Source of the DNA: Acidobacteriota bacterium
GTDB taxonomy: Bacteria > Acidobacteriota > Thermoanaerobaculia > Multivoradales > Multivoraceae
Direction of reading: 5' to 3'
Length of the DNA: 64,000 nt
Assembly (NCBI GenBank): GCA_003388555.1
Contig: QQVD01000044.1
Coordinates: 62,001-126,000, forward strand
Positions 1 through 64,000 of this stretch are shown here, in pieces. Numbering within the stretch: position 1 is the first letter of the stretch; each line of letters begins with the position of its first letter. A program made the translations under genes and the position numbers. The notes beneath the pieces are model-generated. The model made no database searches. It had not been told where the DNA came from and worked only from the letters and a program-made list of their open reading frames with translations.

Positions 1-1
1 G

Positions 2-658
2 CCGGAGCGGCGGCGCACCCTCTTCTTCTCGGCCACGATGCCGCAGCAGATCGAGAACCTGGTGCGGCGCTTCCTGGTCGATCCGGTGACCGTCGACCTG
101 CGGCCGGACAACAGCGCCGCCGCCGGCCTCGAGCACCGGCTCTACCTGGTCGACGAAGAGAACAAGAAGCCCTGCATCCTGTCCCTGCTCGAGCACGTCG
201 AGGGGAGCACTCTCGTCTTCACCCGCCGCAAGTCGGACGCCGAGTGGCTGTGCAAGGTGCTCGAGGCGGGTGGTCACCCGGTCGAGCGGATCCACTCGGA
301 CCGTTCTCAGACCCATCGGGTGCGGGCGCTGAAGAGCTTCCGCGAAGGCGAGAACCGCATCCTCGTCGCCACCGACGTCGCGGCGCGCGGGATCGACATC
401 CCGACCATCGCGCACGTGGTGAACTTCGACCTGCCGGAGACCGTCGAGGACTACGTGCACCGCGCCGGGCGCACCGCGCGGGGCGCCGCCAGCGGCGTCG
501 TCTCCTCGATCGGGACCTGGATGGACAAGGCGATCGTGCGCAGCATCGAGCGCACCCTCGGCGCACCGCTCGAGCGCTGTGAGGCGCCCGGGGTGGCGGC
601 GTACGAGGAGCGCCAGAAGCGCCTGGCGGCGCGCCGGCGCTCGCCCCTGCGGCGCTGA
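2..658 (+). CDS. DEAD-box RNA helicase, C-terminal part (5' truncated by window edge)
   Basis: This is the C-terminal half of an ATP-dependent RNA helicase. The reading frame is open from base 2, so the gene begins upstream of the window. The first residues carry helicase motif III (SAT, within LFFSATMP). The second RecA-like domain follows, with a VFTRRK strand, motif V (ATDVAARGID) and motif VI (HRAGRTARG, an Ala where HRIGRTGR is commoner). The protein ends soon after the helicase core in a short basic tail (RRRSPLRR), as in compact RhlE-type helicases. Family members unwind short RNA duplexes in ribosome assembly or mRNA turnover. Motifs I and II are outside the window, so the subfamily cannot be fixed. 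Confidence 0.93.
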   Translation, partial: PERRRTLFFSATMPQQIENLVRRFLVDPVTVDLRPDNSAAAGLEHRLYLVDEENKKPCILSLLEHVEGSTLVFTRRKSDAEWLCKVLEAGGHPVERIHSDRSQTHRVRALKSFREGENRILVATDVAARGIDIPTIAHVVNFDLPETVEDYVHRAGRTARGAASGVVSSIGTWMDKAIVRSIERTLGAPLERCEAPGVAAYEERQKRLAARRRSPLRR

Positions 659-746
659 CCGCGCGTCCCGACCACGCTCGGATCGCACTCCGATCGCGCT
701 CCGATAGCGCCGTGTGGACGGCCTCGTCGGCGGCCGCGACTCCAGC

Positions 747-1088
747 TCAGCGGGACAGGAGCCACGAGGCGATCAGCAACGCGAGAACAGCGCTGATCCC
801 CAGCACCACCGCGTTGAGCAGGAAGCCGATCCGCCCGGTGACGGTCGACCGGCGTCCGGCGAGCAGCGCCAGCAGCAGGCCGGTGAGCGCGAACACCGGC
901 ACCAGCAGGACGGAGTTGGGTGGGATCCGGTCGTACCCCTGCAGCTCGCGCGGCAGCAGGCGCACGCTCCACGAGGTGGTCAGCGAGCCGACGAACGCGG
1001 CGAGCGACAGGAAGCCCCAGAACTCGCGCAGGGAGACCGCGTCGTAGACGCTCTCGCGGCCACCGTCCTCTCCAGCTGCGCGGCTCAC
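747..1088 (-). CDS. small integral membrane protein of unknown function
   Basis: A protein of about 113 residues with three hydrophobic stretches: WGFLSLAAFVGSLTTSW, then VLLVPVFALTGLLLALLAG, then a C-terminal GFLLNAVVLGISAVLALLIASWLL. It is probably an inner-membrane protein with three helices. The GTG at 1088 was chosen because an earlier start would run into the upstream fusion gene, which ends at 1115; a second GTG at 1097 is possible. It is the last gene of the minus-strand run that begins at 5516, with a gap of only about 26 bases, so co-transcription with the lipid-acyltransferase operon is likely. I do not recognise the family and assign no function. Confidence 0.6.
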   Translation of the reverse strand: MSRAAGEDGGRESVYDAVSLREFWGFLSLAAFVGSLTTSWSVRLLPRELQGYDRIPPNSVLLVPVFALTGLLLALLAGRRSTVTGRIGFLLNAVVLGISAVLALLIASWLLSR

Positions 1089-1114
1089 CGGACGCACTGT
1101 ACCGGAAGGCCGCC

Positions 1115-3751
1115 TCAGCGCGACTCGGGAGCGGGTCGCGGCTCGCCCACCCGTCGAGTCAGGACCAACTTGGCGAAGGCGATCCACGAGAGCACCGGCT
1201 GACCGCCCCGGCGGCGCTGCTCGCCGATGCGGTAGCACTCCGCCCACTGGGCGCCGAGGATGCGCCAGGCGTCGAGGATCCCGTGGCGGCGGTCGTACAT
1301 GTGGGCGGCCTCGGAGGTGACCCCGTTGATCTCGATCAGGGTGATCTCACGGCCCGACCGGAGACTCTCGACGTCGGGGACCTTGAGGTCGAGTCTGCCG
1401 AAGTCGAAGCCGGGGAGACGGTCGGCGATCTCTCCGATCGCGGCGTGCAGCTCGGGGGTCGCGTGCTCGCAGACGTCGACGAAGATGGTTCCCCTGTTGT
1501 GCGCACCGATGTCGACGAGCACGACCTTCTCGCCAGCGTCGGGGATGCGGCGGTGCGCGTCGGGATGCTCGTTGCGGTACTTGTGCAGCAGTGCGACGGC
1601 GCGCGCGTCGTCCAGGATCAGTCGCTCGAGGGTGCGGCGGCCGTCGCCTTCGACGACCGGACGGCGCTTCTCGTGGATCGAGAGGATCGTGCCCTCCGCG
1701 TCGTCGGGACCGCGCGACCAGAAGACGCCGTACTCGGCGCCGCCGACGTACTCCTGGACCAGAGTGGCGGGCCGCGGCCGCGGAGGGCCCTCGAAGTAGG
1801 CGTGGGCCTCCTCCAGCGAGTGCACCACGCGGACGTCTCGCCCGCGCTCGCCGCGATCCGGCTTGAGCACCAGCGGGAAGTCGAGATCGTGCTCGACGGT
1901 GAACCGCTCCACAGCGCGCATCCCCTGCTCGGGTGAGACGCCGCCGTCGATGCGGCGCCACCTCGGCAGGAACGACTCGCCGCCCCGCAGGCCCTCGAGG
2001 ATGGCGCTCTTCGACTCGCCGACGAAGCCGCCGGCCGGGATCGCCGGGTTCACCGCGGTGAACAGCAGCAGATCGCGGCGCCTGAGCCCTTCGTACAGCA
2101 TCCTCAGGATCACCGGCGGATAGACCAGCCACCACGGCCAGAACTCCCAGTGACGGATGCGCTGCCAGCGTCCGATGGCGCGGCGCCTGCCGGCGTGGGT
2201 GAGCAGCGGCAGGACCAGCTTGCGCACCGACCAGATGAGGAGCGCGAGGAGCAGTGCCGCGATCAGCAGCCTCGCACGCAGCCCCTCGAGCTGAGGCAGC
2301 AGCGAGCGCCCGAGGTGCGCCGAGATCCAGACGACCGGAGGAGTCCACAGCGCCCCGGCGATCGCGAAGTAGAGCAGGAACCGCGGGCCGCGCGTGCGCA
2401 GCACGCCCGCGGCGAGGTTGGTGGGCAGCCTCGCTCCGGGCAGGAAGCGGGACAGCAGCACCATCACCGCGCCGCGGCGACGCAGCCAGCGCGAGCTCTC
2501 CTCGAGCGCCTCGTCCGAGATCCACCAGCGCAGCGGCGGCCGCCGCACGGCGGCGCGACCGAAGGTCCGGCCGATCCAGAAGAGCAGCAGGTCGCCCAGC
2601 AGGATGCCGGCGTAACACGCGGCGATCGCCGCGATCAGCGACAGTCGGCCCTGCGCCACCAGAACGCCCGAGCCGACACAGGTCAGGTCCTCGCTGATCA
2701 GGGTGGAGAGGGCGATCAGCACCAGCATCACCAGCAGGGCCGGGCCGCTCCACGGCGGGATCGCGCCGCGATCGAAGCCGCGCGCCGCCTCCGCGAGCCT
2801 CGACGGCGAGGCGTCCCTTCGCAGCGGCGCCTCGCCCCGCTCGACCCGGTCGAAGAAACCACGCAGGTGGGCGGCGACGGCGTCGGGGTCGGTGAAGAGG
2901 AAGAAGTGGCTGTCGTCGCGCAGCACGAGCTCGCTCTGCGGAACCAGACGGTGGTGCTCGAGCGCCGCCTGGGCCGGAACCAGGAAGTCGTTCTCGCCGT
3001 GCACGATCAGGGTCGGACCCGGCCAGCGCCGCAGGATGCGGCGCAGCGGACGCTGGTCGGTGTCGTAGAAGTTGCGGGCGTACTCGACGCTCAGCATGCC
3101 GCGGTCGAGAGCACCGAAGTGCGGCACCAGCCAGGTCAGGGCGCGCAGTCCCCAGAGCTGCACCGCGTGCACCAGGCGGTTGAGGGTGTAGTCACCGAGC
3201 AACTCGAGCTCCTGCACGCCGATCGCCGACACCAGGGTCAACGAGGAGACCCGCTGCGGCGCCCGGTCGGCGACGTGCAGCGCGACGCCGCCGCCCATGC
3301 TGAAGCCGACCAGGTGGGCACTCTCGATCTCCAGCGCGTCGAGGAACTGGAGCAGGTAGTCGGCGTGCGCCGCGATCGAGTAGTCGGGGACGTGCCGCGT
3401 CGAGTGCCCGAACCCCGGCAGGTCGGGCACCAGGACTGGCCGCTGCGTTGCCAGGAGCGGCGCCAGCTCGTCGAAGTTCGACGCCGCGCCCGGTGAGCCG
3501 TGCAGCAGCACCACGGGGATGGCCGAGCCTCCTGCCGCACCGGCCGCCTCCTCCGGTGCGGAGCGGTAGTAGCTCACCGCGACCGCCTCCCGGCGTCGCG
3601 TCAGGTCGCGGTCGACGGCGCGCAGCTCGATGCTCTGGGCGCCTGCCGGCAGCTGCGGTGGGCTGCCGGCGCGATGCCAGCGCACCGCGGTCGAGGCGGC
3701 CAGGGCGACGACGTAGAGGAGCAGCGCGGCGCGCCGCAGATCGAGTGTCAA
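1115..3751 (-). CDS. three-module fusion: alpha/beta hydrolase + DedA (SNARE-associated) membrane domain + ATP-grasp
   Basis: An 878-residue protein with three recognisable modules. Residues ~75-305 are an alpha/beta hydrolase: oxyanion HG at 83-85, nucleophile elbow GFSMGG with Ser151, acid Asp255 in HGEND, and His282 in DDSHFF. Residues ~335-515 are a DedA-type membrane domain with the family signature FLPGARLPTNLAAG (~437-450) and several hydrophobic helices. Residues ~560-850 are an ATP-grasp domain: Lys630 in LVLKPD, Glu667 in QEYVGG, and late metal ligands in GRLDLKV and LIEINGVTSEA. An N-terminal hydrophobic helix (LLLYVVALAAS) anchors it. The start is TTG, overlapping the stop of the acyltransferase gene (TTGA). 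It probably transports or modifies a lipid or acyl-amino compound, but the substrate is unknown. Confidence 0.82.
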   Translation of the reverse strand: MTLDLRRAALLLYVVALAASTAVRWHRAGSPPQLPAGAQSIELRAVDRDLTRRREAVAVSYYRSAPEEAAGAAGGSAIPVVLLHGSPGAASNFDELAPLLATQRPVLVPDLPGFGHSTRHVPDYSIAAHADYLLQFLDALEIESAHLVGFSMGGGVALHVADRAPQRVSSLTLVSAIGVQELELLGDYTLNRLVHAVQLWGLRALTWLVPHFGALDRGMLSVEYARNFYDTDQRPLRRILRRWPGPTLIVHGENDFLVPAQAALEHHRLVPQSELVLRDDSHFFLFTDPDAVAAHLRGFFDRVERGEAPLRRDASPSRLAEAARGFDRGAIPPWSGPALLVMLVLIALSTLISEDLTCVGSGVLVAQGRLSLIAAIAACYAGILLGDLLLFWIGRTFGRAAVRRPPLRWWISDEALEESSRWLRRRGAVMVLLSRFLPGARLPTNLAAGVLRTRGPRFLLYFAIAGALWTPPVVWISAHLGRSLLPQLEGLRARLLIAALLLALLIWSVRKLVLPLLTHAGRRRAIGRWQRIRHWEFWPWWLVYPPVILRMLYEGLRRRDLLLFTAVNPAIPAGGFVGESKSAILEGLRGGESFLPRWRRIDGGVSPEQGMRAVERFTVEHDLDFPLVLKPDRGERGRDVRVVHSLEEAHAYFEGPPRPRPATLVQEYVGGAEYGVFWSRGPDDAEGTILSIHEKRRPVVEGDGRRTLERLILDDARAVALLHKYRNEHPDAHRRIPDAGEKVVLVDIGAHNRGTIFVDVCEHATPELHAAIGEIADRLPGFDFGRLDLKVPDVESLRSGREITLIEINGVTSEAAHMYDRRHGILDAWRILGAQWAECYRIGEQRRRGGQPVLSWIAFAKLVLTRRVGEPRPAPESR

Positions 3752-4662
3752 CTGGCGCCCGTCGAGACGGCCGGACCGTCGCGGCCACTGGAGCCGCGCT
3801 CCCCCGGCGACGCCGCCTCGCCGGCGTCGACGACGTGGCGCGGACGCGGATCGTGTGGACTGTGCGGCTCGTAGCCGACCGTCGGTTCGAAGACGCCGGC
3901 GACCGCCTGCTCGAGCTGGCGCGCCAGCTGTTTACGGTCGGCGCTGCGCAACGGTTCGCGTCCGAAGCGAAGCGTCGCCTCGAAGCGCCGCAGCCCGAGC
4001 AGGTTGGGGAGGTGAGGAAACAGAGGCATGTCGCCCCACCAGCAGATCGCCAGGAAGGCGGGCGGGTCGTCGCGGGTGGTGCGGTAGTGCACCGCGCCGT
4101 AGTGCACCGGCAGGTTCGCCGCCGCCGCCGGCGCCAGCAGCGGGGCGCGGAACGGCAGCAGCGCGTGGCCGCTGGTGCTGGTCCCCTCGGGGAAGAGGAT
4201 CACCGTGTCGCCGGCATCGAGTGCCCGTTGCATCTCGGCCGCGACCCTGGCGGTGTCGCGCCGCGAGCCGCGGTCGACGAAGAGCACGTCGGCGGAGCGG
4301 CAGATCCAGCCGATCAGCGGCCAGTCGCGGATCTCGGCCTTGGCCACGAAGCGGCCGGGAACCTCTCCCGCGAGCACCAGGATGTCGGCGTAGCTGAGGT
4401 GGTTGCTGACGAAGAGCCCCGGGCCGGCCGGCCCGGGGCCGAGGACGCGCCGGCGCCCGCCGGCGACGTAGAGGGTCCAGCGGCCCCAGTGGCGCATCAC
4501 CCAGCGGCGCCACCCGGGCCGGTGGCGCGGCAGCGGCGTCAGCAGCAGCTTGCCGACCAGCAGGGTCGTCCACCAGAAGAGGGTGACCGCGAGCACCGCG
4601 GGCCCGCGCAACCAGGTGCGGACCCGGGCGCCGGCCGGGGCGCCGGAGGGAACCGAGCCCAT
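3748..4662 (-). CDS. lysophospholipid/lyso-ornithine-lipid acyltransferase (PlsC family)
   Basis: A 1-acylglycerol-phosphate O-acyltransferase-fold membrane enzyme of 304 residues. It carries the HX4D catalytic motif (NHLSYAD), the second block with Arg in FVDRGSRRDT, and the FPEGTSTSG acyl-acceptor block. A hydrophobic N-terminal segment (AVLAVTLFWWTTLLVGKLLL) would anchor it at the inner membrane. The ATG at 4662 overlaps the TGA of the upstream GNAT-type acyltransferase (ATGA). The pairing of an OlsB-like N-acyltransferase with a PlsC-family O-acyltransferase is the organisation of ornithine-lipid synthesis: OlsB makes lyso-lipid and OlsA adds the second acyl chain. The OlsA role is inferred from that pairing. 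General phosphatidic-acid synthesis is an alternative. Confidence 0.85.
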   Translation of the reverse strand: MGSVPSGAPAGARVRTWLRGPAVLAVTLFWWTTLLVGKLLLTPLPRHRPGWRRWVMRHWGRWTLYVAGGRRRVLGPGPAGPGLFVSNHLSYADILVLAGEVPGRFVAKAEIRDWPLIGWICRSADVLFVDRGSRRDTARVAAEMQRALDAGDTVILFPEGTSTSGHALLPFRAPLLAPAAAANLPVHYGAVHYRTTRDDPPAFLAICWWGDMPLFPHLPNLLGLRRFEATLRFGREPLRSADRKQLARQLEQAVAGVFEPTVGYEPHSPHDPRPRHVVDAGEAASPGERGSSGRDGPAVSTGAS

Positions 4663-5516
4663 CAATCGAAGAACAGGGAGCGCGCCCGCGGCGACAGGTC
4701 TTCGAGGTCCAGCACGGTGAGGAAATCGATGCAGCGGAACTCGCGGTCGATCGCCGGCGGACTGCAGATCTTCGAGCCGTAGCGCAGGTAGGTGCCGAAG
4801 AGACGTGGGATCTCGATCTCGGGCCGCTGCGCCAGCGCCGCGGCGTCCGGCGCCACGCCGCCGAGCTCCGGCGCCCGGTCGCAGCGCAGCTCCGGCAGCG
4901 GCGGCAGCTGCAGGTGGCTGTAGAAGCCCCCGTCGCGCAGCTGCTGCTCGGCCTTCAGTCCGTCGACCGGGTCCTGGCTGGTGATCGAAGAGCAACCGAA
5001 GAGGTAGCGCTTGCCGGTGCTCACGGCGTAGGCCGCCAGCCCCTTCCAGAGCAGGAAGAGGACCATCCGGTTGCGGTGGTCGCGCGCGATGCAGGCGCGG
5101 CCGAGCTCGACGCTGCGGCAGCGCATCTCCTCGGGCATCCCGGTGAGGTCGAACTCGCCCTCGGAGTAGAAGCCCGTATGGGCATCGGCCATCTCGACCG
5201 TCTGCATGCGGTAGGTGCCGACGATCTCGTCGTTGCGGGTGTCGTGCACCATGAGGTGGTGCCAATGCAGATCGAAGGCGTCGGCGTCGCGGCCCGTGAC
5301 GTAGGACTCCGCCAGCCCCTCGCCGAGCTCGAGGTTGAACACCTCGAAGCGAAGTCGCAGGGCGTCGTCGAGCTCGCCGAGCGAACGGGCGAAGCGCGCC
5401 TCGTAGTGACCCGCCTGCAGGGTCCCCGTCGGCAACAGGTCGGCGAAGGTCGGGTAGACCGGGTCGCGCTGCGGAGTGCGCGGACTCGTGCCGGAGGGGG
5501 TGGTTTGGCGGTCCAT
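4662..5516 (-). CDS. OlsB-like GNAT N-acyltransferase (ornithine-acyl-ACP type)
   Basis: A 284-residue GNAT-fold protein of the type that transfers 3-hydroxyacyl groups from acyl-ACP to an amino acid (OlsB), also annotated as exosortase-associated acyltransferase. Visible features are the RLRFEVFNLELGEG block near residue 55, HDTRNDEIVGTYRMQT (strands 3-4), CRSVELGRACIARDHRN (the acyl-donor-binding strand/helix) and FGCSSITSQDP. It is the first gene of the lipid operon: its stop overlaps the PlsC start, and the hydrolase-DedA-ATP-grasp gene follows. The ATG at 5516 was chosen over an in-frame ATG at 5552. Neither has a strong Shine-Dalgarno, so the start is uncertain. The acceptor (ornithine or another amino acid) cannot be read from sequence. 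Confidence 0.8.
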   Translation of the reverse strand: MDRQTTPSGTSPRTPQRDPVYPTFADLLPTGTLQAGHYEARFARSLGELDDALRLRFEVFNLELGEGLAESYVTGRDADAFDLHWHHLMVHDTRNDEIVGTYRMQTVEMADAHTGFYSEGEFDLTGMPEEMRCRSVELGRACIARDHRNRMVLFLLWKGLAAYAVSTGKRYLFGCSSITSQDPVDGLKAEQQLRDGGFYSHLQLPPLPELRCDRAPELGGVAPDAAALAQRPEIEIPRLFGTYLRYGSKICSPPAIDREFRCIDFLTVLDLEDLSPRARSLFFD

Positions 5517-5681
5517 GAGGAGCTCGGGATTCGCTGGCCGGGATTCTGGCATACCGCCGTGAGAGGAATGAGAAGGCCGGTGATCGGCTGGGAGTCCTGC
5601 TGCCGCCTGCCACCCATACCGCGCCGTCAGGGGTGGCGACGTCCCGGAGTCAAGGCCCGGGCGGCGGGTCGCCACGGCTCC

Positions 5682-6500
5682 TCAGAGCGCGTCGATGCTC
5701 GCGGCGGCGGTGCGCAGCAGCCAGAGGTCGCCCTCTCTCGTCACCCGCCCGCGCACTCTGACCGGCACCCCGACCCGATCGAGGAGCTCGCTCGAGAGAG
5801 GCTCGCCGGCCTCGCCACGGAGTACGTAGAGCCGTCCTCCATGTTCCTCCCTGGTGAGCAGGGCGGCCGGCACTCCGCCGCTGATGCAGCGCACCGCGCA
5901 GGCCCGGTGGCGTGCGCCGCGCCCCGGCTTCATCACGCCGAGGAGACACTTCGAGTCGACGATCTCGCCGATCAGCTCGACGACCTGCGTACCGGTGCCG
6001 TCCGGCTCCGGCCGGGGCTCAGCGCTGGCGCTGGAGGCCAGCGCGGCCTCTTGCGGTCGGCGAGCCTGCGGCGGGCCGGAGATCTCGACCATCGAGCCGG
6101 CTGGCGAATGCACCAGTGTGCCGCTCAGGACGACCCGCCGGCCGGCGAACGGATCGAGCAGCTGCTCGGCTCCGTGTTTTCCCGGGCGCGAGACGAGACT
6201 GGGCCCCGGCATGGCTGGCAGCCGCTCGCCGTCGACCGGCTGCAGCCCGCCGAGCACCAGGGCCCCCGAGGCCTCGAGCACGGTGGCCTCGAGCGTGCGC
6301 ACGCGCCCGTACTCGAAGACTCCGGGGTCCGACGATGGCTGGGCGGCGGCGAGGGCCAGTGCCAGGATCGCGGCCGCGGTGACGCTGACCGACGCGGCGC
6401 TGCGCAGGAAGCGGCGCTGCGCCGGACTGCGCCGGCTGGAGTAGCCGATGAAGAAGTCGGCTCCGCCCGAGGGCCGCTCGGTCGTCTGCTCGTCGCTCAT
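5682..6500 (-). CDS. membrane-anchored conserved protein with a Cys/His motif domain, function unknown
   Basis: A 272-residue protein. The N-terminal cytoplasmic part (~35 residues) has a possible amphipathic FFIGYSSRR stretch and is followed by one hydrophobic helix (VTAAAILALALAAA). The rest should lie outside. A distinctive block near residues 180-215 contains GEIVDSKC, GVMKPG, then H-x2-CA-x2-C and GGVPAALL. The three Cys and one His look like a metal or redox site. I have a general impression of this motif in proteins near periplasmic molybdoenzyme or Rieske genes, but cannot name the family. It is the last gene of the four-gene run starting at 8006. Its ATG overlaps the stop of the ferric-reductase/Rieske gene (TGATG), so it probably serves the same redox unit. 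Confidence 0.65.
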   Translation of the reverse strand: MSDEQTTERPSGGADFFIGYSSRRSPAQRRFLRSAASVSVTAAAILALALAAAQPSSDPGVFEYGRVRTLEATVLEASGALVLGGLQPVDGERLPAMPGPSLVSRPGKHGAEQLLDPFAGRRVVLSGTLVHSPAGSMVEISGPPQARRPQEAALASSASAEPRPEPDGTGTQVVELIGEIVDSKCLLGVMKPGRGARHRACAVRCISGGVPAALLTREEHGGRLYVLRGEAGEPLSSELLDRVGVPVRVRGRVTREGDLWLLRTAAASIDAL

Positions 6501-7609
6501 CAGCTCTCCACCGCGGCCGGGCCCGCCGCCGGCGCATCGTGGTGGATCGCCGGCTCGCTGTGGGTGCCCGGCGCCAGCGGTCTCGGGTCGACCAGGACGA
6601 GGTCGCCGTCGAGGCGCACCCGGAAGGTCGGGATCTTCTCGGTGAACGGCGGCGGCGAGGCCCCGTCCTCTGGCCGGTACTGATAGCCGTGCCAGGGACA
6701 GGTGATGCAGCCGTCGACGATCCTGCCCTCGCCGAGGGGGCCGTTCTGGTGGCGACAGACGTTCGACACGGCTGCGATGCGCTGGCGCCCGTCCACGTCG
6801 CGGTAGCGGAAGACGGCCACTCGCTCGCCCGCCAGCACCACGAGGGTGGCGCGCTCCTCGGGGATCTCCCCGACCCGGCAGACGGCGACGAAACCGTCGT
6901 CCCGTGACGCCATGCCGCCGCCCCCGGCAGCCTGCGGCGCCTCGCGGTCGGCGGCCACCTCACGGCTCCCGGCCACCAGGTGCAGCGTCGCGAGGACGGC
7001 GAAGCCGATCGGCAGCCCCGCCCGCAGCACCGGCTGGCCGGGATCCTGGAGCGCGCCCAGGGCGACGTGCAGCACCACCAGGCCGTAGGCGACGTAGACG
7101 CCCATGTGCAGTGCTTTCCACACCGGCGCGGTGAGGTTGGCCAGCCAGAAGTCGTGGCTGGTCGCCGCCATCAGGAAGAGCCAGAGCAGCGCCAGCAGAC
7201 CGAGCAGCTCGAACGGGAAGCGGCTCTGGGTGACCAGGCTGCCGTGGCTGGAGAGGGCGCTGACCAGGGGATGCACGTCGCCCTGGGCGTGGAACTGCAC
7301 CAGGGCGAAGCCGCCGTGGGCCAGCGCCAGCAGGAACATCGTCACGCCGAGGTGCCGCCGGTTGTAGAGCAAGGGCAGGAAGCGGCTGTCGAGGCGCGCC
7401 AGCGGGCCGATCGCCAGGATCAGGTGCAGCAGCACCAGCGCACAGGTCCCGAAGCCGCGGATCAGCTGGGTCTCGATCGTGGTCGACGGATCGCGGGTCA
7501 GCCCGAGCGCGACGAAGCAGCCCAGGTACAGCGCCACCGCGAGCGCCAGCACGGCATCGTGGCGCTTCTTGTACGGCGTCCACAGGACGACTCGATATCC
7601 GGCGCTCAC
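6500..7609 (-). CDS. ferric-reductase-like heme membrane domain fused to a C-terminal Rieske [2Fe-2S] domain
   Basis: About 369 residues. The N-terminal two thirds hold roughly six hydrophobic helices with conserved-looking His, including LLHLILAIGPLARL, YNRRHLGVTMFLLALAHGGFA, HDFWLANLTAPVWKALHMGVY and GLVVLHVALGAL. This resembles the ferric-reductase-like/MsrQ heme-b domain, in which paired His bind heme. A Gly-rich linker leads to a Rieske domain with the full ligand set: CRH in NVCRHQNGPLGEG and CPWH in CPWHGYQY. It probably passes electrons between the quinone pool or heme and the Rieske cluster. The GTG at 7609 was chosen because it overlaps the stop of the preceding 33-residue gene (GTGA). 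The downstream gene overlaps its stop. Confidence 0.83.
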   Translation of the reverse strand: MSAGYRVVLWTPYKKRHDAVLALAVALYLGCFVALGLTRDPSTTIETQLIRGFGTCALVLLHLILAIGPLARLDSRFLPLLYNRRHLGVTMFLLALAHGGFALVQFHAQGDVHPLVSALSSHGSLVTQSRFPFELLGLLALLWLFLMAATSHDFWLANLTAPVWKALHMGVYVAYGLVVLHVALGALQDPGQPVLRAGLPIGFAVLATLHLVAGSREVAADREAPQAAGGGGMASRDDGFVAVCRVGEIPEERATLVVLAGERVAVFRYRDVDGRQRIAAVSNVCRHQNGPLGEGRIVDGCITCPWHGYQYRPEDGASPPPFTEKIPTFRVRLDGDLVLVDPRPLAPGTHSEPAIHHDAPAAGPAAVES

Positions 7610-7707
7610 GGCGGGCTCCCGAGCAGCGCCCAGAACAGCAGCGCTGCGACCGCCGCGGTGCAGAGGACCCACGTCGCGAGGTGGCGGCGGCGCAGCGAGC
7701 GGATCAT
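7606..7707 (-). CDS. 33-residue single-pass membrane microprotein
   Basis: A tiny frame encoding a basic N-terminus (MIRSLRRRHLA) followed by one hydrophobic helix (TWVLCTAAVAALLFWALLG) and a PP end. Its ATG overlaps the stop of the upstream gene (ATGA) and its TGA overlaps the GTG of the ferric-reductase/Rieske gene. This double overlap and the typical positive-inside topology argue that it is a real gene rather than chance. By analogy with single-helix accessory subunits of cytochrome complexes it may stabilise the membrane heme protein; that is inference. Confidence 0.55.
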   Translation of the reverse strand: MIRSLRRRHLATWVLCTAAVAALLFWALLGSPP

Positions 7708-8006
7708 CGGCGGCCCAGCCCGGCTGGGGCGTCGCGGCGCGGCGGCGGGCTGCCGGCGACGTCGCGGTGCGCGTTGCGCTCCTCGGGCGGCCCCGAGCGC
7801 CGCAGCCAGCGCCGCAGGAAGAGCGGCCAGAGCGCCGCCAGCCCGGGGATCCACAGCAGTCGGACCGCGAGTCCGGCGCCTCGCGCCGCCGGATCGATGC
7901 GCTCGATGCCGCCGAGAGTCCAGCGCAGCGCCCAGATCGCGCCCACCAGCAGGTAGAGCTGGAGGATCCAGACCACGGTCGGTGCGAGGGGCTCCAGGAG
8001 GCTCAT
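7704..8006 (-). CDS. small membrane protein, first gene of the ferric-reductase/Rieske operon
   Basis: A 100-residue protein with two hydrophobic segments (VVWILQLYLLVGAIWALRW near residues 11-29 and AVRLLWIPGLAALWPLFLRRWL near 47-68) and a hydrophilic, Pro/Arg-rich C-terminus. No family is recognised. The ATG at 8006 was chosen because no plausible coding pattern exists before it; upstream lies a divergent control region with a 9-bp tandem repeat. It heads a run of four tightly overlapping genes (8006 down to 5682), so it is probably a small subunit or assembly factor of the same membrane redox unit. Confidence 0.6.
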   Translation of the reverse strand: MSLLEPLAPTVVWILQLYLLVGAIWALRWTLGGIERIDPAARGAGLAVRLLWIPGLAALWPLFLRRWLRRSGPPEERNAHRDVAGSPPPRRDAPAGLGRR

Positions 8007-8302
8007 CTCAGGCACACCCGACGCGGGTCGGAGGCACGCGTCGCGTTTCGATCTGCGGCCGCTCCACCTGCGCGGCGCCTGGCGGAGTCGGCGCCGCGTC
8101 GTTCCGTGTCGACCGTTTCGAGGTTTCGACCGTGTCGACCGTGTCGACCGTGTCGAGAGAGTGCGATCCGGTGGAATCCGATGATGCCGCGCGAGCGGAG
8201 GGAGAATAGACCACCCGTCGATCTTCGCCGAACCGATGGCCGACACGGTGACCCGGACACCGTGACGTCGGCTTCCCCCGTGACGTGCATGCTGGAGACA
8301 TC
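8007..8302. promoter_or_regulatory. divergent intergenic region between the two halves of the Rieske island
   Basis: About 296 bases separate the minus-strand membrane operon from the plus-strand Rieske-enzyme genes, so promoters for both should lie here. No clear -35/-10 pair or operator was picked out. The region holds a 9-bp tandem repeat (listed separately). Confidence 0.4.
8126..8156. repeat. 9-bp tandem repeat TCGACCGTG
   Basis: Three perfect head-to-tail copies of TCGACCGTG (8126-8134, 8135-8143, 8144-8152) end in a partial TCGA. A degenerate copy lies upstream at 8109-8117. The array is inside the divergent promoter region of the Rieske genes. A related 9-mer (CACGGTGGT on the opposite strand sense) is repeated at 14402-14435. 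Confidence 0.8.
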
Positions 8303-9928
8303 GTGAATCGAACCGCCCTGTTCGCGCTCGACGAGATCGAGCCTCTCGAACCACGCTACGCGCTGGTGGCCGGAGTGGATCTGGTCGTCGTCCGCTACCG
8401 GACCGACGACGGCGCCGATCAGGCCTCGGTGCTCTACGGCCGTTGCCTGCACCGCGGCGCCCTGATGGCCGACGGGCACATCGACGGCGACAACCTCATC
8501 TGCGGCGTGCACGGCTGGGACTACCGCTACCGGACCGGAGTCAGCGAGTACGACAACAGCGAGGTGCTGCACAGGTTCGGGTCGTGGATCGAGGAGGGGC
8601 GGATCTGGGTCGACGACGACGAGATCGCGGCGTGGGCACGGGAGAACCCCCAGCCCTACGATCGCGACGCCTACCTCGGTCTGTACCAGGACGTGCACGG
8701 CGCGCCGGAGGAGCCTCACAACGGCCTGATCCAGCAGCTGGCGCGTGAAGGGCTCACCAAACTCGGGCACCACGGTCCGACCGCCGCCATGGGCGTACCA
8801 CGCCAGCAGCTGCCGAGCTGGGACGATCTGCAGATCGTCACCGCCCAGCTCGCCCGCAGGCCGCTGCTCGACGATGCCGAGGTGGCGACCAGCGTGGTGG
8901 TCGGTCCGCGCGCCGCCAAACCCCTCCAGCTGGCGATTCCGTTGCTGGTCTCCGACATGAGCTTCGGGTCGCTGTCGCCCGAGGCCAAGGTCGCCCTGGC
9001 GCGCGGTGCCGAGCTCGCCGGAACCGGCATCTGCTCGGGCGAAGGCGGCATGCTCGACGACGAGCAGGCGAGCAACTCGCGCTACTTCTACGAGCTCGCG
9101 TCGGCCCGTTTCGGCTTCAGCCTCGACAAGGTCGCCCGCTGCCAGGCCTTTCACTTCAAGGGCGGTCAGGCGGCGAAGACCGGCACCGGCGGACACCTGC
9201 CCGGCGAGAAGGTGACCGAGCAGATCGCCGAGGTGCGCGGGCTGCGACCGGGCGAGCCGGCGATCAGCCCGGCGACCTTCCCCGATCTGGCGACCGCGGC
9301 CGACTTCCGGGCGCTCGCCGACCAGGTGCGTGAGCGCACCGGCGGCATCCCGGTCGGCTTCAAGATCTCGGCGCAGCACATCGAGGACGACATCGACTTC
9401 GCGCTCGAGGCGTCGGCCGACTACGTGATCCTCGACGGTCGAGGTGGCGGCACCGGTGCGGCGCCGCTGATCTTCCGCGACCACATCTCGGTGCCGACGC
9501 TGGCGGCGCTGCCGCGGGCGAGGCGACACCTCGATCGGGCCGCGGACGGAGACGTGACGCTGATCGTGACCGGCGGCCTGCGCGTGCCGGCCGACTTCGT
9601 CAAGGCGCTCGCTCTCGGCGCCGACGCCATCGCTCTCGCCAACTCGGCGATCCAGGCGATCGGCTGTCTCGGGATGCGCGCCTGCCACACCAACAACTGT
9701 CCGGTCGGCATCGCGACCCAGAAGCAGCACCTGCGCCAGCGCCTGGTGGTCGAAGCCTCGGCCAAGCGCCTGCACAACTTCTTCTCCGCTTCGGTCGAGC
9801 TGATGCAGGTGATGGCGCGTGCCTGCGGTCACGACTCCTTGAGCGGCTTCGATCAGAGCGATCTGGTCTCGTGGAAGCGCGAGATCGCCGATCTGGCCGG
9901 AGTGCGATTCGCCGGCGCTCGCGACTGA
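8303..9928 (+). CDS. Rieske [2Fe-2S] domain fused to a glutamate-synthase-like FMN/Fe-S domain
   Basis: 541 residues. Residues ~10-110 form a Rieske domain with ligands C48-x-H50 (GRCLHRGA) and C67-x2-H70 (CGVHGWDY). Residues ~160-530 match the FMN-binding alpha/beta barrel of glutamate synthase: SDMSFGSLSPEAKVALARGAE, GICSGEGGM, KTGTGGHLPG, and VILDGRGGGTGAAP (phosphate/FMN site). The Fe-S cysteines are C455, C461 and C466 in CLGMRACHTNNCPVG. The glutaminase and GXGXG domains of classical GltB are absent, so it is a stand-alone GltS-like oxidoreductase fed by a Rieske cluster. The GTG at 8303 has GGAG seven bases upstream; a GTG at 8285 is in frame. It is followed 36 bases later by the Rieske-ThDP gene. 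Its substrate is unknown. Confidence 0.86.
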   Translation: MNRTALFALDEIEPLEPRYALVAGVDLVVVRYRTDDGADQASVLYGRCLHRGALMADGHIDGDNLICGVHGWDYRYRTGVSEYDNSEVLHRFGSWIEEGRIWVDDDEIAAWARENPQPYDRDAYLGLYQDVHGAPEEPHNGLIQQLAREGLTKLGHHGPTAAMGVPRQQLPSWDDLQIVTAQLARRPLLDDAEVATSVVVGPRAAKPLQLAIPLLVSDMSFGSLSPEAKVALARGAELAGTGICSGEGGMLDDEQASNSRYFYELASARFGFSLDKVARCQAFHFKGGQAAKTGTGGHLPGEKVTEQIAEVRGLRPGEPAISPATFPDLATAADFRALADQVRERTGGIPVGFKISAQHIEDDIDFALEASADYVILDGRGGGTGAAPLIFRDHISVPTLAALPRARRHLDRAADGDVTLIVTGGLRVPADFVKALALGADAIALANSAIQAIGCLGMRACHTNNCPVGIATQKQHLRQRLVVEASAKRLHNFFSASVELMQVMARACGHDSLSGFDQSDLVSWKREIADLAGVRFAGARD

Positions 9929-9964
9929 GCCCGGCAGGAGACACGCCCGAGAGGAGGGACTCCG

Positions 9965-11980
9965 ATGCAAGGCGAGCAGGAGCAGGGACACCAGCGCAGC
10001 GATGACCATGAGGCGGACGCACTCGTCTGGCATCGCATCGCGGGCCTCGACGAGCTGCCCGAGGGACGCGTCAAGACGGTCGTCGCGGGCACCACCTCGA
10101 TCTGCCTGACCCACTACGAGGGCCGCTACGGCGCCCTCGACAACCGCTGCCCGCATCAGGGTGGACCCCTGGGCGAGGGCTCGATCGAGAAGGGCTGGCT
10201 GCGTTGCCCGTGGCACGGCTGGGACTACTGTCCCCACACCGGCCAGTCGCCAGGCGGCTACGACGAGACCGTGCGCACCTTCCCCCTCGAGGTGCGTGAA
10301 GACGGCATCTGGGTCGGCATCGCCGCCGAGAAGCCGCACCAGCAGACGGTGAGTGACGTCATGGTCGAGACGATGGTCAACTGGGGTGTGCGCTGGGTCT
10401 TCGGCATGGTGGGACACTCCAACCTGCCGCTCGCCGACGCGGTGCGGCGCGCCACCGAGCGCGGCGACCTCGGCTACGTCGCCATCCGCCACGAGGGAGC
10501 TGCCGCCTTCGCTGCCTCGGCCTACGGCAAGCTGACCGGGACGCCGGCCGCCTGCCTGACCATCGCCGGTCCGGGAGCGACGAATCTGCTCACCGGTCTT
10601 TGGGACGCGAAGGTCGATCGGGCGCCGATCCTGGCGCTGACCGGGCAGGTCGACACCCAGGTGCTCGGGCCTGGCGCCTTCCAGGAGATCGACCAGAACA
10701 AGGCGTTCTCGGGCGTCGCCCGTTTCTCGCAGCCGGTGCAGCGCGACTCGCGCCACGTCGAGTTGATGAATCTGGCGTGCAAGAGCGCCCTGCTCGAGCG
10801 CGACGTCGCGCACCTCGTCTTCCCCGACGAGGTGCAGGGACTGCCGGTCCCCGACGCGCGCCCGGGCGGCCCAGAGGGACGGCTGACCCAGCGCGACATC
10901 GCCCCGCCCGCGGCGCAGCTCGAGCGGGCGGCCGAGATGGTCCGCAGGGCCGAGCGGCCGGTGATCATCGTCGGCCACGGAGCGCGCTTCTCGATGCCAG
11001 ATATCACCCGTCTCGCCGAGCAGCTCGGGGCGCCGGTGGTGACCACCTTCAAGGGCAAGGGGTTGATCTCCGACCACCATCCCCTGGGCTGTGGCGTGCT
11101 CGGCCGCAGCGGCACGCCGATCGCCAGCTGGTTCATGAACGAGTCGGATCTGCTGCTGGTGTTCGGCGCGTCGTTCTCGAACCACACCGGCATCACCACC
11201 CACAAGCCGATCGTCCAGGTCGACTACGACCCCATGGCGCTGGGCAAGTTCCACCGCGTCGACGCGCCGGTGTGGGGCGAGATCGCGGTGACCTGCGGTC
11301 TGCTGCACGAGGCCCTGTTCGGTGCCGGCGCCGGCGCGCCGAAGGCGAGCGACCAGCGCGGCGAGGTGGCGGAGCGGTGGGCGATCTGGCGGGCCGAGAA
11401 GGAGAGCCGCGAACACGACCGCTCGGGCCGCGGCATCAGCTCGGCATCGGTGTTCGCGGCGATGAACCGCCACACTCCTCCCAACGCCATCCTCGCCGTC
11501 GACGTCGGCAACAACACCTACTCGTTCGGGCGCTACTTCGAGTGCCGCGAGCACTCGGTGCTGATGTCGGGCTACCTGGGCTCGATCGGGTTCGGCTACC
11601 CCGCAGCGTTGGGCGCCTGGGCGGCAACCCGCAGCGACGAGCGGTTCGCCGGTCGTCCGGTGGTCGCGATCACCGGCGACGGCGGCTTCGGCCAGTACCT
11701 GGCCGAGGTGACCACGGCGGTGCACCACGACATGGACATCACCCACCTGCTGCTCAACAACTCCGAGCTCGGCAAGATCTCGAAGGAGCAGCGGGCGATC
11801 GAGCTCGATGTCTGGCAGACCTCGCTGACCAATCCGAACTTCGCCGACTTCGTCAGCAGCTGCGGCGGAGTGGGCATTCGGGTCACCCAGGTCGACGAGC
11901 TCGACGAGGCGCTCGAACGCGCCTTCGCGCATCGGGGCCCGGTCACGGTCGAGGTGATGACCGACGCTGTGCTGGTGTGA
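9965..11980 (+). CDS. Rieske [2Fe-2S] domain fused to a ThDP-dependent (pyruvate oxidase/acetolactate synthase-like) enzyme
   Basis: 671 residues. Residues ~20-115 are a Rieske domain: C62-x-H64 (CPHQGGPLGEG) and C81-x2-H84 (CPWHGWDY). Residues ~125-665 are a complete ThDP enzyme of the POX/ALS type. The catalytic Glu177 sits in RHEGAAAFAASAY, AGPGATNLLTGL follows, a middle domain contains RPVIIVGHGARF, and the ThDP/Mg motif starts GDG at 571-573 (GDGGFGQYL) and ends NNSELG ~27 residues later. Such enzymes decarboxylate or condense 2-oxo acids. A fused Rieske cluster suggests an oxidative reaction that passes electrons on to the neighbouring GltS-like or membrane Rieske protein; that is inference. 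I know of no characterised enzyme with this architecture. Confidence 0.86.
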   Translation: MQGEQEQGHQRSDDHEADALVWHRIAGLDELPEGRVKTVVAGTTSICLTHYEGRYGALDNRCPHQGGPLGEGSIEKGWLRCPWHGWDYCPHTGQSPGGYDETVRTFPLEVREDGIWVGIAAEKPHQQTVSDVMVETMVNWGVRWVFGMVGHSNLPLADAVRRATERGDLGYVAIRHEGAAAFAASAYGKLTGTPAACLTIAGPGATNLLTGLWDAKVDRAPILALTGQVDTQVLGPGAFQEIDQNKAFSGVARFSQPVQRDSRHVELMNLACKSALLERDVAHLVFPDEVQGLPVPDARPGGPEGRLTQRDIAPPAAQLERAAEMVRRAERPVIIVGHGARFSMPDITRLAEQLGAPVVTTFKGKGLISDHHPLGCGVLGRSGTPIASWFMNESDLLLVFGASFSNHTGITTHKPIVQVDYDPMALGKFHRVDAPVWGEIAVTCGLLHEALFGAGAGAPKASDQRGEVAERWAIWRAEKESREHDRSGRGISSASVFAAMNRHTPPNAILAVDVGNNTYSFGRYFECREHSVLMSGYLGSIGFGYPAALGAWAATRSDERFAGRPVVAITGDGGFGQYLAEVTTAVHHDMDITHLLLNNSELGKISKEQRAIELDVWQTSLTNPNFADFVSSCGGVGIRVTQVDELDEALERAFAHRGPVTVEVMTDAVLV

Positions 11981-12220
11981 AGCCTCTGGTCTACACTCCG
12001 GTCGCGTCGACGGCGCCCTGCATCCAGGAGAGCGGTCCGTCACGTCGACCGTGGCGAGGGGAACGCAGGCTCGGCGTGGACGTGGGCGCCGGCTCCTCCG
12101 TGGTGCTCTCGCGGCGCCCGTCCGGAGGGGACGCGGCGGTCGTGCTGGTAGGCTGCAGCCTCCGATTCCACCGATCAGATCGCACGGGTCGCGCGCGGGA
12201 CCGCTGCGCGGAGGTGACAG
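11981..12220. other. non-coding gap with no recognised element
   Basis: About 240 bases between the Rieske-ThDP gene and the dehydratase pair. No frame reads as a plausible protein and no hairpin with a T tract was found. A good Shine-Dalgarno (GGAGGTGA) lies at its right end in front of the next ATG. Confidence 0.4.
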
Positions 12221-12718
12221 ATGTCCAAGCTGAAGGAGTTCGACTTCCCGGTCGAGGCGAGCCACATCCTGATGTTCGCGCGCGCCGTCGGCGACGCCAA
12301 CCCGGTCTACGCCGACCCTGGCTCGGAGGCCGCCCGCGCGGCCGGCGGCGTGCTCGCTCCGCCGACCTTCTGCCAGGCCTCGGCGCAGTTCGATCCCGAC
12401 TACTTCCTGCGCCCGAAGATCGGCGGCAAGTGGTTCGGGTCGGGCGCTGAACCGACCGGCGATCCCGAGTACCTGAAGGGGGGAGTCGGGTCCGGTCTGC
12501 ACGCCGAGCAGCACTTCGAGTACCACCGTCATCCGCGCCCCGGAGATCGCCTCACCGCCACCGTCAGGTCGGGCAAGACGTGGGAGAAGCAGGGTCGTCG
12601 TGGCGGCACGCTCAGCTTCAGCGAATCGATCACCGAGTACCGCGATCAGGACGGCGAGTTGGTGGTCACCGCCCGCTCGATCGGGGTCAAGACCTCACAG
12701 GTCGTCGAGCAGGAGTAG
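12221..12718 (+). CDS. MaoC-like dehydratase, N-terminal-type subunit (HadA-like)
   Basis: 165 residues matching the FAS1-like/MaoC N-terminal-type hot-dog fold: FARAVGDANPVYAD near residue 20, then GGVLAPPTFC, and a long central helix leading to HAEQHFEYHRHPRPGD. The strand GRRGGTLSFSESITEYRDQDGELVV follows. In (3R)-hydroxyacyl-ACP/CoA dehydratases of the HadAB type this subunit pairs with a catalytic MaoC subunit, and the next gene supplies one only 7 bases downstream. The start is supported by GGAGGTGA just before the ATG. Its likely role is dehydration of 3-hydroxyacyl thioesters in fatty acid elongation or an acyl-CoA degradation route; the thioester carrier cannot be told from sequence. 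Confidence 0.82.
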   Translation: MSKLKEFDFPVEASHILMFARAVGDANPVYADPGSEAARAAGGVLAPPTFCQASAQFDPDYFLRPKIGGKWFGSGAEPTGDPEYLKGGVGSGLHAEQHFEYHRHPRPGDRLTATVRSGKTWEKQGRRGGTLSFSESITEYRDQDGELVVTARSIGVKTSQVVEQE

Positions 12719-12725
12719 AGAAGTC

Positions 12726-13148
12726 ATGGCACTCGAGGCAGGCGCAGTGAAGGTCGGCGACCGCTACGAAGTGGTGGTCGTCGAGGACCTCAAGCGGACC
12801 CAGATCGTGCAGTACGCGGGAGCGTCCGGCGACTACAACCCGCTGCACACCGACGAGATCTTCGCCACCGAGGTGGCCGGCTACCCGAAGGTCTTCGCCC
12901 ACGGCATGCTGACCATGGGGCTCACCGGCCGCATGGTCACCGACTACGTCGGCGACGGGGCGCTGAAGAAGTACGGCGTGCGCTTCAAGGCGCAGGTGTG
13001 GCCGGGCGACACGCTGACCGCGAGCGCCACCGTCGAGGCGGTGCGCGAGGAGGACGGCGAGGCGGTGGTCGACCTGGCGATCTCGACCGTCAACCAGGAC
13101 GGGGTCGAGGTCATCTCGGGCAGCGCCACCGCGCGGCTGGCGGATTGA
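12726..13148 (+). CDS. MaoC-like (R)-hydratase/dehydratase catalytic subunit (HadB-like)
   Basis: 140 residues with the hydratase-2 motif: YAGASGDYNPLHTDE contains the catalytic Asp and His (D-x4-H), followed by KVFAHGMLTMGLTGRMV, the typical hot-dog helix and Gly-rich turn. RFKAQVWPGDTLTA is the conserved strand after it. With the preceding gene it should form an asymmetric HadAB-type dehydratase. The start ATG at 12726 lies 7 bases after the partner's stop. The stop overlaps the TTG start of the copper-chaperone-like gene (TTGA), although no functional link to copper is evident. Confidence 0.85.
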   Translation: MALEAGAVKVGDRYEVVVVEDLKRTQIVQYAGASGDYNPLHTDEIFATEVAGYPKVFAHGMLTMGLTGRMVTDYVGDGALKKYGVRFKAQVWPGDTLTASATVEAVREEDGEAVVDLAISTVNQDGVEVISGSATARLAD

Positions 13149-13729
13149 TCCGGGGCCGGTCGACCGGGCTGCGTCCGCGGCGACAGCGGGTGGCGGCGCT
13201 GGCGCTGGCGGTGGTGGCCCTGGGGGCGCTGGTGTCACCGGCCTGCACGGGCCCGGAGGATGCGACAGCCTCGGCGGATCCGGCGGCTTCGTCGTCGTCG
13301 GACGAGCTCGCGGGCGGGATCGAGGTGCGTCGCGTGCGCGCGGTGCTACCCGCCGGCAGCGGCGCCGTGTACTTCGAGCTCCACAACGCGACCGCCGTGC
13401 CGGTGGTCCTACGTGGCGTCGAGCTGGTGCCGTCGGGCGGCGACGGCTCGGATACCGGCCCCGACGCGGCGCCGTTCGGTGCGGGCGGCGCGCCTCTCGA
13501 GGCGTCGTTGCACGAGACCTTCCAGGACGGCGAGGTCGCTCGCATGCGCGCCATCGAGCGACTCGAGATCGGTGCTGGTGAGACGATCGTCTTCGAGCCG
13601 GGCGGCCGGCACGTGATGGTCGGTGGGATCGCGCCGGAACCGGCGCCGCGTCCACGACTGCGGCTGCTTTTCGAGGGCGCCGCCGACATCGAGCTGTCGC
13701 TGCACGACCCCGGCCAGCAGCTCCGGTAG
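13145..13729 (+). CDS. PCuAC-family copper-chaperone-like secreted protein (probable lipoprotein)
   Basis: 194 residues starting at a TTG that overlaps the previous stop; a GTG at 13190 is a good alternative and would leave a normal signal sequence. A hydrophobic stretch (VAALALAVVALGALVSPAC) ends in a Cys with a loose lipobox (SPAC). The PCu(A)C domain carries the expected Cu(I) ligand pattern: His in LHETFQDGEV, Met in ARMRAIERL, and the His/Met pair in PGGRHVMVGGI. Proteins of this type hold Cu(I) outside the membrane and load the CuA site of cytochrome oxidase. There is a Ser-rich linker after the Cys. No oxidase genes are nearby, so the partner is unknown. Confidence 0.75.
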   Translation: MIRGRSTGLRPRRQRVAALALAVVALGALVSPACTGPEDATASADPAASSSSDELAGGIEVRRVRAVLPAGSGAVYFELHNATAVPVVLRGVELVPSGGDGSDTGPDAAPFGAGGAPLEASLHETFQDGEVARMRAIERLEIGAGETIVFEPGGRHVMVGGIAPEPAPRPRLRLLFEGAADIELSLHDPGQQLR

Positions 13730-13739
13730 CGGAGGGAGG

Positions 13740-14447
13740 TCAGGAGTTGGCGCGCCAGAAGGCAGCCACCGCGGCACGGGCCTCCCGATCGATCGCCTCG
13801 CGGCAGCCGGTGGCGTCGCCGATCGCTCCGGAGACGCCGCCGCCGAAGCGCACTTCCAGGTTCGCGGCGTTGACGATCACCGGGCAGCCGTGATCCGAGG
13901 CACGGGTGATCGAGCCGCGCACGACCCCGAGCCCGGGGTCGTCGGCCTCGTCGACCGCCGCGAGGAGGAGCTCGTGCTCCGAGACGCCGAACGCCACGAG
14001 GACCGCCCGCAGGTCGCCTCGGTGGCGAGCGCAGCAGCGTGCGATGTGGCGACTGAGCTGGTCGGGCGTGATCGGCGGCCTCACTCGACCCGCGAAGATG
14101 CCGCCGGCGAGGAACGGCAGGGCGAGCGCTCCGTGAGCGTGCGCCGCCGCCAGTGCGAAGGCGTTGGCGACGGCCTGCTCGATCGAGTCGCGGGTGGGAT
14201 CGAAGCCGTCGCCGCGCCGGCCCGCGGCGCCGGTCGCGGCGTGCACCAGACCGACGATGCCGCCCTGCGCGAGCTCTCCGGATCCGGTCCAGACCGCGGC
14301 GCCCAGCGGCGCCATCGCGAGCTCCGCGAGCCGGGGATCGGTCGGGCAACCGGACGCGGCGACGACGGCCGTGGAACGGTAGCCCGGCCTCGCGCCTCCC
14401 TCACGGTGGTCACGGTGGTCACGGCGGTCACGGTGAGCGGGGCCCAT
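13740..14447 (-). CDS. macro-domain protein with apparently circularly permuted motif order
   Basis: 235 residues. The C-terminal ~60 residues hold what is normally the start of a macro (ADP-ribose-binding) domain: VVRGSITRA, then CPVIVNAANLE and FGGGVSGAIG. The N-terminal part holds what normally comes last: GGIVGLVHAATG (like VIHTVGP), an ALAAAHAHG helix, ALPFLAGGIFAG (like the FP-ISTG-xYG loop) and LRAVLVAFG. The order is therefore back to front, as expected for a circular permutation. Macro domains bind or hydrolyse ADP-ribose derivatives. ATG 14447 was chosen because CCGGAG lies 7 bases before it. Residues 6-16 (HRDRRDHRDHR) are encoded by a 9-bp tandem repeat. It converges on the PCuAC-like gene. 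Confidence 0.72.
   Translation of the reverse strand: MGPAHRDRRDHRDHREGGARPGYRSTAVVAASGCPTDPRLAELAMAPLGAAVWTGSGELAQGGIVGLVHAATGAAGRRGDGFDPTRDSIEQAVANAFALAAAHAHGALALPFLAGGIFAGRVRPPITPDQLSRHIARCCARHRGDLRAVLVAFGVSEHELLLAAVDEADDPGLGVVRGSITRASDHGCPVIVNAANLEVRFGGGVSGAIGDATGCREAIDREARAAVAAFWRANS
14402..14435. repeat. 9-bp tandem repeat CACGGTGGT
   Basis: Units lie at 14402-14410, 14411-14419, 14420-14428 (one change, CACGGCGGT) and a partial at 14429-14435. It is inside the predicted 5' end of the macro-domain gene, where it encodes an RDH-type tripeptide repeat. It resembles the 9-mer array at 8126-8156, read on the other strand. Confidence 0.8.
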
Positions 14448-14659
14448 GCGTCGACTCCGGAGGCTTCGGTGCCTGGAACGCCTATTCTGACCGCTCGATC
14501 CCCGGCGCCGGGAACGATGTCGCGTCCGGGTCGTTGCAGCGAAGATGGAGGGTGCCGGGCCGCGGCCTCCTCCCGCCCGTCTCCGATCCCCGACCAGTCC
14601 GTCGATCACCCGTGGATCGCTCTGTGGATCGCTCCAGCGCTCCGCCGGGCGAGAGAACC

Positions 14660-17356
14660 GTGAGGGCTCCAACCACCATGTCGAGCCGCACCCTGTCGAC
14701 CTTCTTCGCCGGCTGTCTCGCCGACCTGCGCTTCGCGGCGCGCAACCTGGCGCGCCAGCCGCAGTTCACCGTCCCGGCAGTCGGAGCGCTGGCCCTCGGC
14801 CTTGGCGCCGCGGTGGCCATCTTCAGCGTCGTGCACGCTGTCGCGCTGCAGCCGTTGCCCTATCCGGAGGCGGACCGGGTGCTGCGGTTCAGGACTCTGA
14901 GCGCGGACCGACCGCACGGACGGGGAGGCATGTCGCTAGGGTTCGCGCGGGTCTGGAGCGAGCGCAGTCCCTCCTTCTCGGCGGTCGCGGCGTACCAGAC
15001 CAGCGACGTCACACTCACCGGATTCGATCGGCCCGAGCGGTTGCACGGCAGCCGGGTCACCGGCGACTTCTTCCGCGTGCTCGGGGTCGCCGCGGCGCTC
15101 GGTCGCACCTTCGACGAGGTCGAGGTCGGCGGCGGCGCGGATCGCCTGGTCGTGCTCTCCGAGGATCTCTGGCGGCGCCGCTTCGAGGCCAGCGAGGAGG
15201 CCCTCGGCGCGACCGTGACCCTCGACGGCGAGCAGTACGCGGTGATCGGCGTCATGCCGGCCGACTTCCGCTTCCCGGATCCGACGGTGGAGTTCTGGGC
15301 GCCGATGCAGTGGACCCTGGGTGTGCAGGCCGAGGAGGGACAGGAGCTGGAGCTGTCGCTACCGGTCATCGGACGCCTAGCCGACGGCGTGGCGCTGCAC
15401 GAGGCGGTCGCCGAGGGCCAGAACCTGCTCGCCGAGCTCGAACATCAGGCCGGTCTGGCCACCCGCCCGCTGCGTCGCGGCCCGCCGCCGCCCGACGAAG
15501 GCCGGAGGCGGCGCGAAGCGCCGGAGCAGGCGGGCGAGGCACCCTCGGCCCAGACCGCTCCCGGCCCCGGACAGGGAGAGTCTCCCGGACCGGCGGGGCA
15601 GGGCGACGCGGCGGAGGATGGCGAAGCTGGCTCGTCGCGGCGCGCCGGACCCGCAGCGCACGGGGGCGACGAGGGACGTGCGGGTGAGGAGCGCCCGCCG
15701 TCGCGCTTCGCGCTCGAGACGCTGCTCGACGAGCAGGTCGAGCCGGTGCGCCCGGCGATCCGCATGCTCGCCGGTGCCGTCGCGCTGTTGCTCCTGGTGG
15801 CGTGCGCCAACGTCGCCAACCTGCAGCTCGCCCGGGGAGTCGGCAGGCGCCGCGAGCTGGCCACCAGGACCGCTCTCGGCGCCGGCCGGCGCGGGCTCGC
15901 CCGGCTGCTCCTCTCCGAGAGCCTGGTGCTCTCGGCCGCGGGCGGCGTCGCGGGGCTGCTGCTCGCCTTCTTCTCGCTGCGCCTGGTGCGGGCGATCGAT
16001 CCCGGCGACATCCCGCGACTCGGCGAGGCGGCGCTGCATCCGGAGGTGCTCGTGTTCGCGCTCGCGGGTGTCCTGGTCTGCGCCCTGGTCTTCGGCACCC
16101 TTCCACTGGTCCAGGTGCTGCGCGCCCGGCTCGAGATGGGTCGTGAGGAGACCGTCGCGCCGGTGGCTGGCGGAACGGCGGGCGCCTGGGTGCGCTCCGG
16201 CCTGGTGGTCGCGGAGATCGCGATGGCGCTGGTGCTGCTGATCGCGGCTGGCCTGCTGGCGCGGAGTTTCGTCGCACTGTCGCAGATCGATCCTGGCTAC
16301 GACCGCGAGACGCTGGCGATGTACGTCCCGGTGCCGCTCTCCGACTACCCGGCCGGCCCGGCCCGCACGGCCCTCTACCAAGACCTGCTGGAGAGGGTGC
16401 GCACGCTACCGACGGTCGACGAGGCGGGCTACGTGAACTTCCTGCCGCTCTTCTCGATGCGCATCGTGCTCTCGGTGCAGGTCGAGGGAAGCGAGCAGCC
16501 GAGCGACCCACGCGACGTGCCGTCGGCGGACCTGCGCATCGTCAGCGACGGCTACTTCGAGACCATGGGCATCGCGCTGCGGGACGGTCGCGGCTTCACC
16601 GCGGCGGATCGCGCCGGCGCCGAGCCGGTGGTGATCGTCAACGAGACCTTCGCCCGCACCCTGGTGCCGGGCCGTTCGGCGGTCGGCGAGTCGCTCGCCG
16701 GTTTCGGCGAGATCGTGGGGGTGGTGGGAGACGTCCGGCTGCGGGAGCTGTCGGAACCGGCGAGCGCCGCCTTCTACGTTCCCGTCGGACAGATGCCGCC
16801 GATGCTCGCCGGGCTGCTCGATCGCCTGGCACTGGTGGTGAGGACGGACCAGCGACAGGTGACGGTCGACGCGGTGCGCGCGACGCTGGCGGAGCTGGAT
16901 CCGAACCTGGCGCTCGACGACGTGGCGACGATGCAGGAGCGCCTCGCCGAGGCCGTCGCCCAGCCGCGCTTCTTCGCCGGGGTGCTGGCGGTCTTCTCGG
17001 GTCTGGCGCTCGGGCTGGCCCTGCTCGGGGTCTACAGCGTGCTCTCCTTCGCTCGCAGTCAGGAGAGGCGTCAGACCGGGATCCGCATCGCCATGGGTGC
17101 GACTCCGGCCCAGGTGCTGCGACGGTCCCTGGCCTCGGGAGCTCGCCTCACGGGGGTCGGCATCGTGCTCGGAGTGGTGCTGGCCGTTCTGACCTCGCGC
17201 CTGCTCGAGACCTTCCTCTACCAGGTCGGGCGGCTCGACGCCTGGACCTATGCGGCGCTCGCGGCGGTGCTCGCCGCGGCGGCGCTCGCCGCCAGCTACC
17301 TGCCGGCGCGGCGGGCCTCGCGGACCGACCCGGTGGAGGCACTACGGGTGGAGTGA
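14660..17356 (+). CDS. ADOP-type duplicated ABC transporter permease (MacB/FtsX family)
   Basis: About 898 residues in the acidobacterial duplicated-permease layout: a cytoplasmic entry (DLRFAARNLARQPQFT), a first helix (ALALGLGAAVAIFSVVHAVAL), a MacB-type periplasmic domain, and an FtsX core with three helices (ML-AGAVALLLLVACANVANLQLARG onward). A second periplasmic domain and a second FtsX core (FSGLALGLALLGVYSVLSF to DPVEALRVE) follow. Residues ~270-350 are an unusual Pro/Gly/Glu/Arg-rich insertion between the first periplasmic domain and the core. No ATPase gene is adjacent. The GTG at 14660 follows GAGAGA; an ATG at 14678 is an alternative. It probably exports or releases lipids, peptides or toxins. 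Confidence 0.85.
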   Translation: MRAPTTMSSRTLSTFFAGCLADLRFAARNLARQPQFTVPAVGALALGLGAAVAIFSVVHAVALQPLPYPEADRVLRFRTLSADRPHGRGGMSLGFARVWSERSPSFSAVAAYQTSDVTLTGFDRPERLHGSRVTGDFFRVLGVAAALGRTFDEVEVGGGADRLVVLSEDLWRRRFEASEEALGATVTLDGEQYAVIGVMPADFRFPDPTVEFWAPMQWTLGVQAEEGQELELSLPVIGRLADGVALHEAVAEGQNLLAELEHQAGLATRPLRRGPPPPDEGRRRREAPEQAGEAPSAQTAPGPGQGESPGPAGQGDAAEDGEAGSSRRAGPAAHGGDEGRAGEERPPSRFALETLLDEQVEPVRPAIRMLAGAVALLLLVACANVANLQLARGVGRRRELATRTALGAGRRGLARLLLSESLVLSAAGGVAGLLLAFFSLRLVRAIDPGDIPRLGEAALHPEVLVFALAGVLVCALVFGTLPLVQVLRARLEMGREETVAPVAGGTAGAWVRSGLVVAEIAMALVLLIAAGLLARSFVALSQIDPGYDRETLAMYVPVPLSDYPAGPARTALYQDLLERVRTLPTVDEAGYVNFLPLFSMRIVLSVQVEGSEQPSDPRDVPSADLRIVSDGYFETMGIALRDGRGFTAADRAGAEPVVIVNETFARTLVPGRSAVGESLAGFGEIVGVVGDVRLRELSEPASAAFYVPVGQMPPMLAGLLDRLALVVRTDQRQVTVDAVRATLAELDPNLALDDVATMQERLAEAVAQPRFFAGVLAVFSGLALGLALLGVYSVLSFARSQERRQTGIRIAMGATPAQVLRRSLASGARLTGVGIVLGVVLAVLTSRLLETFLYQVGRLDAWTYAALAAVLAAAALAASYLPARRASRTDPVEALRVE

Positions 17357-17399
17357 CGAGCCTCTCGCCGGACGGAACGTCTACGGATCTCGGCGACGC

Positions 17400-17924
17400 T
17401 CAGGGTGTGACGACGCCGCGCTCGTCGACCCGCAGGTAGGCGCCGCGCGCTCCGCTCGGGTGGTCCTGGATCCGGCCGAGGGGCGTGCCGTTGGCGCGCA
17501 GGGACTCGTAGGCCTCGAGCGTGGCGGGCGGCGGGTCCTCGCCGCAGTACAGCAGGTCGATGAACCAGACCACGTGCTCCCCGACCGGCACGTCGGCGAC
17601 CTGCACGGTGCAGGTCCCGCGGCAGTCACCGACGACCTCGCGGTAGCCGCGGCTCGGATCCCAGCTGCCGTGGAGGCGGTTGTTCTGGTTGTGGTGCACG
17701 CAGCCGGTGGCGGTGACCGGCGGCGGAGAGCTGGGCTCGGCGTGGGAGCTGTACTCGAACAGCACGCTCACCCGCGCGACCGGATCGGGCGCCGTCGGCG
17801 AGGAGTCGCTGCAGGACGTCGTCGCGGCAGTCAGGGCGACCAGCGTTGCGATCGCCTTCGTCGTCCCGGGCATCCCTGCCCGGCGCCTCGGAACCACGGT
17901 GGAGAGGACGAACCAACGGCTCAT
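17400..17924 (-). CDS. secreted lipoprotein of unknown function
   Basis: 174 residues with an N-terminal hydrophobic region and a lipobox-like ATTSC near residue 38, so the mature protein is probably a lipid-anchored outer-membrane or periplasmic protein. The mature part has paired Cys (CRGTC, TGCVHHNQNN, LLYCGED) that may form disulfides, and a repeated theme of short beta strands (VQVADVPVGEHVVWFIDLLY). No family is recognised. The ATG at 17924 was chosen because a near-perfect GAGGAGGT precedes it by 7 bases; the ATG at 17873 would shorten the leader to a more usual length. It is divergent from the CARDB-like protein gene. Confidence 0.65.
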   Translation of the reverse strand: MSRWFVLSTVVPRRRAGMPGTTKAIATLVALTAATTSCSDSSPTAPDPVARVSVLFEYSSHAEPSSPPPVTATGCVHHNQNNRLHGSWDPSRGYREVVGDCRGTCTVQVADVPVGEHVVWFIDLLYCGEDPPPATLEAYESLRANGTPLGRIQDHPSGARGAYLRVDERGVVTP

Positions 17925-18151
17925 GGGCAGGTACCTCCTCGGGGTGCGATCCCCGGATCCGAGCCAGCGCGGTCCGGCGGGAATCATGGAGCAGAACGCG
18001 CCGTCGCGACAGAGGGATCCGAAGCCTGACGACCGCAGGTGTCGTGACGTGACCTCGGTCCCCGAATCCGTCTTCCTGGAACGAGAGAGGCCGAGGGAGC
18101 CCGGCAGCCGGTCGCGGCTCCGAGGCGGCTCGAATCACAGGAGGGAAGGTC

Positions 18152-19423
18152 ATGGAAACGAGAAGACTCGCTCGCTTGCGCCGAGTCCTGGCGGTCGCCG
18201 CCGTCGGTTCGGTGGTCTGCGCCGGCGCCGTGGTGGCACAGGACCTGAAGATCGAACGCATCGACACCACGCGTCTGCAGTGCGGGGGCTGCCCGAGCAC
18301 CGTCGACGTCGTGGTCAGCAACAGCGGCCGCGCCCTGTCGGGTGGCTACAACGTGTTCGTCGAGTTGAAGGTGACGCCCGGCGGCGGCCCCTACAACGCC
18401 CGCCAGTTCAAGGAACAGGTCAGCGGCTTCGCGGTCGGCAGCCAGACCTTCTCGTTCGACCGCGTCGACATCCAGTGCAGCCAGTACAACGCCAACCTCG
18501 AGGCCAAGGTCTACGTCGTCGGCGGCAACTTCCGCGAGGGCAACACCCGCAACAACGAGCAGCGGGTGGCTCTGGCGGTGCAGAACCGCTGCGGCGGAGG
18601 AGGGGGCGCTGGCGGGCCGACCGCGGGAGGAGGCAACGGTGGCAACGCCGATCGACCCGATCTCGACGCCGGCTCGAGCCGGCCGATGACGCTCAACTGG
18701 AGCCCGAGCGGCCGCCAACAGATGACCTTCTACGTCCGCAACAAGGGCCGCGGCTCGGCCGGAGCGTCGCGGGCCAAGCTGGTGCTGACCCATCCGGATG
18801 GTCGCACCACCACCGAGGAGACGGTCTCGATCCCAGCGATGGGCGTCAACCGCAGCGAACGCGTGCGCTTCGATTTCGAGCTGCCCGAGTGCGGCTCGGG
18901 CTACTCCTACGAGCTGGTAGTCGACGAGGCGGGCGACGTCGACGAGAGCGAGGAGGGCAACAACCGCGCCAGCAGCAGCCTCGGCTTCCGCAACTGCCCG
19001 AGCACCGCTCCCACCGGAGGCGGCGGATCGTCGACGGGGGGTGGCGGCAGCGCCCTCGGGGCGCCCGATCTGCGTCTCGAGCAGATCGACACGACCCAGT
19101 TGCGCTGCGGCGGCTGCCCGAGCACGGTGAAGGTGACGGTGAACAACACCGGCCGCGACATCTCGGGCGGCTACAACGTCTTCCTCGAGCTGAAGGTGAC
19201 TCCGGGGGGCGGTCCTGCCAACTCGCGCAGCTTCAAGCAGCAGTTCAGCGGTTTCCGCTCCGGCAGCCAGACCTTCACCTTCGACGACGTCGACATCCAG
19301 TGCAGTCAGTACAACGCCAATCTGGAGGCGAAGGTGTACGTCGTCGGGGGCAGCTTCCGTGAAGGCAACACGCGCAACAACGACAAGCGCGTCGCTGTCG
19401 CGGTGCAGAACCGCTGCCGCTGA
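18152..19423 (+). CDS. secreted protein with duplicated CARDB-like domains
   Basis: 423 residues with a signal peptide (basic start, VLAVAAVGSVVCAGAVVAQ). Three Ig-like domains follow. The first (~30-150) and third (~305-423) are near copies: both contain CGGCPSTV, GGYNVF-ELKVTPGGGP, DIQCSQYNANLEAKVYVVGG and FREGNTRNN. The middle domain differs (FYVRNKGRGSAG, ELVVDEAGDVDESEEGNN), though it too looks CARDB-like. Gly-rich linkers separate them. CARDB-type domains are cell-adhesion or structural modules of exported proteins. Paired Cys suggest disulfides. AGGAGGGAAGG precedes the ATG, supporting the start. Confidence 0.75.
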   Translation: METRRLARLRRVLAVAAVGSVVCAGAVVAQDLKIERIDTTRLQCGGCPSTVDVVVSNSGRALSGGYNVFVELKVTPGGGPYNARQFKEQVSGFAVGSQTFSFDRVDIQCSQYNANLEAKVYVVGGNFREGNTRNNEQRVALAVQNRCGGGGGAGGPTAGGGNGGNADRPDLDAGSSRPMTLNWSPSGRQQMTFYVRNKGRGSAGASRAKLVLTHPDGRTTTEETVSIPAMGVNRSERVRFDFELPECGSGYSYELVVDEAGDVDESEEGNNRASSSLGFRNCPSTAPTGGGGSSTGGGGSALGAPDLRLEQIDTTQLRCGGCPSTVKVTVNNTGRDISGGYNVFLELKVTPGGGPANSRSFKQQFSGFRSGSQTFTFDDVDIQCSQYNANLEAKVYVVGGSFREGNTRNNDKRVAVAVQNRCR

Positions 19424-19453
19424 GGGGTGACGCGGCGGGGCGCCCCCTCGGCA

Positions 19454-19554
19454 CCGGGGCTCGGGGTGCGGTGACTCGGTAGGATCGCCGACGCCGTTCG
19501 CGGCCGGCCGTAAGGCGGCCGGAAGGCCGTCGAGTCACCCACCCCGAGCCCCGG
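19454..19554. repeat. nested inverted repeat between genes
   Basis: The outer arms, 19454-19478 and 19531-19554, pair over about 24 bp with a single small mismatch/indel. The left arm starts CCGGGGCTCGGGGTG and the right ends CACCCCGAGCCCCGG. Inside the 52-base loop lies a second hairpin, CCGGCCG (19504-19510) and CGGCCGG (19516-19522), with a 5-base loop. There is no T tract, so it is not a classical terminator. It lies between the CARDB-like gene and the enoyl-CoA hydratase gene, both on the plus strand. Confidence 0.75.
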
Positions 19555-19620
19555 CCCGACGTGGCGCGCGCCTGCGAGCAGCGCCGCGGCGCCGGGAGCT
19601 CTCGCCGGAGGTCCCCGAGC

Positions 19621-20532
19621 ATGAGCGCCACACCCGACGAGATCCAGGCCGGCGAGGCCGCCGGCCGGCACGACGAGTCGCGACCGCAGCCCGCCTACCA
19701 GGAGCTGATCTACGAGGTGGAGGACCCGGTCGCGACGGTCACCCTGAACCGTCCCGAGCGGCTCAACGCCCTCACCGGCCGGCTGCTGAGCGAGATCGGG
19801 CACGCCTTCGAACGCGCCGAGAACGACCAGAGGGTCGTCGGTATCGTGCTCACCGGCGCCGGGCGTGGATTCAGCGCCGGCGCCGACATGGAGAACCTGT
19901 CGAGCGCCGCCGAGGGCGGCGGCGACGGCGCGGGGCGCGCCCTGCCGGAGTTGCTCGCCTCGTCGCCCGGCGACCCCGAGATGGGCCCGGACTTCGACGT
20001 CACCTACGGCTACTTCCTCAAGCTGCGCAAGCCGATCCTCGCCGCGATCAACGGACCGTGCGCCGGCCTCGGCTTCGTGCTCGCGATGCTCAGCGATCTA
20101 CGCTTCGTCTCCGACCGTGCGGTCTTCACCACCGCCTTCGCCAACCGCGGGCTGGTCGCCGAGCACGGCGTCAGCTGGATCCTGCCGCGCCTGATCGGAC
20201 CGTCGAAGGCGCTCGACATCCTGTGGAGCGGGCGTAGGTTCGACGCGCTGGAGGCGGACCGGCTGGGCCTGGTGAATCGCCTGGTGCCGCACGACGAGTT
20301 GCTGCCCGCGGCGCGCGCCTACATCCGCGAGCTGGCCGAGCGCTCCTCGCCCACCTCGCTGCGGCTGATGAAGCAGCAGGTGTACAAGCACCTGATGGAG
20401 CGACTCGGCCCGTCGATGGTCGAGAGCAACGAGATGATGGCGCGCTCTCTCCAGGCCGAGGACTTCCGCGAGGGAGTGCGCTCGTACCTCGAGAAGCGGT
20501 CGCCTCGCTTTCCGCGCGTCGGCAGCGAGTGA
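19621..20532 (+). CDS. enoyl-CoA hydratase/isomerase family protein
   Basis: 303 residues of the crotonase fold. It shows VTLNRPERLNALT (start of the fold), GIVLTGAGRGFSAGADMENL (oxyanion-hole loop), KPILAAINGPCAGLGFVLAMLSDLRF (second oxyanion strand and helix), and a usual catalytic Glu region (FTTAFANRGLVAEHGVSWILPRLIG). The enzyme would act on a CoA thioester, most likely hydrating a 2-enoyl-CoA in beta-oxidation or a degradation pathway. The glutamate and substrate pocket do not decide the exact reaction. GGAGGT eight bases before the ATG supports the start. The next gene, an M19 dipeptidase, starts with a GTG overlapping its TGA. Confidence 0.88.
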   Translation: MSATPDEIQAGEAAGRHDESRPQPAYQELIYEVEDPVATVTLNRPERLNALTGRLLSEIGHAFERAENDQRVVGIVLTGAGRGFSAGADMENLSSAAEGGGDGAGRALPELLASSPGDPEMGPDFDVTYGYFLKLRKPILAAINGPCAGLGFVLAMLSDLRFVSDRAVFTTAFANRGLVAEHGVSWILPRLIGPSKALDILWSGRRFDALEADRLGLVNRLVPHDELLPAARAYIRELAERSSPTSLRLMKQQVYKHLMERLGPSMVESNEMMARSLQAEDFREGVRSYLEKRSPRFPRVGSE

Positions 20533-21743
20533 GCGCGGAACCGGAGGCGCCGGCCGGAGAGGCCCGAGGCGGCGGGGAAGCCGGGACGGAGGGGGCGGGG
20601 CGCCCGTCGTCGGTGGCGGTGTTCGACGGCCACAACGACGCGTTGCTGGGGCTGCACGACGGCGGACTCGGCATCGTGGACTTCGTGCGCGGCCGCCCCG
20701 AGGGTCGGGGGCGCGGGCACGTCGACCTGCAGCGTGCCCGCGCCGGCGGTATGTGCGGCGGCTTCTACGCCGTGTTCGTGCCGACGCCGAAGGCGCGCCG
20801 CGGCGGCGCCGGGTCCTCGCCGGCCCCGGGCGACCCTGGAGCCTCGGCTGCCACACCGCAGCGGGTGATGACCTCGCCGGGCGAGGCGGCCTACGAGATG
20901 CCGCTCTCGGCGCCGATCGAGCCCGATCTGGCGCGCCGCGAGGCCGAGGCGATGGTGCGCCTGTGGGAGGGTCTGGTGGCGTGGCGCGACGAGCGCGGCG
21001 AAGCGCCGTTCCGGGCGGTGCTCGGCGCCGAGGACCTCGACGCCGCCCTGGCCGAAGGGCGCCACGCCATGCTGCTGCACTTCGAGGGGGCCGAGCCGAT
21101 CGCCGAGGATCTGTCCGATCTCGAGAGCTGGTACCGGCGCGGACTGCGCTCGATCGGCCCGGTGTGGAGCCGCGCCAACGCCTTCGGCCACGGTGTGCCC
21201 TTCGCCTACCCGGCGGATCCCGACCGCGGACCGGGACTCTCGGCGGCCGGTCGCGAGCTCGTCCGCCAGTGCGAGACACTCGGTCTGGTCGTCGACCTGG
21301 CGCACCTGAACGCGGCCGGCTTCTGGGACGTCGCCCGTCTGTCGCGCCGGCCCCTGGTGGTGACCCACACCGCGGTGCACCGGTTGAGCCAGAAGCCACG
21401 CAACCTGCTCGACGACCAGATCCGCGCCGTCGCCGACAGCGGCGGCGTGATCGGCCTCAACTTCAACTGCGCCGACGTGCGCGCCGACGGTCGCTGGCTC
21501 GCCGACACGCCGCTCGACGACCACCTGCGGCACCTCGAGGCGCTGCTCGAGCTGGCCGGTGAGCAGTGCATCGCCCTCGGCTCGGACTTCGACGGCGCCC
21601 TGATGCCCCGTCAGCTGCCCGACGCCGCGAGCCTGCAGGTGCTGCTGCGTCGACTCGAGGCGGATCTCGGCTGGAGCCGCGACCTGCTCGAGAAGCTCGC
21701 CTGGGGCAACTGGCGCCGGGTGCTCGGCGAGACGATGGGGTGA
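20529..21743 (+). CDS. renal-dipeptidase-like membrane dipeptidase (peptidase M19)
   Basis: 404 residues in the TIM-barrel amidohydrolase family of zinc dipeptidases. Motifs seen: FDGHNDALL (His and Asp metal ligands), MLLHFEGAEPI (Glu bridging metal), VVDLAHLNAAGFWDV and VVTHTAVH (His ligands), and IALGSDFDGAL (Asp/metal site near the C-terminus). It would hydrolyse L,D-configured dipeptides or similar, releasing amino acids. It starts with GTG overlapping the stop of the enoyl-CoA hydratase. A Ala/Gly/Glu-rich N-terminus of ~28 residues precedes the domain. No signal peptide is evident. A purine-rich tract begins directly at its stop codon. Confidence 0.88.
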   Translation: MSAEPEAPAGEARGGGEAGTEGAGRPSSVAVFDGHNDALLGLHDGGLGIVDFVRGRPEGRGRGHVDLQRARAGGMCGGFYAVFVPTPKARRGGAGSSPAPGDPGASAATPQRVMTSPGEAAYEMPLSAPIEPDLARREAEAMVRLWEGLVAWRDERGEAPFRAVLGAEDLDAALAEGRHAMLLHFEGAEPIAEDLSDLESWYRRGLRSIGPVWSRANAFGHGVPFAYPADPDRGPGLSAAGRELVRQCETLGLVVDLAHLNAAGFWDVARLSRRPLVVTHTAVHRLSQKPRNLLDDQIRAVADSGGVIGLNFNCADVRADGRWLADTPLDDHLRHLEALLELAGEQCIALGSDFDGALMPRQLPDAASLQVLLRRLEADLGWSRDLLEKLAWGNWRRVLGETMG

Positions 21744-22075
21744 GGGAAGGGAAGCGGAAGGGGTTGGGGGTAAAGGGGTTAGGGAAGGCAGGAGAAGGTA
21801 AGGCAGTACGGGGGAACACCGAGAAGGCAAGAGCGCGGGGGACGAGAGCGGAAGATGGCGACAACAGCATCACGCCCGGACTCAGGCAGAGCAGTGATCT
21901 GCTAGTCCTTTACCTGACCCCTACACCCCTGACCCCTGACCCCTGACCCCTGACCCCTGACCCCCGACCCCCACCCCCCCCGCCCCCGGCCCCCGACCCC
22001 CGGCGCTCGAGCCCCACCCCCTGCCCCCTACACCCCTGACCCCTGACCCCTGACCCCTGACCCCTGACCCCTGAC
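21744..22075. repeat. purine-rich tract and CCCCTGA heptamer arrays in a convergent gap
   Basis: This gap of about 330 bases lies between convergent genes. It starts with a purine-rich tract (GGGAAGGGAAG from the stop codon) with G runs. It then carries two arrays of CCCCTGA: five copies at 21926-21960 and six at 22033-22074, each introduced by a shared CCCCTACA leader. C-rich sequence (CCCCCGACCCCC and similar) lies between. The second array ends one base before the stop of the anti-sigma gene. No gene is seen here. The reverse complement unit TCAGGGG also occurs in the gap at 32375-32683. Confidence 0.85.
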
Positions 22076-23044
22076 CTAAACCCCTGCCGCCCAAGTCTCC
22101 GGATCGCCGAGGGTCGCGACCAGGCGCTCGAGCAGGGGCAGCGCGGTGGCGGCGTCCAGCCCGGGCGCGGCGAGGGCGTCGATCGGCTCGCGCGAGACCG
22201 TCGGCAGGTCGAGCTCGCGCACCGCGGCGAGACCGTCCCGGTAGGTACGCGCCGCGAAGTGGGCGTCGTCGCCGGTGCGTGCGGCGATCAGCGCCGTCGC
22301 AGCCCAGCGGCCCACCTCGAAGAGGCCTCCGGCGGCGAACGAGCGGATCAGCTCGCGGTCGATCCGCTCGGCGACCTGGCGCTGCGCCGGGGCCGTCCCG
22401 AGCCGGTCGAGGTCGGGCCGGATCTGCTCGAGCGTGAGCTCGGAGATCGGCGTCAGATCTGCCACCAGCGTCGCGTCGATCGCCGAGGCGACGTCGCCGA
22501 GCTCGACGGCGTCGCCCCGGCGCCGTGCCACCTCGAGCTTGATCGCCAGCACTCCGAGGCGGAAGTCGACGTGTGGACTGGCAGCGATCGGGGAGGTCGT
22601 GGCACTGCGGAAGCTGCCCCACTCGGGATAGCTCCAGTCGGGTGGCAGGGAGTCGAGACGTTCGTCGACGGCGATCCGATCGACCAGTTGGCTGCTCGGC
22701 GACGGACCTGGAGAGAGCAGTCGCAACCAGAAGGGCGCGGTGACCGCCAACGCGACGATGGCCGCGGCGGCCGCGAGGAGCAGGGAGCGGGTCGGAGCGT
22801 CGCGCCTCGCGGCGTCGCGACCGGGGAAGCGGCGCACCTCGCCGGCGGTGGAAGCCGCCTCGTCGAGAGTCTCCCACTCCTCCAGATCCTGCGCTTCCAG
22901 CAGCACCTCCCGCCAGGCCGCGGACTCCGCCAGCAGGCGTCGCACCTCGGCCTGCTCCTCGGGCGACAGGCCCCCGTCGAGGTAGGCGGCGATGCGCTCC
23001 GGATCGGGCGGCGGTAGCCGGTCGATGGACGAGGATCGGCTCAT
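22076..23044 (-). CDS. putative membrane anti-sigma factor
   Basis: 322 residues. The first ~70 (IAAYLDGGLSPEEQAEVRRLLAES) look like the anti-sigma N-terminal helical domain, but the zinc Cys/His of ZAS domains are absent. One hydrophobic helix follows (LLLAAAAAIVALAVTAPFWL) and then a large extracytoplasmic domain of unknown fold. It is coupled to the ECF sigma factor gene upstream: its ATG overlaps the sigma stop (ATGA), and AGGAGGAGA lies before the ATG. That arrangement, and the N-terminal domain, are the basis for the call. The signal it senses is unknown. Its stop abuts the heptamer repeat array. Confidence 0.7.
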   Translation of the reverse strand: MSRSSSIDRLPPPDPERIAAYLDGGLSPEEQAEVRRLLAESAAWREVLLEAQDLEEWETLDEAASTAGEVRRFPGRDAARRDAPTRSLLLAAAAAIVALAVTAPFWLRLLSPGPSPSSQLVDRIAVDERLDSLPPDWSYPEWGSFRSATTSPIAASPHVDFRLGVLAIKLEVARRRGDAVELGDVASAIDATLVADLTPISELTLEQIRPDLDRLGTAPAQRQVAERIDRELIRSFAAGGLFEVGRWAATALIAARTGDDAHFAARTYRDGLAAVRELDLPTVSREPIDALAAPGLDAATALPLLERLVATLGDPETWAAGV

Positions 23045-23928
23045 GGTCTCTCCTCCTGAGACGGACTCGGCGCCGCGGTTGCCCGCGTTCCCGTCGACGG
23101 GGCTGCGCCGCCGGCAGGGCTCGCCGACGGTGGATCGAGCGCCAGCTCCCCTGCGGCGTCGGCGAGCAGCGCCCGCGCCGCGTCGGCTCCGACGCCACGT
23201 TCGATCAGCGAGCCTCTGAGCTCGGCGAGAGTGCTCTCGATGCGCCGGTAGAGCGGGCGCTGCTCGAGATCCAGACGGCGGGCGATGTCGGCCACGGTGA
23301 CGCCCTCGAAGAACCGCAGCATCAGGATCAGCCGATCTTCGTCTGCCAGCTCGGCGAGCGCCGCGGCGAGCTCGGAGCGCAGCGAACGCAGCGCCGCGCT
23401 CTGCTCGGCTTCTTCCACGCGGCGGTCCGTCCGCTCGCTCGAAGGTGTGTGGTGGAAGAACTCGTCGGGCTCCGTCTCCTCGCGTCGTTCGGACCGCTGG
23501 GGCAGGGCCAGCAGCATCGCTTCGAGCTCCGCCTCGCTCGCCTCGACGTCGGGGCGCTGCAGCACGATCTGCAACGCCTCGTACTCGCTGCGCCGGTCCC
23601 TCCGCACCAGCCGATCGAGCAGGATGGCAGGGCGCCCGAGTCGTTGCGCCGCCTTCGAGACCCTGTACTTGCCCCACTTCTCGATGCGGAAGTCGCGGAA
23701 CAGATTGGTCAGCACCACCCGCAGGTAAGTCGACAGCTTGCTGCGGCCGGAGAACTCTCGTATCCGGCGGTAGTCGTCCTCGACCAGCTTGAGCTTCGCC
23801 TGGGCGGCGAACTCCTCGGCCTCCTCCGGCCTCAGACAGTAGCGATGGGCGATTCCGCGTAGCAGACGCTCGATCAGCGGCAGGGAGTCGACGAAGAGCT
23901 GCTCTGGGGAGGAGGTGGAAGTGGACAC
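23041..23928 (-). CDS. ECF-type RNA polymerase sigma factor
   Basis: 295 residues. Region 2 is seen in LRGIAHRYCLRPEEAEEFAAQAKLKL and in FSGRSKLSTYLRVVLTNLFRDFR, where the WL-x3-N motif is replaced by YLRVVLTN. Region 4 is in LAELADEDRLILMLRFFEGVTVADIARRLDLEQRPLYRRIESTLAELR, a helix-turn-helix for -35 recognition. The linker between them is longer than usual and acidic, and a ~50-residue Ala/Pro/Ser-rich tail follows region 4. The gene ends in an ATGA overlap with the anti-sigma gene, so the pair is probably one regulatory switch. Target promoters cannot be read from this window. Confidence 0.82.
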   Translation of the reverse strand: MSTSTSSPEQLFVDSLPLIERLLRGIAHRYCLRPEEAEEFAAQAKLKLVEDDYRRIREFSGRSKLSTYLRVVLTNLFRDFRIEKWGKYRVSKAAQRLGRPAILLDRLVRRDRRSEYEALQIVLQRPDVEASEAELEAMLLALPQRSERREETEPDEFFHHTPSSERTDRRVEEAEQSAALRSLRSELAAALAELADEDRLILMLRFFEGVTVADIARRLDLEQRPLYRRIESTLAELRGSLIERGVGADAARALLADAAGELALDPPSASPAGGAAPSTGTRATAAPSPSQEERP

Positions 23929-23962
23929 GGCCGCTGGCTCTCCGGATACCCCGCCGCGTGCC

Positions 23963-25558
23963 TCAGAGTCCGGCGCCGCCGCCCGCGTACTCGAGCACCA
24001 GGACGCGGTCGAAGGCCTCCTCGAACAGCGGCCCGTCCTTGTTCGCCTCCCACATCTCGACGGTCGGCTCGTGCTCGGCGCGCAGCTCCAGCACCACCTT
24101 CTGCTTCTTGACCACCGCCCGCAGCCCCTGGATGCGCCCGGATCGCGAGCGCTCGAGGTGCTCGGCCAGGCGCAGGCAGACGGTGAGAGCGAGGAGGCGA
24201 GGTCGGTGCGAGGCGTCGAGCAACCCGGGATAGGCGGAGGGGCTGGGGGTGCCCTTGCGGTGGTAGCGGACCAGCAGGTTGATCATCGCCTGCTCGGAGT
24301 GTTCCCACCCGGGCAGGCCGGCGGCGGTGAGCAGCTGCGAGCCGTAGCGATGATGGCGGTAGTAGCCGATCGTCATCCCGATGTCGTGCAGCTTCGCCGC
24401 CGCGGCGAGCGTCTCGCGCTCGGCGGCACCGAGCCCGTGCAGCGGCGCCAGCTCGTCGAAGAGCAGCAGCGCCAGCTCGATCACCTTGCGGGTGTGTCGT
24501 GGCGCCTGCGGGTAGAGCGCGAACAGGTTGTCGACCGCGAAGCGGCGGGGGTCGTCGACCAGGTGTGGCGCCGGCTGGAAGAGTCGGTAGAAGGCGCCCT
24601 CGCGCACGCCCTGACCGGAGATCACCAGCTCGGAGCGCTCGGAGGTGCGCAGCAGCCAGCGGAAGACCAGGGCGCCGGCGGCGATGAGGTCGGCCCGGTC
24701 CCAGGACAGGCCCGGTACCTGCCGCAGCTCCTCCGGCGGCTTGGCGAGGATCTCCTCGGTCAGCGCCTCGAGGTCGCCGCGCCGCAGGCGGTAGCCGTGC
24801 AGGATCTCGAGGGGATAGGAGTGCTTGCGCTGCACCACCTTGGCGAGGTTGCGCACCGTGCCGCCCATCGCCACCAGCGGTCCCGGCTCGTCGGCGAAGC
24901 GCCGCGCCAGGTGGCCGAGTTGCTTCTCCAGCTCCTTCTCGACTCGCTTGACCTGCTTCGCCGTCGTGGCGCCGCGCTTCTCCTCGCCGAGGCCGAGGAA
25001 GGCCTCCGAGAGGCGCAGTGCTCCGAGGGGATAGGCGTCGCCGTCGACGAAGCGCCGATCTTCCATGCGTGAGATCTGCACGCTGCCGCCGCCCATGTCG
25101 ACCACCCAGGCGTCGGCGAACTGAGTGCTGTTGGCGACCGCGAGGGTGCCGTACTCGGCCTCCGAGCTGCCGGGGAGGATGCGCGCCGTCAACCCCAGCT
25201 CGGCCATGCGAGAGAGCACCTCGTCGCGGTTCTCCGCCTCCCGCACGGCGCTGGTGGCGAGCACCTCGATGGCGTCGAGATCGGCGCCGCGGGCGAAGTC
25301 GGCGAACAGCTCGAGCGCCGCGTTGGCCCGCTCGACGGCCGCCGGCTTGAGCCGACCCGCCATGCCCTGGGCCAGGCGCACCGGCTCGCGGATCGAGTCG
25401 ACCAGCCGGTACCATCGTCCCGGCCTGCACTCGTAGACGACCAGACGCGCCGTGTTGGAGCCGAGGTCGATGACGCCGATGCGGCGCGGCGGACCGGTCG
25501 TCGTGGTGACCGACGCGGAGCCGAGGGGCTCGACCGAGGTGTCGTAGGTCGCCGTCAT
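23963..25558 (-). CDS. Ppx/GppA-family exopolyphosphatase with C-terminal HD domain
   Basis: 531 residues. The N-terminal part is an actin-like ASKHA phosphatase: RIGVIDLGSNTARLVVYE (phosphate 1), a connect region with VLATSAVREAENRDEVL, VDMGGGSVQISRM (phosphate 2) and MGGTVRNLAKV (adenosine region). The C-terminal ~200 residues have an HD-like domain with KLHDIGMTIGYYRHHRYGSQLL. Ppx and GppA degrade polyphosphate and/or convert pppGpp to ppGpp. Both activities fit, and the stringent-response link is inference. It lies 34 bases beyond the start of the ECF sigma gene and 36 bases below the epoxide hydrolase gene on the same strand. Confidence 0.88.
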   Translation of the reverse strand: MTATYDTSVEPLGSASVTTTTGPPRRIGVIDLGSNTARLVVYECRPGRWYRLVDSIREPVRLAQGMAGRLKPAAVERANAALELFADFARGADLDAIEVLATSAVREAENRDEVLSRMAELGLTARILPGSSEAEYGTLAVANSTQFADAWVVDMGGGSVQISRMEDRRFVDGDAYPLGALRLSEAFLGLGEEKRGATTAKQVKRVEKELEKQLGHLARRFADEPGPLVAMGGTVRNLAKVVQRKHSYPLEILHGYRLRRGDLEALTEEILAKPPEELRQVPGLSWDRADLIAAGALVFRWLLRTSERSELVISGQGVREGAFYRLFQPAPHLVDDPRRFAVDNLFALYPQAPRHTRKVIELALLLFDELAPLHGLGAAERETLAAAAKLHDIGMTIGYYRHHRYGSQLLTAAGLPGWEHSEQAMINLLVRYHRKGTPSPSAYPGLLDASHRPRLLALTVCLRLAEHLERSRSGRIQGLRAVVKKQKVVLELRAEHEPTVEMWEANKDGPLFEEAFDRVLVLEYAGGGAGL

Positions 25559-25594
25559 CTGAGGCAGATTCCCTCGCCAGTGCGGTCGGCGCCG

Positions 25595-26734
25595 TCAGCC
25601 ACGCATGGCCCGGAAGGCGGCGCGCAGCTCTTTCGCGAACAGGTCCGGTTGCTCGAAGGCGGCGAAGTGACCGCCGCGATCGACCTCGTTCCAGTACACG
25701 AGGTTCTCGAAGCGCTTCTCGGTCCAGCGCCGCGAGGCCTGGAAGATCTCCTTGGGGAAGATGGTGCAGCCGGACGGCACCTTGACCGGGTCGCGCGACA
25801 TCTTGCCGAAGCTCTCCCAGTACAGTCGCGCCGACGAGGCGCCGCTGCGGGTGAACCAGTAGATCGACAGGTTGTCGAGGATCTGGGTGCGGCTGAGCGC
25901 GTTCTCGGGATGACCGTCGCAGTCGGTCCAGGCCCAGAACTTCTCGACGATCCAGCCGGCCAGGCCCGCCGGCGAGTCGACGAGCCCGTAGCCGACGCTC
26001 TGCGGCCTGGTGCTCTGCTGCTTGGAGTAGCCGGAGTCCCAGTCCTGGTAGTGCTTCATCGCCGCCAGCGCGCGCTTCTCGAGCTCGCTGAGATCGTCCA
26101 TCGTCGCCGGGTCGGGCCCGACCACCGGCATGTTGACGTGCACGCCGGCGCAGTGCTCCGGGTCCTGGACCCCGATCGAGGCGGTGACCACCGACCCCCA
26201 GTCGCCGCCCTGGGCGAAGTAGCGCTCGTAGCCGAGCTCGGCCATCAGCCGGCTCCAGGCCCGGGCGGTGCGTTCGACCGTCCACCCCGTGTCGGCCGGC
26301 TTGCCCGAGAAGCCGAAGCCCGGCAGGCTGGGGACGACCAGGTGGAAGGCGTCCTCGCAGGTGCCGTCGTGCTCGGTTGGGCAGGTGAGCTTCGGGATGA
26401 CCTGCAGGAACTCGACCACCGAGCCCGGCCAGCCGTGGGTGAGGATCAACGGCCGCGCCTCCTGGTGCGGCGAGCGCACGTGCAGGAAGTGGATCGGCAG
26501 CCCGTCGAGCTCGGCGAGGAACTGGGGGTGGGTGTTGAGGCGTGTCTCGAGGTCGCGCCAGTCGTAGTCCTCGGCCCAGGTGCGGCACACCTCCTGGAGG
26601 TAGGCCAACGGCGTGCCCTGGGACCAGTCGTCGACGGTCTCCTTCTCGGGCCAGCGGGTGGCGCGCAGTCGGCGCTGCAGATCCTCGATCTCGTGGACCG
26701 GGACTTCGACGCGGAACGGCTCGTGATCGGCCAT
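25595..26734 (-). CDS. epoxide hydrolase (alpha/beta hydrolase with EHN N-terminal domain)
   Basis: 379 residues. The N-terminal EHN module (FRVEVPVHEIEDLQRRL, then RWPEKETVDDWSQGTPLAYL) is followed by the hydrolase core: HGWPGS (oxyanion), GFGFSGKP, and the nucleophile elbow GGDWGS with Asp instead of Ser, as needed for epoxide opening. The late His is in GGHFAAFEQPD. Family members hydrolyse epoxides to diols in detoxification; some act on lipid epoxides. It lies just upstream of the Ppx/GppA gene on the same strand. The ATG at 26734 fits the EHN domain start. Confidence 0.88.
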   Translation of the reverse strand: MADHEPFRVEVPVHEIEDLQRRLRATRWPEKETVDDWSQGTPLAYLQEVCRTWAEDYDWRDLETRLNTHPQFLAELDGLPIHFLHVRSPHQEARPLILTHGWPGSVVEFLQVIPKLTCPTEHDGTCEDAFHLVVPSLPGFGFSGKPADTGWTVERTARAWSRLMAELGYERYFAQGGDWGSVVTASIGVQDPEHCAGVHVNMPVVGPDPATMDDLSELEKRALAAMKHYQDWDSGYSKQQSTRPQSVGYGLVDSPAGLAGWIVEKFWAWTDCDGHPENALSRTQILDNLSIYWFTRSGASSARLYWESFGKMSRDPVKVPSGCTIFPKEIFQASRRWTEKRFENLVYWNEVDRGGHFAAFEQPDLFAKELRAAFRAMRG

Positions 26735-26859
26735 CGGATCCTCCGGCCGACTTCGTCGGCTGAGTTCTCAGCGATGGACCGAGTCTATGGTGCGTCGGCC
26801 GCGGCGCCCGCCGTTCGCCAGACGCCCGCGGGTTCGTCGGGGCGTGGCGTGCGCTCTAG

Positions 26860-29139
26860 TCAGCTCAGCAGGCGCCAGATCTGGGCGACGAAGAAGCAGA
26901 CCACGAGTCCCAACACCACCGGCATCAGGGAGGCGACCGCGGTCCACTTCGCCGAGCGGGTCTCCTTCCAGATGGTGTAGATGGTGGTCGAGCAGGGGTT
27001 GTGGATGAGGCTGAAGAGCATCAGGTTGACCGCCATCAGCAGGGTGAAGCCGCCGGCCCGCAGCACCTCGGCCGTGGCCGTGGTGGAGTCGAGCTCGAAC
27101 ATCACGCCCGCCCCCTCGCCGACCCCGCCCATGCCGGTGGCCAGCACCGCCAGCATGAGGATCGTCGGGATGACGATCTCGTTGGCCGGGATGGCGATGA
27201 TGTAGGCGAGCAGGATGATGCCCGAGAGCCCGATCAGGGCGCCGAAGGGATCGAGCCAGCGGATCGCCCACTCGGCGATGCTGAGCTCGCCGACGTCGAC
27301 GTTGGAGATGGTCCAGATCACCGCTCCAGCCGGCAGCGCGAAGATGACCGCGCGCCAGAGCACGATCAGGGTGCGATCGATGATCGAGGTGTACAGCGTC
27401 TGCAGGATGCGGGGCGGACGGTAGGGCGGCAGCTCGAGGCTGAAGGTCGACACCTCGCCACGCAGCACGGTGCGCGACAGTGCCCAGGAGGTAGCAAAGG
27501 TCAGCAGCACGCCGAGCAGGGCGATGGAGACCACCGCCAACGCCGACACCAGCCCGCCGAGGGCCGCCGGCACCAGCGCTCCGATGAAGATCGAGGCGAT
27601 CAGGATCTGGGTCGGCCAGCGGCCGTTGCAGAGGGCGAAGTTGTTGGTGAGGATGGCGATCAGGCGCTCGCGCGGCGAGTCGATGATGCGGGTCGAGACG
27701 ATCGCCGCGGCGTTGCATCCCCACCCCATGGCCATGGTCAGCGCCTGCTTGCCGTGCGCGCCCACCCGGCTCATCATGCGGTCGAGGTTGAAGGCGACGC
27801 GCGGCAGGTAGCCGAAGTCCTCGAGCAGGGTGAAGAGCGGGAAGAAGATCGCCATCGGCGGCAGCATCACGCTGATCACCCAGGCGGTGCCGAGGTACAT
27901 GCCGTCGAGCAGGAACCCGTCGAGCCACCAGGGCAGGCCGATAGCCGCCGACACGCCCTTGAGCCACGGGTGCACGATGTCGAGGAAGAACGTCGCCAGC
28001 ATCGACGAGGGCACGTTGGCGCCGGCGATGGTGATCCAGAACACCGCGGTCAGCATCAACAGCATCAGGGGAAAACCGTAGATGCGGCTGGTCACCAGGC
28101 GGTCGATGGTGCTGTCGAGGTCGAAGCGCTGCTTCTCGCCGGAGAGCGTCTGGGAGCGGTCGGCGAGGCGTCCGGCCTCGGTGTAGATCGACTCCATCAG
28201 CTTCTGGTGGAAGTCCTTGCCGACCCGCCAGCGCAGCTGCTGGGCGCGCTCGATGAGCGGCCGCACGCGCTGCGGGTCGGGCGGGGTGATCGACGCTTCG
28301 TCCACTCCGCCAGCGTCGGGCTCGCGGTAGAGGTCGGTGAGCTCGCCGCTCTCCAGCGCCTCTCGGATCCGCTGGTCGCCGTCGAGCAGCCGCAGCGCCA
28401 CCCACTTGGGGTTCGGCAGCTGCGGGAACTCCGCCGCGACCGCTTCGCCGAGGCGGGAGACGGCGCGCGCCAGGTCCTGCGACTGATGGGTGACGCGGTG
28501 GGGGCGCGTGCGCACGGTGCCGGTCGCCACCTCGACGATCGCCCGGTTGAGCTCCTCGAGCCCTTTGCCGTAACGCGCCGAGGTCGCCACCACCGGCACT
28601 CCGAGGTCGCGGGCCAGGCGGCGCTCGTCGATGGAGATGCCGCGTCGCTCGGCTTCGTCGATCAGGTTGAGGCAGACCACCACGCGATCCGTGATGTCGA
28701 GCACCTGCAGCGCCAGGTTCAGGTTGCGCTCGAGACGGCTGGCATCGAGCACGATGACGGTGACGTCCGGACGTCCGAAGAGGATGAAGTTGCGCGCGAT
28801 CTCCTCGTCGACGCTGGTCGAGAGCAGCGAGTAGGTGCCCGGCAGATCGACCAGCTTGAATCGGTGCGGCCCGTTCGAGAAGCCTCCTTCGGCCCGTGCC
28901 ACCGTCTTGCCAGGCCAGTTGCCGGTGTGCTGGCGCAGGCCGGTGAGGGCGTTGAAGACGGTGCTCTTGCCGACGTTGGGGTTGCCTGCCAGGGCGACGA
29001 CGAAGTCGTACTCGCCCATGTCGACACCGAGCCGCTTGAGGTTGGCGATGTGGTGCGCCGGGCACGACGCGCAGTCGGGGCCGACGGCGGGCAGGGTCTC
29101 GCCGTCACCGGCGGGAGGGCGCTGGATCGGTTCGCTCAC
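26860..29139 (-). CDS. feoB: FeoB ferrous iron transporter
   Basis: 759 residues. An extra N-terminal stretch contains DCASCPAHH, with paired Cys and His. The G domain follows: [12 protein letters not shown] (P-loop), GNWPGKTV (switch I), VDLPGTYSL (G3), CLNLIDEAE (G4) and ATSARYGKG (G5). A helical spacer leads to the transmembrane region with two Gate-type repeats (for example [15 protein letters not shown] and [14 protein letters not shown]-like [11 protein letters not shown]). The C-terminus has [11 protein letters not shown]. FeoB imports Fe(II) through the inner membrane using its GTPase. The GTG at 29139 overlaps the stop of the DtxR-FeoA fusion gene (GTGA), so the two form an operon for iron uptake. 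No separate small FeoA or FeoC is adjacent. Confidence 0.95.
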
Positions 29140-30152
29140 GATGCACGCTCGATCTGGATCTGATCGGCCTGCGCCTTGCGCAGCGCGATCACCGCGCCGC
29201 GGATGCGGTAGCCGGTGGGATCGCCGGAGGGCGAGCGCAGGTGCGCCTCGACCTCGGTGCCGGGGATCAGCCCGAGGTCGAGCAGGCGCCGTCGCTCGAC
29301 ACCGCGGCACAGCGGCAGGAAGCCGACGACCGAACCGCGCTCGCCGACCTCCAGATCGCTGAGGCGGTGGGTCGGTCCGGGCATCTCGGCGCTGCTCTCC
29401 AGCGGCTGCACGGCGATGTGCGCCGCGAGCACCGGTGCCAGAACGCACTCCGAGGCGTCGGCCTCGAAGACCACCCGCTGCGACGTCACCTCGTTGACCC
29501 GCACCCGCATGCCGAGGTGCAGTCCCTCGGCGAGCAGCTGGGCGTAGCTCTCGGCCGGCTCGTCCTCGATGTGCACGATCTCGGCGACGCGACCGATCTC
29601 GAGCGTCGGCAGCGGCTGGCCCGAGGCCGGCGCGATGTCGCCCTCCGGCGTCGGGATCGGATCGCCGTGCGGGTCCCACCGGGGGTGACCCATGCGCGCC
29701 GAGAGCTGTTCCGCCTGCGCCGCGCTCGTCGAGTGCTCGAGCCGCTCGGCCTCGCCGTGCCAGCGCGCCGGCTCGAGCCCCGTCTCCTCGGAGAAGTAGC
29801 TCTCCCAGAGGCGATGGATGCGGACCACCCGCAGCGCCTCGCTGCGGCCCGAGGCGCTGAGGCGCCAGTGGGCACCGTCGAAGTCGATGAGCTCGGCCCG
29901 CTCCATGCGCTGCAGCACCTCCGAGGCCCGCTGCGTCGACACCGCGAGCGCCCCGGCGACGCTCTCGAGGGTGGCCGGCACCTCGCGGTACTCGAAGTCG
30001 AACAGGTGCTTGAGCGCGTCCTCGAAGAGCACCCGCTCGCTGAGCCGGAGCGAGCGTTGCACCAGCCAGACCAGCCCCCGCTGGGGCCAGAGCAGCAGTG
30101 CCGCGGCGGCGAGAGCGGCGAAGCCGAGGAGCAGGGCGGCGAGTGGATGCAT
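29136..30152 (-). CDS. membrane-anchored DtxR-family regulator fused to FeoA-like domains
   Basis: 338 residues. A hydrophobic N-terminal helix ([18 protein letters not shown]) is followed by a DtxR-type winged helix ([33 protein letters not shown]) and the metal-binding dimerisation helix region ([33 protein letters not shown]). Two FeoA/SH3-like segments follow, at ~190-250 and ~265-335 (for example [18 protein letters not shown]). It would sense iron or manganese, but a transmembrane anchor is unusual for DtxR, which is normally a soluble repressor. It may bind DNA at the membrane or act directly on FeoB, the next gene. The ATG at 30152 was chosen because it includes the helix; starting lower would lose the anchor. 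Confidence 0.8.
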
Positions 30153-30616
30153 GGCGGTTTCCGCGGACGGCGGTCGGGAGCAGGTTCGGGGGTGCCGTGG
30201 GGCAGCCTTTTAGGTGCGCCACGGTTGAAGTTTAGATTACCCAAAAACAGGAGACGGCGCAAGGGGGAGAGGGTTGACGACGGATGCAGCGGACGAGCCG
30301 TCGGCTCGCCGCTGATCCGTTGCCGAGACGGATCCGCGCGGTCGCGGGGAGAGGCGATCCGAGGCGAGGGTTCGAGGACAGGGGATGCGGTTGGAAGAGT
30401 GGACAGGTGAGGGCCTGTACGGTAGGAGGCGATCCTGTTTCCAGTCTCAGCCGACGTTGCGGGAGAAAGCCGGTGTCCAGGCCTTGGGCCGCGGGCGGAG
30501 CCGCAAGCCTCTGTCGGGCCGCTGATAGGGTGCGCGCGCTCCCTCACCAGAGATCGCTGCATCGCCATGCAGGCCGAGGATCTCCCTTCAGCGAACCGAC
30601 GGATCGAGCCATCATC
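30153..30616. promoter_or_regulatory. divergent intergenic region between feo operon and cytochrome gene
   Basis: Some 460 bases with no convincing gene. Bases 30207-30247 are A/T-rich (TTTTAGGTGCGCC, then AAGTTTAGATTACCCAAAAA), in contrast to the surrounding G+C-rich DNA. TTAGGTG is half of a DtxR-like box, but no full palindrome is seen, so an iron box is only a suspicion. From about 30400 to 30480 the plus strand has small hairpin-forming words (ACAGG/CCTGT, AGGA/TCCT) without a known riboswitch core. Confidence 0.35.
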
Positions 30617-32374
30617 GTGCATCTCGTGCCCCGAACTCCTGGTCGCCGACCGCTCCTCGTCTTCTGCGTCCTCGTCCTCGTCCTCTTGTTGCCCGCCGCG
30701 GCGACGCGCCTCGTGGCCTCGATCTCGGGCACCGTGGTCGAGGAGGGCACGGGCACTCCGATCGCGGGGGCTCGGGTGCACGTGCAGACCGATCTCTCCA
30801 CCGTGGTGATCAGCGCCGTGGACGGATCCTTCACCCTGCCCACGGCGCCCGCCGTGCCTTCGACGATCACCGCCGCGGTGCCGTACGACCGCGGGCAGCC
30901 GGCCAACTGGCTGACCGGGGCCACGGTGGCCTCCGACGGCGATGTCGGCGTGGTCATCGAGCTGCGGCGACTGCCCACCGCCGACGTGGCGAGCTACGAC
31001 CCCGACACCTCGCAGCTCTGCAACGCCTGCCACCAGCAGATCACCGCTGCCTGGGCGCCCTCCGAACACGCCCGCGCCGCGACCAACGAGTGGGTGCTCG
31101 ACCTCTTCTCGGGCACCGGGACGCCCGGCGGATCGGCGGGGTACGTCTTCCGTGACACCCACGATGCCGACGACACCGGCTTCTGCGCCACCTGCCACGC
31201 ACCGCTCGCCGACGCCCTGGACCCGGGCAACGTCTTCCTCGACGAGGTCACCGATGCGGCCGCGCTCGAGGGGGTCAGTTGCCTGGCCTGCCACCAGATC
31301 GACTCGGTGGACGGCGACGTCAACGCCCTGCACCACCTCGGCAACTCCACCTACCGCTTCCCCGACGACGCCGGCTTCAGCTCGCCGGAGCAGTTCGTGT
31401 GGGGGCCTCTCGACGACGTCGACTTCGGCTTCATGCGCGCCTCGTACGCGCCGTTCTTCGAGACGTCGGAGCTGTGCGCCTCCTGCCACCAGTACGTCAA
31501 CCCGACCACCGGAGCGCCGGGCCAGAGCACCTACGAGGAGTGGTTGGCTTCTCCGTATGCCCAGCCGGGGCCCGGACACCGCGAGTGCCAGGACTGCCAC
31601 GAGCCGCCGTCGGCGGCGCCCGACGTCGCCTGTGAGGCGCAAGGTCTCGAGCGCCCCGGCGACCAGGTGCACGCGCACGACTTCATCGGCTCGACCCCGA
31701 CGACCCTGGCCGATGCCTTCCTCGTCCAGCTCGTGGCTGCCGAGGCCGGCGGCGTCGTCGAGGTCTCGGTCGACGTGACCAACGCCGGCGCCGGGCACGC
31801 GTTCCCCACTGGCGTCTCGATCCGCAACGGCCTGCTGCTGGTGGAGGCGACGCTGAGCGGACAGCCGCTCACCCAGCTCTCTGGTCCGACGCTGCCCTTC
31901 TGGGCCGACGACGACGTGCCCGGCACCGCACCCGGCGACTACGCCGGCTTGCCAGGCAAGGGCTACGCGCGGGTGCTCGAGGGACGCATCAACGGTCAGG
32001 GCCCGGTCGTCCGACCGGTGCTCTTCATCGACGCCGAAGGGGTCTTCTCCGACACCCGCCTGCCGTCGGGCGAGACCGACACCGTCGAGGTCTCCTTCGC
32101 GCTGCCCCCCGGCGCCGCCCCCGGCGACGTCGTCGAGGTCCGCGCCCGCCTCCTCTACCGCCGCGCCTGGCGCGCCACCTACGTCACCAAGGGCTGGACC
32201 GAGACGCCCGGCGGCCTGCCGCTCGAGATCGAGATCGCCGACGAGCAGCAGCAGCTCACCTTGGTCGAGGGCGGCGGCACGGTGCTCGAGATCCCCACCC
32301 TCGACCGCCTCGGTGCGGCGCTCTTCTCGCTCCTGCTGGGCGGCATCGCGCTGTTCTGGCTGCGGCGCAGGTGA
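30617..32374 (+). CDS. pentaheme cytochrome c-type exported protein with IPTL-type C-terminal sorting signal
   Basis: About 585 residues. A hydrophobic N-terminus (RPLLVFCVLVLVLLLPAAA) precedes a carboxypeptidase-regulatory-like beta domain (ISGTVVEEGTGTPIAGARVHV). Five CXXCH heme sites follow: CNACH, CATCH, CLACH, CASCH and CQDCH. Extra His (LHH, HRE, HAHD) could be distal ligands. A beta-rich domain with GAGHAFPTGVSIRNG follows. The C-terminus is IPTLDRLGAALFSLLLGGIALFWLRRR-like (IPTL, helix, basic end), as in IPTL-CTERM sorting signals, so it is probably surface-attached and moves electrons outside the cell. The GTG at 30617 is a guess; GTG 30626 is equally possible. Confidence 0.78.
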   Translation: MHLVPRTPGRRPLLVFCVLVLVLLLPAAATRLVASISGTVVEEGTGTPIAGARVHVQTDLSTVVISAVDGSFTLPTAPAVPSTITAAVPYDRGQPANWLTGATVASDGDVGVVIELRRLPTADVASYDPDTSQLCNACHQQITAAWAPSEHARAATNEWVLDLFSGTGTPGGSAGYVFRDTHDADDTGFCATCHAPLADALDPGNVFLDEVTDAAALEGVSCLACHQIDSVDGDVNALHHLGNSTYRFPDDAGFSSPEQFVWGPLDDVDFGFMRASYAPFFETSELCASCHQYVNPTTGAPGQSTYEEWLASPYAQPGPGHRECQDCHEPPSAAPDVACEAQGLERPGDQVHAHDFIGSTPTTLADAFLVQLVAAEAGGVVEVSVDVTNAGAGHAFPTGVSIRNGLLLVEATLSGQPLTQLSGPTLPFWADDDVPGTAPGDYAGLPGKGYARVLEGRINGQGPVVRPVLFIDAEGVFSDTRLPSGETDTVEVSFALPPGAAPGDVVEVRARLLYRRAWRATYVTKGWTETPGGLPLEIEIADEQQQLTLVEGGGTVLEIPTLDRLGAALFSLLLGGIALFWLRRR

Positions 32375-32683
32375 GGGAAGGGAAGAGGGAAGAGGGGGCG
32401 GAAGGGGGTCAGGGGTCAGGGGTTAGGGAGAAGGGACAAGGGCAGAGGGAAAAGGGACAAGGGAAAAGGGACAAGGGCAGAGGGAAAAGGGACAAGGGAA
32501 AAGGGACAAGGGAAAAGGGACAAGGGAAAAGGGAAGAGGGGTTAGGGCAGAAGGCAGAAAGCAGAAAGCAGAGGGGCAGAGGGAGAGAAAGGGCCGTCGG
32601 GCGGCTGTCGTGGGACATCCGCCGGACGCTCGCCTGCGCCAGGCACGGCGGCCACGAAAGCACCTGAGGAGGTCCGCCCTCGG
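32375..32683. repeat. heptamer G-run array in a convergent gap
   Basis: This gap of about 310 bases lies between convergent genes. From the cytochrome stop the plus strand is purine-rich. From 32409 to about 32550 it is a degenerate 7-nt array of the form NNAGGGR: TCAGGGG, TCAGGGG, TTAGGGA, GAAGGGA, then alternating CAAGGG/AAAGGG/AGAGGG units, with GGGACAA at 32433, 32454, 32468, 32489, 32503 and 32517. G runs every 7 bases could form G-quadruplexes. The same unit, reverse-complemented, is arrayed at 21926-22074. The last ~90 bases before the next gene end hold no recognised feature. Confidence 0.85.
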
Positions 32684-34072
32684 TCAGGCGTGGTCTTCGT
32701 CGAGGCCCGCCGCCGCCAGCGCCAGCCGCTTGGCGTGCTCGAGATCGTAGTGCTTGCGGGTGACGATGCGCTGGGCGTAGAGGCCGCCACCTGCCTGGAT
32801 GTTGGTGACCTGCTTCCAGCCGCCGAAGGCGTCGGCGGTGAGATCGCGGATGGTGTGGAAGAGGCGCATCCTGTACTCGCCGTCGACTCCGTGCATCGTC
32901 TTCATGTACTTGCGCACCAGGCCGCCGACCTCTGGGTTCTCGATGTCGGCGATCGCCGGCGTGGTCAGCACCGCACCGCCGGCGATGTCGTGCAGGTGGC
33001 GCACCATCGAGTTGTAGTTCGCCGCGCCGTGGTACTTGCCGGCGTTGGTGTACAGCTCGTTGGGGAACGCCGCGCCGTCGGGTCCGAAGTTGCAGTTGCT
33101 GATCGCCGCCTCCAGCGAGGCTCGGATCAGCGTCGCGTGGATGATCATCTCGGAGATCTTCTCCTTGATGTGGGCGACGTGAGCCAGGCCGTTGGCCTCG
33201 GCGATGAGCTGCGCCAGACCGACCAGGCGATCGGCCTCGTCGGCCATCGCAGAGAGGCCGCCGAGCCGTTCCCACAGCCCCAGCGAGTGGGCGAAGACCG
33301 CTGCGTACGGGAACTCTCCGTCGAGGAAGATCCGCTCCTCGGGCACGAAGACGTCGTCGAAGATGACGAAACCTTCTGGGTAGTGGTCGCGGCCCGAGAC
33401 CGGGAAGTCGCGCGGGTCGTGGTGACGCGGCGCGTAGGTGGTGTTGACGATCTTGACCCCCGGGGCGTTGACCGGCACCGCGCATGCGATGCTGTAGTCC
33501 TGCTCGCCCTCCTTCATCGACTTGGTGGGGATCGTCATCAGCTCGTGGCCGAGCGAGGCGCCGGTGATGTGCAGCTTGGCGCCGCGGATCACGACGCCGT
33601 CGGAGCGACGCTCGACCACACGGGTGTAGGCGTCGGGGTCGTCCTGTTGCGACGGTGGGCGCGAGCGGTCGCCTTTGGCGTCGGTGATGCACTGGGTGAC
33701 CCGCAGGTCGCGCTCCTGCACCTCGTCGACGTAGCGCTGCAGTCGCTGACGGTAAACCGGATCCAGCTTCTCGAGCCGGCCCGCCGCGGTGATCAGGGTC
33801 ATGATCGAGGTGTAGGTGACGTGCGCCATCATCCCCGCCTCGTGCAGCAGCGGGATGCGCTCGCGCAGCTCCTGCGCCGAGCGCGGCACCACCATGAGCG
33901 GCGAGCGCGCGTCGGGCTCGGGCGAGTACCAGCGATCGTAGGTGCGCGCGACGACGTCCACGGCGGTCCCGAGGATCGGATGGGCCGCGATGTCGTCGAC
34001 GCGAGCGCCCTCGAAGTAGGTCGCCCGCCCGTCCGCCAGGGAGCTCCGGTACTGCCGGCCGGTCATCAACAT
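32684..34072 (-). CDS. 4-hydroxyphenylacetate 3-hydroxylase (HpaB)/4-hydroxybutyryl-CoA dehydratase superfamily flavoprotein
   Basis: 462 residues matching the acyl-CoA-dehydrogenase-like HpaB/AbfD superfamily: MTGRQYRSSLADGR at the N-terminus, GVVIRGAKLHITGAS in the FAD-binding middle, VFVPEERIFLDGE, and DIAGGAVLTTP with NIQAGGGLYAQR near the C-terminus. The Fe-S cluster Cys pattern typical of 4-hydroxybutyryl-CoA dehydratase is not evident in the N-terminal part, so a flavin monooxygenase or isomerase/hydroxylase activity is more likely than the radical dehydratase. The ATG at 34072 is favoured by GGAGGCCCTGCG upstream. It stands alone on the minus strand, 123 bases from the next gene. Confidence 0.75.
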   Translation of the reverse strand: MLMTGRQYRSSLADGRATYFEGARVDDIAAHPILGTAVDVVARTYDRWYSPEPDARSPLMVVPRSAQELRERIPLLHEAGMMAHVTYTSIMTLITAAGRLEKLDPVYRQRLQRYVDEVQERDLRVTQCITDAKGDRSRPPSQQDDPDAYTRVVERRSDGVVIRGAKLHITGASLGHELMTIPTKSMKEGEQDYSIACAVPVNAPGVKIVNTTYAPRHHDPRDFPVSGRDHYPEGFVIFDDVFVPEERIFLDGEFPYAAVFAHSLGLWERLGGLSAMADEADRLVGLAQLIAEANGLAHVAHIKEKISEMIIHATLIRASLEAAISNCNFGPDGAAFPNELYTNAGKYHGAANYNSMVRHLHDIAGGAVLTTPAIADIENPEVGGLVRKYMKTMHGVDGEYRMRLFHTIRDLTADAFGGWKQVTNIQAGGGLYAQRIVTRKHYDLEHAKRLALAAAGLDEDHA

Positions 34073-34194
34073 CGCAGGGCCTCCGGGTGACGTGGGTCCG
34101 GTGATCGAGAGCGGCCAGTCTAGTCCCGGCGCCAGCCCGGAGAGTCTTCGCACGCCACGACCACGTCCAGATCGACGGAATCGTCGCCGGTGCG

Positions 34195-35928
34195 TCAGCC
34201 CGCGGCGGGCAGCTCGAAGGCCGCCATCTCCTCACCGTTGCGCACCAGCAGCACCTGGCCGGCGATCACCGGGTGGTTCCAGGTCTTGCCCTCGATCGCC
34301 GGCACCTTGGCGATCTCGCGGAAGCCGTCTGGTGTCGCCGACACCAGGACCAGGTCACCCTCCTCGGAGAGCACCAGGAGCAGATCCTGATCGGCGAGCA
34401 GGACCAGCTGGCCGTTGCCGTAGCGGCCGCCCTTCCACACCCGGTCGCCGCTCTCGAGCTCCATGCAGGCGAGGATGCGGCCGTCGAAGCCGTAGGCGTG
34501 TCCCTCGTGCACCACGAAGTCGTTGAAGTAGGGCTTGAGGCGGATCGAGGTCCAGCGCTCTTCCGCCTTCCAGGCGCCGGAGGTCCGGCTCAGAGCCAGG
34601 CGACGCACGCCGCTGCGGTCGGAGACTCCGATCAGCAGGTCGCCGTTCGGCGCCACCGCCGGCTGCACGATCGGCGCCCCCGACCAGTCGTGGCTCCACA
34701 GCAGCTCGCCGCCGGTCGGTTCGAACGCACGCGCCCCCGCCGCGCCGAGCAGCACGATCTGGTCGCCGCCAGGCGATCTCAACAGGTGCGGTGAGCTGTA
34801 ACCCTCGCCCTCGTGGTCGGACGTCTTCCACAGCAGCTCGCCGTCCTCGAGGCGGTAGGCGGCGAGCGCGCTGGAGACCGCGACGTAGACCACGTCGCCG
34901 CGGATCAGGGGGGAACCGGAGATGCCCCAGGTGGGAATCGTCGCACCGGTGTCGGCGACCGTGTCGCGCGACCAGACGAGCTCTCCGGTCGTGGCGTCGA
35001 GCACGTTGAGGATCCCGGTGGCGCCGAGCGCATGCACCCGGCCGGCGTGCAGGGTCGGCGTCGCGCGCGGCCCGGCACCGCCGATCGCCTCCCAGAAGCG
35101 CACGTCGTCGGCGTGCTTCCACACCGGCTCGCCGCTGCGCACCCGGTACGCTGCCACCACCTCCTCGTCGCCGCGCTGCTCCTGGGTGAAGAGCAGCTCG
35201 CCGCGCACCGCGAACGAGGACCAGCCGGGGCCGACCGGTCGTCGCCAGAGCTCGGTCGGCGGCGTCTCCTGCCAGTCCGTGGCGATGCGCAGCCCGTCGA
35301 CGCGGCTGTCGCGATCGGGCCCGCGGAAACCAGGCCAGCCGCCGGTCTCGACCTCCGAGGCCTGGGCCGCGACCTCGATCTCCGGGTCGCCCGCCGCGAC
35401 CAGCTGGTCCTCGGCGCTCGGCGACCAGCGCATCGCCAGCTGGGCGTCGAAGGCTCCGTCGGCTCCCTCGAAACGCACCAGGGCCCACGAGGCACAGGCC
35501 ACGAGCACGCCGACAGCGAGCAGGGCGCGGCGCGGCAGCGGCGGCAGGCTGGAAGTGAGGGCGACGACCACGACCAGAGCCACCGCCATCGTCGGGATGG
35601 CGAAGAAGCGGAAGAGCATCCCGTAGCCGGCCTGGGCCATCGTCTCGTGCAGCAGCGGCGGGACCGCGAAGAGAGCGACCACCATCGCCGCCAGCCCGAT
35701 CAGCCGGTCGGCCCAGGGTGCGCGGCTGAAGAACAGCCACCAGATCAGGATCAGGCCGCTGCCGACCAGCGCCCCCATGAACGCGACCAGCGACCAGCTC
35801 TCGCGCACCATCGGCAGGGCGAAGCGCCAGAGGACGACGAGGATCGCCAGGGCCGCGCCCGGCCACAGCCGCAGGGCAGTTGGGGGAGAGCCGGCGGCGG
35901 GAGATATCGGATCGGTTGGTTTGGACAT
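34195..35928 (-). CDS. PQQ-type beta-propeller protein with N-terminal membrane helices
   Basis: 577 residues. The first ~150 contain about five hydrophobic helices (LWPGAALAILVVLWRFALPMV, LVAFMGALVGSGLILIWWLF, LIGLAAMVVALFAVPPLL and others). The rest is an eight-bladed-type propeller with PQQ-like repeats: GWPGFRGPDRDSRVDG at its start, then blades with ELWRRPVG, GEPVWKHADD, GELVWSRDT, GELLWKTSD and GDRVWKGG. Such proteins are related to BamB and to quinoprotein dehydrogenases. No PQQ-binding Cys-Cys pair or metal-ligand set was noticed, so an enzymatic role is not claimed; a scaffold or sensor role is possible. Confidence 0.78.
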   Translation of the reverse strand: MSKPTDPISPAAGSPPTALRLWPGAALAILVVLWRFALPMVRESWSLVAFMGALVGSGLILIWWLFFSRAPWADRLIGLAAMVVALFAVPPLLHETMAQAGYGMLFRFFAIPTMAVALVVVVALTSSLPPLPRRALLAVGVLVACASWALVRFEGADGAFDAQLAMRWSPSAEDQLVAAGDPEIEVAAQASEVETGGWPGFRGPDRDSRVDGLRIATDWQETPPTELWRRPVGPGWSSFAVRGELLFTQEQRGDEEVVAAYRVRSGEPVWKHADDVRFWEAIGGAGPRATPTLHAGRVHALGATGILNVLDATTGELVWSRDTVADTGATIPTWGISGSPLIRGDVVYVAVSSALAAYRLEDGELLWKTSDHEGEGYSSPHLLRSPGGDQIVLLGAAGARAFEPTGGELLWSHDWSGAPIVQPAVAPNGDLLIGVSDRSGVRRLALSRTSGAWKAEERWTSIRLKPYFNDFVVHEGHAYGFDGRILACMELESGDRVWKGGRYGNGQLVLLADQDLLLVLSEEGDLVLVSATPDGFREIAKVPAIEGKTWNHPVIAGQVLLVRNGEEMAAFELPAAG

Positions 35929-36137
35929 GAGCGGACCTCGAAGTCGTGGATGCGGCGGGGACGAGGAGAGGCGACGGGCAGGTCACGTTGCAGCGGCATG
36001 CACGCGGCCACGGAACGGGGTCGGCGTGCGGGCCGGGCCGGGAGTGAGGCGACGGCTCTGTCTCGCCTGCCCTGTTTCGACTGGCCTGTCTGGTGGTCGA
36101 CCGTCAGGAGGGAGTACGCATCGCCCCGAGGAAGGTG

Positions 36138-37400
36138 TCAGCCGTCGACCCTGTCGGCGTCCTGTTGATCTTCCGGTGGCGATCCTGTCCGGGCCACGTG
36201 CTCGGCGGCGTCGCTGTGCATGCCCCGGCTCCAACGTCCGTAGGCGTCGGCGAGCGGGCTGGCGCTGGCGCCGTGCAGGACGATGCTGGCGGCGACGACC
36301 AGCACCACCACCGCGAACACCTGCTCGCTGCCCGGCACGCCCTCCCGGTCGACCACCAGCAGCGCGAAGAGGATCGACGCCAGGCCGCGCGGACCGAACC
36401 AGCCGAGGAAGAGCAGACTGGGAAGGCGCAGACCGGTCCCGATCAGCGACAGGGCGATCGGCAGGATGCGGATGACGGTCAGGCTGAGGAGGGCGTAGAG
36501 GAAGACCGCCGGAGTCCAGAGGTGGGCGGCCGGTACGACGAAGAGCGCACCGAACAGACAGAAGGTGATCAGGGTCAGCAGCTCGCCCTCCGCCTCCGAG
36601 AACTCGCGCATCGGCTCCTGGTCGCAGCTCGACGTGTTGCCGAACGCGAAACCGCCCACGAAGGCGGCGATGAAGCCGTTGCCGCCGAGCGCCTCGGAGG
36701 CTCCGTACGCGAGCACGGCCAGGGCCAGGCCGCTGAGGCGGACGAAGCTGCCGGTGATCAGGCGCCGCTCGATGGCGGCGTCGAGCAACCTGGCGCCGAG
36801 CAGGCCGACCGCGACGCCGACCAGGGCCGCGACGACCAGCTGACGGCCGGCGAAGCCGACCCAGGGAAGCAGCTCGTCTTCGCCTCTGGCGGCGCTGCAC
36901 GCCGCGAAGACCAGCACCAGCGGCAGCGCCAGGCCGTCGTTGAGCCCGCTCTCGGTGCTCAGCGTGGTGCGCATGCGCAGCGGCACGCTCGGCCTCGTCA
37001 CCACCGCCTGGCCCAGTGCCGCATCGGTCGGCGCCAGCACGGCGGCGAGCAGGCCGGCTCCGTACCAGCCGAGCTCGGGCAGCAGCCACAGTCCCGCCAC
37101 CGCCCCCAGGCCGACCAGGAGCGGCAGGCCGATCGCCAGCATGCGCAAGGGGATCGCGAAGTCGCGCCGCAGCTCTCCGGCGTCGATCATCGCGGCGTCG
37201 CTGAACAGCACCAGGATGAGCGTCAGCTCGGCGAACAGGTGCACCACCTGCTCATTTCCCTCCATCCCGATCAGCCCCAAGCCTCCGGCGCCGAGCACCA
37301 GACCGCCGGCGGCGAAGAAGAGCGGTGGCGTGATCGGACTGGAGGCGAGCCGACGGGAGAGCAGTCCGTAGGCGAGCACGAGCAGGGCGATGGCGAGCAC
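36138..37400 (-). CDS. Na+/H+ antiporter, CPA1 (NhaP-like) family
   Basis: 420 residues with about twelve hydrophobic helices. Signature blocks include PTDAALGQAVVTRPSVPLRMR and the ESGLNDGLALPLVLVF motif (the ND pair used in cation exchange), plus a late helix with GWFGPRGLASILFAL. The protein would exchange Na+ or K+ for protons and regulate pH or ion levels. The GTG at 37400 begins the first helix directly (LAIALLVLAYGLLSRRL). A short tail after the last helix (HSDAAEHVARTG) is cytoplasmic and polar. It is divergent from the fasciclin gene at 37651. Confidence 0.9.
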   Translation of the reverse strand: MLAIALLVLAYGLLSRRLASSPITPPLFFAAGGLVLGAGGLGLIGMEGNEQVVHLFAELTLILVLFSDAAMIDAGELRRDFAIPLRMLAIGLPLLVGLGAVAGLWLLPELGWYGAGLLAAVLAPTDAALGQAVVTRPSVPLRMRTTLSTESGLNDGLALPLVLVFAACSAARGEDELLPWVGFAGRQLVVAALVGVAVGLLGARLLDAAIERRLITGSFVRLSGLALAVLAYGASEALGGNGFIAAFVGGFAFGNTSSCDQEPMREFSEAEGELLTLITFCLFGALFVVPAAHLWTPAVFLYALLSLTVIRILPIALSLIGTGLRLPSLLFLGWFGPRGLASILFALLVVDREGVPGSEQVFAVVVLVVAASIVLHGASASPLADAYGRWSRGMHSDAAEHVARTGSPPEDQQDADRVDG

Positions 37401-37650
37401 GGTCGGTGACGTCGAGGTTGGTTTCGGGAGGTGAGCAGGGCGGACTTCGCTTCGATCCTAGTCCGCAGAGCCAGCGCGGGGAGAGGGTGACGCCCGGTCC
37501 CGCACGAGGCCCACGAGACGATCTCGCATCCGGCGGCCAGGAGACGGCGAACGATGGTGCGACGGACAGCATGCGAGTTCGCTTCGAGAAGCAGAAGACG
37601 ATCGGCGCCCCGTCGGCGCCGAAATCACGAATCCGAAAGGAAATAGAACC

Positions 37651-38136
37651 ATGAAGAAACTGACCCGAATCCTCCTCCCCCTCCTCGTCCTCGGCCTGCT
37701 CGCCGTGCCGGCGATGGCCAACGACCACAGTGAACCGAAGGCCGACATCGTCGACACCGCGGTCGCCGCCGGCTCGTTCACCACTCTGGTCAAGGCGGTG
37801 CAGGCTGCCGGCCTCGTCGACACCCTGAAGAGCGAGGGCCCCTTCACCGTGTTCGCGCCGACCGACGAGGCGTTCGCCAAGCTGCCCGCCGGCACCCTCG
37901 AGGGTCTGCTCGCCGACACCGAGAAGCTCAAGCAGGTCCTGCTCTACCACGTGGTCGCCGGCAAGGTGATGGCGTCCGACGTCGGTGGCCTGAGCGAGGC
38001 CAAGACCGTGCAGGGCGGAACCCTGCCGATCGACACCTCCTACGGCGTCAAGATCGGTGGTGCCAAGGTCGTGAAGACGGACATCGAGACCTCGAACGGC
38101 GTCATCCACGTCATCGACACCGTTCTGGTTCCCTGA
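37651..38136 (+). CDS. secreted fasciclin (FAS1) domain protein
   Basis: 161 residues: a signal peptide ([22 protein letters not shown]) and one FAS1 domain. The H1 motif [15 protein letters not shown] and the H2-type ending [13 protein letters not shown] are both present. FAS1 proteins act in adhesion or as exported proteins under sigma/anti-sigma control (as MPT70/83 with SigK/RskA in mycobacteria). Here an ECF sigma and RskA-like pair lies 376 bases downstream. AAAGGAAA before the ATG supports the start. The base composition is a little less extreme than its neighbours around the leader. Confidence 0.9.
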
Positions 38137-38512
38137 CGTAGACCGATAGCGGTGAGGCCGGCGCGTCGCCCCAGGGGCTTTTCCCGAGCCCGGGTGGCGC
38201 GCCGGATGCGTTTGCGAGCCGAGGCCGTGACCGCGAGACGAGCACTTCCTCGTTCCCCTCTGCGCTTCATCACGACCACTCGACGTACCTGACATGACTC
38301 TGCTAGCACCGCCTCGCCTCGACACCGTTCGCCGGTCGCGAAGAGCTGCAGCGCCCGTCTCAGCCTCGTTGAACCGCGCCTCGCGAGCGGTTAGGGTGGA
38401 CGGCAAAGTCGCTGCGGAGCCGCCGAGAACCGGCTCCGGTGTTCCCGGCCGTGCGACGTCGCCCGGAGTACCGGGAGGCGGCGAGGTCCGGAACGGAGCG
38501 CGGAACGCGGGT
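38137..38512. promoter_or_regulatory. 376-base gap with a long hairpin after the fasciclin gene
   Basis: Just past the fasciclin stop, CCGGCGCG (38158-38165) and CGCGCCGG (38198-38205) form an 8-bp inverted repeat around a 32-base loop that includes CTTTTCCC. It may stop transcription, but there is no terminal T tract. The rest of the gap should hold the promoter of the ECF sigma gene at 38513; no motif was assigned. Confidence 0.4.
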
Positions 38513-39100
38513 ATGAGTGAAGTCGAGCAGCGCGAGGAAGGGCAGGCGGAGCTGACCGTCCTACAGCGCGTCGCGGCTGGCGATGCCAATGCCTTCCAGG
38601 AGTGCATCGACCGCTACAAGGGTCTGATCTGGTGGCTGGCCCGCAAGTGGACCTCCGGCGCCGGTGAAGACGCCGAGGACGTGGTCCAGGAGATCTTCGT
38701 CGACCTCTGGAAGAGCGCGGCGAAGTTCGATCCCAGTCGCGCCAGCGAATCGACCTTCGTCTCCATGATCTCGCGGCGCCGCCTGATCGACCGGCACCGC
38801 CGCACCTCGAGGCGACCGGTCGAAGAGGCGATCGACCCCCTCTTCGGTCTCACCGGTCTCAAGGCCGAGTCCGTCGAGGCTGGCGCCGAGATCGCCTTCG
38901 CCCGTCGCGCCATGCGCGGCCTCTCCAAGGAAGAGCGAGAGACTCTCGAACTCTCCGTTCACGTCGGAATGTCCCACTCCGAGATCGCCGACTACCTGGA
39001 GATGCCGCTCGGCTCGGTGAAGACCTACATCCGCCGCGCCCTGGCCAAGGTGCGTGGGCAGCTCGAGGCGGACGGCGTCTCCCAGGAGTCGGCGCCATGA
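38513..39100 (+). CDS. ECF sigma factor, SigK-like
   Basis: 195 residues. Region 2: DANAFQECIDRYKGLIWWLARKWTSGAGEDAEDVVQEIFVDLWKSAAKFDPSRASESTFVSMISRRRLIDRHRR (the core-binding and -10 recognition helices). Region 4: LSKEERETLELSVHVGMSHSEIADYLEMPLGSVKTYIRRALAKVRGQL, a clear helix-turn-helix. The stop overlaps the ATG of the anti-sigma gene (ATGA). The ATG at 38513 was chosen as the first with a plausible upstream GGAG (38495 area); a longer frame would start at 38294 but encodes no recognisable domain. It probably controls the fasciclin gene and/or its own operon; this is inference from the SigK/RskA/FAS1 parallel. Confidence 0.88.
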   Translation: MSEVEQREEGQAELTVLQRVAAGDANAFQECIDRYKGLIWWLARKWTSGAGEDAEDVVQEIFVDLWKSAAKFDPSRASESTFVSMISRRRLIDRHRRTSRRPVEEAIDPLFGLTGLKAESVEAGAEIAFARRAMRGLSKEERETLELSVHVGMSHSEIADYLEMPLGSVKTYIRRALAKVRGQLEADGVSQESAP

Positions 39101-40077
39101 CCGCCCGCAACGCACCACAGGGTCCCGCCGCTCGGCGCGACTGGTTGGAGGCGCTGCTGGTCGAGGAGGCGACTCAGGGACTGTGTGCCGATCAGGCCGA
39201 CGAGCTCGACCGGCTGGCTCGGGAGTGCGGCCTGAGCGAAGATGAGCGTCAGGTCTGGCAACACACTGCCGCCGTCTGTGAGCTGGCCTTCGCCAGCGAG
39301 CGCCTCGCCGGCCCGACCGGAAGCTCCACGACCGCCGCAACCGACGACGTCGTCGCCTTCCCCTCTTCCCTCGACTTGCGGCTGCAGCAGCTCGCGGCGA
39401 GTGCCGCGCAGCAACGACCGGTGGACGGATCTCGGCCGGACGACGGCGACGCCGGGTCGGGGGGGCGGGTGCTCGACTTCGCCCCGTCGACGCGGCCCTC
39501 CACCGACGCCGCCACGGCCGCAGAGCCCTCCCGATTCTCAAAACCCGCAGAACCGTTCGTGGGCGATCCGGCATCGTCGCCTGGGAGCGCGCTCGCCTGG
39601 ACGATCGCCGCGGCGGCCTCCCTGATGTGCGCCGCAGCGATCTGGTGGGGCATCGAAGCGCGCACCGCGGGCGCCGGGACGACGTCCACCGACGGCACCG
39701 TCGATCTGGCTTCGGCCGGCGACGCCATCACCGTCGAGCTGGCGGCCACGCAGGATCCCGCGGCTGGCGGCGGAGCCACGGGAACGGTGCGCTGGAGCCC
39801 GGGACTGCAGACCGGGGTGATGCGCATCTCGGGCCTCGCGATCAACGATCCGGAGGTCTGGCAGTACCAGCTCTGGATCTTCGACGCCACGCGCGACGAG
39901 CGCTATCCGGTGGACGGCGGAGTCTTCGACATCCCGCGCTCGGGGATCGTCGAGATCCCGATCGAGGCCAAGATCGAGGTCGGTAAGCCGATCCTCTTCG
40001 CGATCACGGTCGAGCGACCGGGTGGCGTGGTGGTGTCGGACCGCGAGCGCATCGTGCTCGCAGCGCAGAGCGTCTGA
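39097..40077 (+). CDS. RskA-like anti-sigma factor
   Basis: 326 residues. The N-terminal cytoplasmic part (LVEEATQGLCADQADELDRLARE) is the sigma-binding segment of RskA-type factors. A long Ser/Pro/Asp-rich linker leads to a membrane helix (ALAWTIAAAASLMCAAAIWWGI), and the C-terminal domain (GTVRWSPGLQTGVMRISGLAINDPEVWQYQLWIFD, then RSGIVEIPIEAKIEVGKPILFAITVERPGG) is the RskA extracytoplasmic fold. Its ATG overlaps the sigma gene stop. Known relatives are cleaved by regulated proteolysis to release the sigma factor; that step is inferred here. Confidence 0.87.
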   Translation: MTARNAPQGPAARRDWLEALLVEEATQGLCADQADELDRLARECGLSEDERQVWQHTAAVCELAFASERLAGPTGSSTTAATDDVVAFPSSLDLRLQQLAASAAQQRPVDGSRPDDGDAGSGGRVLDFAPSTRPSTDAATAAEPSRFSKPAEPFVGDPASSPGSALAWTIAAAASLMCAAAIWWGIEARTAGAGTTSTDGTVDLASAGDAITVELAATQDPAAGGGATGTVRWSPGLQTGVMRISGLAINDPEVWQYQLWIFDATRDERYPVDGGVFDIPRSGIVEIPIEAKIEVGKPILFAITVERPGGVVVSDRERIVLAAQSV

Positions 40078-40208
40078 GCGGCGGGGTTCGGCTCGCTGCC
40101 GCGGCGGCGACGCTCCCGAGCCACCCGTTCGTTGCTCGCGTACCGCGGACATCCGGCCCCGGCACGCTGGCGAAGCGCTCCTCGATACCACTCATCGAGG
40201 AGTCACCG

Positions 40209-41513
40209 ATGCGCTCACACCGCCAGCCCGTCCCGAAGATCTCGGCCGCCGCGATCCACACGATCGTCCTCATCCTGTCGGCCGGCGCCCTGGCGGCAGC
40301 CGACTGGCCCGAATGGCGCGGCGCGTCGCGCGACGCCAGCACGCCGGGCGCGCCCTGGGCGGATTCGCTGTCCGGCCTCGAGGTCTCGTGGTCGGTCGAC
40401 CTCGGCAAGGGCTATCCCGGCCCGGTGGTGCTCGGCAACCGGGTCTTCGTCGTCGAGACGGTGGATTCCCGCACCGAGCAGGCCCGCGCCCTCGACCGCA
40501 GCACCGGCGAAGAGCTGTGGCGGGCGTCCTGGCAGGGCAGCGGCAGCGTGCCGTTCTTCGCCCGCAAGAACGGCGATTGGGTGCGCTCGACGCCGGCCGT
40601 GGCGGAGGACGGGCTCTACGTCGGCGGCATGCAGGAGGTGCTGCGTCGGCTCGACCCGGCCACCGGCGAGCAGCTGTGGGCGGTCGATCTGCCGCAGCGT
40701 TTCGGCACCGGCGTGCCCGAGTTCGGTTTCGCCAGCTCGCCGCTGCTGGACGGCGACGGGGTCATCGTGCAGGCGGCCGACTCGGTGGTGCGCCTCGACC
40801 GTCGGACCGGCGAGACGGTGTGGCGCAGCCTCGCTTCAGCGGGATCGATCTTCGACAGCGGCGCCTTCTCGTCGCCGGTGATCGCCGAGCTCGCCGGCCG
40901 TCGCCAGCTCGTGGTGCAGACCCGTGAGGCGCTGCACGGCCTCGATCCGTTGGACGGCACCGAGCTGTGGCGTCGGGAGGTCCCGAACTTCCGGGGCATG
41001 AACATCCTCACCCCGGTGGTGGTCGACGCCCGTCGGGTGCTGACCAGCAGCTACCGCAACCGTACCCACCTGTTCGAGGTGCGGGCAGCGGCGACCGGCG
41101 GCGGTTTCGAGGTCGAGGAGATCTGGTCGCACAAGGCGCATGCCTACATGTCCTCTCCGGTGGTGCACCAGGGGCACGCCTACATCCACCTCGGCAACCG
41201 CCGGCTCACCTGCATCGCGCTGGACAGCGGCGAGACGCAGTGGACGTCGACACCGTTCGGCGAGTACTGGAGCGTCGCGCTGCGGGGCGACCGGCTGCTG
41301 GCGCTCGACTCGGACGGCACGCTGCTGCTGCTGCGGCTCGACTCCGAGGAGCTGGAGCTGCTCGATCGCCGCAGCGTGGTCGACGAGGAGTCCTGGGCGC
41401 ATGTCGCGGTGGCCGGCGACCAGATCTTCGTGCGCGGCCTCGAGAGCCTCGTGGCGCTGAACTGGCCTCGCTCGTCTGCCGCCGATCCCGGCGCGGCCGC
41501 GACCTCGGACTGA
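40209..41513 (+). CDS. secreted PQQ-type beta-propeller protein
   Basis: 434 residues with a signal peptide (AAIHTIVLILSAGALAA) followed by DWPEWRGASRDAS, a motif commonly seen at the start of PQQ-like propellers in Acidobacteria and Planctomycetes. Blades contain GEELWRASW, GEQLWAVDL, GETVWRSL, GTELWRREV and GETQWTST-type repeats. It resembles BamB and quinoprotein scaffolds, but no cofactor site is identified. GAGGAG precedes the ATG, which lies 131 bases beyond the anti-sigma gene. A related membrane-anchored version is at 34195-35928. Confidence 0.82.
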   Translation: MRSHRQPVPKISAAAIHTIVLILSAGALAAADWPEWRGASRDASTPGAPWADSLSGLEVSWSVDLGKGYPGPVVLGNRVFVVETVDSRTEQARALDRSTGEELWRASWQGSGSVPFFARKNGDWVRSTPAVAEDGLYVGGMQEVLRRLDPATGEQLWAVDLPQRFGTGVPEFGFASSPLLDGDGVIVQAADSVVRLDRRTGETVWRSLASAGSIFDSGAFSSPVIAELAGRRQLVVQTREALHGLDPLDGTELWRREVPNFRGMNILTPVVVDARRVLTSSYRNRTHLFEVRAAATGGGFEVEEIWSHKAHAYMSSPVVHQGHAYIHLGNRRLTCIALDSGETQWTSTPFGEYWSVALRGDRLLALDSDGTLLLLRLDSEELELLDRRSVVDEESWAHVAVAGDQIFVRGLESLVALNWPRSSAADPGAAATSD

Positions 41514-41556
41514 GCCGGGCCGACAGCGGAGGGATGGCCTCCTCGACCGCCGGCTT

Positions 41557-42096
41557 CTAGGCCGGCTCCGAGACCTCGACCCTCCAAGGGTCGATCGGCA
41601 GCAGCTCGAGGTTGCGCTCGCTCTCGCGCGGGGTCTCACACCAGCGGTCGACGATCAGGTATTCGCCGGCCTCGAGGCTGAGCAGCGGATGGTGCCAGAC
41701 GCCGCGCCGCAGCTGGATGCCCTGGCGACCGTCGGTGACGAAGGCGCGCAGAGTCCCGGCGGTCGGCCGCGACTCTCCCCCGTCCGGGATCTCCGCCACC
41801 ACCACCAGGAAGCGGGTGCGGTCGAGCGGCACGAACGCCTGCGATCCGAGCGGATGGCGCTCGAGCAGGCGCAGCTCGGTCGGCAGCGGCGTGGCGGTGG
41901 CGCGGTAGAGGTGCAGGCTGGCGCGGTCGCCCTGGTCGAGCTCGACCTGGGCCAGGTCGGAGAACTTCTGCGATGTGCCCTGGTTGATCGACTCGCTGTC
42001 GCCGCGTGCCGCGATGACGTCGCCGAACGGCGCGAAGGCCTCCGGGGTCAACCGCCTCGGTGCGAGCGAGCGCGCAGCGGCGTTCGGCTCGTTCAT
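41557..42096 (-). CDS. allA: ureidoglycolate lyase (AllA)
   Basis: 179 residues. Visible blocks are LTPEAFAPFGDVI, SINQGTSQKFSDLAQ (substrate-binding turn), LERHPLGSQAFVPLD, RFLVVVAEIPDGG, LRAFVTDGRQGIQLRRGVWHHPLL (metal-binding cupin His region) and YLIVDRW. AllA splits ureidoglycolate into glyoxylate and urea, the last step from allantoate. Its ATG overlaps the stop of allantoicase (ATGA), which makes ureidoglycolate, so the two act in series. Confidence 0.9.
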   Translation of the reverse strand: MNEPNAAARSLAPRRLTPEAFAPFGDVIAARGDSESINQGTSQKFSDLAQVELDQGDRASLHLYRATATPLPTELRLLERHPLGSQAFVPLDRTRFLVVVAEIPDGGESRPTAGTLRAFVTDGRQGIQLRRGVWHHPLLSLEAGEYLIVDRWCETPRESERNLELLPIDPWRVEVSEPA

Positions 42097-43226
42097 CCAC
42101 CGGTCTCCGGGCAGGGACGACCGAAGAGTCGCAGTCGACTGATGCCCCCGTCGGGGTGCATCTCGAGACGCACGTGGGTCACCGGCCCTTCGGTCGCGAG
42201 CAGCGCCGGGGACGAGTCGGCCGACAGATCGTGCTCGGCGTCGGGACGCAACAGGCAGCGCTCGACGAGCTCCGGCCAGGCGCTGCTCTCGGCGTCGCAC
42301 TGCTGCTGGTCGGCCGCGGCCAGCCGGCGCGCTTCGCTGGCGCTGAGACGGGCCGCGCGCAGGACGCAGGAGTGCGGGTAGTTGCCCTTGAAGTGGGCGG
42401 TGTCGACGACGACACGATCGATCCGGCCGGGGCATCCCAACGCCAGCAACGCCCAGTCGAAGCCGGGGCCGCGTCGACGGCGGGTCTCCCAGCCGTCGCC
42501 CATGTCGACGCCGCGACCGGGCAGGATGAGGTTGGTCGCGGCGCCGAAGTGCTCGTCGCTGGCGGACACCACCTCGCCACCGTTCTCGAGCGCCACCAGG
42601 TCCACCAGATCACCACCGCCGTCGGTCTCCTCGCCGCCGCCGGCATCGTCGACGTCGAACGGGGTGCTGGTGGCCGGCCAGTCTCGGCGGGCGACACCGT
42701 AGGCGCGCAGCCGCGCGACGCCGCCGTCGGGGAAGATCTCGAGCCGCAGGTGGCTGACCGGCCTGAGCCCGTCGAGCTCGTGCCGATGACGGCTGTCGGG
42801 GCCGAGAGGGACACGGGGCAGCAGCTCGAACCAGGCGTCGGAATCGTCGTCGGGGCAGTGGTCGCAGAGCGCTCCCCAGACGATCGCGCTCTCCGGCTGG
42901 TTGCCGTTGAAGTGCGCGGTGTCGATGTCGAGGCCGAACAGACGCGCCGGCGCGCCGAGCTCGATGGTGCAGTGGTCGCTGCCGGGCTCGCGTCGCCGCC
43001 TGGTCTCCCAGCCGTCCATCCACTTGCCGTGCTCGTCGTAGCGGCCCGGCACGAAAATCGGATCCTGAGGCTGCAGCAGCCGTTCGGCCGCGCCGAAGAA
43101 CTGGTCGTTGCAGCGCACCACCCGGGCTCCCAGTCGCGGCTGGGCGAGGTTCGGGTAGCGGCGCCAGAACGGCCATCCGGCGCGGGTCGGCGAAACCCCG
43201 GAGAGGTCTCTCGCGTCAGCTGCCAC
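42093..43226 (-). CDS. alc: allantoicase
   Basis: 377 residues with two related domains, as in known allantoicases. Each has a WETRRRR-G motif (DGWETRRRREPGSDH and DGWETRRRRGPGFDW) and a following LRLEIFPDGGVARLR/VRLEMHPDGGISRLRLFG strand. It hydrolyses allantoate to ureidoglycolate and urea. It overlaps the uraH gene at its 5' end by 11 bases and the allA gene at its 3' end by 4. An acidic insertion (DDAGGGEETDGGGD) lies between the two domains. Confidence 0.92.
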   Translation of the reverse strand: MAADARDLSGVSPTRAGWPFWRRYPNLAQPRLGARVVRCNDQFFGAAERLLQPQDPIFVPGRYDEHGKWMDGWETRRRREPGSDHCTIELGAPARLFGLDIDTAHFNGNQPESAIVWGALCDHCPDDDSDAWFELLPRVPLGPDSRHRHELDGLRPVSHLRLEIFPDGGVARLRAYGVARRDWPATSTPFDVDDAGGGEETDGGGDLVDLVALENGGEVVSASDEHFGAATNLILPGRGVDMGDGWETRRRRGPGFDWALLALGCPGRIDRVVVDTAHFKGNYPHSCVLRAARLSASEARRLAAADQQQCDAESSAWPELVERCLLRPDAEHDLSADSSPALLATEGPVTHVRLEMHPDGGISRLRLFGRPCPETGG

Positions 43227-43566
43227 GGTAGGTCGAGTAGCCGTAGCGCGACAGCAGCAGCGGCACGTGGTAGTGCGCCTGATCCGCCGAGACGACGAAG
43301 CAGATGGCGACCTCCGGGAAGAACGCCTCTCCGCCGTTGCCGTTCTGCTTCAGGTAGTCGCCGGTGGAGAAGCGCAGGAGGTAGGTCCCCGAGGCGAGGC
43401 GCGCCGGCCCGAGCGTGCCCACCCGACCGTCCTCGTCGGTCGCGCCGCTGGCGAGCACCTCGCCGTCGGCCGACTCGAGCCTCACCGCGACGCCGCCGGC
43501 GGGCCGGCCGCGGGAGAGGTCGAGCACGTGGGTCGTCACGTGGCTCGTCGGTCGTCGTTGACTCAT
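43216..43566 (-). CDS. uraH: 5-hydroxyisourate hydrolase (transthyretin-like, UraH)
   Basis: 116 residues. The conserved HVTTHVLDLSRGRPA start (catalytic His), GRV-x-G strand pattern (TDEDGRVGTLG), HYHVPLLLSRYGYSTYRGS (the YRGS end is the hallmark of hydroxyisourate hydrolases) are all present. It converts 5-hydroxyisourate, the uricase product, to OHCU, which the neighbouring AllB-UraD fusion decarboxylates. Its 5' end overlaps the 3' end of the fusion gene, and its 3' end overlaps allantoicase. Confidence 0.95.
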   Translation of the reverse strand: MSQRRPTSHVTTHVLDLSRGRPAGGVAVRLESADGEVLASGATDEDGRVGTLGPARLASGTYLLRFSTGDYLKQNGNGGEAFFPEVAICFVVSADQAHYHVPLLLSRYGYSTYRGS

Positions 43567-45566
43567 CGTGATGGGCCCGGTGACCGGTTCGTGGCCGGCT
43601 CCGGAGCCGTGCCGAGCAGTCGCTCCAGGCGCAGGAAGGTGATCTTACGCTGCTCCTCGCTGGCGTTCGCGAGCTCCTGGGCCGGAGTGTTGCCCAGCCG
43701 ACGCTCGAGTGCGGCCAGCATCTCCTCCGCCGACCGGCCGCTGGCGCAGATCAGGAAGACGTGACCGAAACGGCGCTCGTACGCCTCGTTGCCCGCGGCC
43801 AGGCGGCGCAGCACCTCGGGGTCGGCGTCCCGGGCTCCAGACTGTTCGGCGCCAGCGAGATGCCGAGTCGCCCCGAAGCGCGAGCGCAGGGACTCCAGAT
43901 CGCCGATCCTCGGGTGGGCCGCGAACGCCTGCCGCCAGTCGTCCTCGTCCAGCATGTCGAAGCAGCGCTCGCTGGCCGCAAACAGACACGAGGCGTCGGC
44001 CCAGAACGGGCCGGACGTCGGCGATCCGTCCCGATCGCCGGCCGCCAGGCGTAGCATGGCGTCGCGCCACGCCTGGGCGCCGCAGCACTCGTCCAGCGCC
44101 GTGCGCAGGTGCTCGGGTGCGTTCCGGAAGCGGCGCTCGAAGGCGGCGAAGCCGGGGTAGGACGAGGCCGTGCCAGCTCGCAGCCGCAGCGCGGCGCCCC
44201 GCGGCTCCGTCGCCGGGCCCCCTGCCGCCGTGAACACCGGCTCGCCGCCCAGGAAGGTGGCTTCGACCACTCCGTAGAGCTCACGATCCTCGTACGGGGT
44301 CAGGGCATGACGGTGGTGCAGGTCGGCGCCGCGCACGCGGAAGCGCTCCTCCGGTCGCCACACCACGAGGTCGGCGCGGGCGCCGACCTGCAGCATGCCG
44401 CGCTCGGCGATGCCGAGGAAGCGAGCCGGCCGTTCGCACAGCCACGCCGCCAGCTCGGCCGGCCGGTGGCCGCGCGCCCGGGCCGCCGTCCAGGTCGCCG
44501 GCAGCAGCAGCTGCAGCGAGGCGATGCCGCCCCAGGCGGCGGCGAAGTCGCCGCTGTCGAGGGCCTTCATGTCGGGAGGACAGGGCGAATGGTCGCTGGC
44601 GACGAAGTCGATGGTGCCATCGGCGAGGGCCGTCCAGAGCTCGGCGCGGTTGGCCGCCGAGCGGATCGGCGGGGCACACTTGAAACGCGTGTCGCCGACC
44701 TCGATCTGCGCCGCGTCGAAGCACAGGTAGTGGGGACAGGTCTCCACCGTGACCGGCACGCCCGCCGCCCGCCTCTCGCGCAGCAGATCGAGTGCGCTCG
44801 CGGCGCTGAGGTGCACGACGTGCACGGCGCAGCCGGTGCGGTGGCTGAGCTCACAGAGGCGCTCGATGGCGCGCACCTCGAGCGACTCTGGACGGCTGTG
44901 CAGGTAGGCGAAGTAGGGCTGCGGCGGCGGGCCGATCGCGGCGCCGGCAGCGTCGTCGTCGACCTCGCCGAGCCACTCGGCGTGCACGAGGAGCCGCTTC
45001 CCCAGGCCGGCGAGGATCCGCATCGTGCCTTCGAGGCGCGCCAGCTCGGCGGCCGGGAACTCAGCCAGGCCGGAGTCGCAGAGGAAGCACTTGAACGCGG
45101 CGGCGCCGGCACGCGAGAGGTCGCGTAGCAGGCCCGCGTCCTCCTGGTTCGCCGGCACCACCCCGGCGTACGGAGTCACGTCGACCAGCAGCTGGCCGGA
45201 GGTGGCGGCGAACTTGAGCTCGAGCGCGCGCGGCGTGACGCTCACCGGTGAGCTGTTCAGCGGCATGTCGGCGAGCAGGGTGATGCCGCCGGCCGCGGCG
45301 GCGCGGGTGGCATGGGCGAATCCCTCCCATGCGGTGCGGCCCGGCTCGTTGACGTGGCAGTGCACGTCGACGAGACCGGGCATCACCACCGCGGCGCCGA
45401 AGTCGACGATCGCACCGCCGGGCGCGGGATCACCGAGATCGCGGGCGCCGAGCGCCCCGTGCTCGGCGATGCGCACGATGCGTCCGTCACGCAGCAGCAG
45501 GTCGGCGGCGCGCTCTTCGCCGGCGACGCACACCCGACGGCTGCGCACGATGCGGACCGAACTCAT
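43563..45566 (-). CDS. fused allantoinase (AllB) and OHCU decarboxylase (UraD)
   Basis: 667 residues. Residues ~1-450 are allantoinase: PGLVDVHCHVNEPGRTAWEG (zinc His pair), AAFKCFLCDSG (Lys that is carboxylated to bridge the metals), LLVHAEW and CAVHVVHLSAAS (His ligands), FVASDHSPCPPDMK (Asp ligand). Residues ~490-650 are UraD: AAFERRFRNAPEHL, FAAHPRIGDLESL (catalytic His) and AGAEQSGA. UraD decarboxylates OHCU to (S)-allantoin, and AllB opens allantoin to allantoate. The fusion joins two consecutive steps. The ATG at 45566 was chosen over the frame's 45650; uricase diverges from 45766. Confidence 0.9.
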   Translation of the reverse strand: MSSVRIVRSRRVCVAGEERAADLLLRDGRIVRIAEHGALGARDLGDPAPGGAIVDFGAAVVMPGLVDVHCHVNEPGRTAWEGFAHATRAAAAGGITLLADMPLNSSPVSVTPRALELKFAATSGQLLVDVTPYAGVVPANQEDAGLLRDLSRAGAAAFKCFLCDSGLAEFPAAELARLEGTMRILAGLGKRLLVHAEWLGEVDDDAAGAAIGPPPQPYFAYLHSRPESLEVRAIERLCELSHRTGCAVHVVHLSAASALDLLRERRAAGVPVTVETCPHYLCFDAAQIEVGDTRFKCAPPIRSAANRAELWTALADGTIDFVASDHSPCPPDMKALDSGDFAAAWGGIASLQLLLPATWTAARARGHRPAELAAWLCERPARFLGIAERGMLQVGARADLVVWRPEERFRVRGADLHHRHALTPYEDRELYGVVEATFLGGEPVFTAAGGPATEPRGAALRLRAGTASSYPGFAAFERRFRNAPEHLRTALDECCGAQAWRDAMLRLAAGDRDGSPTSGPFWADASCLFAASERCFDMLDEDDWRQAFAAHPRIGDLESLRSRFGATRHLAGAEQSGARDADPEVLRRLAAGNEAYERRFGHVFLICASGRSAEEMLAALERRLGNTPAQELANASEEQRKITFLRLERLLGTAPEPATNRSPGPSR

Positions 45567-45765
45567 CACACAACGATAGCTTCGGCAGCGCCCATCCGTT
45601 GGGTTACAGACGCGTTCGCCGATCGGCCACTCCCGGTGCGGTAGTGGCATGATGGAGCGTCAGGCTCCCCGACTCCCGCGCTGCGGGCCCGGATCCCGGA
45701 GAGCGATCGCTCACCCGGATCGACTGGCAGTCGCCGGAATCCAGCGACAATCGAGACGATCGACG

Positions 45766-46626
45766 ATGTGCGCAGCCCCCAGACTCGAGCGCCACCGCTA
45801 CGGCAAGCGGAGGGTGCGCCTGACCCATCTCGACCGTGGCGTGTCGCCGCACCGCTTCGCGGTCTGCACGGTCGACGTCGCTCTCGAGGGCGACTTCGCC
45901 GCCAGCTACACAGCCGGCGACAACCGCTCCGTGGTGGCGACGGACTCGATGAAGAACACCGTCTACGTGCTCGCCCGCGAGCACGGAGTCGACTCGATCG
46001 AGCGCTTCGCCAGCTTGCTGGCGGGGCACTTCGTCGATTCCTACGCTGCCGTCGACGCGGCGCTCATCGAGGTGCAGCAGGAGCGCTGGCAGCCCATCGA
46101 GGCGGGCGGCGAGGTGGCGGCGTCGGCGTTCTGGCGCGGCGGCTCCGAGCTGGCGCTGGCGAGCGCGCGCTGCAGCGCTGACGGCCTCGAGCTGCGCTGC
46201 GGTCTCGACCGGTTGCAGGTGGCCAAGACCTCCGACTCCGGGTTCTCCGACTTCCACCGCGATCGCTTCACCACCCTCGCTGACACCGAGGACCGCATCT
46301 TCGCCACCACGGTGTCGGCCGAGCTGCGCGGCACGGCTCTCGCAGCGAGCAGCGCCGCCGACGACCTGGCGCGGCGCGATGCCCTGCGCGCCGCACTGCT
46401 CGGGACCTTCGCCGCCCACCGCTCGCGTTCGGTGCAGGAGACCCTGCACGCGATGGGCACAGCGGTGCTCGATCGGCTCGCCGAGGTGGAGGCGGTGACC
46501 CTGCGGCTGCCGAACCAGCACCACCCGCTGGTCGACCTGACGCCGTTCGGCCTCGACAACCCGAATTGCGTTTTCGTCGGCACCGACGAGCCGTTCGGCG
46601 ACATCGAGGCGACCCTGGTGCGATGA
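45766..46626 (+). CDS. uricase (urate oxidase)
   Basis: 286 residues. The first-strand motif RYGKRRVRL carries the catalytic Lys, and VVATDSMKNTVYVLA carries the Thr of the Thr-Lys diad. The second domain has SGFSDFHRDRFTTLAD. QETLHAMGTAVLDRL and VTLRLPNQHHPLVDL, GLDNPNCVFVGTDEPFG end the T-fold domain. It oxidises urate to 5-hydroxyisourate without a cofactor. The ATG at 45766 lies in a 200-base divergent region that it shares with the AllB-UraD gene. Its TGA overlaps the ATG of xdhA, so it forms one transcription unit with xanthine dehydrogenase. Confidence 0.92.
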   Translation: MCAAPRLERHRYGKRRVRLTHLDRGVSPHRFAVCTVDVALEGDFAASYTAGDNRSVVATDSMKNTVYVLAREHGVDSIERFASLLAGHFVDSYAAVDAALIEVQQERWQPIEAGGEVAASAFWRGGSELALASARCSADGLELRCGLDRLQVAKTSDSGFSDFHRDRFTTLADTEDRIFATTVSAELRGTALAASSAADDLARRDALRAALLGTFAAHRSRSVQETLHAMGTAVLDRLAEVEAVTLRLPNQHHPLVDLTPFGLDNPNCVFVGTDEPFGDIEATLVR

Positions 46627-48254
46627 GGGCCGAGGCCGCGAGCGAGAGGAGACGAGTGGGTCCGGAACCCCACCCGCGGGATGCCGTGCGCGACCACCTG
46701 GTGCTGGCGGTCAACGGGCAGCTGCACCGGGTCGGTGGCGAGGCGGCCTTCGGCACCCTCTCCGACTTCCTGCGCCGCGATCGGCGCCTGATCGGGACCA
46801 AGATCGTCTGCTCGGAAGGAGACTGCGGCGCCTGCAGCGTGCTGGTCGGTGAGCCCCGCCGGTCGGAGGCCCCGTCGGTCGCGGACGGCGGAGGTGCGAC
46901 AGCCGACGGGCTTTCCAGCGGCGCGCTGCGCTACCGCGCGATCGACTCGTGCATCGCCTTCCTGCACCAGCTCGACGGCTGCCACGTGATCACCGTGGAG
47001 GGGCTCGCCGGCCGCGCCGAAGCGCAGTCGCTCGCCGAGCTGCACCCGGTGCAGCGGTCGATGGTGGAGTGCTTCGGCTCCCAGTGCGGCTTCTGCACGC
47101 CGGGGTTCGTCATCGCGATCACCGATCTGCTCGCCGAACAGGATCGAACCGGCTCCGCCGAGCTCGACGACGAGGAGCTGCGTGTCGGCCTGGGCGGCAA
47201 CCTCTGCCGCTGCACCGGCTACGCCCAGATCGTCGACGCGGTGCGCGAAGCGGAGCGGAGTGCACAGTCGCTGGCCCCGGCGGCCTGCGCCGACGAGCAG
47301 GCCCTCGCGGCGGTTCTCGGGCGCGCCTCGCGCGAGCCGGTGCGACTGGAGCACAGGGGTCGTGTGCTCGAGCTGCCGCGCGACGAGCAGCGCTTGCTGG
47401 CGGCGCGTGCGGCGCGCCCGGCGGCGCGCCTGGTCGCCGGCGGCACCGACCTGGGGGTGCGCTTCAACAAGGGACAGCTGTCGCCGAGCGAAGACGTGAT
47501 CGACCTCGGTGGCGTGGCGGGCTTCGGTGGCGTGCGGCTGCTGGCCGCCGCGGCGGAGGACGCTGCGGCCGGCGGGCGCCTGGTCTGCGGCGCGACGGCG
47601 CGCTGGAGCGAGCTGCTCGACGCCATCGAGGGTCTGCCGTCGCTCGCCGACCTGCGGCAGGTGCTGCGCCGCTTCGGCGGGCCCCAGATCCGCAACCTCG
47701 GCACCGTCGGCGGCAACCTGGTCAACGCCTCGCCGATCGCCGACTCGCTGCCGTTCCTCTACGTCGCCTCGGCGCGCATCGAGCTGGTGTCGCAGCGCGG
47801 CGCGCGCTGGCTGCCGATCGAGCAGTTCTACCGCGGCTACAAGCAGCTCGATCTCGAACCGGACGAGCTCCTGCGCACGGTCGAGGTGCGCGTGCCCGAT
47901 CCGGGGACCGGCGAACGGCTGCTCCTGCTCAAGGCCTCGCGCCGCCGCGATCTCGACATCTCGACCTTCACCGCGGCTTTGTGGATGCGTCTCGAGGGCG
48001 AACGGATCGACACCGTCCGGCTCGCTTTCGGCGGCGTCGGTCCCACCGTGTTGCGTCTGCCGCGCAGCGAGGAGTCGCTGCGTGGTCAGCGCCTCGAGAT
48101 GGAGCGTTTCCGCATGGCGGGCGAGGTGGCGTCTTCGGAGATCCGCCCCATCTCCGACGTGCGCGGTGCCGCCGCCTACCGCCGTCTGCTGGCGCGTCAG
48201 GTGATGGAGTCGTTCTTCCGCCGTCTGCACGGCGAGCAGGAGGAGGTGGCCTGA
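46623..48254 (+). CDS. xdhA: xanthine dehydrogenase small subunit (Fe-S and FAD domains)
   Basis: 543 residues. The first [2Fe-2S] domain has IVCSEGDCGACSV and DSCIAFLHQ; the second has SQCGFCTPG and NLCRCTGY. The FAD domain has LVAGGTDLGVRFNKG and GGPQIRNLGTVGGNLVNASPIAD, and ends with the CO-dehydrogenase-flavoprotein C-terminal segment (FGGVGPTVLRLPRSEESL). Electrons from the molybdenum subunit pass through the Fe-S clusters to FAD and NAD. Its ATG overlaps the uricase stop. xdhB follows after one base. An insert with acidic residues follows the first Fe-S domain. Confidence 0.93.
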   Translation: MRAEAASERRRVGPEPHPRDAVRDHLVLAVNGQLHRVGGEAAFGTLSDFLRRDRRLIGTKIVCSEGDCGACSVLVGEPRRSEAPSVADGGGATADGLSSGALRYRAIDSCIAFLHQLDGCHVITVEGLAGRAEAQSLAELHPVQRSMVECFGSQCGFCTPGFVIAITDLLAEQDRTGSAELDDEELRVGLGGNLCRCTGYAQIVDAVREAERSAQSLAPAACADEQALAAVLGRASREPVRLEHRGRVLELPRDEQRLLAARAARPAARLVAGGTDLGVRFNKGQLSPSEDVIDLGGVAGFGGVRLLAAAAEDAAAGGRLVCGATARWSELLDAIEGLPSLADLRQVLRRFGGPQIRNLGTVGGNLVNASPIADSLPFLYVASARIELVSQRGARWLPIEQFYRGYKQLDLEPDELLRTVEVRVPDPGTGERLLLLKASRRRDLDISTFTAALWMRLEGERIDTVRLAFGGVGPTVLRLPRSEESLRGQRLEMERFRMAGEVASSEIRPISDVRGAAAYRRLLARQVMESFFRRLHGEQEEVA

Positions 48255-48255
48255 G

Positions 48256-50706
48256 ATGAAGCGCGACCTGGATCGGCCCGGCGGTAGCGCGACCCTCGGA
48301 GGCGACGCGGCGAGCAGCGCCGTCAGCTGGCCGAGGCGGCCCATCGCACGGCAGCCCGGTCAACCGCCGCACGACTCGGCGCTCGGCCACGTCCAGGGAA
48401 GTGCGCGCTACATCGACGACCTGCCGCTGCGTGAGGGCGAGCTGCGGATCGCGCTGGTCGGCGCGCCCTGCGCTCGCGGCCGCGTCACGCGGCTCGACCT
48501 CGACGCGGTGCGCGCGGCGCCGGGGGTCGTCGGCGTCTACACAGCGGCAGACCTCCCCGGCGCCAACCTCTGGGGGCCGATCTTCCACGACGAGCCGGTC
48601 CTCGCCGAGGAGGTCGTCGCCTACCTCGGGCAGCCGCTGGCGGTCGTCGCGGCGGACGACGAGCGCGATGCGAGGGCGGCGGCGGCCCTGGCGCGGGTGG
48701 AGGTCGAGGAGGAAGAGCCGGTGCTCACCATCGAGCAGGCGGTGGCCGCCGGCGAGTTCATCGGGCCGCAACGCCAGATCGCACGTGGCGACCTCGAGGC
48801 CGGCTGGGAGCGTGCCAGGCAGCGCATCGAGGGGCGTTTCGAGAGCAAGGGACAGGAGCAGTTCTACCTCGAGTCGCAGGCCGCCCTGGTGGTGCCGGAA
48901 GAGGGCGGCAGCCTGCTGGTCTACTCCTCGACCCAGAACCCCACCGAGATCCAGAAGGTGGTCGCCGACGCGCTCGGCTGGCGTCAGAGCCAGGTGGTCT
49001 GCGAGGTGCTGCGCATGGGCGGAGCCTTCGGCGGCAAGGAGACCCAGGCGGCGCTGCCGGCGGTCTTCGCGGCCCTGGTCGCCTTCCACACCCACCGTCC
49101 GGTGCGGGTGGTCTACGGCAAGGACGAGGACATGCTGCTCACCGGCAAGCGGCACGAGTTCCACACCGACTACCGGATTGGCTTCGACGAGCGCGGCCGC
49201 ATCGTCGCCGCCGAGCTCGACGTGCGTTCGAACGGCGGCGCCTACGCCGACCTGTCGACCGCCGTGCTCGAGCGCTGCATGCTGCACCTGGACAACGCCT
49301 ACCATCTGCCGGCGGTGCGCATCGGCGCCCGGGTGTGCCGCACGAATCTGCCGCCGAACACCGCCTTCCGAGGCTTCGGCGGTCCGCAGGGGATGGCGGT
49401 GATCGAGAGCTGCATGGAGGAGATCGCCGCGCGCCTCCGGCTCGACCCGCTCGACGTGCGGCGGGTCAACCTCTACCCGGCCGACGAGGCATCCGACGCA
49501 GCGCTGACCCCCTACGGTCAGCGGGTGCGCGGCAACCTCCTGCCGGAGATCTTCGATCGCCTCGAGCAGTCCTCGGACTACCGCCTCCGCCGGCGCGAGA
49601 TCAGCCAGCACAATGCACGAACCGACGCTTGGGGTGAGCCGCCCTGCGTGCTGCGAGGCCTGTCCCTGGTTCCGGTCAAGTTCGGCATCTCGTTCACCAA
49701 CAAGACGCTGAACCAGGCCAACGCCCTGGTCAACGTCTACACCGACGGCAGCGTGCAGGTGAGCACCGGCGCCACCGAGATGGGCCAGGGCGTCAACACC
49801 AAGCTGGCGATGATCGTCGCCCAGGAGTTCGGCATCGACCACCGGCGGGTGGTGGTGCGACCGACTTCGACCGAGAAGAACAACAACACCTCGCCCACCG
49901 CGGCGTCGGCCAGCACCGATCTCAACGGCGCCGCCGCGGTGAAGGCTTGTGCGGCGATCCGCGAGCGGTTGGCGGAGCTGGCATCGGGGCTGCTCGCGGG
50001 CTCCACGGACGGCCTGGCGCCGGCGCCGGAGCAGGTGGGCTTCGAAGGCGGAGCGGTGTTCGACCGCCGGGCTCCCGAGCGCCGGATCGACTTCGCCGAG
50101 CTGTGCCGGCGGGCGCACGTCGAGCGGATCGATCTCGGTGCGCGCTCCTTCTATGCCACACCCGGCATCGACTTCGACCGCGAGACCGGCAGAGGCTGTC
50201 CCTTCGCCTACTACACCACCGGCGCCTGCGTCGCCGAGGTGCGGGTCGACCGCCTGCTCGGAACGCTCGAGCTCGAGCGGCTCGACGTGCTGATGGACAT
50301 CGGCAAGCCGATCCACCTGGCGATCGAGATGGGGCAGATCGTCGGCGGTCTGGTGCAGGGGATCGGCTGGGTCACCGGTGAGGAGCTGGTCTACGACGGC
50401 CGCGGCGAGCTGCTGACCACCTCGCCGACGACCTACAAGATCCCGGCCGCCAGCGACCTGCCCCGCGACCTGCGGGTCGAGATCCTCGACAACGATCTCA
50501 ACCGACACAACGTGCGCAGCACCAAGGCGGTCGGCGAGCCGCCGCTGATGCTGGCGATCGCGGTGTGGACCGCGGTGCGCGACGCCCTCGGCGCGGCAGT
50601 GGCCCTCGGCGCGAGGCCTGGAGACCTGCGCATCCCGGCGACCCACGAGGAGATCGCGCGGACTCTCTCAGGTTGCTCTGTCGAGGAGTGGATCGCCGCT
50701 TCGTGA
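48256..50706 (+). CDS. xdhB: xanthine dehydrogenase molybdopterin-binding subunit
   Basis: 816 residues. The aldehyde-oxidase/xanthine-dehydrogenase domain starts near HDSALGHVQGSARYIDDLP. Molybdopterin-binding blocks are RMGGAFGGKETQ, AFRGFGGPQGM, TGATEMGQGVNTKLA and the late TKAVGEPPLML (catalytic Glu). It hydroxylates xanthine (and hypoxanthine) to urate. XdhC, which inserts the sulfurated cofactor in some species, is not in the window. The gene ends 20 bases before the convergent Nif11-like gene. Confidence 0.94.
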   Translation: MKRDLDRPGGSATLGGDAASSAVSWPRRPIARQPGQPPHDSALGHVQGSARYIDDLPLREGELRIALVGAPCARGRVTRLDLDAVRAAPGVVGVYTAADLPGANLWGPIFHDEPVLAEEVVAYLGQPLAVVAADDERDARAAAALARVEVEEEEPVLTIEQAVAAGEFIGPQRQIARGDLEAGWERARQRIEGRFESKGQEQFYLESQAALVVPEEGGSLLVYSSTQNPTEIQKVVADALGWRQSQVVCEVLRMGGAFGGKETQAALPAVFAALVAFHTHRPVRVVYGKDEDMLLTGKRHEFHTDYRIGFDERGRIVAAELDVRSNGGAYADLSTAVLERCMLHLDNAYHLPAVRIGARVCRTNLPPNTAFRGFGGPQGMAVIESCMEEIAARLRLDPLDVRRVNLYPADEASDAALTPYGQRVRGNLLPEIFDRLEQSSDYRLRRREISQHNARTDAWGEPPCVLRGLSLVPVKFGISFTNKTLNQANALVNVYTDGSVQVSTGATEMGQGVNTKLAMIVAQEFGIDHRRVVVRPTSTEKNNNTSPTAASASTDLNGAAAVKACAAIRERLAELASGLLAGSTDGLAPAPEQVGFEGGAVFDRRAPERRIDFAELCRRAHVERIDLGARSFYATPGIDFDRETGRGCPFAYYTTGACVAEVRVDRLLGTLELERLDVLMDIGKPIHLAIEMGQIVGGLVQGIGWVTGEELVYDGRGELLTTSPTTYKIPAASDLPRDLRVEILDNDLNRHNVRSTKAVGEPPLMLAIAVWTAVRDALGAAVALGARPGDLRIPATHEEIARTLSGCSVEEWIAAS

Positions 50707-50725
50707 GCGCTCCGCCGGTCGACGT

Positions 50726-50911
50726 TCAGCGCCGATCGTCGGCGACTCGGCGCCGCAGGTACTCCTCGAAGATCGCTTCGGTGTAGGGGATGCCCGCTCG
50801 CTCGGCGAGATCCCTCATCTGAGCCTCGTTCTCGACCTGGCGCAGCTCGCGATCCAGTTTCGCGTCTTTACGGACGTGGCGGAGGAAGTGTTCGAGGTCG
50901 CGGGCACTCAT
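50726..50911 (-). CDS. Nif11-domain-like small protein
   Basis: 61 residues: MSARDLEHFLRHVRKD, LDRELRQVENEAQMRDLAERAG and IPYTEAIFEEYL. This is the pattern of Nif11 domains (an MS-x-L-x2-FL start, LA-x-AG and a late helix), found in nitrogen-fixation accessory proteins and as leaders of some ribosomal peptides. The end is charged (RRRVADDRR) and lacks a Gly-Gly cleavage site or a Cys-rich core, so a leader peptide role is doubtful. AGGAG lies a few bases before the ATG. It sits between xdhB (convergent) and the acyl-CoA ligase (divergent). Confidence 0.6.
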   Translation of the reverse strand: MSARDLEHFLRHVRKDAKLDRELRQVENEAQMRDLAERAGIPYTEAIFEEYLRRRVADDRR

Positions 50912-51076
50912 CTGGACTCCTGTGAGGTCGTGGGCTGGACGCCCCGATGCCGGCCGCTGCGACTCGGCGTGCAGGGTCGCGGCGCCACGGCGCTGGCGTC
51001 ATTCGGCGTCGAATGCGCGAACGGACGTCGTGCTAGCTTCGCCTTTCCCAACGTCCGCAGGAGATCAGACCTTCCG

Positions 51077-52765
51077 ATGCCGACGCGAAGCGAAGCGATC
51101 GCACGGTTGACCGCCCCGGGTGAGCCGTTCGAGCTCGAGACGATCGAGCTCTACGGGCGGCCTTGCCGCTGGTTCAGGAACGGTCCGCAGACCCTGCGCG
51201 ACCTCTACGCCGAGAACCGCAGCGACGAGACCTTCCTGGTCTACGAGGACGAGCGCTACACGTTCGAGCAGGCGTGGGCGATGGCCAGCCGCATCGGCGA
51301 CCTGCTGGTGTACGAGCTCGGCGTGGTGCCGGGCGATCGGGTGGCGATCTCGATGCGCAACTACCCGGAGTGGATCTTCGCCTTCATGGCGACGACGTCG
51401 GTCGGGGCGATCGCGGTGGCGATGAACTCGCTGTGGCAGCCGGAGGAGATGGAGTACGGCCTGCGCGACAGCGGCGCCAAGGTGCTGTTCGCCGACCAGG
51501 AGCGGCTCGACCGCTTCGTGCAGATCGAGGGGGAGCTGGCTGTGCGCGTGGTCGCGGTGCGGCCGCGCGGCGCCCTGCCCGACGGCGCCAGAGAGCTCGG
51601 CGCGATGCTGGCGCGGCGGGCGCTGGAGGTGGGCGACAGCCCGGCGATGCCCGAGGTCGACGTCGCCCCCGAGGCCGACGCCACGATCCTCTACACCTCG
51701 GGCTCCACCGGCCATCCGAAGGGGGCGGTGAGCTGCCACCGCGCCATCCTCGCGGCGCTGCTCTCCTGGGAGCTCGACGGCCAGGCGAACCTGATCGAGA
51801 ACGAGATGGAGGAGCCGCAGCTCGGCCACCAGCTCGCCACGTTGCTGGCGGTGCCGCTCTTCCACGCCACCGGTTCGCACGCGGTCTATCTCGCGTCGTA
51901 CCGGTCGCAGCGCAAGATCGTCAGCATGTACAAGTGGGATCCGAGCCTCGCCGCGGAGCTGATCGAGCGCGAGAAGATCGTCAGCTTCGTGGCGCCGGCG
52001 GCGATGACTGGCGACCTCGTGCGGGTGGCCAGGGACTGCGGCCGCGACCTGAGCACGCTGCTCTCGGTCGGCGGCGGCGGTGCGCCCCGTGCCCCGGAGC
52101 AGGTGCGCCAGATCGAGCGCTCCTTCGCCAACGCCATGCCCGGCACCGGCTGGGGCATGACCGAGACCAACGCCATCGGCACCATCATCGGCGGCGAGCA
52201 GTACCTGGCGCGGCCGGCGAGCTCGGGCCGCTGCTCGGCGGTGCTCGAGATCCGCGTCGTCGACGAGCAGGGGCGCGAGCTGCCGTCCGGCCAGCGCGGC
52301 GAGCTGCAGGTGCGCGGCACCTCGATGATCCGCGGCTACTGGAACCGGCCCGACGCCGACGCCGAGACCTTCACCGACGGCGGCTGGCTGCGCACCGGCG
52401 ACGTCGCCTACCTCGACGACGAGGGCTACGTCTTCATCGTCGACCGGATCAAGGACCTGGTGATCCGCGGCGGCGAGAACATCGGCTGCGGCGAGGTCGA
52501 GGCGGCCCTGCTCGAGCACCCGGACGTGGTCGAGGCCTGCGTCTATTCGGTGCCCGACGAGCGGCTCGGCGAGGAGGTCGGCGCCAGCGTGCACTGCCGC
52601 GCCACGGTCGACGAGGACGAGCTGCGCGCCTTCCTCGCCGAGCGCATCGCCCGCTTCAAGATCCCGCGCTACCTGCGCTTCGAGCCGGCGCCGCTGCCGC
52701 GCACCGCCTCGGGCAAGATCCTCAAGCGGCAGATCCGTCAGGAGGCGCTCAGCTCGATCGGGTGA
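51077..52765 (+). CDS. AMP-forming acyl-CoA synthetase/ligase
   Basis: 562 residues. Adenylate-forming motifs: ILYTSGSTGHPKGA (P-loop), LFHATGSHAVY, TGWGMTETNAIG (A5), GGWLRTGDVAYLDDEGYVFIVDRIKDLVIRGGENI (A7/A8), and PRTASGKILKRQIRQ (A10 Lys). It would activate a carboxylic acid to its CoA thioester. The fatty or aromatic substrate is not determinable. The ATG at 51077 follows AGGAG; a long N-terminal frame upstream is not used. It is divergent from the Nif11-like gene and interrupts the purine genes. Confidence 0.9.
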   Translation: MPTRSEAIARLTAPGEPFELETIELYGRPCRWFRNGPQTLRDLYAENRSDETFLVYEDERYTFEQAWAMASRIGDLLVYELGVVPGDRVAISMRNYPEWIFAFMATTSVGAIAVAMNSLWQPEEMEYGLRDSGAKVLFADQERLDRFVQIEGELAVRVVAVRPRGALPDGARELGAMLARRALEVGDSPAMPEVDVAPEADATILYTSGSTGHPKGAVSCHRAILAALLSWELDGQANLIENEMEEPQLGHQLATLLAVPLFHATGSHAVYLASYRSQRKIVSMYKWDPSLAAELIEREKIVSFVAPAAMTGDLVRVARDCGRDLSTLLSVGGGGAPRAPEQVRQIERSFANAMPGTGWGMTETNAIGTIIGGEQYLARPASSGRCSAVLEIRVVDEQGRELPSGQRGELQVRGTSMIRGYWNRPDADAETFTDGGWLRTGDVAYLDDEGYVFIVDRIKDLVIRGGENIGCGEVEAALLEHPDVVEACVYSVPDERLGEEVGASVHCRATVDEDELRAFLAERIARFKIPRYLRFEPAPLPRTASGKILKRQIRQEALSSIG

Positions 52766-52954
52766 GGGTGCGGCGGACTGCGGCGCCTGCCCGAGGGAGG
52801 CCCGCGTCGGGCCGTCGCTCGCGCGAGCGGGCCCGTCCGGTCGAGAGGCCCTGGCGTCGCCGACGGCGTGCACAGCCTGTCGCGGTTTTGCCCGGGTCGA
52901 GGTTCCCAGTGGCGTCGATTCCTCTGGCCGTGGGTCGCACGGCGGCCTACCGGC

Positions 52955-53452
52955 TCAGTAGAGGATCTTGGCCTCGAACGTCTTCCACTCCTCGAAGACC
53001 CTCCTGGCGTCCTCGAGCGGCAGGTGCCGCGACGGCAGCTTCTGCTCGGCGAGGGGGCGTCGGAGCTGGCGGTACAGCTCGGCGTCGTCGAAGTCGATCG
53101 CCGCGGCGTCCTCGCTGGTGTTGGCGTAGACCAGGCGGTCGAGCCGAGCCCAGTAGATCGCGCCGAGGCACATCGGGCACGGCTCGCAGCTGGCGAAGAG
53201 GGTGCAGCCGCGCAGCTCGAAGGTGCCGAGGTGCCTGCAGGCGGAGCGGATCGCCTCGACCTCGGCGTGCGCCGACGGGTCGTTGGCCGAGGTCACCCGG
53301 TTGAAGCCCTCGCCGACGATCTCGCCGCGCCGCGCCACCACGGCGCCGAACGGCCCGCCGGCGCCGCGGCGCATGCCCTGGCGCGACAGGTCGACGGCGC
53401 GTTGCAGCAGCTCGCGGTCGTGCCGATCGGTCGTTTCTCTCTCGGTGCTCAT
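52955..53452 (-). CDS. guaD: guanine deaminase (CMP/dCMP-type, GuaD)
   Basis: 165 residues of the cytidine-deaminase fold, close in pattern to Bacillus GuaD. GGPFGAVV, SANDPSAHAEVEAIR (zinc His and catalytic Glu in HAE), SCEPCPMCLGAIYWARLDRLVYAN (PC-x2-C zinc ligands) and FDDAELYRQLRRPLAEQK are present. It converts guanine to xanthine, feeding XdhAB. It lies on the minus strand ~2.2 kb from xdhB and should complete the purine set. The ATG at 53452 was chosen as the start closest to the domain. Confidence 0.88.
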   Translation of the reverse strand: MSTERETTDRHDRELLQRAVDLSRQGMRRGAGGPFGAVVARRGEIVGEGFNRVTSANDPSAHAEVEAIRSACRHLGTFELRGCTLFASCEPCPMCLGAIYWARLDRLVYANTSEDAAAIDFDDAELYRQLRRPLAEQKLPSRHLPLEDARRVFEEWKTFEAKILY

Positions 53453-53602
53453 GTCGGATCGCTCGCTGGAGTCGAGTACCACCGCTCAGGCTCCGGGTGC
53501 AGGCGCCGGCGGCGCCGCCACCCGAGCTCGCTTCCCGTAGGATCGAAGGTGTGCCGGGTCGCCCGGCTGCGAGCCAAGGCAGAGCGAAGGAGGATGGACG
53601 CG

Positions 53603-53896
53603 ATGGGTTGTCTCTCGTGGTTGCTGGTCGGACTGGTCGCCGGAGGTCTCGCCAAGCTGGTCTTTCCCGGTCGCGATCCCGGCGGCTGCATCGTAACCGT
53701 CCTCATCGGCATCGCTGGCGCGGCGCTCGGCGGCTACATCGGTACCTTCGCCGGCCTCGGCTCGGTGCAGGGATTCGACCTGCGCAGCCTGCTCCTGGCG
53801 GTGGTCGGCTCGCTCGTCGTGCTGGCGATCTACCGGCTGGTGTTCGGCGAGCCCAAGGCGAAGAAGAAGTCGGCCGGGGAGCGCAACAAGGGCTGA
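53603..53896 (+). CDS. GlsB/YeaQ/YmgE-family small membrane protein
   Basis: 97 residues with three or four hydrophobic segments (CLSWLLVGLVAGGLAKLVFPG, GCIVTVLIGIAGAALGGYIGTF, LRSLLLAVVGSLVVLAIYRLVFG) and the family's FPGRDPGGCIVTVLIGI-type loop. The C-terminus is Lys-rich. Family members are stress-induced inner-membrane proteins of unclear function. AAGGAGG lies nine bases before this ATG. An ATG at 53594 lies directly against the Shine-Dalgarno and is therefore less likely. It is divergent from guaD. Confidence 0.85.
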   Translation: MGCLSWLLVGLVAGGLAKLVFPGRDPGGCIVTVLIGIAGAALGGYIGTFAGLGSVQGFDLRSLLLAVVGSLVVLAIYRLVFGEPKAKKKSAGERNKG

Positions 53897-53955
53897 CCCG
53901 CCGCCGGCTCCCGATCGGCTACGGACCGTGGGCGCGGGTGCCGACGGCCGGCGGC

Positions 53956-55437
53956 TCACCGGGCCGCGGCGAGCTCGACCACCACGTCGTAGTGGAAGCG
54001 CACGAAGCGGTAGAGCTCCTCCTCGAGGATGCGCTCCTGGTCGGAGTGGGCGCCGAAGCCCTTGGGGCCGTCCTCGACGTCGCGCACCGGGCCGATGCCG
54101 TAACTCTGGATGCCCCGAGCGCGCAGGAAGGCCATGTCGGTGGCGCCGGTCGACATCGACGGCAGGGTCGCGGTGTCGTAGTGCCGCGCCACCATGCGCT
54201 CGATGACCTCGAACGCCTCGGTGTTGAGGCGGGCGTCGCCGGAGCCGGGGCGGGTGGCGCGCTGACCGAGCGAGACCTCCACCGCGTCGTCGTCGATCAC
54301 CGCGCGGACCTGGTCGAGGAAGCTCTCGATCTCCTCGTCGGGCAGGGCGCGGGTGTCGACCGAGGCGCGCGCCTCGGAGGGGATCACGTTGATCCGGTAG
54401 CCGGCGTCGAGGATGGTGGGTGAGAGCGACGTGCGCAGCATCGAGGCGTGGTGCGGCTCGTGCTCGCGGAAGTGCTCGTCGGCCTCCGCGATGCGCTCCG
54501 GATCGAGCACCGAGCGGTAGCGCTCGGCCGCCTCCGGATCGCGCGCCTCGACCAGCTCGGCCATGCGCTGGAAGTAGGCCGAGGTGGTCTCGTTGAGGCG
54601 CATCGGTGACGGCCAGTCGGCGATCTTCGCCACCGCCTTGGAGAGGCGGGCCACCGGGTTGCTCTGCAGCGGCACCGAGCCGTGACCGGCGACGCCGCGG
54701 GCGACGAGCTCGATGCGGAAGGGGAGCTTCTCGAGCGTCTGCACCGAGGCGAAGGAGATCTCGCCGCCCGAGCGCAGCACCGAGCCGCCCTCGGCGATGG
54801 CGTACTCGGCCTCGATCTCGCTCCAGTGCTGCTCCACCATGAAGGCGATGCCGACGTGGGTGTTGCCCTCCTCGCCGGCCTCGGCGAGGAAGATCACGTC
54901 GCGATCCAGCGGCACCTGCTGGCGCTTCAGCTCGAGCAGGATCATGAGGCCCGCGACGACGTTGTCCTTGTCGTCGACGGTGCCGCGACCGTAGATGTGG
55001 CCGTCCTTGCGCTCGGCGCTGAAGGGCCCGGCCGCCGTCCACTTGGCGGGGTCGACGTTCACCGTGTCGGTGTGCGCCATCACCAGCAGCGGCTGTTTCT
55101 TCCCCGAGCCTTCGAGCCGCGCCACCAGGTTGGGACGGTTCTCCTCGAGCGCGAAGATCTTCACAGGGATCCCCTCGCTCTCGAGGACGGTGCGCAGGTA
55201 GTCGACCACCTCCTTCTCGCCGCCCGGCGGCACCAGCGGCGGCGAGGTGCTGTCGCGCTGCACGATGGCCTGGAAGTGCTCGAGGATCTCCGGCTCGAGT
55301 GCCTCCCAGTCGGGCTGGGCGACGAGGGGAGCCGAAGCGGCCAGCGCCGCAGCGGTGACGGCGAGGCCGGCGAGCCGTTCGAAAGAGAGACGCCTTCGTC
55401 GGCCGTGGCCACTGGAACCGGTACGTCGTTCAGGCAC
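53956..55437 (-). CDS. secreted M20-family metallopeptidase
   Basis: 493 residues. A leader with a basic start and a hydrophobic core (LAVTAAALAASAPLVAQ) precedes the catalytic core: LLVMAHTDTVNVDP (His/Asp metal ligands), GRGTVDDKDNVV (bridging Asp), FLAEAGEEGNTHVG (Glu-Glu catalytic pair) and a late GFGAHSDQERI (His ligand). The lid domain follows VARGVAGHGSVP. It would hydrolyse dipeptides or N-acyl amino acids in the periplasm. The GTG at 55437 is chosen because GAGGAGA precedes it by about 6 bases. Confidence 0.88.
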   Translation of the reverse strand: MPERRTGSSGHGRRRRLSFERLAGLAVTAAALAASAPLVAQPDWEALEPEILEHFQAIVQRDSTSPPLVPPGGEKEVVDYLRTVLESEGIPVKIFALEENRPNLVARLEGSGKKQPLLVMAHTDTVNVDPAKWTAAGPFSAERKDGHIYGRGTVDDKDNVVAGLMILLELKRQQVPLDRDVIFLAEAGEEGNTHVGIAFMVEQHWSEIEAEYAIAEGGSVLRSGGEISFASVQTLEKLPFRIELVARGVAGHGSVPLQSNPVARLSKAVAKIADWPSPMRLNETTSAYFQRMAELVEARDPEAAERYRSVLDPERIAEADEHFREHEPHHASMLRTSLSPTILDAGYRINVIPSEARASVDTRALPDEEIESFLDQVRAVIDDDAVEVSLGQRATRPGSGDARLNTEAFEVIERMVARHYDTATLPSMSTGATDMAFLRARGIQSYGIGPVRDVEDGPKGFGAHSDQERILEEELYRFVRFHYDVVVELAAAR

Positions 55438-55581
55438 TGGAATCTCCTCGCAGAGGCAACCAGCGCAGTCTAAACGCCGACTCCGCGAAGGTGCCGCTGA
55501 GTCGTCACACGCCGGTCTCTCCGAACGCACCGATCGCGAAGCGACCCGGCCTTCAGCCAAGCCCCTGGAGACGGCGACACC

Positions 55582-57330
55582 TCAGGGCGTGGTCGCGGAC
55601 CACGCCGAGGTGTCCGCGCTTTCAAAGCCGTCCTCGAAGATGGGCAGGTCGAGGAAGTCCTCCATCATCTCGACGTACAGGCACCAGGTGACCATCTGGC
55701 CGGTCTCGCCGCCCTCGACGTCGCGCGCGGTCAGGGTCCAGTCGCCGACGCCGGTCTGGCCGTTCCACGCGGTGAGCGAGCTGTTGGGCCGTACCCTGCC
55801 GCCGATCGTCGGCGTGCCGCCGGCGCACTGGTCCTCGACCGGGAGCGCGGCGTCGCGGTCGAAGGTGGCGAGCACGTTGTTGCCGCTGCAGCCGAAGGTC
55901 GAGGCGGGCACCCCGGGCCGGTCCATCAGCAGCGCCCGACGACCGTCGTGCTCGAGCTCGAGCACCAGGTCGCCGACCCAGGAGTGGGTGACGAAGACGC
56001 TCGCCTTGACGTCGATCACCCGGTGGCCGAGGAAGACCCCCGGGACGCTGGCGAAGCTCACCGTCTGCGACCAGCCGTCCGCGTCGTCGTCGGGGATGGC
56101 GGCGAACGGCGACTGGCAGGTCTTGAACTCCCAGCGCTCGTGGGCGCCGATGTCGCACTCGGCGCCGCCGAGCTCGCGGTCGAGCAGCCTCTGATCGATG
56201 AAGGTGCAGCTCGCGGTCGCTGCGTCGATCAGCGGCGAGTCCTCGCGTGGCGCCATGGTGGGCAGGCCGTTGCGCGAGCTGTTGTCGCGCAGCGGCTGCA
56301 GGCGCGGATCGCCGGTGCTGCCGCCGGTGTTGCACGAGCCGTCGCCGTCCCAGGAGGAGCTGGCGTTGCGCGGCGAGTCGCAGTCGCCGCCGACGTTCAG
56401 GGCGACGACCGAGCTGCGCAGCGGCGTCCCGTTGGCGACGCTGCTGCCGCGCACGTAGCCGCCGGTGCCGGAGGTCGGCGCGGTGTTGCCGACGATCGTG
56501 GCGTTCCCGACTCTGCCCTGGTCGGTGGGGCCGTAGAAGCCGCCGCCGTCCTCGCTCGCCTCGTTGCCGGTGATCGTCACGTCGAAGCCGTCGAACACTC
56601 CGGCCGAGTAGATGGCGCCGCCGAGGCGCGCCTGGTTGCCCTGGAAGAGGGACGTGTTGACGATCGTGTCGTTCGCGCCCGCGCCCTCGAGGCAGAGGGC
56701 GCCGCCCCGATCGGCCTGGTTGTCCTCGAAGGCGGTCGAGCTGAAGCCGCCGCCGAAGGCAGTTCCGGTGTAGACGGCGCCGCCGCAGCCGGTCGCCTGG
56801 TTCCAGGCGAAGCGCGCCCGGCCGACGGTCAACTGCGTGGTGACGCCGAGAGAGCCCATCGCGTGCACGGCGCCGCCGTCGCCGGTGACGTTGCCGTGGC
56901 GCAGCGTCATGTCGCTCAGGAAGACGGCGCCATTGACGCCGACGGTGAGGTGGCGGCCGTCTGCCACGCCAGGAGTCGCGGCCGCCTGCCAGATCGTGAC
57001 GTCGCGGCCGTTGCCCAGGATGGTGACGAACTTGTCGGTCACCACCCCCTGCTCGGTGTGCACGACCGGGAAGCCGATGTCGAGGAAGATCGAGTCGCCG
57101 TTGCTGGCCGCGGCCTCGGCGGCGGCGATGGTGGTGAAGTCGCAGCCCGAGGGGCACACGGTGAAGGTCGCCGCCGGCGCGGCGCCGGTCAGGGCGACAG
57201 CGAGGAGGGTCGTGAGCAACGTCACTCTCGAGAGTGGACGCCACCAAGGTGTCGTCGCCCCCGAGGCCGGTTCCCGTGACTCGCTCGCGACCGCGGGGAC
57301 GATTGGTGGGAGTTTGTTCTCGACTCGCAT
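55582..57330 (-). CDS. secreted polymorphic-type surface protein with P-domain-like region
   Basis: 582 residues with a long N-terminal leader (start ATG 57330, with GGGAGGT just before it) and a hydrophobic helix (VTLLTTLLAVALTGAAPA). A right-handed beta-helix region with pectin-lyase-like repeats follows (for example GGAVHAMG, GGAVYTGTAF, GGALCLEG, GGAIYSAG, GGGFYGP). Next comes a beta domain like the proprotein-convertase P-domain (HSWVGDLVLELEHDG, GVGDWTLTARD). The C-terminus ends in IFEDGFESADTSAWSATTP, a tail of the type seen on many exported proteins of such bacteria. It is probably exposed on the surface; function unknown. Confidence 0.75.
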   Translation of the reverse strand: MRVENKLPPIVPAVASESREPASGATTPWWRPLSRVTLLTTLLAVALTGAAPAATFTVCPSGCDFTTIAAAEAAASNGDSIFLDIGFPVVHTEQGVVTDKFVTILGNGRDVTIWQAAATPGVADGRHLTVGVNGAVFLSDMTLRHGNVTGDGGAVHAMGSLGVTTQLTVGRARFAWNQATGCGGAVYTGTAFGGGFSSTAFEDNQADRGGALCLEGAGANDTIVNTSLFQGNQARLGGAIYSAGVFDGFDVTITGNEASEDGGGFYGPTDQGRVGNATIVGNTAPTSGTGGYVRGSSVANGTPLRSSVVALNVGGDCDSPRNASSSWDGDGSCNTGGSTGDPRLQPLRDNSSRNGLPTMAPREDSPLIDAATASCTFIDQRLLDRELGGAECDIGAHERWEFKTCQSPFAAIPDDDADGWSQTVSFASVPGVFLGHRVIDVKASVFVTHSWVGDLVLELEHDGRRALLMDRPGVPASTFGCSGNNVLATFDRDAALPVEDQCAGGTPTIGGRVRPNSSLTAWNGQTGVGDWTLTARDVEGGETGQMVTWCLYVEMMEDFLDLPIFEDGFESADTSAWSATTP

Positions 57331-57588
57331 GCGGACCTCCCGGGACCAGCCTGTGCGGGCCGGCGGAGATCGCCGGTCCGCTCGGTCCACGTGAAGACGC
57401 CGCAGGGGCGGCCAAGGCGAAATCCGACGGGAGAGCCGGTCAGGAGGCGGAGGCCTGTGCGCGGCAGCCCGGCGGCTGCTCGACGGGACATCGATGCCGC
57501 GCAGGTGCGGACGACGAGACGGGTGCGAAGTCTTGGATCCGATGGAGCGGGTGGTGGAAACGATGCCTGGCGGACGCCCGCCAGCGGC

Positions 57589-58506
57589 TCAGTCCTCCAG
57601 ACCCCCGTCGAGCAGCTTGCCGTCCATGCCGGTGTTGAGGCGCGCCTCCTCGACCAGGCGGCGGGCCACCGGGCCGATCTCGTTGGGATCGGCGATCGGG
57701 TCGACGGTGGGGCCGCGGTTCCAGGCCTCGGCGACGGCGAGGAAGCGCCCCGAGGCCTCGAAGACGCGGCCGGTGACGTCGCGCGAGTCGCTGCTGCAGA
57801 GCCAGGTGACGATCGGCGCGATCCAGCGCGGCGAGCGCGCCTCGCGCAGCGCGTCGGTGATCTCGCCGGGCTGCAGGTCCTCGGTCATCCGGGTCAGCGC
57901 CCCGGGCGCGATGCAGTTGACGGTGACGCCGTAGCGCTTCAGCTCGCGCGCCGCGATGATGGTGAAGGCGGCGATGCCCGCCTTGGCGGCGCCGTAGTTG
58001 GTCTGGCCGACGTTGCCGTAGATGCCCGAGACCGACGAGGTGTTGACCAGGCGTGCGTCGGGGGTGCGGCCGGCCTTGCTCTCGGAGCGCCAGTAGGCGG
58101 CGGCGTGGTGGGCGGGGGCGAAGGTGCCCTTGAGGTGCACCCGGATCACCGCGTCCCACTCCGCCTCGGTCATGTTCACCAGCATGCGGTCGCGCAGGAT
58201 GCCGGCGTTGTTGACCAGCGCGTCGAGGCGGCCGAAGGTCTCGACCGCCTGCCGCACCATCTCGGCGGCGGCCTGGAAGTCGGAGACGTCGGCTCCGTTG
58301 GCGATGGCCTCACCGCCGGCGGCCCGGATCTCCTCGACCACCTGCTGCGCTGGCCCGCGGTCGGCGCCGACGCCGTCGCGGGCGCCGCCGAGATCGTTGA
58401 CCACCACCTTGGCTCCGTGTTCCGCCAGCATCAGGGCGTACTCGCGGCCGATGCCGCGGCCGGCGCCGGTGACGATCACCACCCGCTTCTCGCACAGTCG
58501 GGTCAT
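57589..58506 (-). CDS. short-chain dehydrogenase/reductase, MFE-2/FabG-like
   Basis: 305 residues. The Rossmann motif VIVTGAGRGIGREYAL, NDLGGARDGVG (a form typical of the dehydrogenase part of multifunctional beta-oxidation enzyme 2), LVNNAGILRD, NTSSVSGIYGNVGQTNYGAAKAGI (Ser, Tyr and Lys of the active site) and IAPGALTRM are all present. The extra C-terminal ~50 residues (LAVAEAWNRGPTVDPI) also fit that group. It would oxidise a 3-hydroxyacyl-CoA or reduce its ketone with NAD(P). The gene stands alone on the minus strand, with 361 bases upstream before the sensor kinase. Confidence 0.87.
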   Translation of the reverse strand: MTRLCEKRVVIVTGAGRGIGREYALMLAEHGAKVVVNDLGGARDGVGADRGPAQQVVEEIRAAGGEAIANGADVSDFQAAAEMVRQAVETFGRLDALVNNAGILRDRMLVNMTEAEWDAVIRVHLKGTFAPAHHAAAYWRSESKAGRTPDARLVNTSSVSGIYGNVGQTNYGAAKAGIAAFTIIAARELKRYGVTVNCIAPGALTRMTEDLQPGEITDALREARSPRWIAPIVTWLCSSDSRDVTGRVFEASGRFLAVAEAWNRGPTVDPIADPNEIGPVARRLVEEARLNTGMDGKLLDGGLED

Positions 58507-58784
58507 CGCAAGGTCCTCCTCTCGCTGGCTAGCCGCGCCCGATCATCGGATCGAGCGCCGTTGGCGGAGCCGGGACCACGGACGATCCAAAGCTCCGGCC
58601 GGTCGTTCCGGCCTCGGTCGCGGTGCGCGACGGCACAGGGGCTCCCCGAGGGTCGGATCAGTCTAGACGAGACGGTGGAGGTTCCCTCGGTTTCTGAGGC
58701 GAATCGAGGTCTGGTGGCGGCCTCTTTCGACATTTTTTTGGAAAATCGCGTCGACTTTCCGGAGGCCGTCCGTCTCTATAGAAC
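58507..58784. promoter_or_regulatory. upstream region of the SDR gene and of a putative plus-strand RNA
   Basis: No gene is seen here. It includes a plus-strand hairpin (GAGGTC/GGCCTC at 58706-58724) followed within 15 bases by a T7 run (58733-58739). It also includes TATAGA at 58777-58782, which could be the -10 box of an RNA promoter; a -35 box is not clear (TCGACT at 58751 is 20 bases away). Confidence 0.35.
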
Positions 58785-58785
58785 G

Positions 58786-58906
58786 AGAGCCGGGAGCCCA
58801 GCCGCCGCTCGCGCCCCAGCCAGTGGTCGCGCCCGGCGGCAGCAACCCGAGACTCGTGGGGGAAACCTCAGGGCGCTGCGCTTCCCGGTGCAGCGCCCTC
58901 TTTTTC
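58786..58906 (+). ncRNA. putative structured RNA ending in an intrinsic terminator
   Basis: The start is placed just after a TATAGA box (58777-58782). The predicted transcript folds with GAG (58787-58789) to CTC (58853-58855), GGG (58792-58794) to CCC (58846-58848) and GCCGCCG (58801-58807) to CGGCGGC (58834-58840). A perfect 10-bp terminator stem follows. The T tract is on the plus strand, whereas both adjacent genes are on the minus strand, so this would be an independent RNA. It matches no RNA family I can name (no SRP, 6S or known riboswitch core was seen). The call rests on structure alone. Confidence 0.45.
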
Positions 58907-61189
58907 TTCGTCGCGGGCTCCGGCCGAGTCCCGGCCGTCGTCAGTCTTCTGTGTCGCGCGGGTCCGCCCGGCCGGGCCGCTGTCGCGCTGCGCATCGACT
59001 TCTTCCTCCACCGGCTCGTGGATGCCGGGGAAGTAGAGCCTGAAGGTGGTGCCGACGCCCTCCTCGGACTCCAGCGACAGGGCGGCGCCGTGGGCACGCA
59101 CGATGCCGAGAGTGGCGGCGAGGCCGAGGCCGCGGCCGTCCTCGCGGGTGGTGAAGAACGGATCGAAGACGCGCTCGCGGGTCCGTGCGTCCATGCCGAC
59201 TCCGTCGTCGGCGACCTCGACGCAGACGTACCGTCCCCGCGGCAGCTCGAAGCCGACGACGAGGCCGCGGACGTTGTGGGGGTCGAACTCGACCAGCAGG
59301 GTGCTCAGCCGCACCGAACCGGGTCTTCCCTTCTGGGCGTGCGCTGCGTTGAGCAGCAGGTTGACGAGGATCTGGCGCAGCTGGCCGCTGTCACCCAGCA
59401 CCTTGGGCAGATCGGCCGTGAGCGACTGCTCGAACGGGACCCGCTTGCCGATCACCGCTTCGAGCAGCGTCTCCATCTCGGCGGCGATGGTCGAGCAGTC
59501 GATGGCGTGCATCGAGGCGGGCGCCTGACCGGCGTACGCCATGATCTGGTCGGTCAGCTCGCTGCCGTGTCGGGTCGACTGGGCGATCTGGTCGAGGTGC
59601 AGCTTGACCGGCTCGTCGTCGTCCACCTTGAGCAGGCCGAGCTCGACGTGGCCCTTCATGATCGTCAGCAGGTTGTTGAAGTCGTGGGCGATGGCGCCGG
59701 CCACCATGCCCAGGCTCTGCAGCCTCTGGGCGTCGAACATGCGCCGTTCGAGCTGGCGCTGCTCCCGCTCGAGCTGCTTCGCCTCGGTGATGTCCTCGAC
59801 CATCGCCAGCGCTCCGACGATGCGTTCGTCGGAATCGCGCAGCGGCTCGACCGAGATGCGGGTCACGGTCGCGCGGCCCCACGAGGAGGTGTGGTTCCAC
59901 TCGTAGCCGAACGTCGACTCGCCGCGCTCGAGGCAGCGACGGAAGAGCGAACGCACCTCCTCGGCGCGCACGATGTTGCCGCGCAGCACGCTCTGGCCGA
60001 CCAGCTCCTGGCTGCTGGTGGCGCCGAGGGTCTGGACCAGGCTGGAGTTGACGGTCTCGATCGTTCCGTCGCCGTCGCAGGCGAGGATGCCCACCGGCGC
60101 GGTGTGGATCAGCCGCCGCAGCCGGCGCTCGCTGAGGCGCAGGCGCTGGCGCTGCTCGTGCCGCTCGGTGATGTCCTGCAGCTCGGCGGCCATCGCCAGG
60201 TTGGAGCGTCCCCAGGGCAGCTCGTGCAGTCGGATCGCCAGGGTACGCCGGGGCTCCCGCCGGGTGCGCACCGTCATCGTGGAGTCGGCGCCGACCGCCC
60301 GCTCCAGGGCCTCGCGCACCAGGTCCTCGCTGAGCTCACCGGTCTCGTCCTCGAGATGCTGGGTCAGCAGGTCGAAGAGCACCGGCGAGCTCTCCAGGTC
60401 GAGATCGAGCAGCTGGTGCGCGGCACGGTTGGCGTACACGATGCGTCCGCCGCCGTCGCCGAGCACGATCGCGTCGAGGGTGCGGTCGACGATCTCGGGC
60501 AGCGTGTCGGGCAGCAGGTTGAAGATCTGCAGGCGGTAGATTCCCAGCACGAAGGCGATCGAGCCGAGCAGCGAGAGCGGCACGACGGGATCGAACGGCA
60601 GCGGCACGGGCGCCAGGGCGTAGGTCAGGGACCCGGCCGCCACGGCGGTTCCGATCGCCGCCAGCAGCAGGCAGCTGCGACGCTGGCTGTCGCGGTCGGT
60701 GGCGCGGGCGGCTGCCAGCAGCACGACGACCGCGGTGGTCATCTCGGCGGCGGCGAAGCCGGCGTGCACCCACCAGAGCGGCCGGTAGACGTTGCGTTCT
60801 CCGAGCACCGGCTCGAGCACCCAGCCGTGCAGCGGATTCGTCGCGACGAGCATGACGATCACGGCGGCGAGCGCGCCGGTGGTGTGGATCGTGGTCTCGA
60901 TCGCCGCAGGCCGCAGGCCGACGCTGCCTAGCCGCAGCGCCAGCACCAGCCACGCCCAGCAGGCGAGGTGGATGCCGGCGTAGAGCAGGGTGATGCCGAG
61001 GAACTCGGCGGTGCGTCCGATCGGATCCCGGGTGATCAGGTCGCCGAGCAGGTAGAGCAGGCCGGCGGTGAGGATCAGCGGGATCTGCGGCCAGTAGGGC
61101 GCCGGCGGCCGGCGCACCAGGACGTAGGCAAACAGGGCCGAGAGACCTCCCGCCGTCAGGACGCTGAGCAGTTGGGTGGCGAGAGTCAC
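58868..61189 (-). CDS. membrane sensor histidine kinase with 7TM and two PAS-type domains
   Basis: 773 residues. The N-terminal ~220 hold about seven hydrophobic helices, as in 7TM sensor kinases. A PAS-like region (~235-345, IVDRTLDAIVLGDGGGRIVYANRAAHQLL) and a second PAS (~355-480, LIHTAPVGILACDGDGTIETVNSSL) follow. The kinase core has the H box GMVAGAIAHDFNNLLTIM, N box RQILVNLLLNAAHA, G1 box VEVADDGVGMDA, then FDPFFTTREDGRGLGLAATLG. There is no receiver domain. A polar, Glu/Arg-rich tail of ~50 residues ends the protein, and a plus-strand terminator overlaps that tail. No response regulator is adjacent, so its partner is outside the window. Confidence 0.9.
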   Translation of the reverse strand: MTLATQLLSVLTAGGLSALFAYVLVRRPPAPYWPQIPLILTAGLLYLLGDLITRDPIGRTAEFLGITLLYAGIHLACWAWLVLALRLGSVGLRPAAIETTIHTTGALAAVIVMLVATNPLHGWVLEPVLGERNVYRPLWWVHAGFAAAEMTTAVVVLLAAARATDRDSQRRSCLLLAAIGTAVAAGSLTYALAPVPLPFDPVVPLSLLGSIAFVLGIYRLQIFNLLPDTLPEIVDRTLDAIVLGDGGGRIVYANRAAHQLLDLDLESSPVLFDLLTQHLEDETGELSEDLVREALERAVGADSTMTVRTRREPRRTLAIRLHELPWGRSNLAMAAELQDITERHEQRQRLRLSERRLRRLIHTAPVGILACDGDGTIETVNSSLVQTLGATSSQELVGQSVLRGNIVRAEEVRSLFRRCLERGESTFGYEWNHTSSWGRATVTRISVEPLRDSDERIVGALAMVEDITEAKQLEREQRQLERRMFDAQRLQSLGMVAGAIAHDFNNLLTIMKGHVELGLLKVDDDEPVKLHLDQIAQSTRHGSELTDQIMAYAGQAPASMHAIDCSTIAAEMETLLEAVIGKRVPFEQSLTADLPKVLGDSGQLRQILVNLLLNAAHAQKGRPGSVRLSTLLVEFDPHNVRGLVVGFELPRGRYVCVEVADDGVGMDARTRERVFDPFFTTREDGRGLGLAATLGIVRAHGAALSLESEEGVGTTFRLYFPGIHEPVEEEVDAQRDSGPAGRTRATQKTDDGRDSAGARDEEKEGAAPGSAAP
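58870..58905 (+). terminator. intrinsic terminator, plus strand
   Basis: A perfect 10-bp stem, AGGGCGCTGC (58870-58879) and GCAGCGCCCT (58890-58899), with a 10-base loop and then CTTTTT (58900-58905). It is oriented for the plus strand and overlaps the 3' end of the minus-strand sensor kinase gene. Confidence 0.75.
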
Positions 61190-61437
61190 CTCGGTCTGGT
61201 TCTCCTCGGAGGCTCCGGAGGAAAGAGGACCGCGCTCAGCACGACCGACGTCGAGCGCGCAGGGAGGACGGGAGGACCGCGAGCGGCCCGGAGCGGGCGA
61301 AGGGACGGAAGGGAACGCCCCCGGGCGCTGCGCCCGGAGGGATAGTTATAATAGTTTAACGAGAAAGAAAGGGATAGACAACGCGGAAGCCGTTCCTCGA
61401 GAGGGAGAACCAGCGTGGCGCTCCGGCCCTCGCCGGC
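61190..61437. promoter_or_regulatory. intergenic region with an A/T-rich island and a hairpin
   Basis: CCGGGCG/CGCCCGG (61321-61337, 3-base loop) lies close to a strongly A/T-rich patch including TATAAT on the plus strand (61347-61352) and TAAACT/TATAAC on the minus strand. It is the likely promoter region of the sensor kinase gene, and the hairpin may slow transcripts from the metalloprotease gene. Neither role is proven. Confidence 0.4.
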
Positions 61438-63987
61438 TCAGGGGCAGGTCGCGAAGGCGGAGGTGTCGGTGACCGCGGGCGCGGCCTGTCCGAGCGGGTT
61501 GAAATAGGTCTCGCTCTCGCCGGTCTCCGAGTCGGTCACTCTCAGCGTGTACTCGACGTTGGTGGTCGCCGCGAAGAAGACCCAGAAGCGGTTGTTCAGG
61601 CCGCAGCCGTCGAGCACCTTGACCAGCATTTCGATGTTCTGCACGTCGAAGAACCAGAACAGGCCCGAGGTCTCCGAGCCCGAGAGGCCGATGGCGTTGC
61701 CCGGACCGCTGTCGAGCTCGAAGTCGGTCCAGTCGACCTCGACCTCGAAGCGGTCGCCGTCGTCGCCGCCGAGACAGAGGGTCCGCGGCCCGGGCAGGCA
61801 GTCGAACGGTTGCACCGGGGGATCGTCTGGCTCGACACCGATGCGGATCTCGAGGTCGAGCGCATCGACGCCCTCGCCGACCAGGTCGGCGATCAGCACC
61901 GCGAAGTCGCCCGCCCACGGCGTGCCCGAGTCCTCGAAGAAGAAGACGTCGATCGGGTTCGGGGTGCCGGGCCCGAAGTCGAGCACGTCGAAGACGGTGT
62001 TGTTGCGCCGCATGGTCAGCGTCGCCTGCTGCACCCCGGTGTTGGGGAAGTCGAGCGGATTGGCGCTGTTGAAGAAACCGAGGATCATCGCGCCGTCGGT
62101 GAGCGGCTGGCCGCCGCCGGTGAAGCCGTCCGGGAAGAGGGGCTCGCCGCCGCGCGAGAAGATCGAGATCTCGACGTCGACGGCGTTGCCGGAGGGACGC
62201 ACCGAGACGCTCTCGGTGACCCGCGGCACGGTGCCGTCGACGAACGCCGGCTGTGACTCGGTCAGGCCGTCGAAGGTGACGGTGAGGTTGGGGTTCGCCG
62301 GGGCGTAGAGCGAGAACACCTGGCCGTTGCTGAGACCCTCACCGATGAACGGATCGTAGGTGGAGCCGGTGGGGGTCGAGACCGCGGCGCCGACCACCTG
62401 CGGATCGTCGCCGGCAGGAGCCTGGCGCGACCGCAGATCGAGGCCGGCGGGCACGCTCAGGCCGCGGCCGCCCCGGGTGCGTGGCGCCGCGCCGAGGCCG
62501 GCCGCCGCACTGCCGAGGTCGCCGCCGGTCGGGTCGAAACCGCTCAGCGCCGCCAGCTGGGCCAGCAGCTTCTCGGCCTCACGGCCGGCACGGTCGGCGA
62601 TGGCGCCCGGCGAGAGATCGTTGGAGCCCGACCAGGCGGGATCGAAACGCCTCGCGAGCCGCATCCCGCTGCCCACCGTGGCGGCGCTGCAGGTGTCGAA
62701 GGCGTCGGTGTCGGTGACCGCGTCGGCCGGCTGGCCGAGCGGGTTGAAGTAGGTCTCGCTGTCGCCGGTGAGGCTGTCGGTCACCGTGACCGTGAACTCG
62801 ACGTTGGTGGTGGCGGCGAAGAAGACCCAGAAGCGGCCGTTGAAGCCGCAGCCGTCGAGCACCTTGATCAGCAGCTCGAGGTTGTCGGGCTCGAAGAAGT
62901 ACATCAACCCCGAGTCACCCGAGAGGGGGACCGACATGCCGTCTCCCACTGCGCCCTCGAAGTTCTCCCATTGCACGGAGACCTCGAAGCGGTCGTCGTT
63001 GAGGCACAGGGTCGTCGGCCCGTCGAAGCACGGTTCGACTCCCTCGCGCAGGGGCCAGCCGAGGTCCTCCATCAGCGCGGGGGTGACGATCGCCTCGCCG
63101 TCGCCGGTGTCGAACGGCTCCATCAGCTCGTTGGGGAAGAGCGAGGTGTCGAAGTGCGACACGGAGGAGCCGATCTCGAGCGGGTTGGGCGAGTACATGC
63201 GCACCCTGCCGGACGGGTGCACGCCGCTGACCAGGGGAAAGGCGTCCGCCAGCACCTGCGGCCCGTTCCACGTCAGGCTGCCGCCGGTCGCAGAGTTGCG
63301 GCGCTGGGTGTTGCTCATCACCGGCCAAGGCAGGTTCTGCTGGGTGTCGAACAGGAAGTTCGAGTAGACGTCGTCGAAGCCCTGGAACTTGGCTCCCGTG
63401 TTCAGGTTGACCAGCGAGAGGAAACCGAGGCCGTGGGCGATCTCGTGCAGCACCGTCTCGATGAAGTCGATCGCCTGGCCCGGAGCCTCGTTGATCCCGT
63501 AGTGCCAGCCGACACCGCCGAGGCAACCTGGGTCGGAGTCGAGGGCGTCGTTGAACTCGGCGACGATGTCGGGAGAGCCCGGGTCGAGATCGTCGGCGGC
63601 CAGTGTGTCGGCCAGAGCTCCCGTGTACCAGGTGTTGAAGAGCGGCGCGTTGGGGAAGTTGCCGAACACCGATTCCGGCCCGGCGCTGCCGAGCAGGGCG
63701 CTGTTGGCGTCGCAGTCGAGCTCCGGCATCGAGACGGAGATGACGATCGTCTCGTCGCTGTCGATCACCGATCCCCAGATGTCGGCGGCGATCTGGAAGG
63801 CGATCAGCCGTTGCTGACCGAGCGTCGTCCCCGGGTTTCCCGGCACCGGGCTGCGTGGAGTCGGATCGTTGAAGCCCTCGCCGGGCATGTCTTCGACGGC
63901 GAGCACGATCTCCGCCGCGGATGCGGTGGAGGCGGCGAGGACGGAGGTGGCGAGAACGGCAGTGGCGAAATAGCGTCGGAAGCTCAC
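61438..63987 (-). CDS. secreted zinc-metalloprotease-like surface protein with duplicated C-terminal module
   Basis: 849 residues with a signal peptide (TAVLATSVLAASTASA). A protease-like domain carries HEIAHGLGF (zinc His and catalytic Glu), with a third His probably later in SHFDTSLFPNELM. Two copies of a ~110-residue module follow, at about residues 325-435 and 740-849, each with the pattern DRFEV-V-W-FE, GLM/LFWFF, KVLDGCG-N-RFWVFFAATTNVE and TYFNPLGQ. Between them lies a beta-rich region with low-complexity Gly/Ala loops (ISIFSRGGEPLFP and others). The module is common in exported proteins of Acidobacteria. Its function (perhaps adhesion or anchoring) is unknown. The start lies near the window's right end but is intact. 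Confidence 0.78.
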   Translation of the reverse strand: MSFRRYFATAVLATSVLAASTASAAEIVLAVEDMPGEGFNDPTPRSPVPGNPGTTLGQQRLIAFQIAADIWGSVIDSDETIVISVSMPELDCDANSALLGSAGPESVFGNFPNAPLFNTWYTGALADTLAADDLDPGSPDIVAEFNDALDSDPGCLGGVGWHYGINEAPGQAIDFIETVLHEIAHGLGFLSLVNLNTGAKFQGFDDVYSNFLFDTQQNLPWPVMSNTQRRNSATGGSLTWNGPQVLADAFPLVSGVHPSGRVRMYSPNPLEIGSSVSHFDTSLFPNELMEPFDTGDGEAIVTPALMEDLGWPLREGVEPCFDGPTTLCLNDDRFEVSVQWENFEGAVGDGMSVPLSGDSGLMYFFEPDNLELLIKVLDGCGFNGRFWVFFAATTNVEFTVTVTDSLTGDSETYFNPLGQPADAVTDTDAFDTCSAATVGSGMRLARRFDPAWSGSNDLSPGAIADRAGREAEKLLAQLAALSGFDPTGGDLGSAAAGLGAAPRTRGGRGLSVPAGLDLRSRQAPAGDDPQVVGAAVSTPTGSTYDPFIGEGLSNGQVFSLYAPANPNLTVTFDGLTESQPAFVDGTVPRVTESVSVRPSGNAVDVEISIFSRGGEPLFPDGFTGGGQPLTDGAMILGFFNSANPLDFPNTGVQQATLTMRRNNTVFDVLDFGPGTPNPIDVFFFEDSGTPWAGDFAVLIADLVGEGVDALDLEIRIGVEPDDPPVQPFDCLPGPRTLCLGGDDGDRFEVEVDWTDFELDSGPGNAIGLSGSETSGLFWFFDVQNIEMLVKVLDGCGLNNRFWVFFAATTNVEYTLRVTDSETGESETYFNPLGQAAPAVTDTSAFATCP

Positions 63988-64000
63988 TGCTGCACCTCCT

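Follow-up and report, generated by a model that had tools for sequence, protein, structure and literature searches.

Three Rieske fusions in one divergent gene cluster: a candidate modular system that links amino-acid and keto-acid metabolism to the membrane

A divergent gene cluster with three Rieske [2Fe-2S] domains was identified in an Acidobacteriota genome (GCA_003388555.1), within a stretch of 64,000 nucleotides from contig QQVD01000044.1 that was analyzed as a whole and is called the window here (Table 1). The original prediction placed three complete Cys-x-His/Cys-x2-His ligand sets within about 5.3 kb, fused to a heme-type membrane module (FRR), a GltS-like enzyme (GLS), and a ThDP enzyme (TDP). 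Both statements hold: all three Rieske domains lie inside 5.3 kb and score above the Pfam cut-offs (20–30 bits for the domains named here), their ligands are invariant across homologues, and the Pfam composition of each protein agrees with the proposed fusion. The predicted divergent arrangement and the two small membrane proteins, which correspond to s99 and s33, were likewise recovered. On the minus strand, s99 and s33 overlap by 4 bases, s33 and FRR by 4, and FRR and CysM by 1, while a gap of 36 bases separates GLS from TDP. The genome as a whole contains seven PF00355 (Rieske) matches over the cut-off, three of which fall in the FRR–GLS–TDP stretch. Chance clustering of Rieske motifs can be dismissed, as each of the three passes the Pfam threshold, is conserved, and recurs with the others; assignment to the Rieske oxygenases was also rejected, given the absence of the oxygenase catalytic domain from FRR, GLS, and TDP in Pfam. 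An OlsB-like N-acyltransferase gene adjoins CysM in many relatives.

Table 1. Genes and features of the cluster (window coordinates)
Feature	Position	Strand	Description
OlsB-like N-acyltransferase	4662..5675	-	neighbor, not counted as part; below OlsB cut-offs
CysM	5682..6500	-	membrane-anchored protein, putative OB fold, invariant Cys/Met/His motif
FRR	6500..7609	-	ferric-reductase/MsrQ-like membrane domain and C-terminal Rieske domain, 369 aa
s33	7606..7707	-	membrane protein of 33 residues with one helix and a basic N-terminus (R-x2-R-R-R-H-x3-W)
s99	7704..8006	-	small membrane protein, two helices, 100 aa
Divergent intergenic region	8007..8302		9-base tandem repeat at 8104-8156
GLS	8303..9928	+	N-terminal Rieske domain (~residues 7-79) and glutamate-synthase FMN/[3Fe-4S] core
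TDP	9965..11980	+	N-terminal Rieske domain (residues 22-94) and PoxB/pyruvate-oxidase-like ThDP enzyme

FRR combines a Ferric_reduct domain (PF01794, 45.8 bits) with a Rieske domain (55.7 bits). Its longest reading frame (390 aa) opens at 7672, upstream of the start used by homologues, which set the most likely start at GTG 7609. In the numbering of the 390-aa frame, the Rieske ligands C306/H308 and C325/H328, together with H107, H119, H173, H189, and H202, are invariant in 53/53 aligned sequences (54 were aligned, one being removed by an identity filter), and the conserved histidines probably carry b-type hemes. The membrane part comprises about six helices, assigned by eye. Few Lys/Arg residues occur in loops L3 (0.7) and L5 (0.5) and many in L2 (3.5), which would place both termini, and with them the Rieske domain, on the cytosolic side; the first outer loop (1.9 Lys/Arg) and the segment past the last helix (net charge −0.6) go against that rule. 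FRR scores 40.9 bits against the MsrQ model NF003831, below its cut-off of 130.

CysM returned no match in Pfam and NCBIfam searches at E 0.01. Its motif D-x-K-C-x2-G-x-M-x-P-x5-H-x2-C-A-x2-C (C185, M190, H198, C201, and C205) occupies columns that are invariant in 32 sequences, and its AlphaFold2 model (mean pLDDT 85.6) displays a helix at residues 26–53 followed by beta domains. Residues 168–272 of the model are OB-like, with a top Z of 8.3 (rmsd 3.5, 80 aligned) to an SSB, a value near the best Z of 7–8 typical of models without a clear match; the resemblance is tentative, concerns the fold, and implies no function. A DNA-binding role was rejected, since the fold is common and the protein membrane-anchored. 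CysM is predicted to expose on the non-cytosolic side a putative OB domain whose 3Cys-1His(-Met) site may bind a metal. Its gene adjoins FRR in 24/24 FRR-positive genomes among 50 named GLS-positive genomes and in 27 of the 28 FRR-positive members of a 297-genome sample of the phylum. The s99 gene, with conserved IDP and PG..ALWPL..RW stretches, adjoins FRR in 23/24 loci (L220–L243) and in 26 of the same 28 phylum genomes, the present one included. A pattern scan recovered an s33-like small ORF upstream of FRR in 14/33 loci, some of the 14 being close relatives; a fifteenth match looks spurious and was not counted. By comparison of these loci, s99–FRR–CysM is shown to be a near-invariant, conserved membrane unit, joined in many cases by s33.

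GLS most likely starts at GTG 8303 and encodes 541 residues, with a Rieske domain of 39.7 bits and a Glu_synthase domain (PF01645) of 295.5 bits; a glutaminase (amidotransferase) domain is absent from its Pfam matches. The Rieske ligands (C48/H50 and C67/H70) and the cysteines of the GltS-pattern [3Fe-4S] cluster (C455/C461/C466) are invariant in 24/24 aligned sequences, and among solved structures GltS large chains come closest. In all 24, the GltS motif AKPGEGGQLP reads AKTGTGGHLP, a change that may point to a substrate other than 2-oxoglutarate. The same genome contains a separate, full-length GltB-type ORF (1562 aa). Fifteen GLS relatives in which no Rieske head aligned were examined, five others being left out: seven have tandem CDGSH domains, five have rubredoxin-like two-CxxC heads, and three lack a head. 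Core identity to GLS is 66–71% in the CDGSH-headed relatives and 43–49% in the rubredoxin-headed ones, low enough that the latter may be a different enzyme. Replacement of the Rieske domain by these heads points to an exchangeable one-electron relay.

TDP displays a Rieske domain of 60.0 bits and TPP_enzyme N, M, and C domains of 109–115 bits each. Its Rieske ligands (C62/H64 and C81/H84) and E177, which we take to be the ThDP catalytic glutamate, are invariant in 22/22 aligned sequences. Among solved structures, the best sequence relative is PoxB (3eya/3ey9, E 9e-60); in the structural ranking PoxB is third (Z 38.5, rmsd 3.0, 512 aligned), behind two HKA synthase entries (39.8 and 39.6). The alignment shows GAR and TFKGKG stretches similar to those of LpPOX, where they presumably correspond to FAD contacts. 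The alignment stops at residue 526 of the 572 of PoxB, and only six TDP residues remain, so the C-terminal tail of PoxB is absent. This tail serves lipid and membrane binding and quinone access, and without it TDP would need another electron exit.

Co-occurrence of the fusions was counted in the 297 phylum genomes and in the 50 named genomes, which represent 50 of 80 GLS loci (those with contigs >25 kb, minus L165). For the phylum, 20 TDP-core matches were retrieved at E 1e-70, of which four at 32–36% identity were left out. The GLS core gave 27 matches, from which the Rieske-type alone were counted; two of those counted are pieces, one with its head and one without, the latter not assignable to a type. 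Counts are given as both/first only/second only/neither. TDP and FRR gave 15/1/13/268 (Fisher p 9e-17), or 9/1/9/268 (p 1e-11) with one over-sampled genus collapsed, and 19/7/5/19 (p 3e-4) in the named genomes, p-values that overstate independence because the genomes share ancestry. The corresponding phylum counts are 8/4/20/265 for GLS and FRR and 9/3/7/278 for GLS and TDP. FRR is thus present in 15/16 TDP-carrying phylum genomes, also where the genes lie apart, and in 19/26 TDP-positive named genomes, with 7/26 lacking it at E 1e-30. Among the 80 GLS loci, 30 contain TDP (20 of them directly downstream of GLS, within 300 bp), 19 contain FRR, and 40 contain one or both, under widely spread record titles. 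Labrenzia sp. THAF82 and Roseibium denhamense JCM 10543 are examples of strains that carry the whole set (GLS–TDP–s99–FRR–CysM) in one run. Taken together, the counts support an association among the three fusion genes that is not random.

The original prediction went further, to an electron chain that would couple 2-oxo-acid chemistry to a quinone or heme partner at the membrane. As one obligate chain this is not supported, and the 2-oxo-acid coupling stays a prediction. Neither TDP nor FRR accompanies GLS in the other 40 of the 80 loci, an upper bound for true absence as contig ends cut some of them, nor in 19/50 named genomes, so GLS must also act alone or with other partners. In a hand-counted table of 60 relatives, partial genes included, 11 have TDP but no GLS, and three have GLS but no TDP. 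GLS and TDP lie together on two haloarchaeal plasmids, and the FRR membrane part and CysM were not found within three haloarchaeal plasmid stretches. FRR occurs without TDP and GLS in 13/297 phylum genomes. Independent occurrence, named at the outset as grounds for refutation, is hence partly borne out: the set is modular rather than obligate.

The solitary FRR genes fit an alternative in which FRR–CysM is an independent, MsrPQ-like unit for envelope repair or reduction that passes electrons, from quinol or from the cytosol, to a periplasmic thiol or metal protein, GLS and TDP sharing only the electron input. The MsrQ-like membrane part of FRR and the invariant C/H/C/C motif of CysM on the predicted outer side are in keeping with it. 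We nevertheless judge it improbable: TDP without FRR is rare in the phylum (1/16), though not in the named genomes (7/26), and neither the few FRR neighbors that were Pfam-scanned nor the neighboring genes in the window itself include an MsrP-type molybdoprotein.

A further alternative comes from the genes around GLS and TDP in relatives. A Na+/H+ exchanger gene adjoins one of the two in 18/80 loci (Pfam confirmation on one), an ECF sigma factor and its small, zinc-finger-like partner are encoded divergently in two loci (L161 and L171), an egtB–egtD pair is found in 4/80 loci (NCBIfam-confirmed in the two tested), and merA lies near two haloarchaeal copies. Two other egtB candidates (L149 and L183) were not counted, at 98 and 47 bits against a cut-off of 360, and a DUF5996-like neighbor in 11/80 loci falls below the Pfam cut-off. 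The exchanger, sigma factor, ergothioneine, and mercury-reductase genes could mark a shared stress or salt regulon whose members form no single chain, with each Rieske domain a redox sensor of its own enzyme. Such a regulon has a low probability in our assessment: ligand sets are complete in every aligned copy and the Rieske head is replaced by other electron-transfer domains, both of which argue for electron transfer rather than sensing, and 15/16 TDP-carrying phylum genomes retain FRR, even when the genes lie apart. Naming a function from the neighborhood was itself abandoned, none of these genes, the DUF5996-like one included, being constant.

The reading we prefer, to which we give an even chance, is a modular electron-transfer system whose common connector is the Rieske [2Fe-2S] domain and whose cytosolic enzymes feed FRR and then CysM or quinone. 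GLS, with FMN and [3Fe-4S], would interconvert an amino acid and its imino or 2-oxo acid, and TDP, for which FAD is predicted only, would oxidatively decarboxylate a 2-oxo acid. From each enzyme, electrons would pass one at a time, by way of the enzyme's own Rieske domain, to that of FRR, and from there, via the hemes, across the membrane to CysM and/or quinone. Electron flow from enzyme to membrane is the most likely direction, with an amino acid oxidized first and then its 2-oxo acid. For a Rieske center, a potential near −150 mV is assumed here. A study of GltS gives −240 mV for FMN and −280 mV for [3Fe-4S] (PMC8097209), values at which reduction of such a center is feasible.

The opposite direction was weighed as well. 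The 2-oxoglutarate/glutamate couple lies at about −0.12 V, which would also allow Rieske-driven reductive amination. Quinol would then reduce FRR, and the Rieske domains would supply GLS for reductive amination with free ammonia, in the manner of a glutaminase-less ferredoxin-dependent GltS; TDP might be a second donor, in which case one 2-oxo acid may be oxidized and another aminated in a dismutation free of pyridine nucleotides. The GltS core is described in the same study as reducing 2-iminoglutarate with electrons from ferredoxin or Fe–S clusters (PMC8097209), and the position of TDP immediately downstream of GLS in 20/30 linked loci agrees with such a pairing. The altered substrate motif in 24/24 GLS sequences, the GltB-type ORF that the genome already possesses, and a quinol-to-Rieske step that would be uphill make this direction unlikely, though less so than either alternative above.

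For the preferred system, another fusion suggests a plug-like exchange of catalytic cores and of one-electron heads: a Rieske–FMN_red protein is encoded tail to tail with CysM–FRR in one genome, the only one in which it was seen beside FRR, and the CDGSH- and rubredoxin-headed GLS relatives point the same way. More tentatively, at somewhat less than even probability, s99–s33–FRR–CysM may be a membrane electron hub of a class not yet described, found across numerous bacterial phyla, in which soluble Rieske-headed enzymes dock at one universal socket, the cytosolic Rieske domain. Such a hub would work in parallel to NADH and ferredoxin, and its soluble enzymes are also haloarchaeal. Candidate plug-in enzymes are the GltS-like amino-acid/imino-acid enzyme, the ThDP oxidative decarboxylase, and the FMN reductase.

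In line with the original prediction, to which no described system of this composition was known, a full-text literature search retrieved no description of the Rieske–FRR/GLS/TDP cluster or its fusions. Rieske domains are parts of bc complexes and oxygenase systems; here they would act as a standard link that joins soluble flavin or ThDP enzymes to a membrane protein of the heme type. Judged from its genes, the cluster looks like a so far undescribed means of connecting the chemistry of amino acids and keto acids with the membrane. Should this be true, widespread proteins named "glutamate synthase-related" and "thiamine pyrophosphate-binding", as in the plasmid records, would belong to an unrecognized respiratory or redox-balancing route, and type 5 CISD proteins would acquire a testable role.

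Each of the three fusions resembles known systems and departs from them. The E. coli pyruvate:quinone oxidoreductase PoxB is, like TDP, a three-domain ThDP enzyme with a catalytic Glu, but TDP adds a Rieske head and lacks the C-terminal tail. In the MsrQ/YedZ ferric-reductase family, as in FRR, conserved histidines occur in a membrane domain of the heme type (PF01794; heme predicted), whereas FRR has a fused Rieske domain and CysM, s99, and s33 as partners. The Rieske head of FRR matches the models of the dioxygenase ferredoxins AndAb and HcaC and of NirD below their cut-offs; those proteins are free, while that of FRR is fused to a membrane protein. GltS large chains and ferredoxin-dependent GltS (PDB 7mfm, 1ea0, and 1llw) have the FMN barrel and C-x5-C-x4-C [3Fe-4S] pattern in common with GLS, which differs in its lack of an amidotransferase domain, its altered substrate-loop motif, and its own Rieske donor or acceptor domain. 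The CDGSH–GltS fusion already published as "type 5 CISD" combines a GltS-like core with an N-terminal one-electron [2Fe-2S] head and no glutaminase (PMC3174974, PMC5859297), the function of CISD proteins in general being yet to be understood according to the 2011 paper (PMC3174974). GLS differs from it in a head that is Rieske rather than tandem CDGSH and in its linkage to TDP and FRR–CysM.

Six genes, arranged as two units, lie on either side of a divergent region of 296 bases (table). They encode two small membrane proteins, s99 (100 aa) and s33 (33 residues), a ferric-reductase-type membrane protein with a C-terminal Rieske domain (FRR), a membrane-anchored OB-fold protein with a Cys/His motif (CysM), a Rieske domain fused to a glutamate synthase core (GLS), and a Rieske domain fused to a PoxB-like ThDP enzyme (TDP). 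A Pfam search of the products placed Rieske above cut-off in all three fusions and additionally retrieved Ferric_reduct, Glu_synthase and three TPP-enzyme domains among them; the source genome holds four further Rieske matches elsewhere. Neighboring minus-strand genes overlap by 4 bases (s99/s33), 4 bases (s33/FRR) and 1 base (FRR/CysM), and only 36 bases separate GLS from TDP, so the layout is most simply read as two divergent operons.

Features of the window and of comparison loci (coordinates of the latter carry the locus name)
Feature	Location	Strand	Remark
s99		-	
s33		-	
FRR	most likely start GTG 7609	-	start from homologue alignments
CysM		-	
GLS	most likely start GTG 8303	+	start from homologue alignments
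TDP		+	
9-base tandem repeat CCGTGTCGA	8104-8156		x6, within s99-GLS divergent region
9-base tandem repeat TCACGGTGG	14401-14435		x3.9
Long ORF	1115-3751		recurs next to OlsB-CysM-FRR in relatives; in L195, a distant relative combines an alpha/beta hydrolase with a VTT (DedA-type) domain in one fusion
Two MaoC/FAS1-type dehydratase ORFs, HadA/HadB-like	12221-13148		downstream of TDP; no tblastn match in loci of 40 relatives
Rieske-FMN_red fusion	L294:4918-6012 (genome G174)		tail to tail with CysM-FRR
ECF sigma factor and small zinc-finger-like (H-x3-C-x2-C) partner	L161:7639-8579; L171:7591-8525		divergent from antiporter-GLS-TDP runs; possible redox regulator
Chlorite-dismutase-family gene	L216:10120-10677 (Rhizobium plasmid)		near FRR-CysM, as are sigma factor, DUF1109 and NrsF proteins

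The Rieske ligands are invariant in GLS (n = 24), TDP (n = 22) and FRR (all four; n = 53, an identity filter having removed one of 54 sequences). GLS also has an invariant C-x5-C-x4-C pattern, and the GltS stretch AKPGEGGQLP reads AKTGTGGHLP in 24/24; E177 is invariant in TDP. The membrane part of FRR displays five fully invariant histidines, with H231 kept in 51 sequences. CysM matched nothing in Pfam or NCBIfam, and its alignment (n = 32) shows invariant G19, K108, G178, D182, K184, C185, G188, M190, P192, H198, C201, A202 and C205. A single helix of transmembrane length and several beta domains make up its predicted structure; the last domain resembles an OB fold and has the Cys/His motif in its helices.

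GLS neighborhoods were read in the best 80 of at least 576 confirmed loci, from at least 592 pattern matches in the GTDB collection. TDP occurs in 30, FRR in 19, both in 9 and neither in 40, the absences being upper bounds since just 59 of the 80 loci extend 3 kb on both sides. In 20 of these 30 loci, TDP comes directly after GLS, in the same orientation and no more than 300 bp away. Both FRR loci lacking CysM (L146, L210) run into a contig edge. Record titles, many belonging to MAGs and some possibly misbinned, span Alpha- and Gammaproteobacteria, Myxococcota, Acidobacteriota, Planctomycetota, Nitrospina relatives, Marinimicrobia, Poribacteria and Candidatus Lucifugimonas, among others. In Labrenzia sp. 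THAF82 (L150) and Roseibium denhamense (L202), the genes form a single run, GLS-TDP-s99-FRR-CysM. Haloarchaeal plasmids of Salinirubellus (L212) and Halorarius (L214, where an antiporter and other genes intervene) hold GLS and Rieske-headed TDP; Halorubrum (L213) has GLS alone in the stretch examined. The ergothioneine genes egtB and egtD share the GLS locus in L137, L165, L177 and L179, exceeding NCBIfam cut-offs in both loci tested (L137, L179).

Across 60 relatives including the source genome, a hand count with partial genes included gave GLS and TDP together in 21, TDP alone in 11, GLS alone in 3 and neither in 25 (p 2e-5). A phylum draw of 297 genomes contained TDP in 16 (four weaker matches dropped), FRR in 28 and Rieske-type GLS in 12 (two being pieces), with all three in 8. 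The joint system of the original prediction stands in part: FRR accompanies TDP in 15/16 and GLS in 8/12 of these genomes, but 13 of the 297 have FRR without GLS and TDP, and 11 of the 60 relatives have TDP without GLS. Genomes in these samples share ancestry; the TDP-FRR association keeps p 1e-11 after one over-sampled genus was collapsed. Fifty named GLS-positive genomes from the best 80 loci include 26 with TDP and 24 with FRR (both 19, TDP alone 7, FRR alone 5, neither 19). CysM adjoins FRR in 24/24 FRR-positive named genomes and in 27/28 of the phylum draw, a count that takes in the source genome, with L290, which ends at a contig edge, as the sole exception; s99 is present in 23/24 and 26/28. 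Rhizobium plasmids L216 and L217 carry s99-s33-FRR-CysM, with a ThDP protein devoid of a Rieske head beyond three intervening genes.

Mean net loop charges of FRR (N-terminus +2.8, L2 +2.6, L4 +1.4; L3 -1.3, L5 -0.4; helix borders set by eye) suggest a cytosolic location for both termini and, with them, for the Rieske domain. Against the charge rule stand L1 (+0.3, with 1.9 K/R) and the stretch past the last helix (-0.6). The basic N-terminal stretch and single helix of CysM would place its OB/Cys domain outside; a cytosolic location is assumed for GLS and TDP. The C-terminal tail of PoxB helps that enzyme reach quinone, whereas TDP has no such tail and bears a Rieske head instead. For GltS, the part of PMC8097209 consulted gives -240 mV (FMN) and -280 mV ([3Fe-4S]). 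Electron transfer from such centers to a Rieske center of about -150 mV would be energetically allowed. Given this topology, the missing tail and these potentials, we favor a route from substrate through GLS/TDP, Rieske and FRR to CysM/quinone, in which substrates, direction, the cofactors of FRR, CysM and TDP, and physical contacts are predicted. In the simplest joint pathway, GLS would oxidize an amino acid and TDP its 2-oxo acid.

A Rieske-FMN_red fusion was seen adjoining FRR only in G174, which has no TDP or GLS match. Among the 297 genomes this fusion was matched full-length in seven, in two pieces in G081 and without its head in G284, excluding three genomes with fragments or the Rieske part only and one where just FRR's own Rieske matched; FRR is present in four of these nine (G081, G174, G257, G319; p 0.006).

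The Rieske cluster first predicted is real and conserved, with Pfam-grade domains, retained ligands and partners recurring across genomes. Our literature searches found no description of the combination, in agreement with the original prediction, nor of Rieske-headed or rubredoxin-headed GltS-core forms. A categorically newer reading, a Rieske-socket membrane hub, is tentative and somewhat short of probable; the individual parts belong to known families. Heads, the N-terminal domains before the GltS-like core, were read in 15 GLS relatives whose alignment to GLS starts past the Rieske domain. Three have none (L126, L128, L129). Five (L120, L122, L124, L131 and Monoglobus L219) carry, by eye, a rubredoxin-like two-CxxC head on a core just 43-49% identical to GLS, the L219 head scoring 23.0 bits against Pfam RUBY_RBDX (cut-off 26.5). 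The remaining seven, Vibrio fortis L215 (Pfam zf-CDGSH) and L114-L119 (by eye), display a tandem CDGSH head on a core 66-71% identical, the form described as "type 5 CISD" in the portion seen of PMC3174974 and mentioned in that of PMC5859297.
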